From the NCBI GenBank assembly GCA_025360225.1, contig JANYCN010000017.1:1-38354 (forward strand): a stretch of DNA of 38,354 nucleotides, given 5' to 3'. This document shows positions 1 through 38,354 of this stretch, piece by piece. A model generated the notes under the pieces. The model was not told where the DNA came from. It saw only the letters and a program-made list of their open reading frames with translations, and did not search any database. The position numbers were made by a program, and so were the translations under genes. The number at the start of each line of letters is the position of its first letter. The stretch's first letter is position 1. This DNA is from Actinomycetes bacterium. GTDB taxonomy: Bacteria > Actinomycetota > Thermoleophilia > Gaiellales > F1-60-MAGs149.

Positions 1-45
1 CCCGGCCCCCCCCCCCCACGCCAGCAGGTGCCGCTGACGCTCGGC

Positions 46-1587
46 TCAGTCGGCCGAGACCGCGGCCTCGTTTCCCTGAAGGGGGATGCTGACCATGCTT
101 CGACGCGTCTCGGCGCCGAGCACGTAGAAGATGATGCCGGCGATGATCGTGACGATGATCGCGCCGAAGGAGATCGACTCGTACTTGGCCCGGGAGATGA
201 CGTGGTCGACCTTCGCGGCGTCCGTCCACTTCGGCAGGTCGCCGTCGTTCAGCAACTGACCGTCGAGGAAACCGGGGAAGATCGCGACGAGCGAGGCGAA
301 CAGCGCCCAGCCGGTGGTGACCACGCCGCAGACCCAGACGCCGGCCATGCCAAACGGGATCCGATATGGCCGCTTCACGTGTGGATGGCTGTAGCGAAGC
401 TTGATCAGCGCTGGGAAGATGACGATGTAGGAGATCGTCGTGAAGGTCAGCACGACGCCGATCATCACCGTGAAGGTCGCACCAGCGTTGCCCGAACCGA
501 TCTTCGAAGCGATCAGGAACACGATCGTCGAGAAGACGCCGGACAGGAAGTTCACGTTCACTGGCGTGCCTAGCTTGGTGCTGAACCTCCCGAGCGCGCG
601 CGGGCCGGCGCCGTCATAGCACGCCACGGCCTGGCTGCGGTCCGACCCCATGAGCCACGTGCACGCGCTCGAGACGAGGGCCAGGATGAACCCGATCGCG
701 GCGATCTTCGTCATGACATCGGCGGCTCCGCCGTACACGCTGAAGGACACCTTCACGGCGTCCATGAAGCCCGAGACGCCGCTGATCACATTCGCCGGCA
801 GGATGCAGACGATCGCGAGGATCGGCAGCCCGTAGAGCAGGATCGCCGTCACGCAGGCGCGGAGCACCGTGAAGGGGACGTCCTTCTGGGCGTCCTCCAT
901 CTCGTCGCCGGCCGCGCTCGGCAGCTCGAAGCCGACGTAGTTGAAGAACAGGACCGGCACGAGCGCGATGAACAGCGTGTACGTCGGCTTGAACTCGCCG
1001 CCGCCGGGGAGGTGCAGCCCGTGCTTCGCGGCGTAGACGATCGTCGTAACGGTGAACAGGCCGAGGACGCCGATCCGGCACCAAGCGCCGATCGTCGGGA
1101 TCCACTTACCGACTCCGAACGAGAGGATCGCTGAGTAGACCGAGAACCAGATGTAGGCAAGCCCAACGATGTAGTAGAGCCACCCGTTGTCCGAGATGTC
1201 GAAGAAGAAGCTGTTGATCGTCGAGATCGCGAGAAGGGCAAGCGTCGCGCCGATCCACACCGGGTTCGAGAACCAGTAGAAGATCGCGTTGATCGCGGCG
1301 ACGAGCCGTCCGAATGCAAGGCGCGTCCACACGTAGGCTCCGCCCTCCTCGGTAAACGCCGCGCCGAGCTCCGCGGTGAGGAGGGCGTACGGGACGAAGA
1401 AGAAGACGGCGAGGAAGATCAGCCACGTGAACCCTTGGGGCCCGTCCTTCGCCACCTGACCGAGCGTGTCGACGCCAACGATCGTGCAGATGAGGAAGAA
1501 GTAGATGTCGAAGCGCGAGAAATGCTTCTTCAGCTTCGCCTTCTCCTCGACCGCCATTGCGGTCGTGTGATCGATGAGCTCGTCCAA
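46..1587 (-). CDS. APC-superfamily amino acid permease
   Basis: Integral membrane transporter of the amino acid-polyamine-organocation (APC) superfamily, moving an amino acid or amine across the inner membrane; substrate not readable. Some 12-14 hydrophobic segments are visible, starting with FDIYFFLICTIVGVDTLG and followed by the family hallmark TAELGAAFTEEGGAYVW in the TM2/TM3 region, which resembles the glutamate/GABA antiporter-like branch. Start choice: the frame is open to a GTG at 1659 and an ATG at 1620, but codons there (aga, cta, caa) are unlike the GC-rich third positions of the rest. A TTG at 1587 has GGAGGA at 1591-1596 just upstream, so I use it (513 aa). It is divergent from the chemoreceptor at 1783. 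Function confident, start uncertain. Confidence 0.85.
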   Translation of the reverse strand: MDELIDHTTAMAVEEKAKLKKHFSRFDIYFFLICTIVGVDTLGQVAKDGPQGFTWLIFLAVFFFVPYALLTAELGAAFTEEGGAYVWTRLAFGRLVAAINAIFYWFSNPVWIGATLALLAISTINSFFFDISDNGWLYYIVGLAYIWFSVYSAILSFGVGKWIPTIGAWCRIGVLGLFTVTTIVYAAKHGLHLPGGGEFKPTYTLFIALVPVLFFNYVGFELPSAAGDEMEDAQKDVPFTVLRACVTAILLYGLPILAIVCILPANVISGVSGFMDAVKVSFSVYGGAADVMTKIAAIGFILALVSSACTWLMGSDRSQAVACYDGAGPRALGRFSTKLGTPVNVNFLSGVFSTIVFLIASKIGSGNAGATFTVMIGVVLTFTTISYIVIFPALIKLRYSHPHVKRPYRIPFGMAGVWVCGVVTTGWALFASLVAIFPGFLDGQLLNDGDLPKWTDAAKVDHVISRAKYESISFGAIIVTIIAGIIFYVLGAETRRSMVSIPLQGNEAAVSAD

Positions 1588-1618
1588 CGTTCCTCCCCAC
1601 GAGGGTTGTAGACCCGCC

Positions 1619-1647
1619 ATCTTCCGTCTTCTTCCCCGATCCGTCAA
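1619..1647 (-). promoter_or_regulatory. Candidate promoter of the APC permease
   Basis: On the minus strand TTGACG (1642-1647) is followed after 17 nt by GAAGAT (1619-1624). This would start transcription near 1612, downstream of the two upstream start candidates and before the SD at 1591-1596, which favours the TTG start at 1587. The -10 matches consensus only in part. Confidence 0.35.
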
Positions 1648-1782
1648 CTCCGAATTCACCAGTTCTGCCTGGGTTTCGCCGAAAACCCCTCCTCAAGGGT
1701 CTGCGTCGCGTTGTCGATAGTCGCTCAGCACCAGCCGATCCGAACCCACGGGTCAGGCGAAATCACGACAGGGTGGCCTTCC

Positions 1783-3351
1783 ATGGGCGGGTTCGCAAGC
1801 TGGTCGATCGGTCGAAAGCTCGGCGCCGGGTTCGGTGTCGTCTGCGCCGTGTTCCTTGCAGCGATCGGCACGACGCTGTACTTCGACAACACCGCTCAGA
1901 CGGAGTGGAAGGCGACGACGAGGTGGGTTGCGATCGTCGGCGCCGCGCAGGCCCAGCTGACCGGAAACCAGCTCCAGATGCGTGCCCAGTCGATGGCGAC
2001 GGCGACGATGGACATCCGGTTCAAGGACGAGTTCGACAAGGCCGTCGTCGTCGCAACGTCGGGTGCCGACGTCATCGACAAGATCAACGACGCCGCGATC
2101 AAGAAGGCTCTCGCTGACTCGACGGAGGCAGACAAGCGTCACGACGGTGCCGTCAACGACCACCTCTGGCCGGCGATCAAGGCGGGCGACAAGAAGGCGG
2201 CGACCGCCGCGCTGCTCGAGGCCGACCACAACGTGAACATCGTCTTTGACGGGTTCGTCAAGGTCGCCGCGCGCGTCAAGGTCTTGCAAGCTGAGAGCGA
2301 GGCGGCAGCGACGACCGCTGCGGCGACCGCGCAGGTCACCGGGATCGTCGCCTCGGCGGTGGGCCTGATCGTCGCGATCCTGATCGCGATCGCGATCATC
2401 CGTGCGACACGCCGCCCGATCGAGGCGCTCGTCGCGGTCGCCGAGCGTGCAGCGAAAGGTGACCTGACGGTCCGCGCAGAGCGCACGGGGACGGATGAGG
2501 TCGGGCGCCTTGGCGCCGCCTTCAACGAGATGGGTGAGTCGCTATCGCGGCTCGTGCGGGAGATCCAGGGCGTCGCGCAGACCGTCTCGTCCGCGTCGAG
2601 CCAGCTCGCCTCTGCGTCGCGCGAGGCGGGCCGGTCGGGCGAGGAGATCGCTCGCGCGATCCGCGAGGTTGCGACGGGCGCGGAGCGCCAGGCCCACGTG
2701 ACCGGCGACGTGATGGCGTCGGCAGGCACGGCTCGCGCGGTGGCGGAGGAGGGGGTTCTCGCGGCCTCGTCGGCGTCGGACGCGATGGAGTCCGTCCGGC
2801 AGGCCTCCCTTGAGGTATCCGCGGTGATCGGTGAGCTTGGTGACAAGTCGACCCGCATCGGTGGGATCGTCGAGACGATCACCGGCATCGCCGAGCAGAC
2901 GAACCTGCTTGCGCTGAACGCCGCGATCGAGGCCGCACGCGCTGGCGAGCAGGGGCGCGGCTTCGCGGTTGTCGCCGATGAGGTGCGCAAGCTCGCGGAG
3001 GAGTCCCAGCGCGCCGCCGGGTCGATCGCCGGTCTGATCGGCGAGATCCAGTCAGCGACCGTTCGCGCGGTCGCGAGCGCGAACGAGGGGTCGCGGCGCA
3101 TCGACGCTGGCGCAGAGACCGTTGCCCAGGCGCGCGACGCGTTCGGCCGGATCGCCGAGTCGACCAGCGACGTGCACTCGGGCCTTACCGAGGTGTCGAG
3201 CGTCGCGGAGGAGACGTCGGCGGCGTCTGAGCAGGTCTCCGCATCCTCCGAGGAGTCGACGGCACACAGCCAGGAGGTTGCCGCCGCCGCCGACGACCTG
3301 CAGCGAACCGCCGCCAGCCTCGAGCTGCTCGTCTCACAGTTCACCGTCTGA
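1783..3351 (+). CDS. Methyl-accepting chemotaxis protein
   Basis: Transmembrane chemoreceptor that passes ligand signals to CheA/CheW. From the ATG at 1783 (522 aa) the order is: TM1 at about residues 10-32, an extracellular helical sensor of about 150 residues (four-helix-bundle-like, no PAS or Cache motif recognised), TM2 at about 184-206, a HAMP linker to about 260, then a long MA signalling domain. The tip carries the MCP signature ([20 protein letters not shown], then [18 protein letters not shown]). A TTG at 1711 would add 24 residues, but those codons (ata, aca, cct) look non-coding; the ATG lacks a clear SD. No C-terminal CheR-docking pentapeptide is seen. No che genes lie nearby, so it is an orphan receptor; its neighbour is a permease, not proof of a shared ligand. 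Confidence 0.92.
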
Positions 3352-3376
3352 CCCGTTCCGCAGCTCGTGGCCGCGC

Positions 3377-4765
3377 TTACGCGAGTACGAGCAGGGTATC
3401 GAGCGTCGGATCGGTGCAGTAGGCGATGCGCGATCCAGCGGCGCGCTCGGCACGGAGCGCGTCGAGGACCACGCGGTGGATCACCTCGCCGGGTGCGATT
3501 GCCGGGATCCCTGGCGGATACGGCGTGATCGTCTCCGCGCACACGCGCCCGTCTGCCCTCGCGGCCGGTACGCGCTCCCGGGGAGAGGAGAAGGCGGCGC
3601 GCGGATCGACCGCGACCTCGGGGGTCAACCCGAACGCGGCCGACACCGTTGGCACGCGCCGCGGCCCGGAAGCTGCTGCAACGGCGGCCGGGAGCGTGTC
3701 GATCAGACGGTCGACCCAGCGGTCGGACGTGCCGACGTGCAGGAGCGGCACGAGCAGCGAGCGATCAACCATCTCGAAGCGCACCCCGCGTGACTCGCAG
3801 GCCGCCTCGACGACGAACCCGTCGGCGCCTGCGCCGTCGAGCAGGATCACGACCTTCGTCGGATCGGCGGCTGGCGCGAGGCGAACGCCCGGGATCGCCT
3901 CGACGGCGTCTCGGATGCGTCTTGCCTGGGCGATCGTGCCGTCGAGCAGCCGCTTCCCGTCCAGCGCCATGATCGACCGCGCACGGTCGATCGAGGCGTA
4001 GATCGTCGCCGACGGGCTCGTCGTGTTCAACAGCTCGAACGCCTGATCGAGGCGGGCAAGGTCGATCCGTCCCACCCGTGCGAGCAGAAGCGCGCTCTGG
4101 GTGAACGCCGGCAGCGTCTTGTGCGTCGACGTGACGAGCGCGTCGGCACCAAGCGCGAGCGCGTGCGGCGGCAGGGCGGGGTGGAACCCGAAGTGTGCGC
4201 CCCAGGCGCCGTCGACGAGCAGCAGCGCGCCGGCGTTCCGACAGACCTCGGCGATCGCAGCCACGTCGCTGTAGCTGCCCACGTAGGAGGGCTCCGTGAG
4301 CACCACGGCGACCGCTCCGGACACCGCGGTGAGCGCCTCGCGCACGCGGGCAACCGGCATCGTCGTTGGCAGCCCGGAGCTTCGGTCGACGTCGGGCTGC
4401 ACGTAGGTCGGCACCAGCCCGGCGAGGGCGAGACCGGCAAGGACCGACTTGTGCACCGTTCGACTGACGATCACGCGGTCTCCCGGCCGGCCGGCGGCGA
4501 GCAGCATCGCCTGGTTGCCCTGCGTTGACCCGTTTACGACGAAACGGCACCAGTCCGCTCCCCAGGCCGACGCGGCGAGCGCCTCGGCCCGTTGCAGCAA
4601 GCCCCGTGATCCGCGCAGATCGTCGGCGCCCGAGCAGAGCGGCAGGTCGACCGCCAGGAGCGCGTCGGCGTGCGCGCCGCGGCCGTGGCCTGGCGTTGTG
4701 AACGACGCGTAGTCGGCGCCGAGGAAGGCGGTGGCAGCATCGTGGAGCGGCGTCTCGTCGTGCAT
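3377..4765 (-). CDS. Orn/Lys/Arg-type PLP decarboxylase
   Basis: Fold-type I PLP decarboxylase of the ornithine/lysine/arginine decarboxylase family, making a diamine or agmatine from a basic amino acid in the cytoplasm. From ATG 4765 the protein is 462 aa, the short form like Bacillus SpeA rather than the 700-aa enterobacterial enzymes. Visible: TPGHGRG near residues 24-30, NGSTQGNQAM (78-87), the cofactor aspartate region LLLVDGAWGAHFGFHP (Asp185, His191), and the Schiff-base lysine in STHKTLP (Lys216). The frame is open upstream to 5347, but that part is antisense to the potD-like gene and is not coding. A TACGCT -10-like box at 4774-4779 lies 8 nt upstream of the ATG. It is divergent from the polyamine-type transporter and shares the operator-like site at 4793-4810. 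Exact amino acid specificity is unknown. Confidence 0.9.
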   Translation of the reverse strand: MHDETPLHDAATAFLGADYASFTTPGHGRGAHADALLAVDLPLCSGADDLRGSRGLLQRAEALAASAWGADWCRFVVNGSTQGNQAMLLAAGRPGDRVIVSRTVHKSVLAGLALAGLVPTYVQPDVDRSSGLPTTMPVARVREALTAVSGAVAVVLTEPSYVGSYSDVAAIAEVCRNAGALLLVDGAWGAHFGFHPALPPHALALGADALVTSTHKTLPAFTQSALLLARVGRIDLARLDQAFELLNTTSPSATIYASIDRARSIMALDGKRLLDGTIAQARRIRDAVEAIPGVRLAPAADPTKVVILLDGAGADGFVVEAACESRGVRFEMVDRSLLVPLLHVGTSDRWVDRLIDTLPAAVAAASGPRRVPTVSAAFGLTPEVAVDPRAAFSSPRERVPAARADGRVCAETITPYPPGIPAIAPGEVIHRVVLDALRAERAAGSRIAYCTDPTLDTLLVLA

Positions 4766-4773
4766 CGTGGGGC

Positions 4774-4779
4774 AGCGTA
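4774..4779 (-). promoter_or_regulatory. -10-like box of the decarboxylase gene
   Basis: Minus-strand TACGCT fits TANNNT and ends 8 nt before the ATG at 4765, implying a leaderless or nearly leaderless mRNA. The expected -35 position falls inside the 4793-4810 operator-like site, so a repressor bound there could also block this gene. Confidence 0.45.
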
Positions 4780-4791
4780 GCGACCACCTCC

Positions 4792-4820
4792 TTGACTCGC
4801 GCGTCAGTCTCAGCAACGAT
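4792..4820 (+). promoter_or_regulatory. Candidate promoter of the pot-like operon
   Basis: TTGACT (4792-4797), a 17-nt spacer, then AACGAT (4815-4820, a weak -10). The predicted start near 4827 leaves room for the SD GGGGAGG at 4833-4839 before the GTG at 4844. The same TTGACT plus 17-nt geometry recurs in the tetR promoter at 8976-9004. Confidence 0.45.
4793..4810. promoter_or_regulatory. Second copy of the TetR-type operator
   Basis: TGACTCGCGCGTCAGTCT matches the perfect palindrome at 8977-8994 at 15 of 18 positions and overlaps the -35 TTGACT in the same way. It lies in the 78-bp gap between the decarboxylase and the potD-like gene, well placed to control both. That the TetR protein at 9011 binds it is inference from the match. 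Confidence 0.6.
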
Positions 4821-4843
4821 GCGCGGCAACGCGGGGAGGCGTT

Positions 4844-6142
4844 GTGGAACATCCAAAGGCTCGACCAGGGATCTCGCGTCGGAGCTTGCTCGGACGCGCT
4901 GCCGGCCTCGCCGGCGTGCCGTTGCTCGGCGGGCTCGCGGCCGCCTGCTCGGACACGACCGAGATCAACGCCGGCAAGGGCTCGGGGACGCTGGGCGGCG
5001 GTGGCAGCATCCCCGGCGTCCAGCTCGGGTCGGGCGGGATCCCGCTCGCGCGACGCGACATCCCGGTGTCGCTCCGGCGCTACTCGAAGCTGCACGAGAT
5101 CGACTCGGGCCTGCAGCCCGAGAAGGGTCCGCTGAAGATCTACAACTGGAACCAGTACATCGACCCGGCGGCCACGAAGGCGTTCGGCAAGCTCCACGGC
5201 GTCGATGTCCAGATCACCGAGTTCACGACGATGGACGAGGCGTACTCGAAGCTGAGCGCGGGCGGGCTCGACTTCGACGTGATCTTCCCGACCGTCGCCC
5301 GGCTGACGGACTTCGTCTCCGCGAACCTGCTGCTGCCGCTCAACCACGACTACCTGCCGAACCTCGCGAAGAACGTCTGGCCCCAGCTCGTCAACCCGTA
5401 CTACGACTTCGGGTCACACTTCACGGTGCCGTACGTCGTCTACTCGGTCGGGATCGCCTGGCGCAACGACAAGGTGCACGAGGACATCGCCGCGATGAAG
5501 AACCCCTGGGACGCGCTCTGGAACGCCTCGGCGTACAAGGGCAAGGTCGCGCTGCTCGACGACGACCGCGACGCCTTCGGCAGCGCGATGCTCAGCCGCG
5601 GCTTCACCGACATCAACACCGGCGACCCGAAGGTGATCGCGCAGGCGCTCGCCGATCTCACGAAGTTCTCGCAGACGACGGCCGCGAAGATCCAGACCGG
5701 GCAGTACCAGGACGTGCCGGAGGGCAAGATCTGGCTCGCCCACGACTGGTCGGGCGACATGATCGCCGGCGCGCTCTACTACATGCCGCCGGGCATCAAG
5801 GGCGACGCCCTCAGCTTCTGGGCGCCGCCGCAGGCCCAGATCACGAACGACACGATCGCGGTGCTGGCGGGCGGGAAGAACCCGGTGCTCGCCCACCTGT
5901 TCCTCGACTACCTGCTCGACGAGAAGGTCGCGTACGACAACATGGCGAACTTCAACGGCTACCAGCCGCCCCAGAACGCGCTCGACCCGGCGACGATGGT
6001 CTCCCGGCTCGGTCTGCCGGCGAGCCTGAAGGACGCGATCGTTACGCGGGAGGCGTTCGAGACCGGCCTCGCTGCGAACGCCCTCACGCCGGAGATCGAC
6101 TCGGAGTACCAGCGTGCCTGGGCGCAGCTGAAGGCCGGCTGA
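4844..6142 (+). CDS. PotD-like substrate-binding lipoprotein (Tat)
   Basis: Extracytoplasmic binding protein of a spermidine/putrescine-type ABC transporter, 432 aa. The N-terminus has a twin-arginine motif (SRRSLLG, Arg12-Arg13), a hydrophobic stretch and a lipobox LAAAC with the lipid Cys at 35, so it is probably exported folded and lipid-anchored. The mature part opens with the PotD-type strand LKIYNWNQYIDP and continues to the usual two-lobe length. Start is GTG with GGGGAGG 4 nt upstream. It is first in a D-B-C-A operon; the permease starts 1 nt after its stop. Family members bind polyamines, but related ones take other amines or betaines, so the substrate is open. A TetR-type operator copy overlaps its promoter. 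Confidence 0.9.
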   Translation: MEHPKARPGISRRSLLGRAAGLAGVPLLGGLAAACSDTTEINAGKGSGTLGGGGSIPGVQLGSGGIPLARRDIPVSLRRYSKLHEIDSGLQPEKGPLKIYNWNQYIDPAATKAFGKLHGVDVQITEFTTMDEAYSKLSAGGLDFDVIFPTVARLTDFVSANLLLPLNHDYLPNLAKNVWPQLVNPYYDFGSHFTVPYVVYSVGIAWRNDKVHEDIAAMKNPWDALWNASAYKGKVALLDDDRDAFGSAMLSRGFTDINTGDPKVIAQALADLTKFSQTTAAKIQTGQYQDVPEGKIWLAHDWSGDMIAGALYYMPPGIKGDALSFWAPPQAQITNDTIAVLAGGKNPVLAHLFLDYLLDEKVAYDNMANFNGYQPPQNALDPATMVSRLGLPASLKDAIVTREAFETGLAANALTPEIDSEYQRAWAQLKAG

Positions 6143-6143
6143 G

Positions 6144-7049
6144 GTGTACCCGCGCTGGATCTGGCGCGCCTTCGCCGCGCCCGGCATCATCTGGCTCCTC
6201 ACGTTCTTCGTGGTGGCCTTCTACGCGATCGTTGCGGTCGCGTTCGGGACGTTCGACGAGCACCAGTCTCCCGTGCCGTACTGGAACCCTCTGGACTGGA
6301 ACGTCGGCTGGTTCCACCTGATCGGCAGCGACCTCTCGTCCTTCCGGAGGCCGCTCGAGCGGACGCTCATCTACGTTGGCGCGGCGACGGTGCTGTCGCT
6401 GCTGATCGGCTACCCCGTCGCGTACTACGTCGCTCGGCGCGCCGGCCGCTGGCGCGGCTTCTTCCTGCTGATGATCGTCCTGCCGCTCTGGATCAGCTAC
6501 CTCATGCGGATGCTCGCCTGGGTCAACCTGCTCGCTAGTGACGGCTGGGTCACGCGGGGCCTTCACGCCGTGCGGGTCGACAGCCTGTTCCGCTCGCTGC
6601 ACCTGCTCGACCAGGGCGCGAGCTGGCTCGACGGCCAGGGCGTGAGCGTCGTCCTCGCCCTCGTCTACGGCTACGTCCCGTTCCTGATCCTGCCGATCTA
6701 CGCCGCCGTCGACCGGATTGACCAGCGCGTGATCGAGGCGGCGCGCGACCTCGGCGCGAGCCCGCGCGGCGCCTTCTTCCGGGTCACCCTGCCGCTCTCG
6801 GCCTCGGGCGTGATGGGCGGGATCGTGCTGATCGCGCTGCCGATGTTCGGCGACTACTACACGAACGACCTGATCTCGAAGTCGCCGAAGACGAACATGA
6901 TCGGCAACCAGATCAACGAGCAGATCCAGAACGGCTTTCAGAAGCCGATCGGCGCGGCGCTGACCGTGATCCTGTCGATCCTGCTCGCCGGACTGATGGC
7001 CTACTACCTGCGCCAGACGCACCGCGCCGGGAAGGAGGCGTCCGCGTGA
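6144..7049 (+). CDS. PotB-like ABC permease
   Basis: Inner-membrane subunit of the polyamine-type importer, 301 aa with six hydrophobic segments (first at about residues 12-32, last near 275-293). The cytoplasmic EAA loop that docks the ATPase is visible as EAARDLGASPRGAFFRVTLP. It starts at GTG, one base after the potD-like stop, and its end overlaps the next permease by 4 nt (GTGA), so the two permeases are translationally coupled. Length and order match PotB. Substrate as for the binding protein. Confidence 0.9.
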   Translation: MYPRWIWRAFAAPGIIWLLTFFVVAFYAIVAVAFGTFDEHQSPVPYWNPLDWNVGWFHLIGSDLSSFRRPLERTLIYVGAATVLSLLIGYPVAYYVARRAGRWRGFFLLMIVLPLWISYLMRMLAWVNLLASDGWVTRGLHAVRVDSLFRSLHLLDQGASWLDGQGVSVVLALVYGYVPFLILPIYAAVDRIDQRVIEAARDLGASPRGAFFRVTLPLSASGVMGGIVLIALPMFGDYYTNDLISKSPKTNMIGNQINEQIQNGFQKPIGAALTVILSILLAGLMAYYLRQTHRAGKEASA

Positions 7050-7909
7050 GCTGGCTCCGCAACCCGTGGGGCAAGCCCCGGTTCCTCGTCGCCGTGACGA
7101 CCCTCTACGTCGTCTGGTCGGTGATCCCGGTGCTGATCGCCGTCGTCTTCTCCTTCAACAACGGACGCTCGCGGAGCGTCTGGCAGGGCTTCTCGCTGCG
7201 CTGGATCAACGGTGATCCGAACACCTCGCTCTTTCACGACCCGGCGCTCGTGCGGGCGATGGAGCAGAGCTTCAAGCTCGCGGCGCTCGCGATGGTGATC
7301 GCCACGCCGCTCGGAGTCGCGCTCGCGATCGGGCTGCAGCGCTGGCGCGGACGGGGCGGCACCGCGGCGAACGTCCTGATGCTGATCCCGCTCGTGACGC
7401 CCGAGCTCGTGATGGGCGTCGGCCTGTTCCTGATCTTCACGCGCCTCTTTGGCTTCATCGGCCGCGGGACGTGGGCGCAGGCGATCGGCCAGGTGACCTT
7501 CTCGATCTCCTACGTCGTCGTGATCGTCCGCGGGCGCCTCGCCTCGATCGGGAAGGAGTACGAGGAGGCCGCCGCCGACCTCGGCGCGCCACCGTTCCAG
7601 GTGCTCCGCCGCGTCCTGATGCCGCTCCTCGGCCCGGCGATCTTCTCGAGCCTGATCGTCGTCTTCGCGCTCTCGATCGACGACTTCGTGATCACCCAGT
7701 GGCTGTCGTTCGACCAGACCACCGAGACCGTCCCGGTGAAGATCTACAGCAGCGCCCGCACGGCGCCGCTCCCGTCGCTGAACGCCCTCGCCTCGGTGAT
7801 GGTGGTCGTGACGCTCGCCTCGCTCGCGCTCGCGTACGTCGTCTACAACCGGTTCGCCCGCAACCAGGGCGAGGCCGCTGATATCGGAACGATCGGAGGA
7901 GGGCTCTGA
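7046..7909 (+). CDS. PotC-like ABC permease
   Basis: Second membrane subunit, 287 aa, pairing with the PotB-like protein. Hydrophobic segments include [20 protein letters not shown] near the N-terminus and the C-terminal [20 protein letters not shown]. The ATPase-docking EAA motif reads [20 protein letters not shown]. It begins on a GTG in a GTGA overlap with the previous gene and ends on the first base of the ATPase start codon (TGATG), a typical coupled operon arrangement. Confidence 0.9.
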
Positions 7910-8979
7910 TGGCGGACGGAGGAGGAGGCGTCAAGGTCGTTGGCCTTACGAAGCGCTTCGGAACGGTCGCGGCGGTCGACGGGATCGACATCGACATGCC
8001 GTCCGGCGAGTTCTTCTCGATGGTCGGCCCGTCCGGCTGCGGGAAGACCACGACGCTGCGGATGATCGCCGGCTTCGAGCGGCCCGACGAGGGGCAGATC
8101 CTGCTCGACGGGGTCGACGTGGCGCACGTCCCGCCGCACCGGCGGAGCGTGAACACGGTGTTCCAGAGCTACGCGCTGTTCCCGCACCTGACGGTCGGTG
8201 AGAACGTCGCGTTCGGGATGCGCTACCAGAAGGTGCCGAAGGTCGACATCCGCCGGCGCGTCGCCGAGGTGCTTGCCCTCGTGCAGCTGAAGGGCTACGA
8301 GGAGCGGCGCACGACGCAGCTCTCCGGCGGCCAGCAGCAGCGCGTCGCGCTCGCCCGTGCGATCATCCTGAACCCGAAGGTGCTGTTGCTCGATGAGCCG
8401 CTGGGAGCGCTCGACGCACGGCTGCGCAAGGACCTCCAGGTCGAGCTGAAGACGTTGCAGCAGGAGCTCGGGATCACGTTCGTGTACGTCACGCACGACC
8501 AGGAGGAGGCGCTCACGATGAGCGACCGCCTGGCGGTCATGAACGGCGGCAAGGTCGAGCAGGTTGGGACGCCGCAGGAGGTGTACGACGCGCCCGAGAC
8601 GCGCTTCGTGGCGGAGTTCCTCGGTGTCTCGAACGTGCTTGAGGGCGTGTGTGACGGCCGCGGCGGGATCACCGTCGGCAGCTTCGGGCTGATCGCTGGC
8701 GCCGGTGCGTTGCGTGAGTCCGGGACGCTCCGTGCCGTGATCCGGCCGGAGCGGGTCGTCGTCGAGGCGACCGGCACGAGCGGTCCGAACCGGCTGCCGG
8801 GGATGATCGAGCGGGTCGTCTTCGTCGGCTCGACGAGCGACATCCGCGTGCGGCTCGCGACCGGCGAGCTCGTTCGTTCGCTCGTCGCGAACGGTGGGGC
8901 GGCGGCGATCTCCTACGAGCAAGGGACGCCCGTCTCGGTCCTGCTGCCCGTCGAGGGGCTCCGCATCCTCCATTCTTGA
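7909..8979 (+). CDS. PotA-like ABC transporter ATPase
   Basis: ATP-hydrolysing subunit of the importer, 356 aa. In order: Walker [10 protein letters not shown] (residues 40-48), Q-loop region, signature LSGGQQQR, Walker [13 protein letters not shown], and the switch histidine in VTHDQEEA; the C-terminal ~110 residues form the TOBE-type regulatory domain of the PotA/MalK group. It closes the D-B-C-A operon. Its TGA stop (8977-8979) lies inside the 18-bp palindromic operator, so the end of this gene doubles as control DNA for the next transcription unit. Confidence 0.93.
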
Positions 8980-9004
8980 CTGACGCGTCAGTCAGGAGTA
9001 GACT
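8976..9004 (+). promoter_or_regulatory. Leaderless promoter of the tetR operon
   Basis: TTGACT (8976-8981), spacer of 17 nt, TAGACT (8999-9004), then 6 nt and the ATG at 9011. Transcription would start on or next to the A of the ATG, giving a leaderless mRNA. The -35 box and most of the spacer are covered by the operator palindrome, an autorepression layout. Confidence 0.7.
8977..8994. promoter_or_regulatory. Perfect 18-bp palindromic operator
   Basis: TGACTGACGCGTCAGTCA equals its own reverse complement and sits between the -35 and -10 of the tetR promoter. TetR-family dimers bind such palindromes. A 15/18 copy is at 4793-4810. Confidence 0.75.
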
Positions 9005-9010
9005 ACCGCC

Positions 9011-9601
9011 ATGAGTGATCGGGTGAACGGCATCCTTGAGGCCGCCTGCCGCGTGATCGTGCGCGGCGGGGTCGACCGGATGCGCATGAGCGACGTGGCG
9101 ACAGAGGCAGGGGTCTCGAGCGCGCTCGTCCACTACTACTTCTCGACGCGCAACGCGCTCCTCGCACGCGCCTTCCTGTGGGCGGACGAGGCGGCAGACG
9201 CCCAGGTCGTCGACGAGCTCTCGCGGATTGGGCCGGCCATCGAGCGGCTCGAGGCGCTGCTCGGCTTCTACGTCGGTGACGACGAGCTCGTGCACACGAA
9301 CACGATCCTGTGGCGCGAGATGTGGAGCCACGCGCGCTTCGACGACGAGCTCCGCGAGCGCCTCGTCGAGTCCTACGCGGCGTGGGTCGAGCAGATCGTC
9401 GCGCTCCTCGTGGAGGCCGTCGAGGAGGATCCGGCCCTGATGCTGCAGGATCCCGAGGCGGTCGCCCGCCGGCTCGCGGCGATCGTCGACGGGCTCGGTG
9501 CGCAGCTGCTCCTGGAGATGGTTGACCGCGCCGGCGCCGTCGCGCTCGTGCGCGACGCGATCTCGATCGAGATCCTCGGCCTGGCGAGGACAGCGACGTG
9601 A
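9011..9601 (+). CDS. TetR-family transcriptional regulator
   Basis: 196-aa repressor-type protein. The N-terminal helix-turn-helix spans about residues 26-52 (MSDVATEAGVSSALVHYYFS), the rest is the helical ligand-binding and dimer domain. It is the first gene of a long overlapped operon and its stop overlaps the Rieske oxygenase start (GTGA). The palindrome in its promoter suggests autoregulation; the near copy before the potD-like operon suggests it also controls uptake. The likely inducer is the substrate or a CoA intermediate of the pathway, which is inference. There is no SD; the -10 box 6 nt before the ATG indicates a leaderless message. Confidence 0.9.
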   Translation: MSDRVNGILEAACRVIVRGGVDRMRMSDVATEAGVSSALVHYYFSTRNALLARAFLWADEAADAQVVDELSRIGPAIERLEALLGFYVGDDELVHTNTILWREMWSHARFDDELRERLVESYAAWVEQIVALLVEAVEEDPALMLQDPEAVARRLAAIVDGLGAQLLLEMVDRAGAVALVRDAISIEILGLARTAT

Positions 9602-10710
9602 GCGCCGTTCGGACGCCCGTGACGCTCCCGGCGCGTGCCTACGTGTCACCCGAGGTGTACGAGCGGGAGCGCCGCGAGGTGTTCGCCGCCTCCTGGAACT
9701 ACATCTGCCCGGCCGCGACCGTCGCGGCGCCCGGCAGCTACTTCGCGACGTCGATCGCCGGCGAGCCCACCGTCGTCCTGCGTGACGCCGACGGCACGCT
9801 CCGCGCGCTCTCGAACGTGTGCCGCCACCGTGCGAGCGAGATCCTGTCCGGACGCGGCGCCTGCCCGAAGGTGCTGCGCTGCCCGTACCACGGCTGGACG
9901 TACCGCCACGATGGCCAGCTCGCCGCCGTCCCGGAGGCACGCGGGTTCCCGGAGCTCGACCGGGAGGCCGTGCGGCTGCCGAGCTTCCGCGTCGGCGTGC
10001 TCGCAGGGCTCGTGTTCGTGACGATGAGCGAGACCGTCGAGCCGCTTGCGACCTACTTCGGCGATCTCGCTACGACGCTGGCCCCGTTCGCGCTCGACCG
10101 GCTCGTGCCGGAGTTCGGCGACGCATGGGAGGCGACCTACGCGCACAACTGGAAGGTGATCGCCGACAACTACCTCGAGGGCTACCACATCCCGGTCGGG
10201 CACCCCGGGCTGCTGCGGCTCCTCGACTACAAGCGCTACACCCCGCACCTGCGCACCCGCCACGCGTTCATCAACGGCCCGTTCCGCGAGAAGCCGTCAA
10301 AGGACCAGCTCGAGCGCTCCTACCAGGAGTCGCTGGTGCCGATGCCCGGCTTCCCGCAGCAGTACGAGCAGTCCTGGAACTACGTCCATCTCTGGCCGTC
10401 GACGTTCATCGACCTCTACCCCGACATGATCGGGATCTGGGTCACGCGGCCCGACGGGCTGCAGCGAACGGCGAGCAGCTACCACGTCTTGCGCTCGCCC
10501 GACGAGACGCCCGAGGCCGTCCGGCTGCGATCGCTGAACATGCACATCAACGAGCTCGTGATGGACGAGGACGTGGTGCTCTGCGACGGCGTCCAGCGCG
10601 GGCTTGGATCGCTCACGTACGAGCGCGGCGTGCTGCACGACAGCGAGAGCGCGATCGGCCAGTTCCACGAGCTTCTGCGCCAGCACGTCCCGGGCATCGA
10701 CCAGCCGTGA
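9598..10710 (+). CDS. Rieske non-heme iron oxygenase, large subunit
   Basis: Alpha subunit of a Rieske oxygenase, 370 aa, adding oxygen to (or demethylating) a small substrate using electrons from a reductase. The [2Fe-2S] Rieske motif is C-x-H-x17-C-x2-H (Cys75, His77, Cys95, His98). The mononuclear iron site is NYLEGYHIPVGHPG (His197, His202), with the acidic third ligand expected near DEDVVL further on. This form (NYLEGYH) is shared by choline/carnitine monooxygenase-like and stachydrine demethylase-like members, which act on quaternary amines. No dedicated ferredoxin reductase gene is adjacent; the flavoprotein at 17819 or a distant gene may serve. Coupled to tetR and to the next gene by GTGA overlaps. 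Substrate assignment is inference from family and transporter. Confidence 0.88.
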   Translation: MSAVRTPVTLPARAYVSPEVYERERREVFAASWNYICPAATVAAPGSYFATSIAGEPTVVLRDADGTLRALSNVCRHRASEILSGRGACPKVLRCPYHGWTYRHDGQLAAVPEARGFPELDREAVRLPSFRVGVLAGLVFVTMSETVEPLATYFGDLATTLAPFALDRLVPEFGDAWEATYAHNWKVIADNYLEGYHIPVGHPGLLRLLDYKRYTPHLRTRHAFINGPFREKPSKDQLERSYQESLVPMPGFPQQYEQSWNYVHLWPSTFIDLYPDMIGIWVTRPDGLQRTASSYHVLRSPDETPEAVRLRSLNMHINELVMDEDVVLCDGVQRGLGSLTYERGVLHDSESAIGQFHELLRQHVPGIDQP

Positions 10711-11024
10711 CGGCTGGCGAGGCCACCGACCGCTGGCTGTTCCTGACCCCCGAGGTCGAGAAGGAGGTGCCAGCGCTCGTCTCCGCACTGCTTGGTGACC
10801 TCGTTGCGCTCGGCGACGCGGACGCGTGGTTCGTGGCGCTCCGAGCGCTCCGGTCGCTGCTCGACGCCGCCGTCCTCGCGGGTGCCGACCGGCGTCGCGT
10901 CGGGCGGCTCGCGGCGATCCTGCTCGAGCAGTACCTGCTCGCCCCGTCCGTCGTCGCGCTCGACGCGCGGGACGAGGCGGAGCGACGTCACCTGACCGCC
11001 CTCGTCAACGGACCTGCCTCGTGA
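10707..11024 (+). CDS. Small helical protein of unknown function
   Basis: 105 aa starting on a GTG that overlaps the oxygenase stop (GTGA) and ending in another GTGA overlap with the acyl-CoA synthetase. The sequence is Leu/Ala-rich and looks all-helical (VPALVSALLGDLVALG, then VGRLAAILLEQYLLA), acidic, with no Cys, no signal peptide and no motif I recognise. Being locked between oxygenase and synthetase by two overlaps argues that it is real and belongs to the pathway, perhaps as an accessory or assembly partner. I cannot assign a function. Confidence 0.7.
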   Translation: MTAGEATDRWLFLTPEVEKEVPALVSALLGDLVALGDADAWFVALRALRSLLDAAVLAGADRRRVGRLAAILLEQYLLAPSVVALDARDEAERRHLTALVNGPAS

Positions 11025-13063
11025 ACCTGCTCCGCCCCGACCTCCAGCCGTTCGTTGCCCCGCGTACCGCCGTCATCCTTGGCGCGTCGTCCCGCAACGG
11101 CGTTGCCGCGAACCTCCTGCGCAACCTGTCCGCGGGTGGCTGCGTCGTTTCCGGCACCCACCCGCGTGAGACGGAGTTCCGGGGAGCGACGCTCGCCCCG
11201 ACGGTCGCTGCACTGGGCATCGTCCCGGACATCGCGTGCGTTGCGCTCGGCGCGACGACGATCGGTCCGGCGATCGAGGAGGCGGTCGCCGCCGGCGTCC
11301 GGCACCTCGTCGTCCCCGGCCTCGGGCCGGAGGCGGGCGTGCATGGTGACGCTGCGCGTGCGCACCTCGCGGCCCTCTGTCGCTCTCACGAGCTCTCGCT
11401 GATCGGCCCGAACGGGATGGGCGTGCTCGTGCCCGGCGGGGCCTCTGCGTGGACCGGTTCGGTCGCGCCGAGCATGCGGCGCGGCGGTGTCGGCATCCTC
11501 GTCGAGTCCGGATCGATCGGCGAGGCGCTCACCGGGATCGGCCCCCGGATCGGCATCCGTACGATCATCTCGAGCGGCAACGAGACGTCGCGAGACGCCG
11601 CCGACATCCTCGCGTTCCTCGCGAACGACGAGGAGACGACGGCGATCGGGTTGATGCTGGAGACGGTCAGGCGCCCCGTGGCGTTCCGTGCGGCGCTGGA
11701 GGCCGCGGCGGCGGCCGGCAAGCCGGTGGCGATCGTGAAGACGGGCACCAGCGTCGTCGGCGCGGAGCGGGCGCTCGCTCACTCGGGGGCGATCGCTGGC
11801 TCGGAGGCCGCGTTTGCGGCGCTCTGTCGCGCCTACGATGTGATCCGGACGACCGATTACGGCGACTGGGTTGAGAGCCTTGAGCTTCTCGGTGGCGCGC
11901 GGCGTCTCCGCGGCCGACACGTCGTGGTGATCACGAACTCTGGTGGCGAGGGCGAGCACGCGGCGGATGCAGCCGAGCGTGCTGGGATGGCGCTGCAGCC
12001 TTTGCCGGCTGACCTGGCTCGGGAGCTCGACGAGCGTTGGGCGCTCCACGGTGCCGCAAACCCGCTCGACTACTACGCCTTTGCGCCGCAGGAGGAGATC
12101 CTTCCTGACGTGATGCGCGCCGCCGCGGCGCATCCTGAGGTCGACGGCGTGCTGCTCAACATCGACCAGTCGTGGCGCTTCGTCGGATCCGAGCGGGAGA
12201 CGAACCTGTTCGCCGCCGAGGTGGCGATCGCGACGGCAGCGATCGCCGTCGACACGTTCGTTGCGATCCTCTCGACGAGCACGAATGACGCCTCGGACGA
12301 GGTCCTCACGCGCTGCGCCACCGCTGGCGTGCCGGTCCTGATGGGCCACGGACCGTCGTTCCGGGCGTTGGCGGCGATCACCGCCGAGACCGGTCGCGAC
12401 GTTGCCGAGCCAGTGGTCGCGGCGCCATCGGTGCCCGCGCACCTGCTCGGCCGTGCGCCCGGCCCGCTGCCGGAACGCGACTCGAAGGAGTGGCTCGGGT
12501 GCTACGGCGTCCGCTCGCCCGTCGAGCGTCGTGCCGTGGGCGTCGACGACGCCGTCGCCGCGGCGGAGTCGATCGGGTACCCGGTGGTCGTGAAGGCCGA
12601 TGGTCCGGCACACAAGGAGCGGGACGGAGGCGTGCACCTCGGCCTGGCGACCGCTGCGATGGTCGCCCGTGCCACCGAGGCATGTGGAGGACGGGTCCTG
12701 GTCGCCGAGCAGCTCGGCGGTGGTGTTGAGGTGCTCTGCGGGCTCGTGCGCGACCCGCTCTGCGACACGATGGTCGTCTGCGGCGTCGGCGGCTCGTGGG
12801 CGGAGGCGATGAAGGAGTCTGCACGCACGGCGATCGCACCGCTCTCGCAAGAGGCGGCAGAGGCACTCGTTCGCGACGTCGTACCGGTCGCGCGTCGCCT
12901 CGACGACGCCGGCATCGCCGTGGTCGCCGCGACGCTCGTGGCCCTTGGCCGGGCGGCGGCGGATGAGCCACGGATCCGCGAGATCGATGTCAACCCGCTG
13001 CGCGTGCTCGGCGCCGACGCCGTCGCCCTCGATGCGCTGATCGTGATCGGAGAGCCGGAGTGA
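11021..13063 (+). CDS. ADP-forming acyl-CoA synthetase (paralog 1)
   Basis: 680-aa fused enzyme of the NDP-forming acyl-CoA synthetase (ACD) family, which makes an acyl-CoA from acid, CoA and ATP with ADP and phosphate as products. Domains in order: Rossmann CoA-binding (AVILGASSRNGVAANLL near residue 15), succinyl-CoA-ligase-like domain holding the phospho-histidine (His254 in ALAHSGAIAG), and a C-terminal ATP-grasp domain (YPVVVKADGPAHKERDGG, and the closing IREIDVNPLRV). The long frame extends upstream of 11021, but the GTG in the GTGA overlap fits the domain start. A second ACD lies at 15077. Likely role: activating the acid produced by oxidation or demethylation for CoA-dependent breakdown. 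Confidence 0.9.
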   Translation: MNLLRPDLQPFVAPRTAVILGASSRNGVAANLLRNLSAGGCVVSGTHPRETEFRGATLAPTVAALGIVPDIACVALGATTIGPAIEEAVAAGVRHLVVPGLGPEAGVHGDAARAHLAALCRSHELSLIGPNGMGVLVPGGASAWTGSVAPSMRRGGVGILVESGSIGEALTGIGPRIGIRTIISSGNETSRDAADILAFLANDEETTAIGLMLETVRRPVAFRAALEAAAAAGKPVAIVKTGTSVVGAERALAHSGAIAGSEAAFAALCRAYDVIRTTDYGDWVESLELLGGARRLRGRHVVVITNSGGEGEHAADAAERAGMALQPLPADLARELDERWALHGAANPLDYYAFAPQEEILPDVMRAAAAHPEVDGVLLNIDQSWRFVGSERETNLFAAEVAIATAAIAVDTFVAILSTSTNDASDEVLTRCATAGVPVLMGHGPSFRALAAITAETGRDVAEPVVAAPSVPAHLLGRAPGPLPERDSKEWLGCYGVRSPVERRAVGVDDAVAAAESIGYPVVVKADGPAHKERDGGVHLGLATAAMVARATEACGGRVLVAEQLGGGVEVLCGLVRDPLCDTMVVCGVGGSWAEAMKESARTAIAPLSQEAAEALVRDVVPVARRLDDAGIAVVAATLVALGRAAADEPRIREIDVNPLRVLGADAVALDALIVIGEPE

Positions 13064-13899
13064 GCGAGACGGTGCTGTACGAGGTGCGCGGACCGTCGGC
13101 GTGGATCACGCTGAACCGGCCGAGCAAGCTGAACGCGATCAACCACGAGCTCCGCGGCGCGCTCGCGGATGCGTTCGCCCGAGCGGCGGCGGACGATGAC
13201 GTGCGTGTGGTCGTGCTCGGTGCGAACGGCAGCTCCTTCTCTGCGGGCTACGACCTCGCGGAGGAGGCTGCGACGGCGTTCCCAACCGCTGACGCGTGGC
13301 GCACCGAGCTGGCGGCTGACGTTGACGTGACGATGGCGCTCTGGCACCTCGACAAGCCGACGATCTGCGTCGTTCGCGGCTGGTGCCTTGCGGGCGGACT
13401 CGAGACGGCGATGGCCGCCGACCTGCTCGTCTGCACGCCTGACGCGCGCTTTGGCGAGCCCGAGATCCGCTACGGCTCAGGGCCCGTGACGCTGCTGATG
13501 CCGTACGTGCTCGGGCAGCGCAAGACCCGCGAGCTGCTGCTCACCGGCGACACCATCGACGCCGAGGAGGCGCTCCGGATCGGGCTCGTGAACGCCGTCG
13601 TCGATCCCGCCGAGCTCGATGCCGAGGTCGCACGCCTCGTCGCTCGGATCGCGGCGACGCCGCTTCCTGTGCTGAAGCTCACCAAGCGCGCCTTGAACCG
13701 CGCGTACCTCTGCATGGGGCTGGCCGAGGCGGTGGAGGCGAACCTCGACCTCTCGGCGATGCTCAACGCCGCGAGCACGCCCGAGCAGGAGGCGTTCGAC
13801 CTGATCGTCCGGTCGGAAGGGCTGCGAGCGGCCCTCGCCTGGCGTGACGCCCGCTACGGTGAGGTGCTTGGCGCGCTCGGACACGGGGCGGAGGCCTGA
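13060..13899 (+). CDS. Enoyl-CoA hydratase/isomerase (crotonase)
   Basis: 279-aa crotonase-fold enzyme acting on an acyl-CoA. The oxyanion-hole segments are SSFSAGYDL (about 58-66) and WCLAGGLETAM (108-118). Both catalytic glutamates of true hydratases are kept, Glu115 and Glu135 (FGEPEIRYG), with the same 20-residue spacing as rat crotonase, so a hydratase is likely. It sits in GTGA overlap with synthetase 1 and ends one base into the next start codon. With the dehydrogenase next door it provides two consecutive steps of a beta-oxidation-like route; no thiolase or hydroxyacyl-CoA dehydrogenase is in the window. Confidence 0.9.
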   Translation: MSETVLYEVRGPSAWITLNRPSKLNAINHELRGALADAFARAAADDDVRVVVLGANGSSFSAGYDLAEEAATAFPTADAWRTELAADVDVTMALWHLDKPTICVVRGWCLAGGLETAMAADLLVCTPDARFGEPEIRYGSGPVTLLMPYVLGQRKTRELLLTGDTIDAEEALRIGLVNAVVDPAELDAEVARLVARIAATPLPVLKLTKRALNRAYLCMGLAEAVEANLDLSAMLNAASTPEQEAFDLIVRSEGLRAALAWRDARYGEVLGALGHGAEA

Positions 13900-15080
13900 T
13901 GGACTTCACGCTCACGGCTCACCAGGCGACGCTCCGTGATCGCGCCGCCGCCTTCGTCGACGGCGTCTGTATCCCGCTCGAGCTCGAGGCTGAGCTGAAC
14001 GGCGGCAAGGTCTCGGCCGTCTCCCAGCAGCGCGTGGTTGATGGCGCGATCGCGGCGGGGATCGTTGGTGCCGGACACCTGCGCGAGCACGGCGGCGCCG
14101 AGCTGTCGATGGTCGAGCAGGTGATCGTCCAGGAGGAGCTCGGCCGCAACACCAACGCGATCTGGTGGCTTGCTCCTGGCGCCTACAACGTGCTTGGACT
14201 CGGCACGGCAGAGCAGGTTGACCGGTACCTGCGTCCGGCGCTTCGCGGCGAGCTCGCCGATGCCTACGCTGTCACCGAGCGCGAGGCTGGCTCGGACGCC
14301 GCCGGCATCGAGGGGACGGCCCTGCGTCAGTCCGACGGCTCGTTCAGGATCGTCGCGGAGAAGTGGTTCGTCACCACCGGAGACGTCGCCGACGTGTTCA
14401 TCGTGATGGTCAACGTGATCGACGGCGATGCCCGTCTGCCGACGCTGTTCCTCGTCGACCGGACGACCGCCGGGATCACGTTTCTCGACGACCCGCCGTT
14501 CACGCACACCTACCCTCACGGTCATCCGACGATCGCCTTCGACTGCACCGTGACGGAGCAGGCGGTGCTCGGCGGCCCGGGGAACGTTGGTCGTGGGGAC
14601 GCGCTGCAGAACATGTGGTTCGTCGAGGAGCGCATCCACATCGCCGCCCGTTGCGTCGGTGCGATGCGTCGGCTGCTCAGCGAGTCAGTTCAGTGGACGA
14701 CCGGTCGCAGCCAGGGAGGGGCGCGGCTCTTCGATCACCAGGGCATCAGCTTCCCTCTCGCCGACTCCGCCGCAGACTGCGCCGCAGCCCGGCTCCTGAC
14801 CTACCACGTCGCGCAGCTGATGGACGACGGGGCGGACGGCAAGCTCGTCCACGGCAAGGCTGCAATGGCGAAGCTGTTCGCCTCGGAGGCCGCGAACCGG
14901 TGTGCCGACCGGGCCGTCCAGGCCTTCGGCGGGCGGGGCTACATGCGTACGACGGCAGCGGAGCGCCTGTGGCGAGAGCTGCGCGTTGATCGGATCTGGG
15001 AGGGCACCAGCGAGATCCAGCGCCTGATCACCGCCCGCGGCCTCGAGCGCCGCGGTGTCGAGCGGATGCTCTCCCTGTGA
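13899..15080 (+). CDS. Acyl-CoA dehydrogenase
   Basis: 393-aa FAD enzyme introducing a double bond next to the thioester. Seen: the flavin-contact segment AYAVTEREAGSDAAGIEG (middle domain), FVTTGDVADVFIVMV, the helical C-terminal domain with AFGGRGYMRTTAAERLWREL, and the catalytic base in IWEGTSEIQR (Glu368). All core residues of an active enzyme are there. Starts in a TGATG overlap with the crotonase and ends in a GTGA overlap with synthetase 2. In context it may oxidise the CoA ester of a short amino or betaine acid, comparable to CaiA or butyrobetainyl-CoA dehydrogenases; this specificity is inferred. Confidence 0.92.
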   Translation: MDFTLTAHQATLRDRAAAFVDGVCIPLELEAELNGGKVSAVSQQRVVDGAIAAGIVGAGHLREHGGAELSMVEQVIVQEELGRNTNAIWWLAPGAYNVLGLGTAEQVDRYLRPALRGELADAYAVTEREAGSDAAGIEGTALRQSDGSFRIVAEKWFVTTGDVADVFIVMVNVIDGDARLPTLFLVDRTTAGITFLDDPPFTHTYPHGHPTIAFDCTVTEQAVLGGPGNVGRGDALQNMWFVEERIHIAARCVGAMRRLLSESVQWTTGRSQGGARLFDHQGISFPLADSAADCAAARLLTYHVAQLMDDGADGKLVHGKAAMAKLFASEAANRCADRAVQAFGGRGYMRTTAAERLWRELRVDRIWEGTSEIQRLITARGLERRGVERMLSL

Positions 15081-17146
15081 GAGATCTGACGGCGCTCTTC
15101 GCTCCCGCCTCGATCGCGGTCGTCGGCGCATCGGACGACCCGATGAAGTGGGGAGGATGGTTCACGGCGAGCCTGCTTGACCAGCCTGGCCATCCACCGG
15201 TGCACCTCGTGTCGCGTCGAGGCGGGTCGATCCGTGGCCAGGAGGTGTTCGCGACGATCGCCGATGTGCCGGTCGCGCCTGACCTCGTCGTGCTCGCGGT
15301 GCCGGCCGCGCACGTCGACGCCGCGGTCGATGATGCGATCGCCCGCGGCGCGCGCGCGATCGTCGTGATCGCCGCCGGGTTCGGCGAGGGCGGTGAGGAC
15401 GGGCGGGCGCGTGAGCGGGCGATCGTCGAGCGCGTCCGGGCGGCGGGTGCCGTGCTCCTCGGTCCGAACTGCCTCGGCCTGCTCGACACGACCGCCGGGC
15501 TGAACGCGACCGGCGGCGCTCATGCCATGGGTCCTGTCTCGCTTGCAAGCCAGAGCGGGAACCTGGCCCTCGAGCTCGGCATCATGCTTGAGCACGCAGG
15601 GCTCGGCTTCGCGCGCCTCGCCTCGGTCGGCAACCAGGCGGACATCGGCATCGCTGACGTCCTCTGGAGCCTCGTCGACCATCAGCCAACCAGGGTGGTT
15701 GCTGCCTACGTCGAGGACGCTGGCGACGGCGACGCCTTCCTCGCCGCGGTGCGCGCGCTTGCCGAGGCGGGAAAGCCGCCGCTTCTGATGAAGGCTGGGC
15801 GCACCGCCATCGGCGCTCAGGCAGCGCAGTCCCACACCGGCGCCCTTGCTGGCTCCTCGCGGGTGTTCGCAGCTGCCGTTCGCGATGCAGGCGGGATGAT
15901 CGTGGCATCGCCGGGCGAGGTCGTCGATCGCGCGCGGGCGCTCCTTGGCGGGGCGCGCCTCCGCGGCCGGCGCATCGCCGTCGTCGCTGACGGCGGCGGG
16001 CACGGCGTGCTCGCGGCTGACCTGTTGAGCGACGCTGGCCTTGACGTCGCGCTGCTCGGCGGAGCGGCGGCGGCCGCGATCGCCCCGTCCCTGCCGAACA
16101 GCGCGCCCGTCAACCCGATCGACCTCGCCGGCGCCGGCGAGCAGGACATCCACAGCTTCGCGCGCATCACCGCCGCGTTGATGGCCGCCGATGAGGTTGA
16201 CGGCGTCCTCTTCAGCGGCTACTTCGGGGGCTACGCCGGCTACTCGCCGGAGGCCGCAGCGACCGAGATCGAGGTCGCGCGCGCTCTCGCGGCGATGCGC
16301 GACGCTTCTGGTAAGCCGCTCGTCGTGCACTCCATGCAGGTCGTCAAGCGGATGCCTGGCATCGTGGAGCTCGAGCGCCTCAACGTGCCGACCTACGCCC
16401 GCATCGAGGAGGCATTGCACGGCCTCAAGGCGCTCGTCCCGTCGAGCGTCGCGCCGCTTGGCGCGCGGAGCACGGGCGTGGCGGTGTCCGTTGGTGACGG
16501 CGCCTACCAGCACGCGCGCTCGGTCCTGGCGGCTTCCGGAATCCCGTTCCCGGACGGGGCGCTCGCGCGCGGCGACGACGAGGTCGCTCGGATCGCCGCC
16601 GAGATCGGTGGGCCGGTGGCGTTGAAAGCGGTCTCCGCGGCGCTCCTGCACAAGTCCGACGCCGGCGGTGTGGCGCTCGGTTGCGCAGACCCAGCTGCGG
16701 CTCGGATGGCCGCGGTCGCGATGCGCGAGCGGGTCGCCGTCGCACGGCCGGACGTGACGCTCGACGGCATCTTCGTCGAGCGCATGGCCGAGCCAGGCGG
16801 GGTCGACCTCGTCGTCGGTGCGCATCGCGATCCAACGTTCGGTCCCGTCGTACTGGTCGGGGTGGGCGGCATCTTCGTCGAGGTGCTCGACGACGTCGTC
16901 CTCGCCGTCGCGCCGGTCGACCCTGATCATCTCGCGTCGCTCGTCAGGCAGCTGAAGGCCGCGCCGCTCCTCGCCGGTGCGCGCGGCGGCCGCCCCGTCG
17001 ACGTCGCTGCGATCGCCCGCGCTGCCGCGGCGCTCGGTGACCTGCTCCTCTGCTACCCGGAGATCGACGAGGTGGAGATCAACCCGCTCCGCTCCTCGTT
17101 TGCAGGAATCCTGGCACTAGACGCCCGGATCGTCGTGGCAGGCTAG
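15077..17146 (+). CDS. ADP-forming acyl-CoA synthetase (paralog 2)
   Basis: 689-aa full-length ACD-family enzyme with the same domain order as the copy at 11021: CoA-binding domain (ASIAVVGASDDPMKWGG), the phospho-histidine loop (His253 in QSHTGALAG), and a C-terminal ATP-grasp domain (GGPVALKAVSAALLHKSDAG, closing EIDEVEINPLR). It keeps the canonical SHTGALAG loop, where paralog 1 has AHSGAIAG, so the two have diverged and probably activate different acids in the same route. Starts by GTGA overlap with the dehydrogenase; the next gene begins 4 nt after its stop. Confidence 0.9.
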   Translation: MRDLTALFAPASIAVVGASDDPMKWGGWFTASLLDQPGHPPVHLVSRRGGSIRGQEVFATIADVPVAPDLVVLAVPAAHVDAAVDDAIARGARAIVVIAAGFGEGGEDGRARERAIVERVRAAGAVLLGPNCLGLLDTTAGLNATGGAHAMGPVSLASQSGNLALELGIMLEHAGLGFARLASVGNQADIGIADVLWSLVDHQPTRVVAAYVEDAGDGDAFLAAVRALAEAGKPPLLMKAGRTAIGAQAAQSHTGALAGSSRVFAAAVRDAGGMIVASPGEVVDRARALLGGARLRGRRIAVVADGGGHGVLAADLLSDAGLDVALLGGAAAAAIAPSLPNSAPVNPIDLAGAGEQDIHSFARITAALMAADEVDGVLFSGYFGGYAGYSPEAAATEIEVARALAAMRDASGKPLVVHSMQVVKRMPGIVELERLNVPTYARIEEALHGLKALVPSSVAPLGARSTGVAVSVGDGAYQHARSVLAASGIPFPDGALARGDDEVARIAAEIGGPVALKAVSAALLHKSDAGGVALGCADPAAARMAAVAMRERVAVARPDVTLDGIFVERMAEPGGVDLVVGAHRDPTFGPVVLVGVGGIFVEVLDDVVLAVAPVDPDHLASLVRQLKAAPLLAGARGGRPVDVAAIARAAAALGDLLLCYPEIDEVEINPLRSSFAGILALDARIVVAG

Positions 17147-17150
17147 GCAC

Positions 17151-17822
17151 ATGTTCCTCTACCTCATCCTCACGCTCCCGTTCATGGTGCTTGGGCTGCT
17201 CGCGCAGCAGTGGGTCAAGCGGGCCTTCGCCCGCTGGTCGCAGGTCGACGCAGGCGGCCTGACCGGCGAGCAGGTCGCTCGGCAGATCCTCGCCGCGAAC
17301 GGGCTTGGCAGCATGCCCGTCGAGGTCACACCCGGCGATCTCTCCGATCACTACGACCCACGGACCCGCGTCATCCGGCTCTCAGCTGCGGTCGCCAGCT
17401 CGCGCTCCGTCGCCTCCGTCGCGGTCGCGGCGCACGAGTGCGGCCATGCGATCCAGCATGCCAAGGGCATGGCGGCGTTCCGGTTTCGCGGCGTGCTCGC
17501 CGGTCCGGTCGGGATCGCCTCCAACTACTGGATGATCCTGCTGATGGCGGGCTTCTTCCTGCACTCGCTCGGCATGATCAAGCTCGCGATCGCGCTCTAC
17601 GCCGTCGCGGTGCTGTTCCACATCGTCACCCTGCCCGTCGAGTTCGACGCGTCGCGCCGCGCGATGGGCCAGCTGCGCACGCTCGGTCTTTCGGGTGGAG
17701 CGACCGTCATGACCGGGTCGCGCAACGTGCTCACCGCGGCCGCCATGACCTACGTCGTCGGTGCTCTCGCAGCGATCGCCCAGCTCCTCTACTTCGCCCT
17801 CCAGTTCCTGGACGAGCGCTGA
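17151..17822 (+). CDS. YugP-type membrane zinc metallopeptidase
   Basis: 223-aa membrane protein of the neutral zinc metallopeptidase family typified by Bacillus YugP. An N-terminal membrane segment (MFLYLILTLPFMVLGLLA) is followed by the zinc motif HECGHAIQH (HExxH-like: His-Glu-x-x-His) and further membrane helices (YWMILLMAGFFLHSLGM, LAIALYAVAVLFHIV). The family is widespread with little known biology, perhaps membrane protein quality control. Its place inside a catabolic operon, 4 nt after synthetase 2 and in a CTGA overlap with the flavoprotein, is unusual and may be incidental. Confidence 0.88.
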   Translation: MFLYLILTLPFMVLGLLAQQWVKRAFARWSQVDAGGLTGEQVARQILAANGLGSMPVEVTPGDLSDHYDPRTRVIRLSAAVASSRSVASVAVAAHECGHAIQHAKGMAAFRFRGVLAGPVGIASNYWMILLMAGFFLHSLGMIKLAIALYAVAVLFHIVTLPVEFDASRRAMGQLRTLGLSGGATVMTGSRNVLTAAAMTYVVGALAAIAQLLYFALQFLDER

Positions 17823-19768
17823 CCGGACTCCGTCATCTGCTCGCGCCCGTAGAGCTCGGCCCGGTTGCGCTGCGCAACCGGGTCGTCTCGACGTCGCACC
17901 AGACGAGCCTCGTCCACCGTCACGTCCCGACGGACGACCTCGTCGCCTACCACGAGGCCCGGGCCCGAGGCGGCGTCGGTGGGATCTTCCTCGAGGCGAC
18001 CGCGGTGCACGCGAGCGGCCTGCTCACGGCGCACACGATCGGGGGCTACCTGCCGGAGATCGTGCCCGCCTACCGACGCCTTGGCGACGCCGTCCGTGGA
18101 CACGGCGCCCGCCTCTTCGTTCAGCTCTTTCACGGAGGGCGTGAGCAGATCTCGGCGGCGCCGAGGGCGCCCGCCGTGGCGCCGTCGGCCGTGCCGACCC
18201 TGCGGTTTCACACCGAGCCGAGGGCCCTTACTGCCCGCGAGATCCGTGAGCTGGTCGACGGGTTCGCGGCGGCGGCGCGCAAGGCTCGGGAGGGTGGGGT
18301 GGACGGCATCGAGGTGTCGATGGCGCACGGCTACCTTGCGGCGCAGTTCTTCTCGCCGCTCGTCAACCGACGCGGCGACGAGTACGACGGCGACCTCGAC
18401 GGTCGGCTCCGGTTCGCGCGAGAGGTGCTCGAGGCGGTGCGCGACGCCGCCGGCGATCAGCTCGCTGTCGGCGTCCGTCTTGCCGCCGACGAGGCCGCTC
18501 CGGACGGGATGGGCCCGGCGCAGTGCGCCCGCATCGCCCGCGCCCTGTGTCGCGATGGGCTCGTCGACTTCGCGAGCCTCGCGATCGGGCACTCCGCGAG
18601 CTACGCCGGGTCGGTCGGGATCGTGCCGCCACCGCCCGTCGAGGCGAACGTCATCGAGGAGCCTGCGCAGGCCGTCCGCGCCGCTCTTCCCAGCCTGCCG
18701 CTGATCGCGACGAGCCGCGTTCGCGATCTTGCCGACGCCGACCGGATCGTCGCTGAGGGAACCGCGGACCTCGTTGGGATGACGCGCGCGCTGATCGCCG
18801 ATCCTGATCTCCTCCGCAAGGCGCGGGATGGACGGATCGCGGACGTGATCGCCTGCATCGGCTGCAACCAGGGATGCATCGGTCACTACCACGCGGGCCT
18901 TCCAATAGCGTGTGTGATGAACCCGCGTACCGGCCGTGAGCGGACGTTCCCGCGCGTCGCGCGAAGCACCGTGCCCCGCCGGGTGCTGGTCGTTGGCGCC
19001 GGCCCGGCCGGGGTCGCTGCCGCCGTCGCCGCCGGGCGGGGTGGTGACGACGTCACGCTGCTCGAGCGTGAGGCCGCGATCGGCGGTCAGCTCCGTCTCG
19101 CCGGCCTTGCACCAGCGCACCGCGAGATGTGGCAACGCTACCGGAAGGACGCGGAGCGCGATCTCGTGGCGGCATCCGTTGACCTGCGTGTCGGCCAGGC
19201 GGCCGACCCGGCAAGCGTCGTAGGGTACGACCGGGTCGTTCTCGCGACGGGAGCGGTGCCCTTCGTGCCGCGGCTCCTGGCGAACCTGCCGTTCCGGGTG
19301 GTGCAGGCGTGGTCGGCGATCGCCGACCCGACGAGCGTGTCGGGGCCGGTGCTCGTGGCCGACTGGGGTGGCGAGTACGCCGGTCTCGACGTCGCCGAGG
19401 TGCTCGCCGAGGCGGGCCTGGAGGTCGCGCTCGCCTGTGCGGCACCTTCGCCGGGAGAGCAGATCCACCAGTACCAGCGCAACCTCTACCTTGCGCGGCT
19501 CGACGCCGCTGGCGTCATGATCCGCCACCACCTCGAGCTGGTGCCGGGCGGGACGTCGCTCCGTCACATCTTCTCCGGTCGGCTTGAGGAGATCGGAGCG
19601 ATCGGAACGCTCGTGCTGGCGCAGGGGCGCCAGCCGGACGACGCCCTCTGGCGGTCACTGGAGGGACGTGTCGGCTTGCTCCGCGTGGGTGACGTTCTCG
19701 GGCCACGCAGCGCGGAGGAGGCGATCCTCGAGGGCGCGCTCTCGGCCTCGGTGGCTAACGACGCGTGA
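17819..19768 (+). CDS. TMADH/dienoyl-CoA reductase-like Fe-S flavoprotein
   Basis: 649-aa member of the old-yellow-enzyme family with a C-terminal pyridine-nucleotide oxidoreductase part, as in trimethylamine/dimethylamine dehydrogenase, 2,4-dienoyl-CoA reductase and N-methylproline demethylase. Order: FMN barrel (LRNRVVSTSHQTS; HGYLAAQFFSPLVNRRGDEY), the [4Fe-4S] ligands Cys346-x2-Cys349-x3-Cys353-x11-Cys365, then an FAD/NAD fold (VLVVGAGPAGVAAAVAAG). Start: no ATG, GTG or TTG exists in frame near the domain start; the first GTG is well inside the barrel. CTG at 17819, overlapping the peptidase stop as CTGA, gives the natural N-terminus and is my choice. Likely an N-demethylase or reductase of the operon; alternatively a dienoyl-CoA reductase. 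Confidence 0.88.
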   Translation: MTGLRHLLAPVELGPVALRNRVVSTSHQTSLVHRHVPTDDLVAYHEARARGGVGGIFLEATAVHASGLLTAHTIGGYLPEIVPAYRRLGDAVRGHGARLFVQLFHGGREQISAAPRAPAVAPSAVPTLRFHTEPRALTAREIRELVDGFAAAARKAREGGVDGIEVSMAHGYLAAQFFSPLVNRRGDEYDGDLDGRLRFAREVLEAVRDAAGDQLAVGVRLAADEAAPDGMGPAQCARIARALCRDGLVDFASLAIGHSASYAGSVGIVPPPPVEANVIEEPAQAVRAALPSLPLIATSRVRDLADADRIVAEGTADLVGMTRALIADPDLLRKARDGRIADVIACIGCNQGCIGHYHAGLPIACVMNPRTGRERTFPRVARSTVPRRVLVVGAGPAGVAAAVAAGRGGDDVTLLEREAAIGGQLRLAGLAPAHREMWQRYRKDAERDLVAASVDLRVGQAADPASVVGYDRVVLATGAVPFVPRLLANLPFRVVQAWSAIADPTSVSGPVLVADWGGEYAGLDVAEVLAEAGLEVALACAAPSPGEQIHQYQRNLYLARLDAAGVMIRHHLELVPGGTSLRHIFSGRLEEIGAIGTLVLAQGRQPDDALWRSLEGRVGLLRVGDVLGPRSAEEAILEGALSASVANDA

Positions 19769-20072
19769 GGTCGTGTGGGGCGAGCTCGATCGGCTGGCCG
19801 TGGGGTGTCCGCGCGGCAGCCCGACGCCACCCTTCACGGTGACGCTCGAGCGATCCCTCGTCGGTGACGGAGCGCGTAACGACCAACCGCTCGAGCGCGG
19901 CAAGCCAGCACTGGTAGTACGGCGCATCGGGGGCCAACGCGATCTCGGCGCCGAGCGATGCCGTCCATTCCGGCCACGTGAACAGCCCACGTTCGTGCAG
20001 CGAGACCGCGAGCGCGAACGCCTCCGCTTCCCACGGCGCTGCGAACGGCGGGCGCTCGTCGAGATCGATCAC
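19755..20072 (-). CDS. Nitrile hydratase accessory (activator) protein
   Basis: 105 aa, resembling the N-terminal half of the nitrile hydratase beta subunit, as activator proteins of cobalt-type enzymes do. Diagnostic stretch: PPFAAPWEAEAFALAVSLHE, GLFTWPEW, and YYQCWLAALERLV. These proteins help load cobalt into the alpha subunit. GTG start in a GTGA overlap with the beta gene; its 3' end runs 14 nt into the convergent flavoprotein gene. Confidence 0.85.
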   Translation of the reverse strand: MIDLDERPPFAAPWEAEAFALAVSLHERGLFTWPEWTASLGAEIALAPDAPYYQCWLAALERLVVTRSVTDEGSLERHREGWRRAAARTPHGQPIELAPHDLTRR

Positions 20073-20727
20073 GGGGCGGCTTCCAGGTAGGGCTCCCAGG
20101 CGTCGATCGACACCGTCACGGTCGGATCGGCGTCTGCTCCCCAGACCTCCGTCCCCGCGAACACGACGGTGTAGAGGTGGCTCGGCTGCTCGCCGAGGCC
20201 GTGCGCGCTGGCGTCGGGAAACACGTGGCAGCCGTGCGCTCGCTCGACGACGCCGACGTGCCCGCGAACGTACCGCGGCAGCCGCGTGTGGGTGGTCGGG
20301 TTGACGGTACGGGCACGAACGTGATCACCGGGCACGAAGCGCGCCACGTCCATCGTTGCTCGCAGCGTTGGCGCGCCGCGGGCGAGCGTCTCGTCGACGT
20401 TCGCGGCTGCGAGCCGGCGCACACCGGGGCTCGGCGCCCTTGACGGCGTTCCGCCCGTGAGCTCGTCGGCGTCCACGAGGTCGCGCTCGACCAGCAGCCG
20501 TTCCAGCCCGAACAGCCACTTCTCGTAGTAGCTGTCGGCGAGGTACTCGTGTGGCGGGCGGTCCTCGCGCGCCGACCGCGCCATGTCGATGTTCCACGAC
20601 CCGGTCGCGCCCATCGCGACCGTCAGCGCGAACGCGCGGCGCTCCCACGGATGGTGGAACACCGGCTCGCTGGGCTCGATCGCCACGCTGCCAAGACCGT
20701 GCATCCCGCCAAGGTCCTGCCCGCCGT

Positions 20728-20731
<4 letters not shown>
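20069..20731 (-). CDS. nthB: Nitrile hydratase, beta subunit
   Basis: 220 aa. The N-terminus [14 protein letters not shown] is the beta-subunit signature, followed by the helical half ([32 protein letters not shown]) and an SH3-like C-terminal barrel ([42 protein letters not shown]). It pairs with the alpha subunit, contributing two arginines that contact the oxidised cysteines. GTG start in GTGA overlap with alpha. No amidase gene for the next step is in the window. Confidence 0.92.
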
Positions 20732-21375
<644 letters not shown>

Positions 21376-21382
21376 GAAAGGG

Positions 21383-21388
21383 AGGGTA
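21383..21388 (-). promoter_or_regulatory. -10 box of the nitrile hydratase genes
   Basis: Minus-strand TACCCT ends 7 nt before the GTG at 21375, fitting the TANNNT leaderless layout. No good -35 is visible. It would let the hydratase be transcribed apart from the SSI-like gene that ends at 21403. Confidence 0.4.
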
Positions 21389-21402
21389 GACGCTCGTTCA
21401 TC

Positions 21403-21834
21403 TTACGGAAGGGACGGGCCGTCGAGGCCGAGCGCCGTCGCGAGCTTTGGCCATCGCTCTTCCTCGCCTGGACAACCATGGAACGTCAGCCCGAGCGGCG
21501 ATCCTTGCCAGGTGCCGGTTACCTCCTGGCTCCCCGTGTCACCGACACGGATCGCGCACTGCCCCGTCGGCGCCAGCAGCGTGACGCTCGCTGCGAGCGT
21601 CGAGCAGACCTTGGCTGCGTTCGGCAGCGTGCCACCGACGGGTGCACAGGTGAGCGTGTAGTCGTGTTCCCTGGCGCCCATGAGGTTCCCCGGATGGATC
21701 CTGATCGTCAGCGACGACGGCTTCTCGTGGGGCGTCGTCGTCGACGGGGCGTCGCTCCCCGCGGCACCGCAGGCGCTCAGAGTGGTAACCGCGATGAGCG
21801 TGGCGGCGGAGATGAGGGGGTGTCGACGCTTCAT
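21403..21834 (-). CDS. SSI-like protease inhibitor lipoprotein
   Basis: 143 aa from the ATG at 21834. Signal peptide with lipobox LSAC (Cys22), then a Ser/Thr/Pro linker and a domain resembling Streptomyces subtilisin inhibitor: YTLTCAPVGGTLPNAAKVC, later a Cys-containing strand, VTGTWQGSPL and a Cys near the end (FHGC). The GG-x-x-P and Cys spacing and TGTW match the family; the reactive-site loop is not obvious, so inhibitory activity is uncertain. It would be anchored outside the cytoplasmic membrane. It lies 27 nt upstream of the nitrile hydratase genes on the same strand, probably by chance. The frame is open further upstream but the signal peptide fixes the start. Confidence 0.75.
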   Translation of the reverse strand: MKRRHPLISAATLIAVTTLSACGAAGSDAPSTTTPHEKPSSLTIRIHPGNLMGAREHDYTLTCAPVGGTLPNAAKVCSTLAASVTLLAPTGQCAIRVGDTGSQEVTGTWQGSPLGLTFHGCPGEEERWPKLATALGLDGPSLP

Positions 21835-21895
21835 GGAGCGTTCGACGGTCGCGACTGCCGCTCGGTTCCCGCGATCGTCGTGGAAGAATGGTGTC

Positions 21896-23284
21896 ATGCA
21901 GCACCGCTCGTTCTGGCTTCGGGAGATCGCCGGCGACGCCCCGGACGCGCCGCCGCTCTCCGGAGCCGCGCGTTGCGACGTCGCGATCGTCGGCGGGGGC
22001 CTTGTCGGTCTGTGGACGGCGATCAGGATTCGCCAGCACGACCCGGCATGTGACGTCGTGGTTCTCGAGCAGGACATCTGTGGTGGCGGCGCGAGCGGGC
22101 GCAACGGCGGCGAGGTCCTGTCGTGGTGGGCCAAGGCTGGAACGCTGGTCGCGCTTGCCGGGCGGGAGGAGGGGATCCGCGTCGCGCGCGCCTCGGAGGC
22201 CGCGATCAGCGAGATCGAGGCGTTCTGCTCGGTGAACGGGATCGACGCCGAGTTCAACCGCGGCGGCTACCTGTGGACGGCGACGACGGCCGCGCAGCTG
22301 GGAGCGTGGGACTCGACGGTCGCGTTGCTCGATGACCTTGGCGTGCAGCCGTTCCAGCGACTCGCTCCGACCGAGGTTGCCCGGAGGGCCGGGTCGGCCG
22401 TCCACCTCGCTGGTATCTTCGACGCGTCGGCGGCCACCGTTCAGCCGGCGAAGCTCGTCCGTGGACTGCGGCGCGTAGCGCTCCAGCTCGGCGTGCGCCT
22501 TCACGAGCACACGCGTGTCACGGAGCTTGATCGGCAGAGCCCGGCGGTGCTTCGTACGGCGTCGGGTGCCTTGACGTCTGACCGGGTAGTGATTGCGACG
22601 AACGCCTGGGCGGGCAGCCTGCGCGAGCTGCAGCGCCGGATCGTGGCGATCTCCAGCGACATCATCCTCACGGCGCCTGCTCCTGACCGCCTTGACGAGG
22701 TCGGTTGGACGGGGTACGAGGCGATCTCCGACTCGCAGATGATGATCCACTACTATCGCCGGACGGCGAGCGGGCGCGTGATGTTTGGCAAAGGTGGCTG
22801 GGGCATCGCGCTTGGCGGACGCATCCCGACGAGCTTCGACCGGCACCCGGGCCGCGCCGGCGACGTCGCGAGCAACTTCCGGCGGATCTACCCGACGCTC
22901 GCCGACGTGCCGATCGCCGCCGACTGGTCAGGTCCGATCGACCGCTCGGCGCACGGGCTGCCGATCTTCGGCCACCTCGGCGGGCGCGAGCACATCAGCT
23001 ACGGCGTGGGATGGAGCGGCAACGGCGTCGGCCCGTCGGTGCTCGGCGGAAAGATCCTCGCCTCGCTCGCGCTCGGGCTCGACGACGAGTGGTCGGCCTC
23101 GTCGTTCGTGCGGGCCCGCACGAAGGCCCTCCCTCCCGAGCCGATCCGCTACATCGGGGCCCACGTCGTGCGCAACGGCGTGGTGCGCATGGAGCGGGCG
23201 CTGGCGCGTGGGGAGAAGCCCCGCGCGTTGGATGCGAGGCTTGCCCGGCTTGCCCCGGCAGGGATCATCCCGAAGAAGGGCTGA
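21896..23284 (+). CDS. FAD-dependent amine/amino acid oxidoreductase (DAO family)
   Basis: 462-aa flavoprotein of the D-amino-acid-oxidase-like family, closest in layout to gamma-glutamylputrescine oxidase PuuB and related oxidases. The N-terminal dinucleotide fold is CDVAIVGGGLVGLWTAIRI (about residues 27-45), followed by GASGRNGGEVLSWW, a family hallmark after the FAD loop, and near the end YGVGWSGNGVGPSVLGGKI. Start is the ATG at 21896; longer readings run into the divergent lipoprotein gene. Stands alone, with no operon partner. Role in polyamine or amino acid oxidation is plausible given the decarboxylase and Pot-like transporter in the window, but not shown. Confidence 0.85.
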   Translation: MQHRSFWLREIAGDAPDAPPLSGAARCDVAIVGGGLVGLWTAIRIRQHDPACDVVVLEQDICGGGASGRNGGEVLSWWAKAGTLVALAGREEGIRVARASEAAISEIEAFCSVNGIDAEFNRGGYLWTATTAAQLGAWDSTVALLDDLGVQPFQRLAPTEVARRAGSAVHLAGIFDASAATVQPAKLVRGLRRVALQLGVRLHEHTRVTELDRQSPAVLRTASGALTSDRVVIATNAWAGSLRELQRRIVAISSDIILTAPAPDRLDEVGWTGYEAISDSQMMIHYYRRTASGRVMFGKGGWGIALGGRIPTSFDRHPGRAGDVASNFRRIYPTLADVPIAADWSGPIDRSAHGLPIFGHLGGREHISYGVGWSGNGVGPSVLGGKILASLALGLDDEWSASSFVRARTKALPPEPIRYIGAHVVRNGVVRMERALARGEKPRALDARLARLAPAGIIPKKG

Positions 23285-23372
23285 CCCGGCGGCTCGTCTA
23301 GTGGTCTAGCCTCGGCGACCGCCGGCCCTCGCCCGCTCAAGCGTTCGCCGACGCGATCCGATACCGACAGCA

Positions 23373-23951
23373 GTGCACGCGCTACCGATCACGCTGGAGT
23401 TCGACGATCGCGAGCCGCTCCATGCCGTGACGGAGACGTTTGACCGTGACACGCTGACGTTCTACGTTGGCGCCAACGCCGATGTTCCACCGATTGGCGT
23501 GGAGGCCCGCTTCGATGTTCGCATCGCCAGCACACGCGTCACGGGTACCGCGACGGTCACCTCGATCGTCCAGTCCGATGCCGATGGCAGCAGCGAGCTC
23601 GTCGTGACGATGGCCGTCACCGAGCTTCCACCGGCGGCGCAGACAGCGCTTGCGCGCGCGGACTTTCGCGAGAAGGTCGAGGAGTACGCGCTCAACCACC
23701 GTGACGGTCAGCGCATCCTCGAGGCGTCCGGCGATGGCGCGCGGCTCAAGCCGACGCGCGCCAACACCGCGCCGATCGTGCCGCTCGAGGCTCGCTGGGT
23801 CGACGGGACGGGGATCCCGAAGAGCGAGCGTCCTGGCGCGCCGACACCGACCGGCGGGATGCGTGAGGGAGGCTCGGGCGAACCGGGCCGGGTTCGCCCG
23901 AAGCCGAGCCGCCACCACTGGGAGAACGCGGCGCGGTTCCGGATCCGGTAG
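23373..23951 (+). CDS. Hypothetical protein, possible PilZ-like fold
   Basis: 192 aa from a GTG. The first ~95 residues alternate beta-like segments (ITLEFDD, ARFDVRIASTRVTGTATVTSIV, SELVVTMAVTEL), which recalls a small barrel such as PilZ, but the RxxxR c-di-GMP motif is missing, so I do not assign it. After a helix (REKVEEYALNH) the C-terminal ~70 residues are Pro/Gly/Arg-rich and look disordered. The gene stop (TAG, 23949-23951) is part of the -10 box of the next gene. Function unknown. Confidence 0.6.
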   Translation: MHALPITLEFDDREPLHAVTETFDRDTLTFYVGANADVPPIGVEARFDVRIASTRVTGTATVTSIVQSDADGSSELVVTMAVTELPPAAQTALARADFREKVEEYALNHRDGQRILEASGDGARLKPTRANTAPIVPLEARWVDGTGIPKSERPGAPTPTGGMREGGSGEPGRVRPKPSRHHWENAARFRIR

Positions 23952-23954
23952 GCT
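23949..23954 (+). promoter_or_regulatory. Leaderless -10 box of the amidase gene
   Basis: TAGGCT followed by 6 nt and the GTG at 23961. It overlaps the stop codon of the upstream gene. No SD precedes the GTG. Confidence 0.5.
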
Positions 23955-23960
23955 CCGTCC

Positions 23961-24554
23961 GTGCTGTTGGGGCTGATGCTTGCGGCGGTGGTTCGGCCCG
24001 CGATCGTGCAGGATCCGATCCCGTTCGGTGCCCGACGAAAGAACGAGATGGTCGCCTACTCGCGTCGGCACTACGGCGATGCGACGTGGCATCTGAAGCC
24101 GCGGGTGATCGTGCTGCACTACACCGACTCGGGGACGTATCGCTCCGCGTGGTCGACGTTCGCCGGCGACACGGCAAGCCTCGGTGAGCTGCCTGGCACC
24201 TGTGCGCACTTCATCGTCTCACAGGATGGTGTGATCCACCAGCTCGTGCCGACGACCGTTCGCTGCCGGCACGCGATCGGGCTGAACCAGGCAGCGATCG
24301 GGATCGAGATGGTGCAGGTCGGCGGGAGGTCGGCGCACTGGTCGGACCAGCAGATCCTCCATCGGACCCGTCAGATCCGAGCGGTCGTCGCTCTCGTGCG
24401 CTGGCTCCAGGCGACGTACGGGATCGCGACAGGCGACGTGATCGGCCATGCGATGGCGAACGGGTCGCGCTTCTTCCGTGACGACGAGCACTGGCGAAAC
24501 GACCATGACGACTGGCTCGCGGTCGACGTGAAGCAGCTCCGGCGGATGCTGTAG
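23961..24554 (+). CDS. N-acetylmuramoyl-L-alanine amidase (Amidase_2/PGRP fold)
   Basis: 197 aa. The short hydrophobic N-terminus (MLLGLMLAAVV) may be a signal peptide or anchor. The amidase fold shows PRVIVLHYTDSG (His53, first zinc ligand), CAHFIVSQDGVIHQLVP, CRHAIGLNQAAIGIEMV, and DVIGHAMANG (His163, second ligand); the third acidic ligand should lie in the DEHWRNDHDDW stretch, which replaces the usual KxDPG. It would cut the bond between N-acetylmuramic acid and L-Ala in peptidoglycan. Transcribed leaderless and convergent with glpX. Confidence 0.85.
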   Translation: MLLGLMLAAVVRPAIVQDPIPFGARRKNEMVAYSRRHYGDATWHLKPRVIVLHYTDSGTYRSAWSTFAGDTASLGELPGTCAHFIVSQDGVIHQLVPTTVRCRHAIGLNQAAIGIEMVQVGGRSAHWSDQQILHRTRQIRAVVALVRWLQATYGIATGDVIGHAMANGSRFFRDDEHWRNDHDDWLAVDVKQLRRML

Positions 24555-24602
24555 GCGACGGCAAACCAGGAGGGGTGGCGGGTCTCCAGCGCTCTCGCGC
24601 CC

Positions 24603-25571
24603 TTAGAGACGGGTGGTCGACCGCCGCTGCCGCCCCTCAACGACCCGCACGGTGCCGGACAGCGAGCGCATGACGAGCGACTGGGTGGTGATCGAGTCGG
24701 CGGTGACGCGAACGCCGCGGAGGATGTCGCCGTCGGTGACGCCGGTTGCCGCGAAGAAGCAGTTGTTGCCCCGCACGAGGTCGTTTGCCGTGAGGATCCG
24801 CTCGGGGTCGATGCCGAAGGCGATCGTCCGGGCCCGCTCGTCGTCGTCGCGCGGGGTCATGCGGCCGATGATCTGGCCGCCGGTAGCCTTGATCGCGGCG
24901 GCGGCTAGCACGCCTTCCGGCGTCCCGCCGATCCCCCAGAGCAGGTCGATGCCGGTGTCGGGCCATACCGCCATCAGCGCGCCGGCGACGTCGCCGTCGG
25001 TGATCAGGCGGATGCGCGCGCCGTGTGCGCGGATCCGCGCGATCTGCTCGGCGTGGCGGGGTCGGTCGAGGATCACGACCATCAGGTCGTTCACGTCGAC
25101 CCGGCGCCGGCGCGCGACACGGTCGAGGACGTGCTCGACCGGCTCCTCGAGCGACAGGAGATCGGCGATGTCGGCGCTGCCGGCCATCTTCTCCATGTAC
25201 ACGCACGGGCCGGGGTCGAACATCGTGCCGCGCTCCGAGAGCGCGATCACGCACAGCGCGTTCGGCTGCCCCTTGGCGGTGAGCGTCGTGCCCTCGAGCG
25301 GGTCGACTGCGATGTCGACCGCGGTCGGCGAGCCGTCGCCGATGCGCTCGCCGTTGAACAGCATCGGTGCCTCGTCCTTCTCGCCCTCGCCGATCACGAC
25401 GATGCCATCCATCTGCACGGTGGCGATCATCCGGCGCATCGCGTCGACGGCCGCGCCGTCGGCGGCGTTCTTGTCGCCGCGGCCCACCCAGCGCGACGCC
25501 GCAACGGCGGCTGCCTCCGTCACGCGGACGAGCTCGAGTGCCAGGTTCCTGTCAGGATGGTTCTCGCTCAT
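24603..25571 (-). CDS. glpX: Class II fructose-1,6-bisphosphatase
   Basis: 322 aa from the ATG at 25571. Removes the 1-phosphate of fructose 1,6-bisphosphate in gluconeogenesis. Motifs: WVGRGDKNAADGAAVDAMR, VIGEGEKDEAPMLFNGE, the metal site VDPLEGTT, LITDGDVAGALMA and LLWGIGGTPEGVLAAAA. Length is normal for GlpX. A longer reading to 25613 adds 14 residues but would overlap the divergent gene; the TACGCT box 6 nt before the ATG supports 25571. Confidence 0.95.
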   Translation of the reverse strand: MSENHPDRNLALELVRVTEAAAVAASRWVGRGDKNAADGAAVDAMRRMIATVQMDGIVVIGEGEKDEAPMLFNGERIGDGSPTAVDIAVDPLEGTTLTAKGQPNALCVIALSERGTMFDPGPCVYMEKMAGSADIADLLSLEEPVEHVLDRVARRRRVDVNDLMVVILDRPRHAEQIARIRAHGARIRLITDGDVAGALMAVWPDTGIDLLWGIGGTPEGVLAAAAIKATGGQIIGRMTPRDDDERARTIAFGIDPERILTANDLVRGNNCFFAATGVTDGDILRGVRVTADSITTQSLVMRSLSGTVRVVEGRQRRSTTRL

Positions 25572-25577
25572 CGCCGC

Positions 25578-25583
25578 AGCGTA
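25578..25583 (-). promoter_or_regulatory. Leaderless -10 box of glpX
   Basis: Minus-strand TACGCT, 6 nt from the ATG at 25571. Only 9 bp separate it from the opposite -10 box at 25593-25598, so the two promoters probably interfere or share control. Confidence 0.5.
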
Positions 25584-25592
25584 GCGATCCGG

Positions 25593-25598
25593 TAGGGT
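25593..25598 (+). promoter_or_regulatory. Leaderless -10 box of the PLP enzyme gene
   Basis: TAGGGT, then 7 nt and the GTG at 25606. The same bases (GGTAGGG) could instead act as a weak SD; either reading prefers the 25606 start over the GTG at 25597. Confidence 0.4.
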
Positions 25599-25605
25599 GC
25601 CCGTT

Positions 25606-26859
25606 GTGAACACGACTGCGATCGCTCCGCTCGACGTCGCCGCGTTGCGGCGGCAGTTCCCCGCGCTCGCCCGCGAGATCGACGGACGACCGGCGATCTT
25701 CCTCGACGGGCCGGGCGGGTCGCAGGTCCCGGCGTCGGTGATCGCCGCGATGGTCGCCTACCTGCAGGGGTCGAACGCCAACCTCGGTGGCGCCTTCGCT
25801 ACCTCGGCAGAGTCTGATGCGGTGTACGCCGCTGCGCGTGCCGCCGCTGCCGACCTGACGGGCTCGCTGCCGGAGGAGATCGCCTTCGGCGCGAACATGA
25901 CGACGTTGAACTTTCAGCTTGCGCACGCGGTCGCGCGCACGCTCACAGCGGGTGACGAGGTCGTCGTCACGGAGCTTGACCATGACGGCAACGTCAGCCC
26001 TTGGCTGCGCGTCGCCGAGGATCGTGGGCTCGTCGTGCGGACGGCGCCGCTGCGGGTCGGCGATGGCACCCTGGACATGGACGCGTTCGAGGCGCTGCTC
26101 GGCCCACGGACGAAGGTCGTCGCGTTCACGCTGGCGTCGAACGCGCTCGGCACGAAGCCCGACGCCCGACGGATGATCGACGCCGCGCACCGCGTCGGCG
26201 CGCTCGCCTGGGCCGATGCCGTGCACTACGCGCCGCACGGGCGGATCGACCGGGCGGGTCTCGGGCTGGACGTCGTCGTGTGCTCGCCGTACAAGTTCTT
26301 CGGGCCGCACCTCGGGCTCGCCGCGATCCGCCACGACCTCGCCGTCTCCTGGCCCGCAGACCGCGTACGGCCCGCAGACGAGGAGCCGGCCGGGCACCGC
26401 TTCGAGACCGGGACGCAGTCACACGAGGCGCTCACCGGCTTCGTCGCCGCTGTCGACTACCTCGCCTCGCTCGGCGAGGGGGAGACCCGCGCCGCCAGGC
26501 TCGACAGCGCCTACGAGCGGATCGTCGCGCACGAGGAGGCCCTGACCCTGCACGCGCTCGCCCGGCTCACCGCCGTCCCCGGCCTGCAGCTGTACGGGAT
26601 CGCCGACCCCGCGCGGGTGTCCGAGCGCACCCCGACCTTCTCCTTCACGATCGAAGAGCACGCCCCGCGCGCGATCTCCGAGACGCTCGGCGCCCAGGGC
26701 ATCTTCACCTGGGACGGCAACTACTACGCGCTGAACGCGATCCGCGCGCTCGGGCTCGAGGCCTCTGGCGGCGCCGTCCGCGCCGGCTTCCTGCACTACA
26801 CGACGGTGGCCGAGGTCGACCGCCTCGTCGACGCGCTCGATCGGATCGCTGCGGTATAG
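25606..26859 (+). CDS. Cysteine desulfurase-like PLP enzyme (class V)
   Basis: 417-aa fold-type I PLP enzyme of the aminotransferase class V group, in the VC1184-type cysteine-desulfurase-like subfamily. Seen: IFLDGPGGSQVPASVI at the N-terminus, GANMTTLNFQLAHA, VVTELDHDGNVSPWL, and the PLP lysine Lys230 in CSPYKFFGPHLG. The mobile loop that carries the catalytic Cys in IscS/SufS is not there; the region reads LEASGGAVRAGFLHYTT. So sulfur transfer by the standard route is unlikely and the true reaction is unknown. Divergent from glpX; its TAG stop lies inside the TATAGT ahead of the tRNA. Confidence 0.85.
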   Translation: MNTTAIAPLDVAALRRQFPALAREIDGRPAIFLDGPGGSQVPASVIAAMVAYLQGSNANLGGAFATSAESDAVYAAARAAAADLTGSLPEEIAFGANMTTLNFQLAHAVARTLTAGDEVVVTELDHDGNVSPWLRVAEDRGLVVRTAPLRVGDGTLDMDAFEALLGPRTKVVAFTLASNALGTKPDARRMIDAAHRVGALAWADAVHYAPHGRIDRAGLGLDVVVCSPYKFFGPHLGLAAIRHDLAVSWPADRVRPADEEPAGHRFETGTQSHEALTGFVAAVDYLASLGEGETRAARLDSAYERIVAHEEALTLHALARLTAVPGLQLYGIADPARVSERTPTFSFTIEEHAPRAISETLGAQGIFTWDGNYYALNAIRALGLEASGGAVRAGFLHYTTVAEVDRLVDALDRIAAV

Positions 26860-26860
26860 T
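26855..26860 (+). promoter_or_regulatory. -10 box of tRNA-Leu
   Basis: TATAGT, 11 nt before the tRNA 5' end, is the best -10 match in this GC-rich window and overlaps the stop codon of the PLP enzyme gene. No clear -35. Confidence 0.5.
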
Positions 26861-26871
26861 GCAGATCCCGC

Positions 26872-26955
26872 GCGGATGTGGCGGAATTGGTAGACGCGCA
26901 CGGTTCAGGTCCGTGTGCCCGTAAGGGCGTGGAGGTTCAAGTCCTCTCATCCGCA
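26872..26955 (+). tRNA. tRNA-Leu (anticodon CAG)
   Basis: 84-nt class II tRNA. Acceptor arms GCGGATG and CATCCGC pair, discriminator A at 26955, CCA not encoded. D-arm has GGCGGAATTGGTAGACGC; the anticodon arm CACGG-TTCAGGT-CCGTG gives CAG; long variable arm (TGCCCGTAAGGGCGT); T-arm GGAGG-TTCAAGT-CCTCT. Reads CUG codons, common in this genome. Followed 21 nt later by a MITE copy. Confidence 0.97.
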
Positions 26956-26976
26956 TCGCGATCGGCGCCTAGCCTA

Positions 26977-27193
26977 GTGGTCTGATTGTCAGATGGCATG
27001 GTCATCGGGTGTCTGGAGCGAGCGGGAGCGTTGCGCGTCGCGCAGGGCTTGCTGATCGCGGGCGTGCTGGATAGCACGCCCGCTCGCACGCGTGTCAAGG
27101 CGAAGGCCTTGACACGCTAAGTGCAAGCGGCGCGCGACGTTCTCGCGAAGCCCACGATCCGGCACGCAGAGCGGGCCGGGGCGTGGTCGCCGC
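26977..27193 (+). mobile_element. MITE copy 1, right end missing
   Basis: 217 bp matching 28989-29205 with 5 mismatches and no gaps. It starts GTGGTCTGATTG next to CTAG (TA at 26975-26976), like the intact copy, but about 95 bp including the right terminal repeat are absent; the match stops where the acetyltransferase coding sequence begins. Both internal hairpins are kept (27058-27083 and 27090-27117). Confidence 0.88.
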
Positions 27194-27688
27194 GAGCTCG
27201 AGCAGCATCCGCGTGTTGCCAAGGGTGTTGGGCTTGACGCGTTCTAGCTCGAGGAACTCAGCGACGCCTTCGTCGAAGGAGCGTCGCAGCTCGTCGTAGA
27301 CCGCCGGCGACACCGGCGCGCCCTCGATCTCGGAGAACCCGTGACGCGCGAAGAAGGCGACCTCGAAGGTGAGGACGAACACGCGGGCGATCCCCAGCTC
27401 GCGCGCCGTTGCGATCAGCTCGGCGACGATCGCGTGGCCGACGCCTGCGCCGCGGCAGGCGCTGTCGACGGCGACGGTGCGGATCTCCGCGATGTCCTCC
27501 CACAACGGGTGCAGCGCGCCGCAGCCGACGACGACGCCGTCGAGCTCGGCGACGCGGAAGTCCTGGATGTCCTCGTACAGCGCGACGGGCTGTTTCGCCA
27601 GCATGATGCCGTCGCTGACGTACGCCTCGACGAGCGCCCTGATCACACGGACGTCTGCCGTGCGTGCTCGTCGAACGACCGCGCGCAC
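27095..27688 (-). CDS. ArgA-like N-acetyltransferase with MITE-derived tail
   Basis: 197 aa GNAT enzyme of the amino-acid N-acetyltransferase type found as a short ArgA in actinobacteria (first step of arginine synthesis). Core: VVRRARTADVRVIRALVEAY, acetyl-CoA loop VDSACRGAGVGHAIVAELI, and the family end RVKPNTLGNTRMLLEL. After that the last ~30 residues (PRPALRAGSWASRERRAPLA...) and the TGA stop come from MITE copy 1; the same peptide is encoded, unused, by copy 2. The natural stop was lost. The GTG at 27688 starts 4 nt after the flavoprotein stop; upstream residues in the frame overlap that gene. Probably still active, since the fold is complete. Confidence 0.82.
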   Translation of the reverse strand: MRAVVRRARTADVRVIRALVEAYVSDGIMLAKQPVALYEDIQDFRVAELDGVVVGCGALHPLWEDIAEIRTVAVDSACRGAGVGHAIVAELIATARELGIARVFVLTFEVAFFARHGFSEIEGAPVSPAVYDELRRSFDEGVAEFLELERVKPNTLGNTRMLLELAATTPRPALRAGSWASRERRAPLALSVSRPSP

Positions 27689-27692
27689 GTCG

Positions 27693-28358
27693 CTACGCGC
27701 GGCTGTAGCCGGCGATGGTGTCGGTGATCTCGATCCCGGCACGCAGGCGTGGGTCGGCGAGCGGCGGCCCGAACGTCGTCCTTGCGGGGATCACGCCGGC
27801 CCAGCAGTCGACCTCGGCGACGTCCTCGTCGGGGTCCCCTGGCGGCCCGCTGCGAACCTTGGCGGACGCCTCGTTCAGCGGCAACCAGACGATCGTCGTC
27901 GCCTTCAGCTCGGTCGCCGTCGGGGGGCGCAGGTCGGCCCAGCGGTTCGGGATGATGCGGTTCGTGAAGAGCGCGAGCGCCGCGAGCTTCTCGTCCGCAT
28001 CGTCGATCAGCGTCGGCATGCCGAGCACGGCGACGGAGCGGTAGTTCGCCGAGTGGTTGTACGCCGACCTGGCGCAGACGAGGCCGTCGAGCAGCGTGAC
28101 GGTGACGCAGCACCGTGCGCCGGCGGCGAGCAGGCGCATCGGACGCGACGCGGAGGAGCCGTGCAGCAGGAGCCGGTCGCCGTCGCGCACGTGCTGGCTC
28201 GGGATGACGTATGGCTGGTCGTCGACGACGAAGCCGATGTGACAGACGATCGCCTCGTCGAGGATCGGCTCGATCGTCGGCGCGTCGTAGTGACCGCGCT
28301 CGGGCATCCGACGTACGCGGACGCGGTCGGTGGGTGGGGTGGTCGGAGCGCGGCTCAT
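27693..28358 (-). CDS. Pyridoxamine-phosphate-oxidase-like FMN protein
   Basis: 221 aa of the split-barrel flavin-binding family (NimA/pyridoxamine 5'-phosphate oxidase-like). Seen: ILDEAIVCHIGFVVDDQPYV, then DRLLLHGSSASRPMRLLAAG (phosphate-binding), and the barrel strands LDGLVCARSAYNHSANYRSV. These proteins reduce nitro groups or bind FMN in unknown reactions. Upstream gene of a two-gene unit with the acetyltransferase. TAGCCT sits 6 nt before the ATG. Confidence 0.85.
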   Translation of the reverse strand: MSRAPTTPPTDRVRVRRMPERGHYDAPTIEPILDEAIVCHIGFVVDDQPYVIPSQHVRDGDRLLLHGSSASRPMRLLAAGARCCVTVTLLDGLVCARSAYNHSANYRSVAVLGMPTLIDDADEKLAALALFTNRIIPNRWADLRPPTATELKATTIVWLPLNEASAKVRSGPPGDPDEDVAEVDCWAGVIPARTTFGPPLADPRLRAGIEITDTIAGYSRA

Positions 28359-28364
28359 GTCGGG

Positions 28365-28370
28365 AGGCTA
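28365..28370 (-). promoter_or_regulatory. Leaderless -10 box of the FMN protein gene
   Basis: Minus-strand TAGCCT followed by 6 nt and the ATG at 28358. Same layout as the boxes before 9011, 23961 and 25571. Confidence 0.5.
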
Positions 28371-28431
28371 CCGCTGGCCGTGACGGCGCTCGTCATACTG
28401 TCGCCAACGCGGTCGTCCCCGGGCTCGCGAG

Positions 28432-28986
28432 GTGAGCGCGGTCATCGACGAGGTGGTGTTCCGCGAGCTCGAGGAGGCGGCTGGGGTCGAGTTCGTGCGC
28501 GAGCTCGTCGACGCGTTCGCTCGAGCTGGGCGGCATTGACCGCGCCGCCGCCGCTCACCGCGCGCTCGTCTGCGAGTGCAACGAGGCGATGGCGAGGCTC
28601 CTGGAGCTCGCTGGTGGGTAGCCCCGGGCGCCTGAGCGTCGTCGACGACAACCGCCTGAACCGGCTCCTGCTCTCGCGGTCGCTCGAGCTGCTCGGCCAC
28701 GCGGTCGAGGGCGCCTTCGATGTGCACCGGCGCCGAGCGCGGCGCCCGCAGCAGACGCCGTCGCTGCAGCCGTTGACCTGCTCGAGCTGCTCGCCGGCTT
28801 CAACGACGAGCAGGTCATCCGGGGTCGAGACCGTCTCGACGTCTGCATCGGCATCGCGACGGGCGACGTCGTTGCCGGGTACACGGGCACGAACCAGCGC
28901 GCCGCCTACACCGGTGTCGGTGACCTGGGGAGCCGGGCGGCCCGGCTTGAGGCGCCCACGCAGGTCGCCGGCGTGCCCGTTCTTGC
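28432..28986 (+). pseudogene. Decayed Hpt / receiver / nucleotide cyclase locus
   Basis: Three recognisable signalling remnants in three frames. At 28432-28539, VVFRELEEAAGVEFVRELVD resembles the start of an Hpt domain and ends in a premature TGA. At about 28629-28723, LSVVDDNRLNRLLLSRSLEL is the first strand and helix of a response-regulator receiver, then breaks off. From about 28772, LDVCIGIATGDVVAGYTGTN, RAAYTGVGDLGSRAARLEAP and GVPVLAS are the C-terminal half of a class III adenylate/guanylate cyclase. It stops exactly at the CTAG where MITE copy 2 is inserted. Most of each domain is gone, so this is a relic of one or more signalling genes, not a working product. A reading of 28523-28621 between them is unassigned. 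Confidence 0.75.
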
Positions 28987-29069
28987 TAGTGGTCTGATTG
29001 TCAAATGGCATGGTCATTGGGTGTCTGGAGCGAGCGGGGGCGTTGCGCGTCGCGCAGGGCTTGCTGATC

Positions 29070-29095
29070 GCGGGCGTGCTGGATAGCACGCCCGC
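29070..29095. repeat. MITE hairpin 1
   Basis: Arms GCGGGCGTGCT and AGCACGCCCGC pair over 11 bp around a GGAT loop. Identical in copy 1 at 27058-27083. Confidence 0.85.
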
Positions 29096-29101
29096 TCGCA
29101 C

Positions 29102-29129
29102 GCGTGTCAAGGCGAAGGCCTTGACACGC
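29102..29129. repeat. MITE hairpin 2
   Basis: Arms GCGTGTCAAGGC and GCCTTGACACGC pair over 12 bp around a GAAG tetraloop. Identical in copy 1 at 27090-27117, where it contains the stop codon of the acetyltransferase. Confidence 0.85.
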
Positions 29130-29315
29130 TAAGCGCAAGCGGCGCGCGACGTTCCCGCGAAGCCCACGATCCGGCACGCAGAGCGGGCCGGGGCGTGGTC
29201 GCCGGAGCTGAGCGGCGTAGCCACCCGACGGGTGGCAGAGCCGACAAGCGCAGTACGATCCAGGCAGTCGGATGACCACGCCATTTCGCAATCAGACCAC
29301 TAGCACGCCCCGCGG

Positions 29316-29350
29316 GCGGCACAGACCAGCGTAAACCCGGTCTGTGCCGC
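29316..29350. promoter_or_regulatory. 12-bp hairpin before the rhodanese gene
   Basis: GCGGCACAGACC (29316-29327) and GGTCTGTGCCGC (29339-29350) pair perfectly around an 11-nt loop, ending 13 nt before the ATG at 29364. There is no T-run. It may be a terminator for the decayed locus, an operator, or an mRNA leader structure. Confidence 0.6.
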
Positions 29351-29363
29351 TCGAACGACGCCG

Positions 29364-29798
29364 ATGTCGAACACCCTCGATCAGATGCTCGTGGCGGCCC
29401 GCGCGCGGATCCAGCGGGTCGCGCCCGAGGACGTCGCCACGGCCATGGCCACCGGCGCCGTCCTCGTTGACATTCGAACGGCGGACCAGCGCCGGCGCGA
29501 CGGTGTGATCGATGGCTCGATCTGGTACCCGCGCAACTGCCTCGAGTGGCGCTGCGCTCCAGGGGCAGAGCACCGCGACCCGCTCCTCGCAGACGCCGTC
29601 GGGCCCGTCCTGCTGCTCTGCAAGCAGGGCTACCAGACGAGCCTCGCCGCCGCGACCCTCGTCGATCTCGGCGTGCGCGCGGGCGAGGTTGTCGGCGGGT
29701 TCGCCGGCTGGCTCGCGGCAGCGCTGCCGGTCGAGCGGTACGACGACACGCGCCACGACCTGCAGGGCTCCGAGCGGGCCTCGATTCGCGACTACTGA
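29364..29798 (+). CDS. Rhodanese-domain protein
   Basis: 144-aa single-domain sulfurtransferase. VAPEDVATAMATGAVLVDIR begins the domain, and the active-site loop reads LLLCKQGYQTSLAA with the catalytic Cys86, followed by VVGGFAGWLAAALPVE. The six-residue loop after Cys fits small-substrate rhodaneses. It would transfer sulfane sulfur to thiol acceptors or cyanide. No sulfur genes are adjacent. No SD or -10 of the TANNNT kind is seen; the hairpin just upstream may matter. Confidence 0.87.
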   Translation: MSNTLDQMLVAARARIQRVAPEDVATAMATGAVLVDIRTADQRRRDGVIDGSIWYPRNCLEWRCAPGAEHRDPLLADAVGPVLLLCKQGYQTSLAAATLVDLGVRAGEVVGGFAGWLAAALPVERYDDTRHDLQGSERASIRDY

Positions 29799-29988
29799 GG
29801 CTGAGGCGCGTCGACGACGCATGACGCTCGACCGCGACGGTGCGGTGCCGTCTCGTCCGGTGGTCGGAGCGGGCCAAAATCGCGGCTGCCCTTCTCGGCG
29901 GCTCGGTCGGGCGACGCGGGGGCGGCCGCAGGAACGGCGCGCGCGTTGGGGCGGTCCCGCGTTTGCAGCAACGTGGCTGATCTGTAAT

Positions 29989-30031
29989 CCTCCCGGCGGG
30001 AGCAGGCTGGCTCCAGAGACCCAACCGGAGG
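29989..30031 (+). promoter_or_regulatory. Leader with competing hairpins before the NCS1 gene
   Basis: CTCCC-GGC-GGGAG (29990-30002) and GGAGC...GCTCC (29999-30014) cannot form together, and CCTCC (29989-29993) is complementary to the SD core GGAGG (30027-30031). The arrangement could gate translation. I recognise no known riboswitch class here. The rest of the 240-nt gap from 29799 holds nothing I can name. Confidence 0.3.
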
Positions 30032-30038
30032 AACGTCC

Positions 30039-31421
30039 ATGGCTGAGGGAGCCGGGTCGAGCACGATCGAGGTGCTCACGATCCAGCACGTGCCGCTCGA
30101 CCAGCGCCACGGGCGCGCGAGTGACCTGTTCACGATCTGGTTCGGATCGAACATCCAGCCGCTCACCGTCGTCACGGGAGCCCTCGCCCCCGTCGCCTTC
30201 GGCCTGCCGCTCTGGTGGTCGATTGTGGCGCTCGTGATCGGGAACCTCGGTGGCGCACTGTTCATGGCGCTCCACAGCGCGCAGGGGCCGAAGCTCGGGG
30301 TGCCACAGATGATCCAGAGTCGCGGCCAGTTCGGCTCCATCGGCTCGGTGCTCGTGGTGCTCGTCGCGATCGTGATGTACGTCGGGTTCTTCGCATCCAA
30401 CCTCTACATCAGCGGCGAGGCGCTCAACAGCCTGACGGACTCGATCAGCATCCACGCCGGGATGGTCGTCTCGGCGATCATCAGCTTCCTGATCGTGATT
30501 GCCGGCTACACCCTCATCCACAAGCTCAACCGGGTCGCGACGGTCGTGCTCGGGATCGCGATGATCGTCGGCATCGTGCAGCTCCTGTCCGGCACGCTTC
30601 CGGCCGACCTCACGTCGCGCGGCAGCGTCGGCTTCGGCGCGTTCCTCGGCGTCGTCTCGCTTGGAGCCCTCTGGCAGATCGCCTACGCGCCGTACGTGTC
30701 GGACTACTCGCGCTACATGCCGGAGACGATCGCGAGCGTGAAGCAGACCTTCTGGGCGAGCTACTGGGGCTGCTCGCTCGGCTCGATCATCCCGATGATC
30801 TGGGGCGTGCTGATCGGCCTGATCTACAGCGGCAAGGGCGACGCTGTGATCGGTGCGAACGCGATCGGCGGCAAGCTCTCCGCCGCGCTGATGATCGCGT
30901 TCTTCATCGGGCTCTCGAACGGCAACACCCTGAACCTCTACGGTGCCGCGCTCTGTGTGATCACGACGGTGCAGACGTTCGCCGCCGGGTTCCTGCCACG
31001 GGCCAGCGTCCGCATCCTCGTCAGCATCGTTCTCTGCGCCGTCTCGATCGGGCTCGCGGTGAGCTTCTCCGACTTCGTCGCGAGCTACCTGAACTTCGTC
31101 TTCCTGCTGCTCTACCTGCTCGTACCGTGGACGGCGATCAACCTCGTCGACTTCTACCTGATCCGGCACGGGAGCTACGACATCGAGTCCTTCTTCCGGG
31201 CGGACGGCGGCGTCTACGGCCGCGCGAACGTCGTCGCGCTCGCGTCCTACGTGATCGGCGTGCTCGTGCAGTTGCCGTTCATGAGCACGGCCGACTACAA
31301 GGGATTTGCCGTGGCGAGCCTCGATGGCGCCGACATCGCCTGGCTCGTCGGGCTGTTCGTCACCGGGCCAATCTACATGCTCCTCTCTCGGGCGGTTGGA
31401 GGGTCGCGGGCCACCGCGTGA
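30039..31421 (+). CDS. NCS1-family permease
   Basis: 460-aa nucleobase:cation symporter-1 family transporter with about 12 membrane segments. Family marks: [20 protein letters not shown] in TM1, [20 protein letters not shown] following TM2, [15 protein letters not shown] in the middle, and [18 protein letters not shown] near the C-terminal half. Members carry cytosine, purines, allantoin, hydantoins or thiamine-like compounds; the substrate cannot be told. Strong SD GGAGGA at 30027-30032, 6 nt before the ATG. Followed by rpsO after 125 nt; not obviously linked in function. Confidence 0.9.
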
Positions 31422-31546
31422 TCGACCCGCCGGCGGCGCCGGCGGTCCTCGCTGGTACTGTGCGCGCAGGCCGTGGCCCGGCGCGTTCTTCCATGCCTTC
31501 GGAGACCGTGCGGGACCATCGGCGACCACCACCAGGAGGAACGACC

Positions 31547-31816
31547 ATGGCCCTGAGCAAGGAAGGCAAGCAGGAGCTCTACGAGAAGTTCGGCGGCTCC
31601 GCCACCAACACCGGCTCGACCGAGGTGCAGGTAGCGCTGCTCTCGCACCGAATCAGCGAGCTGACAGAGCACATGAAGGTTCACGTGCACGACCATCACA
31701 GCCGCCGCGGGTTGCTGATGCTGGTCGGGCGCCGACGCCGGCTCCTGTCGTACCTGCAGCGCGAGAACCTCGAGGGCTACCGTGCCCTCATCAAGGAGCT
31801 CGGGCTTCGCCGCTAG
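31547..31816 (+). CDS. rpsO: 30S ribosomal protein S15
   Basis: 89 aa, the standard S15 length. Binds the 16S rRNA central domain. Recognised by [40 protein letters not shown] and [26 protein letters not shown] at 31534-31540, 6 nt before ATG. TACTGT at 31456-31461 in the gap is a possible -10. It precedes pnp, the usual bacterial pairing. Confidence 0.97.
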
Positions 31817-31840
31817 GCGCGGCACGCACGACCCAGGCGA

Positions 31841-31862
31841 GCCCGCGCAATGGGGCGCGGGC
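31841..31862 (+). promoter_or_regulatory. rpsO-pnp intergenic hairpin
   Basis: GCCCGCGC and GCGCGGGC pair over 8 bp around AATGGG, 22 nt before the pnp start. In other bacteria a stem here is cut by RNase III and mediates pnp autoregulation. No T-run, so not a classical terminator. Confidence 0.6.
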
Positions 31863-31884
31863 CGATGAAGGGATGAACGAGAGA

Positions 31885-34350
31885 ATGGCAATCACCACCG
31901 AGGCCGAGCAGACGATCACCGTCGACATCGGCGAGAACGGCATCACGTTCTCCACCGGCCGTCTCGCCAAGCAGGCAGACGGCGCGGTCCTCGTACAGAG
32001 CGGCGAGACGATGGTCCTCGCGACCGCCGTCGGACGGCCTGAGGCGCGGGAGGGAGCCGACTTCTTCCCCCTCACCGTCGACATCGAGGAGAAGATGTAC
32101 GCCGCCGGCAAGATCCCGGGCGGCTTCTTCAAGCGCGAGGGCAAGGCGTCTGAGCGCGCCACCTTGAACGCTCGCATGGTCGACCGCCCGATCCGGCCGC
32201 TCTGGCCGAAGGGCTTCCGCAACGAGGTGCAGGTCATCGGCACCGTGCTGTCGGCCGACTTCGTCACGGGGCACGACGTGCTTGCGATCAACGGGGCGTC
32301 CGCTGCGCTGATGCTGTCGCCGCTGCCGTTCTTCGGCCCGGTCGGCGCCGTGCGCGTCGGGCGGATCGACGGCGAGCTGGCGATCAACCCGTCGCTGCCG
32401 GACATGGAAGGCTCGTCGCTCGACCTGATCGTCTGTGGCACCCTCGACGCGATCACGATGGTCGAGGCGGGCGCTGACCAGATCAGCGAGGACATCATCA
32501 TCGAGGCGCTCGAGCTCGCGCACGTCGCGATCCGCAAGCTTTGCGAGGCGCAGATCGAGCTCCAGCGCGTCGCCGGCAAGCCGAAGTGGTATGACGCCAG
32601 CGTCAAGGCCGAGCTCGAGGCAAAGCACGCCGCGCGCTTTGACTCCTTGCTCGCCGAGCGCGGCCTCGCCGGCATCGCTGACGCCGCCTCGGAGACGCTT
32701 GCGGCCGAGCTTCCCGCGGTCGCCGCGGACGCCGGTGAGGACGTCATGGTGCGTCGCAACCACGTGCGCATGGCGGTCGGCTTCATTGCCGAGGAGCGCC
32801 GTGCCGCCGCCGTCAAGGCGGTCGTCGCGACCCAGTTCGGCGACGCGATCCGCGGCCTCTCCGACGCCGAGCAGGACTCGAAGGAGCTGAAGTCCGCGAA
32901 GCGGTCAGCCCTCATCGAGAGCGTCGTCGCGGGCATCAAGCTCCCGTTCCCGGGAGGGGCAGCCGACGGCGGGCTGGATAGCGCGACCGTCGCCGCGGTC
33001 AAGGTTGCGGTCGACTCCGTGTACAAGGGCATCGTCCGCACGAAGATCGCCGTCGACAAGCGCCGCCCCGACGGTCGTTCCGAGACGGAGATCCGTCCGA
33101 TCAGCTGCGCCGTCGGCATCACGCCGCGCACGCACGGATCGGCTCTCTTCACTCGCGGCCAGACGCAGGCGCTCACGCTTGCGACGCTCGGCACGGTGAA
33201 GGAGGAGCAGCGGATCGATGACCTGTCGCTGCAGAACACCAAGCGCTACATGCATCACTACAACTTCCCGCCCTTCTCCGTCGGCGAGACCGGCTTCATG
33301 CGGGGCCCGAAGCGGCGCGACATCGGCCACGGTGCGCTCGCCGAGCGCGCCCTCGTGCCGGTGATCCCGGCCGCCGAGGTGTTCCCGTACACCGTTCGCG
33401 CGGTGTCTGAGATCCTCGAGTCGAACGGCTCGTCGTCGATGGCGTCCGTGTGTGGCTCCTCGCTCGCGCTGATGGACGCGGGTGTCACGATCATCGCGCC
33501 GGTGGCGGGGATCGCGATGGGTCTGATCAAGGAGGGCGACTCCCACGTCGTGCTGACCGACATCCAGGGCGCCGAGGACCACCTCGGGGACATGGACTTC
33601 AAGGTCGCAGGCACGAGCGAGGGCATCACCGCGCTCCAGATGGACATCAAGATCACCGGCGTCACGCAGGAGATCCTCCGGTCCGCACTCTCCCAGGCTC
33701 GCGACGCGCGCCTGCACATCCTCGCGATCATGAACGAGGCGATCGCGACGCCGCGCACCGAGCTCGCCGCGCACGCGCCGCAGGTGCTTCAGACGAAGAT
33801 CGGCTCCGACCAGATCGGGCTCCTGATCGGCAAGGGTGGCGAGACGATCCGCGGCATCCAGGAGGAGTACCAGGTCCAGATCGACGTCGAGGAGGACGGC
33901 TCGGTGCGCATCTACGGCGCCGGCGACTCTGCGTCCTTGGCGCGCGACCACATCGACCAGATGATGCGGCCCGTGTCGATCGGTGACGTGCTGAAGGAGC
34001 GCAAGGTCGTCAAGGTCTCCGACTTCGGCGCGTTCGTCGAGCTACGCAAGGGCACCGACGGCCTGCTTCACGTGTCGCGGGTCGCACCCGGCGTTCGCAT
34101 CGACTCGATGGAGCAGGTGCTCGACCGTGGTGCGATCGTCGACGTCGAGGTGACCGAGGTCGACACCGACCGCGGACGCATCGGGCTGAAGCTCGTCGCC
34201 CTGCACGAGGACGGGAACGTCGTGACGCCACAGGAGCTGGGTGAGCGATACAAGGTTGCCTATCCCGAGGGGAGCGAGCGACCCGACCGCCCACGCCGCG
34301 ACGACGAACGTCGTGGCGGCGGTGCCCGGCGCGGTGGCGGACGCAGCTAG
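31885..34350 (+). CDS. pnp: Polynucleotide phosphorylase
   Basis: 821-aa 3'-5' phosphorolytic exoribonuclease (trimer, degradosome-type RNA decay). Order: RNase PH domain 1 (about 10-205), helical domain (about 206-370), catalytic RNase PH domain 2 (about 375-605; [32 protein letters not shown]), KH (637-695; [15 protein letters not shown]), S1 (698-772; [18 protein letters not shown]), and an Arg/Gly-rich tail ([13 protein letters not shown]). It is about 100 residues longer than the E. coli enzyme, mainly from a long helical domain and the tail. Start ATG 31885 (MAITTEAE); an ATG at 31873 is in frame but its purine tract touches the codon. Confidence 0.96.
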
Positions 34351-34359
34351 CCACCGACG

Positions 34360-35634
34360 GTGCGACGCGAGCACCATCTGACGACGCTCGACAACGGGGT
34401 CCGGGTCACCACGGAGGTGGTGCCCGGGCTCCGTTCGGTCGCTCTAGGAGTGTTCGTCGGTGTCGGCTCCCGTGACGAGACCTCGGCGAACGGCGGCGCC
34501 TCGCACTTCATCGAGCACCTGCTGTTCCGTGGAACGGACACGCACGACGCGTTGACGATCGCGCAGGTGTTCGACCGGTTCGGGTCGGAGCTGAACGCTT
34601 CGACCTCCCGCGAGGTCACTGACCTGTACACGCGAGTGATCGATACGCAGCTCGACGCGGCGTTCAGCGTGATCGGTGGCATGGTCCGCTCGCCGCTCTG
34701 GGCGGAGATCGACAGCGAGCGCGACGTCGTGATCGAGGAGATCGCGATGTACGAGGACACGCCCGACGACCTCGTGCACGATCTCGTTGGCGAGGCGGTG
34801 TTCCCAGACGACCCTCTCGGCCGCCCGATCATCGGTTCGGCCGAGAGCCTCGCTGGCCTCGGTGTCGACGAGGTCGCGGCGCACCACCGCGCCTTCTACA
34901 CGGCCCCGAACGTCGTCGTCGCCGCCGCCGGCTCGGTCGACCATGACGCGCTGGTCGCCCTGACGATGCGAGAGCTCGGCGACCTTCGGGCAGACGCTCG
35001 ACCGGTGCATCGCGACGCCGAACGACGCCCTGTGGTTCCGCGCACGTTCCTCGAGCGCGACACCGAGCAGTTCCACGTCACGATCTCTGCCGCGGGCCTC
35101 TCCCGCGTCGACGATCGGCGTTTCGCAGCCCACGTGCTCGACCAGCTCCTTGGCGGTGGAGCATCCTCGCGCCTGTTCCAGGAGGTACGCGAACGACGGG
35201 GGATGGCGTACTCCGTCTACTCGTTCGGGGCGCACTACCGCGAGATCGGGCAGGTCGGCGTGTACCTCGGCACGCGGTCAGAGAACCTCGAGGAGTGCCT
35301 CGCTGTCGTCCGCACCGAGATCGACGCGGTCGCGAGCGGTCGGTTCGTCGACGACGAGGTCGAACGGGCGAAGGATGCGATCAAGGGACGCGTGGTGCTC
35401 TCGATGGAGTCGACGGCGAGCCGCATGGGTCGGCTCGGGAAGAGCGTCCTGTTTGGCACGGAGCTGCTGGATGAGGCTGCGGTGATCGCTCGGGTCGACG
35501 CGGTGACCGACGCAGCGGTCGCCGAGCTCGCCGGCGAGCTGTTCAACGACGCCGATCTCGCCGTCGCCGCGATCGGGCCGGACGCGGAGCTGTTCGCGCG
35601 TGCCGTCGACGCGTTTCGCGGCGCTCGGCGATGA
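34360..35634 (+). CDS. M16 zinc peptidase (processing-peptidase-like)
   Basis: 424 aa. The inverted zinc motif HFIEH (His49, Glu52, His53) with the distal glutamate in VVIEEIAMYEDTP marks an active M16 protease; the second half has the inactive-type domain with QLLGGGASSRLFQEVRE and GMAYSVYSF. Homologues sit after pnp in many Gram-positives. Begins at GTG 9 nt after the pnp stop, and its stop overlaps the dapB ATG (ATGA), so the three genes form a unit. Confidence 0.93.
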   Translation: MRREHHLTTLDNGVRVTTEVVPGLRSVALGVFVGVGSRDETSANGGASHFIEHLLFRGTDTHDALTIAQVFDRFGSELNASTSREVTDLYTRVIDTQLDAAFSVIGGMVRSPLWAEIDSERDVVIEEIAMYEDTPDDLVHDLVGEAVFPDDPLGRPIIGSAESLAGLGVDEVAAHHRAFYTAPNVVVAAAGSVDHDALVALTMRELGDLRADARPVHRDAERRPVVPRTFLERDTEQFHVTISAAGLSRVDDRRFAAHVLDQLLGGGASSRLFQEVRERRGMAYSVYSFGAHYREIGQVGVYLGTRSENLEECLAVVRTEIDAVASGRFVDDEVERAKDAIKGRVVLSMESTASRMGRLGKSVLFGTELLDEAAVIARVDAVTDAAVAELAGELFNDADLAVAAIGPDAELFARAVDAFRGARR

Positions 35635-36329
35635 CGCGCGTGTGCGTTGTCGGCGCGAGCGGCAAGCTTGGCCGGGTGATCTGCGACGCGGTCGAGCGCG
35701 CAGATGACCTCACGCTCGTCGCCCGCGTCGCGCCGTCGCTCGACAGCGCCGGCTACGGGGCGTTTGGAAGCGTCGATGGTGCGCTCGCGGGCGCGGCCTT
35801 TGACGTTGCCGTCGACGTCACCCGTCCGGACGTGGTCGAGGGGAACGTCCGCGCCGCGATCGTCGCCGGACTTCCTGTCGTGATCGGGACGACGGGGCTC
35901 GCCGATCAGCAGCTCGCGTCTCTCGACCAGCTTGCCCGCGATGCTGGGATTTCGCTGTTCTACGCTCCGAACTTCGCGATCGGCGCAGTGCTGATGATGC
36001 GGTTCGCAGCCGAGCTCGCGCGACACATGCCATCTGTCGAGATCGTCGAGGAGCACGCGGAGACGAAGGTCGATCGCCCGAGCGGCACCGCCCGGCACAC
36101 CGCGGACGTGATTGCAGCCACCGGTGCCGCCCGTCCTCCCATTCACTCGATCCGTCTTCCCGGCGTCGTCGCCAACCAGTCGGTGATCGCCGGATCGCTA
36201 GGGCAGTCGCTGGAGGTTCGTCACGTGACGACGAGCCGGGAGGCCTTCGTCCCTGGCGTGCTGCTGGCACTGAGAAGGATCACCGAGCTTCCGGCAGGTC
36301 TGACCGTGGGCCTCGACGCGCTTCTCTGA
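35631..36329 (+). CDS. dapB: 4-hydroxy-tetrahydrodipicolinate reductase
   Basis: 232 aa, second committed step of lysine/diaminopimelate synthesis. NAD(P)-binding loop VVGASGKLGRVI at the start, GTTGL at 86-90, APNFAIGAVLMMRFA at 112-126, and the catalytic segment EEHAETKVDRPSGTA (His142, Lys146). Most DapB have His-His here; the second is Ala in this protein, while the proton-donor His and the Lys and PSGT loop remain. The protein is slightly short for the family. Coupled to the M16 gene by ATGA. Confidence 0.93.
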   Translation: MTRVCVVGASGKLGRVICDAVERADDLTLVARVAPSLDSAGYGAFGSVDGALAGAAFDVAVDVTRPDVVEGNVRAAIVAGLPVVIGTTGLADQQLASLDQLARDAGISLFYAPNFAIGAVLMMRFAAELARHMPSVEIVEEHAETKVDRPSGTARHTADVIAATGAARPPIHSIRLPGVVANQSVIAGSLGQSLEVRHVTTSREAFVPGVLLALRRITELPAGLTVGLDALL

Positions 36330-36354
36330 CGTAGGTCGCGTGGCCGTGTACTGT
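36326..36354 (+). promoter_or_regulatory. Candidate promoter of the CBS gene
   Basis: CTGACG (36326-36331), 17-nt spacer, TACTGT (36349-36354), giving a leader of about 35 nt with a small CCCC-GCTC-GGGG hairpin (36365-36376) before the SD GGAAGGAG (36382-36389). Confidence 0.45.
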
Positions 36355-36394
36355 GAGTCCGGTGCCCCGCTCGGGGTCGCTGGAAGGAGCCCGC

Positions 36395-36766
36395 ATGACA
36401 ACGGTCGCGGACGTCATGTCCCGAGACATCCTCACGGTTCAGCCTGACGCCACGCTCGGCCAGGTCGCGCGTGCGCTTCGGTCTCGCAACGTCGGCTCGG
36501 CGCTCGTCACGGACAGCGCTGGGCGTCCAGTCGGGATCATCAGCGAACGGGAACTGGTCGACTCCGTCGCTGGCAGTCGGAACCCCGACATCGGCGTTGC
36601 CGAGTCGTGGATGCGGGCGAACCCGACGGCCGTCGAGTCGAGCGCGACGCTCGCTGACGCGTCCACGCTGATGCGCGAGGCGAACGTGCGTCACCTCCCG
36701 GTCACCGCAGACGGCGTCGTCGTTGGCGTCGTCTCGATCCGTGATCTGCTGAACGCAACCCTGTAG
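36395..36766 (+). CDS. CBS-domain pair protein
   Basis: 123 aa made only of two CBS domains: VADVMSRDILTVQPDATLGQ with VGIISERELV, then AESWMRANPTAVESSATLAD with VVGVVSIRDLL. Stand-alone pairs bind adenine nucleotides and sense energy state or regulate a partner enzyme. Good SD 5 nt before the ATG. It has its own promoter after dapB. Partner unknown. Confidence 0.9.
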   Translation: MTTVADVMSRDILTVQPDATLGQVARALRSRNVGSALVTDSAGRPVGIISERELVDSVAGSRNPDIGVAESWMRANPTAVESSATLADASTLMREANVRHLPVTADGVVVGVVSIRDLLNATL

Positions 36767-36778
36767 GTCGCTGCGCTC

Positions 36779-36800
36779 ACCGGCCGCTTGCGGCTCCGGT
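36779..36800. terminator. Stem between convergent genes
   Basis: ACCGG+CCGC pairs with GCGG+CCGGT around TT, with a 2-nt bulge (CT), between the CBS gene and the convergent repeat protein. No T-run; a bidirectional or factor-assisted terminator is likely. Confidence 0.45.
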
Positions 36801-38354
36801 TACGGGAGCAGGAGCTGAGTCGAGGTCTGCGCTGCGGATGTCCCGCCAGGTCCGGTCGCCGTGACCACCACCTGCAGGTAGTGGCCAGTGTCAGCGGGCT
36901 GGACGGCGTAGGTCGCCTGGTCGGCGCCGACGTTCGTCGCTCCGGTGCTGCAGAGGGTGTCCACGCAGGTCTGCCACTGGTAGTGCACGACCAGCGGCGG
37001 TGTTCCGGTCGGTGCGCCGTCCGTCGACGACGCCGTCCCTGCGAGGAGCGATATGGCGGGAACGCCGATCGCCGGAACGGACGCGGCCACGGCGTTCGTC
37101 GTGATGACGGAGAGCGTCGCGGCGCCTACGCCGTTTGCCGCGCTGAGCGTGTAGCGCAACCACGAGCCGACGTCAGCAGACGTGGCGGTGTAGGCGCCGG
37201 TCGCGGCGAGGCCGGTCGCGGCGACGGTGGTGCAGGTGGCGTCGTTACAGCGATCCCACGTCTCGCTCGTGGTGTAGGCGCTGGCGATGCCCCAGGTCGC
37301 GCCCGTGGTGGTTGCCGTGATCAGTTGTCCGTCAGTCGGGGATGGGGCGTCGATGGTGACGGACCCGCCGGCGACGGGCGCGACGTCTACGACCTTGGAG
37401 ACGCTGGTTGCGGACAGCGAGGCGTGGTTGGTGGGGTTGGTGGCGGTGAGGGTGTAGCGCAGGTAGGAGCCGACGTCGGTCGGCGTCGGGGTGTACATGG
37501 CGGTCGTTGCGAGCGGGGTGGGTGTCGTGCAGGCCGCGTCGGCGCAGGACTCCCAGAGGTCGGTGAAGACCAGGTGGTGGGCTGGGCCCCAGGTCGCGGC
37601 CCCCGCCGCGGGGGTCATCGGCGAGCCGTTCGTCGCGGCCGGCAGGGAGATCGTTCCGCCGGCGACCGGCGCTGCGTCGACGACGGTGCTCGTGCTGGTG
37701 ACGGTGAGCGACGCCGACCCGGCGGAGTTGGTGGCGGTGAGGGTGTAGCGCAGGTAGGTGCCGACGTCGGTCGGCGTCGGGGTGTAGGTGGCGGTCGTTG
37801 CGAGCGGGGTGGGTGTCGTGCAGGCCGCATCCACGCAGCGCTCCCACGTGTCAGCCAACGTGAGGTTGTGTGCGGCGCCCCATGCTGCGGCGAGCGCACT
37901 GGCCGTGACGAGCTGGCCGTCGATCGGCGAGGTGTGGTCGAGCGTGACGGCGCCGCCGGCGACCGGCGCGACGTTCGCGACCTTCGCGGTCGTGGTGGCG
38001 CTGAGCGACGCGGAGTTGGCGCTGTTTGTCGCGGTCAGCGTGTAGCGTAGGAATGATCCGGCGTCCGCGGCGGTCGCGGTGTAGGTGGTGGTTGTTGCGA
38101 TCTGTACCGGCGACGTGCAGCCCGCATCCACGCAGCGCTCCCACGTGTCAGCCAACGTGAGGTTGTGTGCGGCGCCCCAGGTCGCGGCGAGCGCACTGGC
38201 CGTGACGAGCTGGCCGTCGCTCGGCGTTGGGTTGTCGAGCGTGACGGCGCCGCCGGCGACCGGCGCGACGTTCGCGACCTTCGCGGTCGTGGTGGCGCTG
38301 AGCGACGCGGAGTTGGCGCTGTTTGTCGCGGTCAGCGTGTAGCGTAGGAATGAT
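36800..38354 (-). CDS. Secreted-type Ig-like repeat protein (5' end missing)
   Basis: Open from the window edge to a TAA at 36800, over 510 codons; the N-terminus lies outside. It consists of repeats of about 99 residues, each with APVAGG..., GQLVTA..., TW...TWERCVDAACTTP (two Cys, four residues apart), YTPTPTDVGTYLRYTLTATN and a Ser/Ala/Thr-rich end. Four complete units and a fragment of a further one are present; the last unit is divergent (YQWQTCVDTLCSTG) and ends STQLLLP, with no sortase signal or C-terminal anchor. The composition (Ala/Thr/Ser-rich, beta-like) suggests an extracellular Ig-like stalk or adhesin. Function unknown. TTG at 38155 is not a start: it codes the Leu of the repeat. 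Confidence 0.8.
   Translation of the reverse strand, partial: SFLRYTLTATNSANSASLSATTTAKVANVAPVAGGAVTLDNPTPSDGQLVTASALAATWGAAHNLTLADTWERCVDAGCTSPVQIATTTTYTATAADAGSFLRYTLTATNSANSASLSATTTAKVANVAPVAGGAVTLDHTSPIDGQLVTASALAAAWGAAHNLTLADTWERCVDAACTTPTPLATTATYTPTPTDVGTYLRYTLTATNSAGSASLTVTSTSTVVDAAPVAGGTISLPAATNGSPMTPAAGAATWGPAHHLVFTDLWESCADAACTTPTPLATTAMYTPTPTDVGSYLRYTLTATNPTNHASLSATSVSKVVDVAPVAGGSVTIDAPSPTDGQLITATTTGATWGIASAYTTSETWDRCNDATCTTVAATGLAATGAYTATSADVGSWLRYTLSAANGVGAATLSVITTNAVAASVPAIGVPAISLLAGTASSTDGAPTGTPPLVVHYQWQTCVDTLCSTGATNVGADQATYAVQPADTGHYLQVVVTATGPGGTSAAQTSTQLLLP
37827..38354. repeat. 297-nt tandem repeat within the Ig-like gene
   Basis: Positions 37827-38057 and 38124-38354 match with about 8 differences in 231 nt, a period of 297 nt (99 codons). 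Older units further 3' are more diverged. The array continues beyond the window. Confidence 0.85.

Follow-up and report, generated by a model that had tools for sequence, protein, structure and literature searches.

A truncated MITE supplies the C-terminal tail of an ArgA-like protein, and its family sits on stop codons of an actinobacterial genome

How does the gene of a conserved enzyme come to end inside a mobile element? The question is raised by an argA-like gene found in a stretch of 38,354 nucleotides (the window) from an Actinomycetes bacterium. The ORF (27095-27742, minus strand) encodes 215 amino acids, and its native part (27194..27742, minus strand) encodes residues 1-183, which terminate in ...NTRMLLEL. 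Delimited by the end of the profile match and by the stops of orthologs, this part closes with GAG CTC and lacks the ancestral stop. Residues 19-183 match positions 5-170 of NF005921, a profile of 170 positions, with 266 bits (NCBIfam; curated cut-off 180). NF005921 is the NCBIfam profile of the PRK07922-type amino-acid N-acetyltransferase, or N-acetylglutamate synthase. Family-invariant residues are retained, in an alignment of 19 orthologs 62-70% identical to the window protein, and the product is a putative N-acetylglutamate synthase of this type. A sequence-only reading of the window had proposed that the frame runs past the normal family end, and the profile is indeed exhausted (170/170) at residue 183.

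Residues 184-215, AATTPRPALRAGSWASRERRAPLALSVSRPSP, are read out of a truncated miniature element, as that reading had also proposed in placing the ORF and its tail where they are described here. The tail measures 32 residues (about 30 had been estimated), spans 27098..27193 on the minus strand with its first codon straddling the junction, and was delimited by identity to a second copy of the MITE and by coding score. Copy 1 (26974..27192, plus strand) is without its right end, approximately 100 bp, as determined by comparison with copy 2 and with copies elsewhere in the genome. Copy 2 (28986..29303, plus strand) is complete, and features CTAG at both ends and inverted repeats of roughly 34 bp at its termini. 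This 318 bp element carries no transposase gene, and its 34 bp repeat arms are 91% complementary. Copy 1 (26974-27192) and the corresponding segment of copy 2 (28986-29204) align without gaps and are 98% identical. At the right end of copy 2 one frame is open (SGLIAKW...SAPATTPRPALRAGSWASRERRAPLALSVSRPSP-stop) and includes the peptide of the argA tail, so that the two copies do encode the same peptide, in the sole frame left open there. The other two frames meet an immediate TAG stop, or a TGA after LVV; the end of an intact element brings a stop in two frames out of three.

The junction between gene and truncated MITE (27191..27200) was examined against 30 copies of the MITE and 14 orthologs. 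It reads GAGCTC/GCGGCGACC, in full GAGCTCGCGGCGACC, and features AGCT(C) microhomology; MITE copies carry [GC]AGCT[CG]CGGCGACC some 100 bp inward of the right end. One base is unaccounted for by any single MITE copy with a clean AGCTC crossover. Two MITE hairpins follow, hairpin 1 (27090..27117) with a 12-bp stem and hairpin 2 (27058..27083) with an 11-bp stem, both identified by folding. They fold strongly (z -8.3), and the TGA stop of the ORF (27095..27097, minus strand) lies in one arm of hairpin 1, as had been noticed. By their position the hairpins may be located at the end of the argA mRNA; no U-run terminator was found. The sole match of an Rfam search is the tRNA-Leu(cag) gene (26872..26955, plus strand; also called by ARAGORN), which is convergent with argA; 18 bp separate it from the left end of copy 1, which is intact.

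The tail derives from the MITE and has no counterpart in orthologs. The latter comprise 14 near ones (13 belonging to the same family, one to the same order) and 80 named actinobacterial ones; the comparison turned up no MITE-free relative with the same tail, which is absent from all 94. In 12 of the 14 near orthologs the stop directly follows the ...ML-x-x-L end, and the other two run 3-4 residues further. Orthologs commonly end in GAG CTC TAG, and the stop codon lies within CTAG in 9 of the 14. The same stop point is used in 56 of the 80 named orthologs, and the remaining 24 carry 1-13 extra residues, none resembling the tail. The argA gene is intact to its last sense codon; missing are the stop codon, any spacer there was, and some 100 bp of the MITE. 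The earlier suggestion that the element had replaced both the stop and the 3' end stands for the stop, which is gone, but not for the 3' end, as the C-terminus of the family is complete.

The added sequence, which includes the peptides AGSWASR and APLALSVSRPSP, is strongly basic (pI about 12). In an AlphaFold2 model of the protein, based on an alignment of little depth (mean pLDDT 72), the last strand is found at residues 177-182, and residues 190-213 have pLDDT <50; what follows the last strand is predicted to be disordered. By a coding score for the host genome the native part is strongly coding (+118) and the tail is not (-8). We infer that the tail is translated, and that its effect on the enzyme is small.

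The element belongs to a family dispersed in the genome, a 3.24 Mb incomplete assembly of 89 contigs (GC 70% in the sample). About one quarter was read contiguously, and the remainder in segments surrounding known copies. The terminal repeat (up to 3 mismatches) has 260 matches genome-wide, and none was obtained with a reversed control pattern, so the repetition of copies 1 and 2 is beyond chance. The sequences are short, lack a transposase gene, have terminal inverted repeats, and occur in many dispersed copies, as MITEs do. Most complete copies measure 316 bp from TAG to CTA, but shorter, internally deleted kinds occur too. Among 180 distinct terminal repeats taken with their flanking sequence, 121 start with CTAG and 33 with CTCG. 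As to a target site duplication, most copies have CTAG at both ends, and no duplicated bases are found past this tetranucleotide, which is itself palindromic and repeat-borne, with a variable third base. Many contigs break off inside the MITE, which points to recent, near-identical copies. The exact terminal repeat was not found in 100 relatives. Other truncated copies with argA-like fusions were sought in 822 kb, and none is as clean.

Throughout the genome, elements of this family are found on stop codons. Genes were called by a home-made procedure, using hexamer coding scores derived from the long ORFs of the same genome, and 53 element ends proved to be entered by the reading frame of a gene. 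The frame is xxC-TAG in 45 of these, where the CTAG of the element provides the TAG stop of the gene (binomial p 1.3e-14). The remaining ends are read as CTA-GTG-GTC-TGA or its CTCG variant (6/53), or in an open frame (2/53). The three frames are equally represented at random positions, and CTAG sites without an element are in the xxC-TAG frame in 41 of 126 cases only (Fisher p 1e-10). Eight genes abutted by elements are complete according to NCBIfam profile coverage: formate-THF ligase (557/557), TypA (594/594), IF-2 (585/587), nucleoside-diphosphate kinase (135/141), FolB (115/116), thiol peroxidase (165/167), PntB (459/460) and DAHP synthase (440/443). A second genome, from another genus of the same bacterial family (G003; loci L061 1320-1583 and L192-L221), harbours a diverged MITE family whose ends read CTAGTGGT[GT]CG. 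There, 15 of 17 gene-abutting ends fall on stop codons, and a citrate-synthase-like gene, so named from its sequence, ends ...REFVPMARR-TAG.

How much of this habit resides in the choice of target may be judged from CTAG sites devoid of elements. Of 47 elements 16 lie at stops, compared with 38 of 194 CTAG sites free of elements (p 0.05). Given these figures, targeting of CTAG combined with loss of gene-breaking insertions is enough to account for most of the stop occupancy, and active recognition of stop codons is not needed. As insertion rebuilds the stop, C-TAG stops are harmless landing sites.

CTAG is itself scarce in the genome carrying the window (G000): 248 occurrences, elements included, were counted in 783 kb, versus about 2,160 expected from base composition, which makes it approximately nine-fold rarer than predicted. 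In the same genome the base before a TAG stop is four times as often G as C (185 vs 47), as if C-TAG gene ends were avoided or lost. A single element (12163-12443 in stretch L106) closes two convergent genes, each of which takes its TAG stop from one of the CTAG ends.

A history of the argA tail, drawn from one genome, may be reconstructed on these grounds. With CTAG scarce and insertion within genes harmful, an element entering a ...C-TAG gene end would leave CTAG at each side and rebuild the stop, and would set a hairpin-rich stretch 3' of the gene. At argA the MITE would have entered the CTAG of the stop, the ancestral end being probably ...GAG CTC TAG. A deletion between two AGCT(C) stretches may then have taken out the stop together with the right end of the MITE, some 100 bp. 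Once deprived of the stops at the element end, the frame would continue in register through the interior of the MITE to the TGA in the hairpin, and yield the 32-residue basic tail. Loss of the stop needs this second step, because an intact end carries stops in two frames out of three and the relatives of the element sit on stops. That CTAG-targeting MITEs occupy TAG stops, and that the argA copy did so before a deletion of about 100 bp gave rise to the tail, is the account that we consider likely.

The same final sequence would be obtained if the MITE had inserted at some point 3' of argA's stop codon and one deletion had then taken away this codon, the spacer and the element's right end together. 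In this genome roughly half of the element ends, or more, touch no gene's stop, which speaks for this order of events. Yet 45 of 53 gene-abutting ends are exactly on stops, and the argA stop is often part of CTAG in relatives; downstream insertion is therefore regarded as rather unlikely. A misjoined contig is a concern of another kind, because the assembly breaks at the MITE in many places, and two 98% identical copies reside 2 kb apart. False joins, however, need long identical stretches, and the sequences meeting at the junction share about 5 bases, far below an assembly word; both the gene side and the MITE side are as expected up to that point. The conserved neighbourhood was also looked at as an assembly check, and neither the tRNA-Leu gene nor the PNPOx-like neighbour adjoins argA in relatives. 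We hold an artefact to be highly improbable.

In a further reading the tail would have been taken into use, in regulation, partner binding or mRNA control, which would make the fusion adaptive. The ORF is intact, the tail is strongly basic, and two strong hairpins are found at the end of the gene. Against adaptation, copy 1 is 97-98% like other copies and hence young, and the tail, known from one genome, is predicted disordered and has a coding score which is not host-like; such a role has a slim chance only.

The enzyme mobilizing these elements was searched for in the same incomplete assembly. PF13358, which denotes the IS630-type (DDE_3) transposase, is absent from it, whereas positive controls were matched, and no autonomous parent sharing the MITE ends was found in the genome. 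IS630 reportedly prefers TA within CTAG, as the title of a 1991 paper by Tenzen and Ohtsubo has it, and by analogy an IS630-type driver is plausible, even if the searched genome yielded none. The 121 of 180 ends that start with CTAG are compatible with such a preference, but do not prove a choice of target. An element encoding an IS5-family transposase, with ends GRGTCCGTYTCAGTAG, is nested in several MITE copies, in each at the same TAA next to hairpin 1 (L306 on contig C26, L307 on C84, L312 on C53). Likeness is 96.8% among the 3' ends of the IS5 elements, but 86.5% among the MITE halves around them, which are closest to different solo MITEs. This looks like repeated, later insertion into one MITE hotspot, and the IS5-family transposase has been rejected as parent or driver.

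MITE-supplied tails are known, and the argA tail is a further case. In Coxiella burnetii Dugway, QMITE2 supplies the last 33 residues of EnhC (PMC5896051). As at argA, the MITE provides a protein end and a strong stem in the transcript, and in a sister strain a stop precedes QMITE2; Coxiella strains differ, however, by an indel before the element, whereas at argA the element itself is truncated (PMC5896051). The part of that paper at hand reports no stop-codon rule, though it lists small C-terminal overlaps of QMITE2 with several genes. In the amidase ECA3499 of Erwinia carotovora, fusion with the RU-1 (ERIC) repeat similarly eliminated the normal stop and appended a tail past the conserved domain, but RU-1 is a 127-bp enterobacterial repeat of unrelated sequence, devoid of CTAG ends (PMC2759123). 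Mycobacterial MIRUs are likewise small mobile repeats set at a boundary codon with little harm to the gene; they use start codons and couple translation via an ORF of their own, in contrast to the elements described here, which use stop codons and rebuild them (PMC12548453). Rickettsia palindromic elements are also small palindromic repeats translated within host proteins, but enter ORFs in frame, whereas here gene interiors are avoided and translation into the element is exceptional (PMC10969869). Terminal TA and terminal inverted repeats are shared with IS630/Tc1-mariner elements and with MITEs such as RUP (PMC2170065, PMC2229807), but no IS630-type transposase was found in the genome, and kinship with these elements is putative.

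Occupancy of stop codons on such a scale is the newer part. A review names 3' untranslated regions as a site of MITEs, and gives no stop-codon rule (PMC10969869); no MITE with systematic use of stop codons is reported in the open-access papers searched. Targeting CTAG, which is scarce in a GC-rich genome and often found at C-TAG stops, and rebuilding the stop offers a mobile element a simple route to fill a gene-dense genome nearly harmlessly. The same habit yields new protein ends upon decay of the element, as at argA, and the 3' hairpins common to many unrelated genes allow the idea of mRNA ends brought in by elements to be tested. More tentatively, a MITE lineage common to at least two genera might have specialised in stop codons, its shared 3' hairpins affecting the mRNAs of dozens of housekeeping genes and its occasional decay producing new tails such as that of argA; we view this wider picture as possible, but doubtful.

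A second CTAG lies at most 9 bp outside the element at 20 of 180 ends, though CTAG is otherwise rare. Copy 1 features such an extra CTAG (window 26967-26977, CCTAGCCTAGTGG). Nearby second CTAGs are perhaps the footprints of earlier insertion and excision, or denote a preference for clustered CTAGs.
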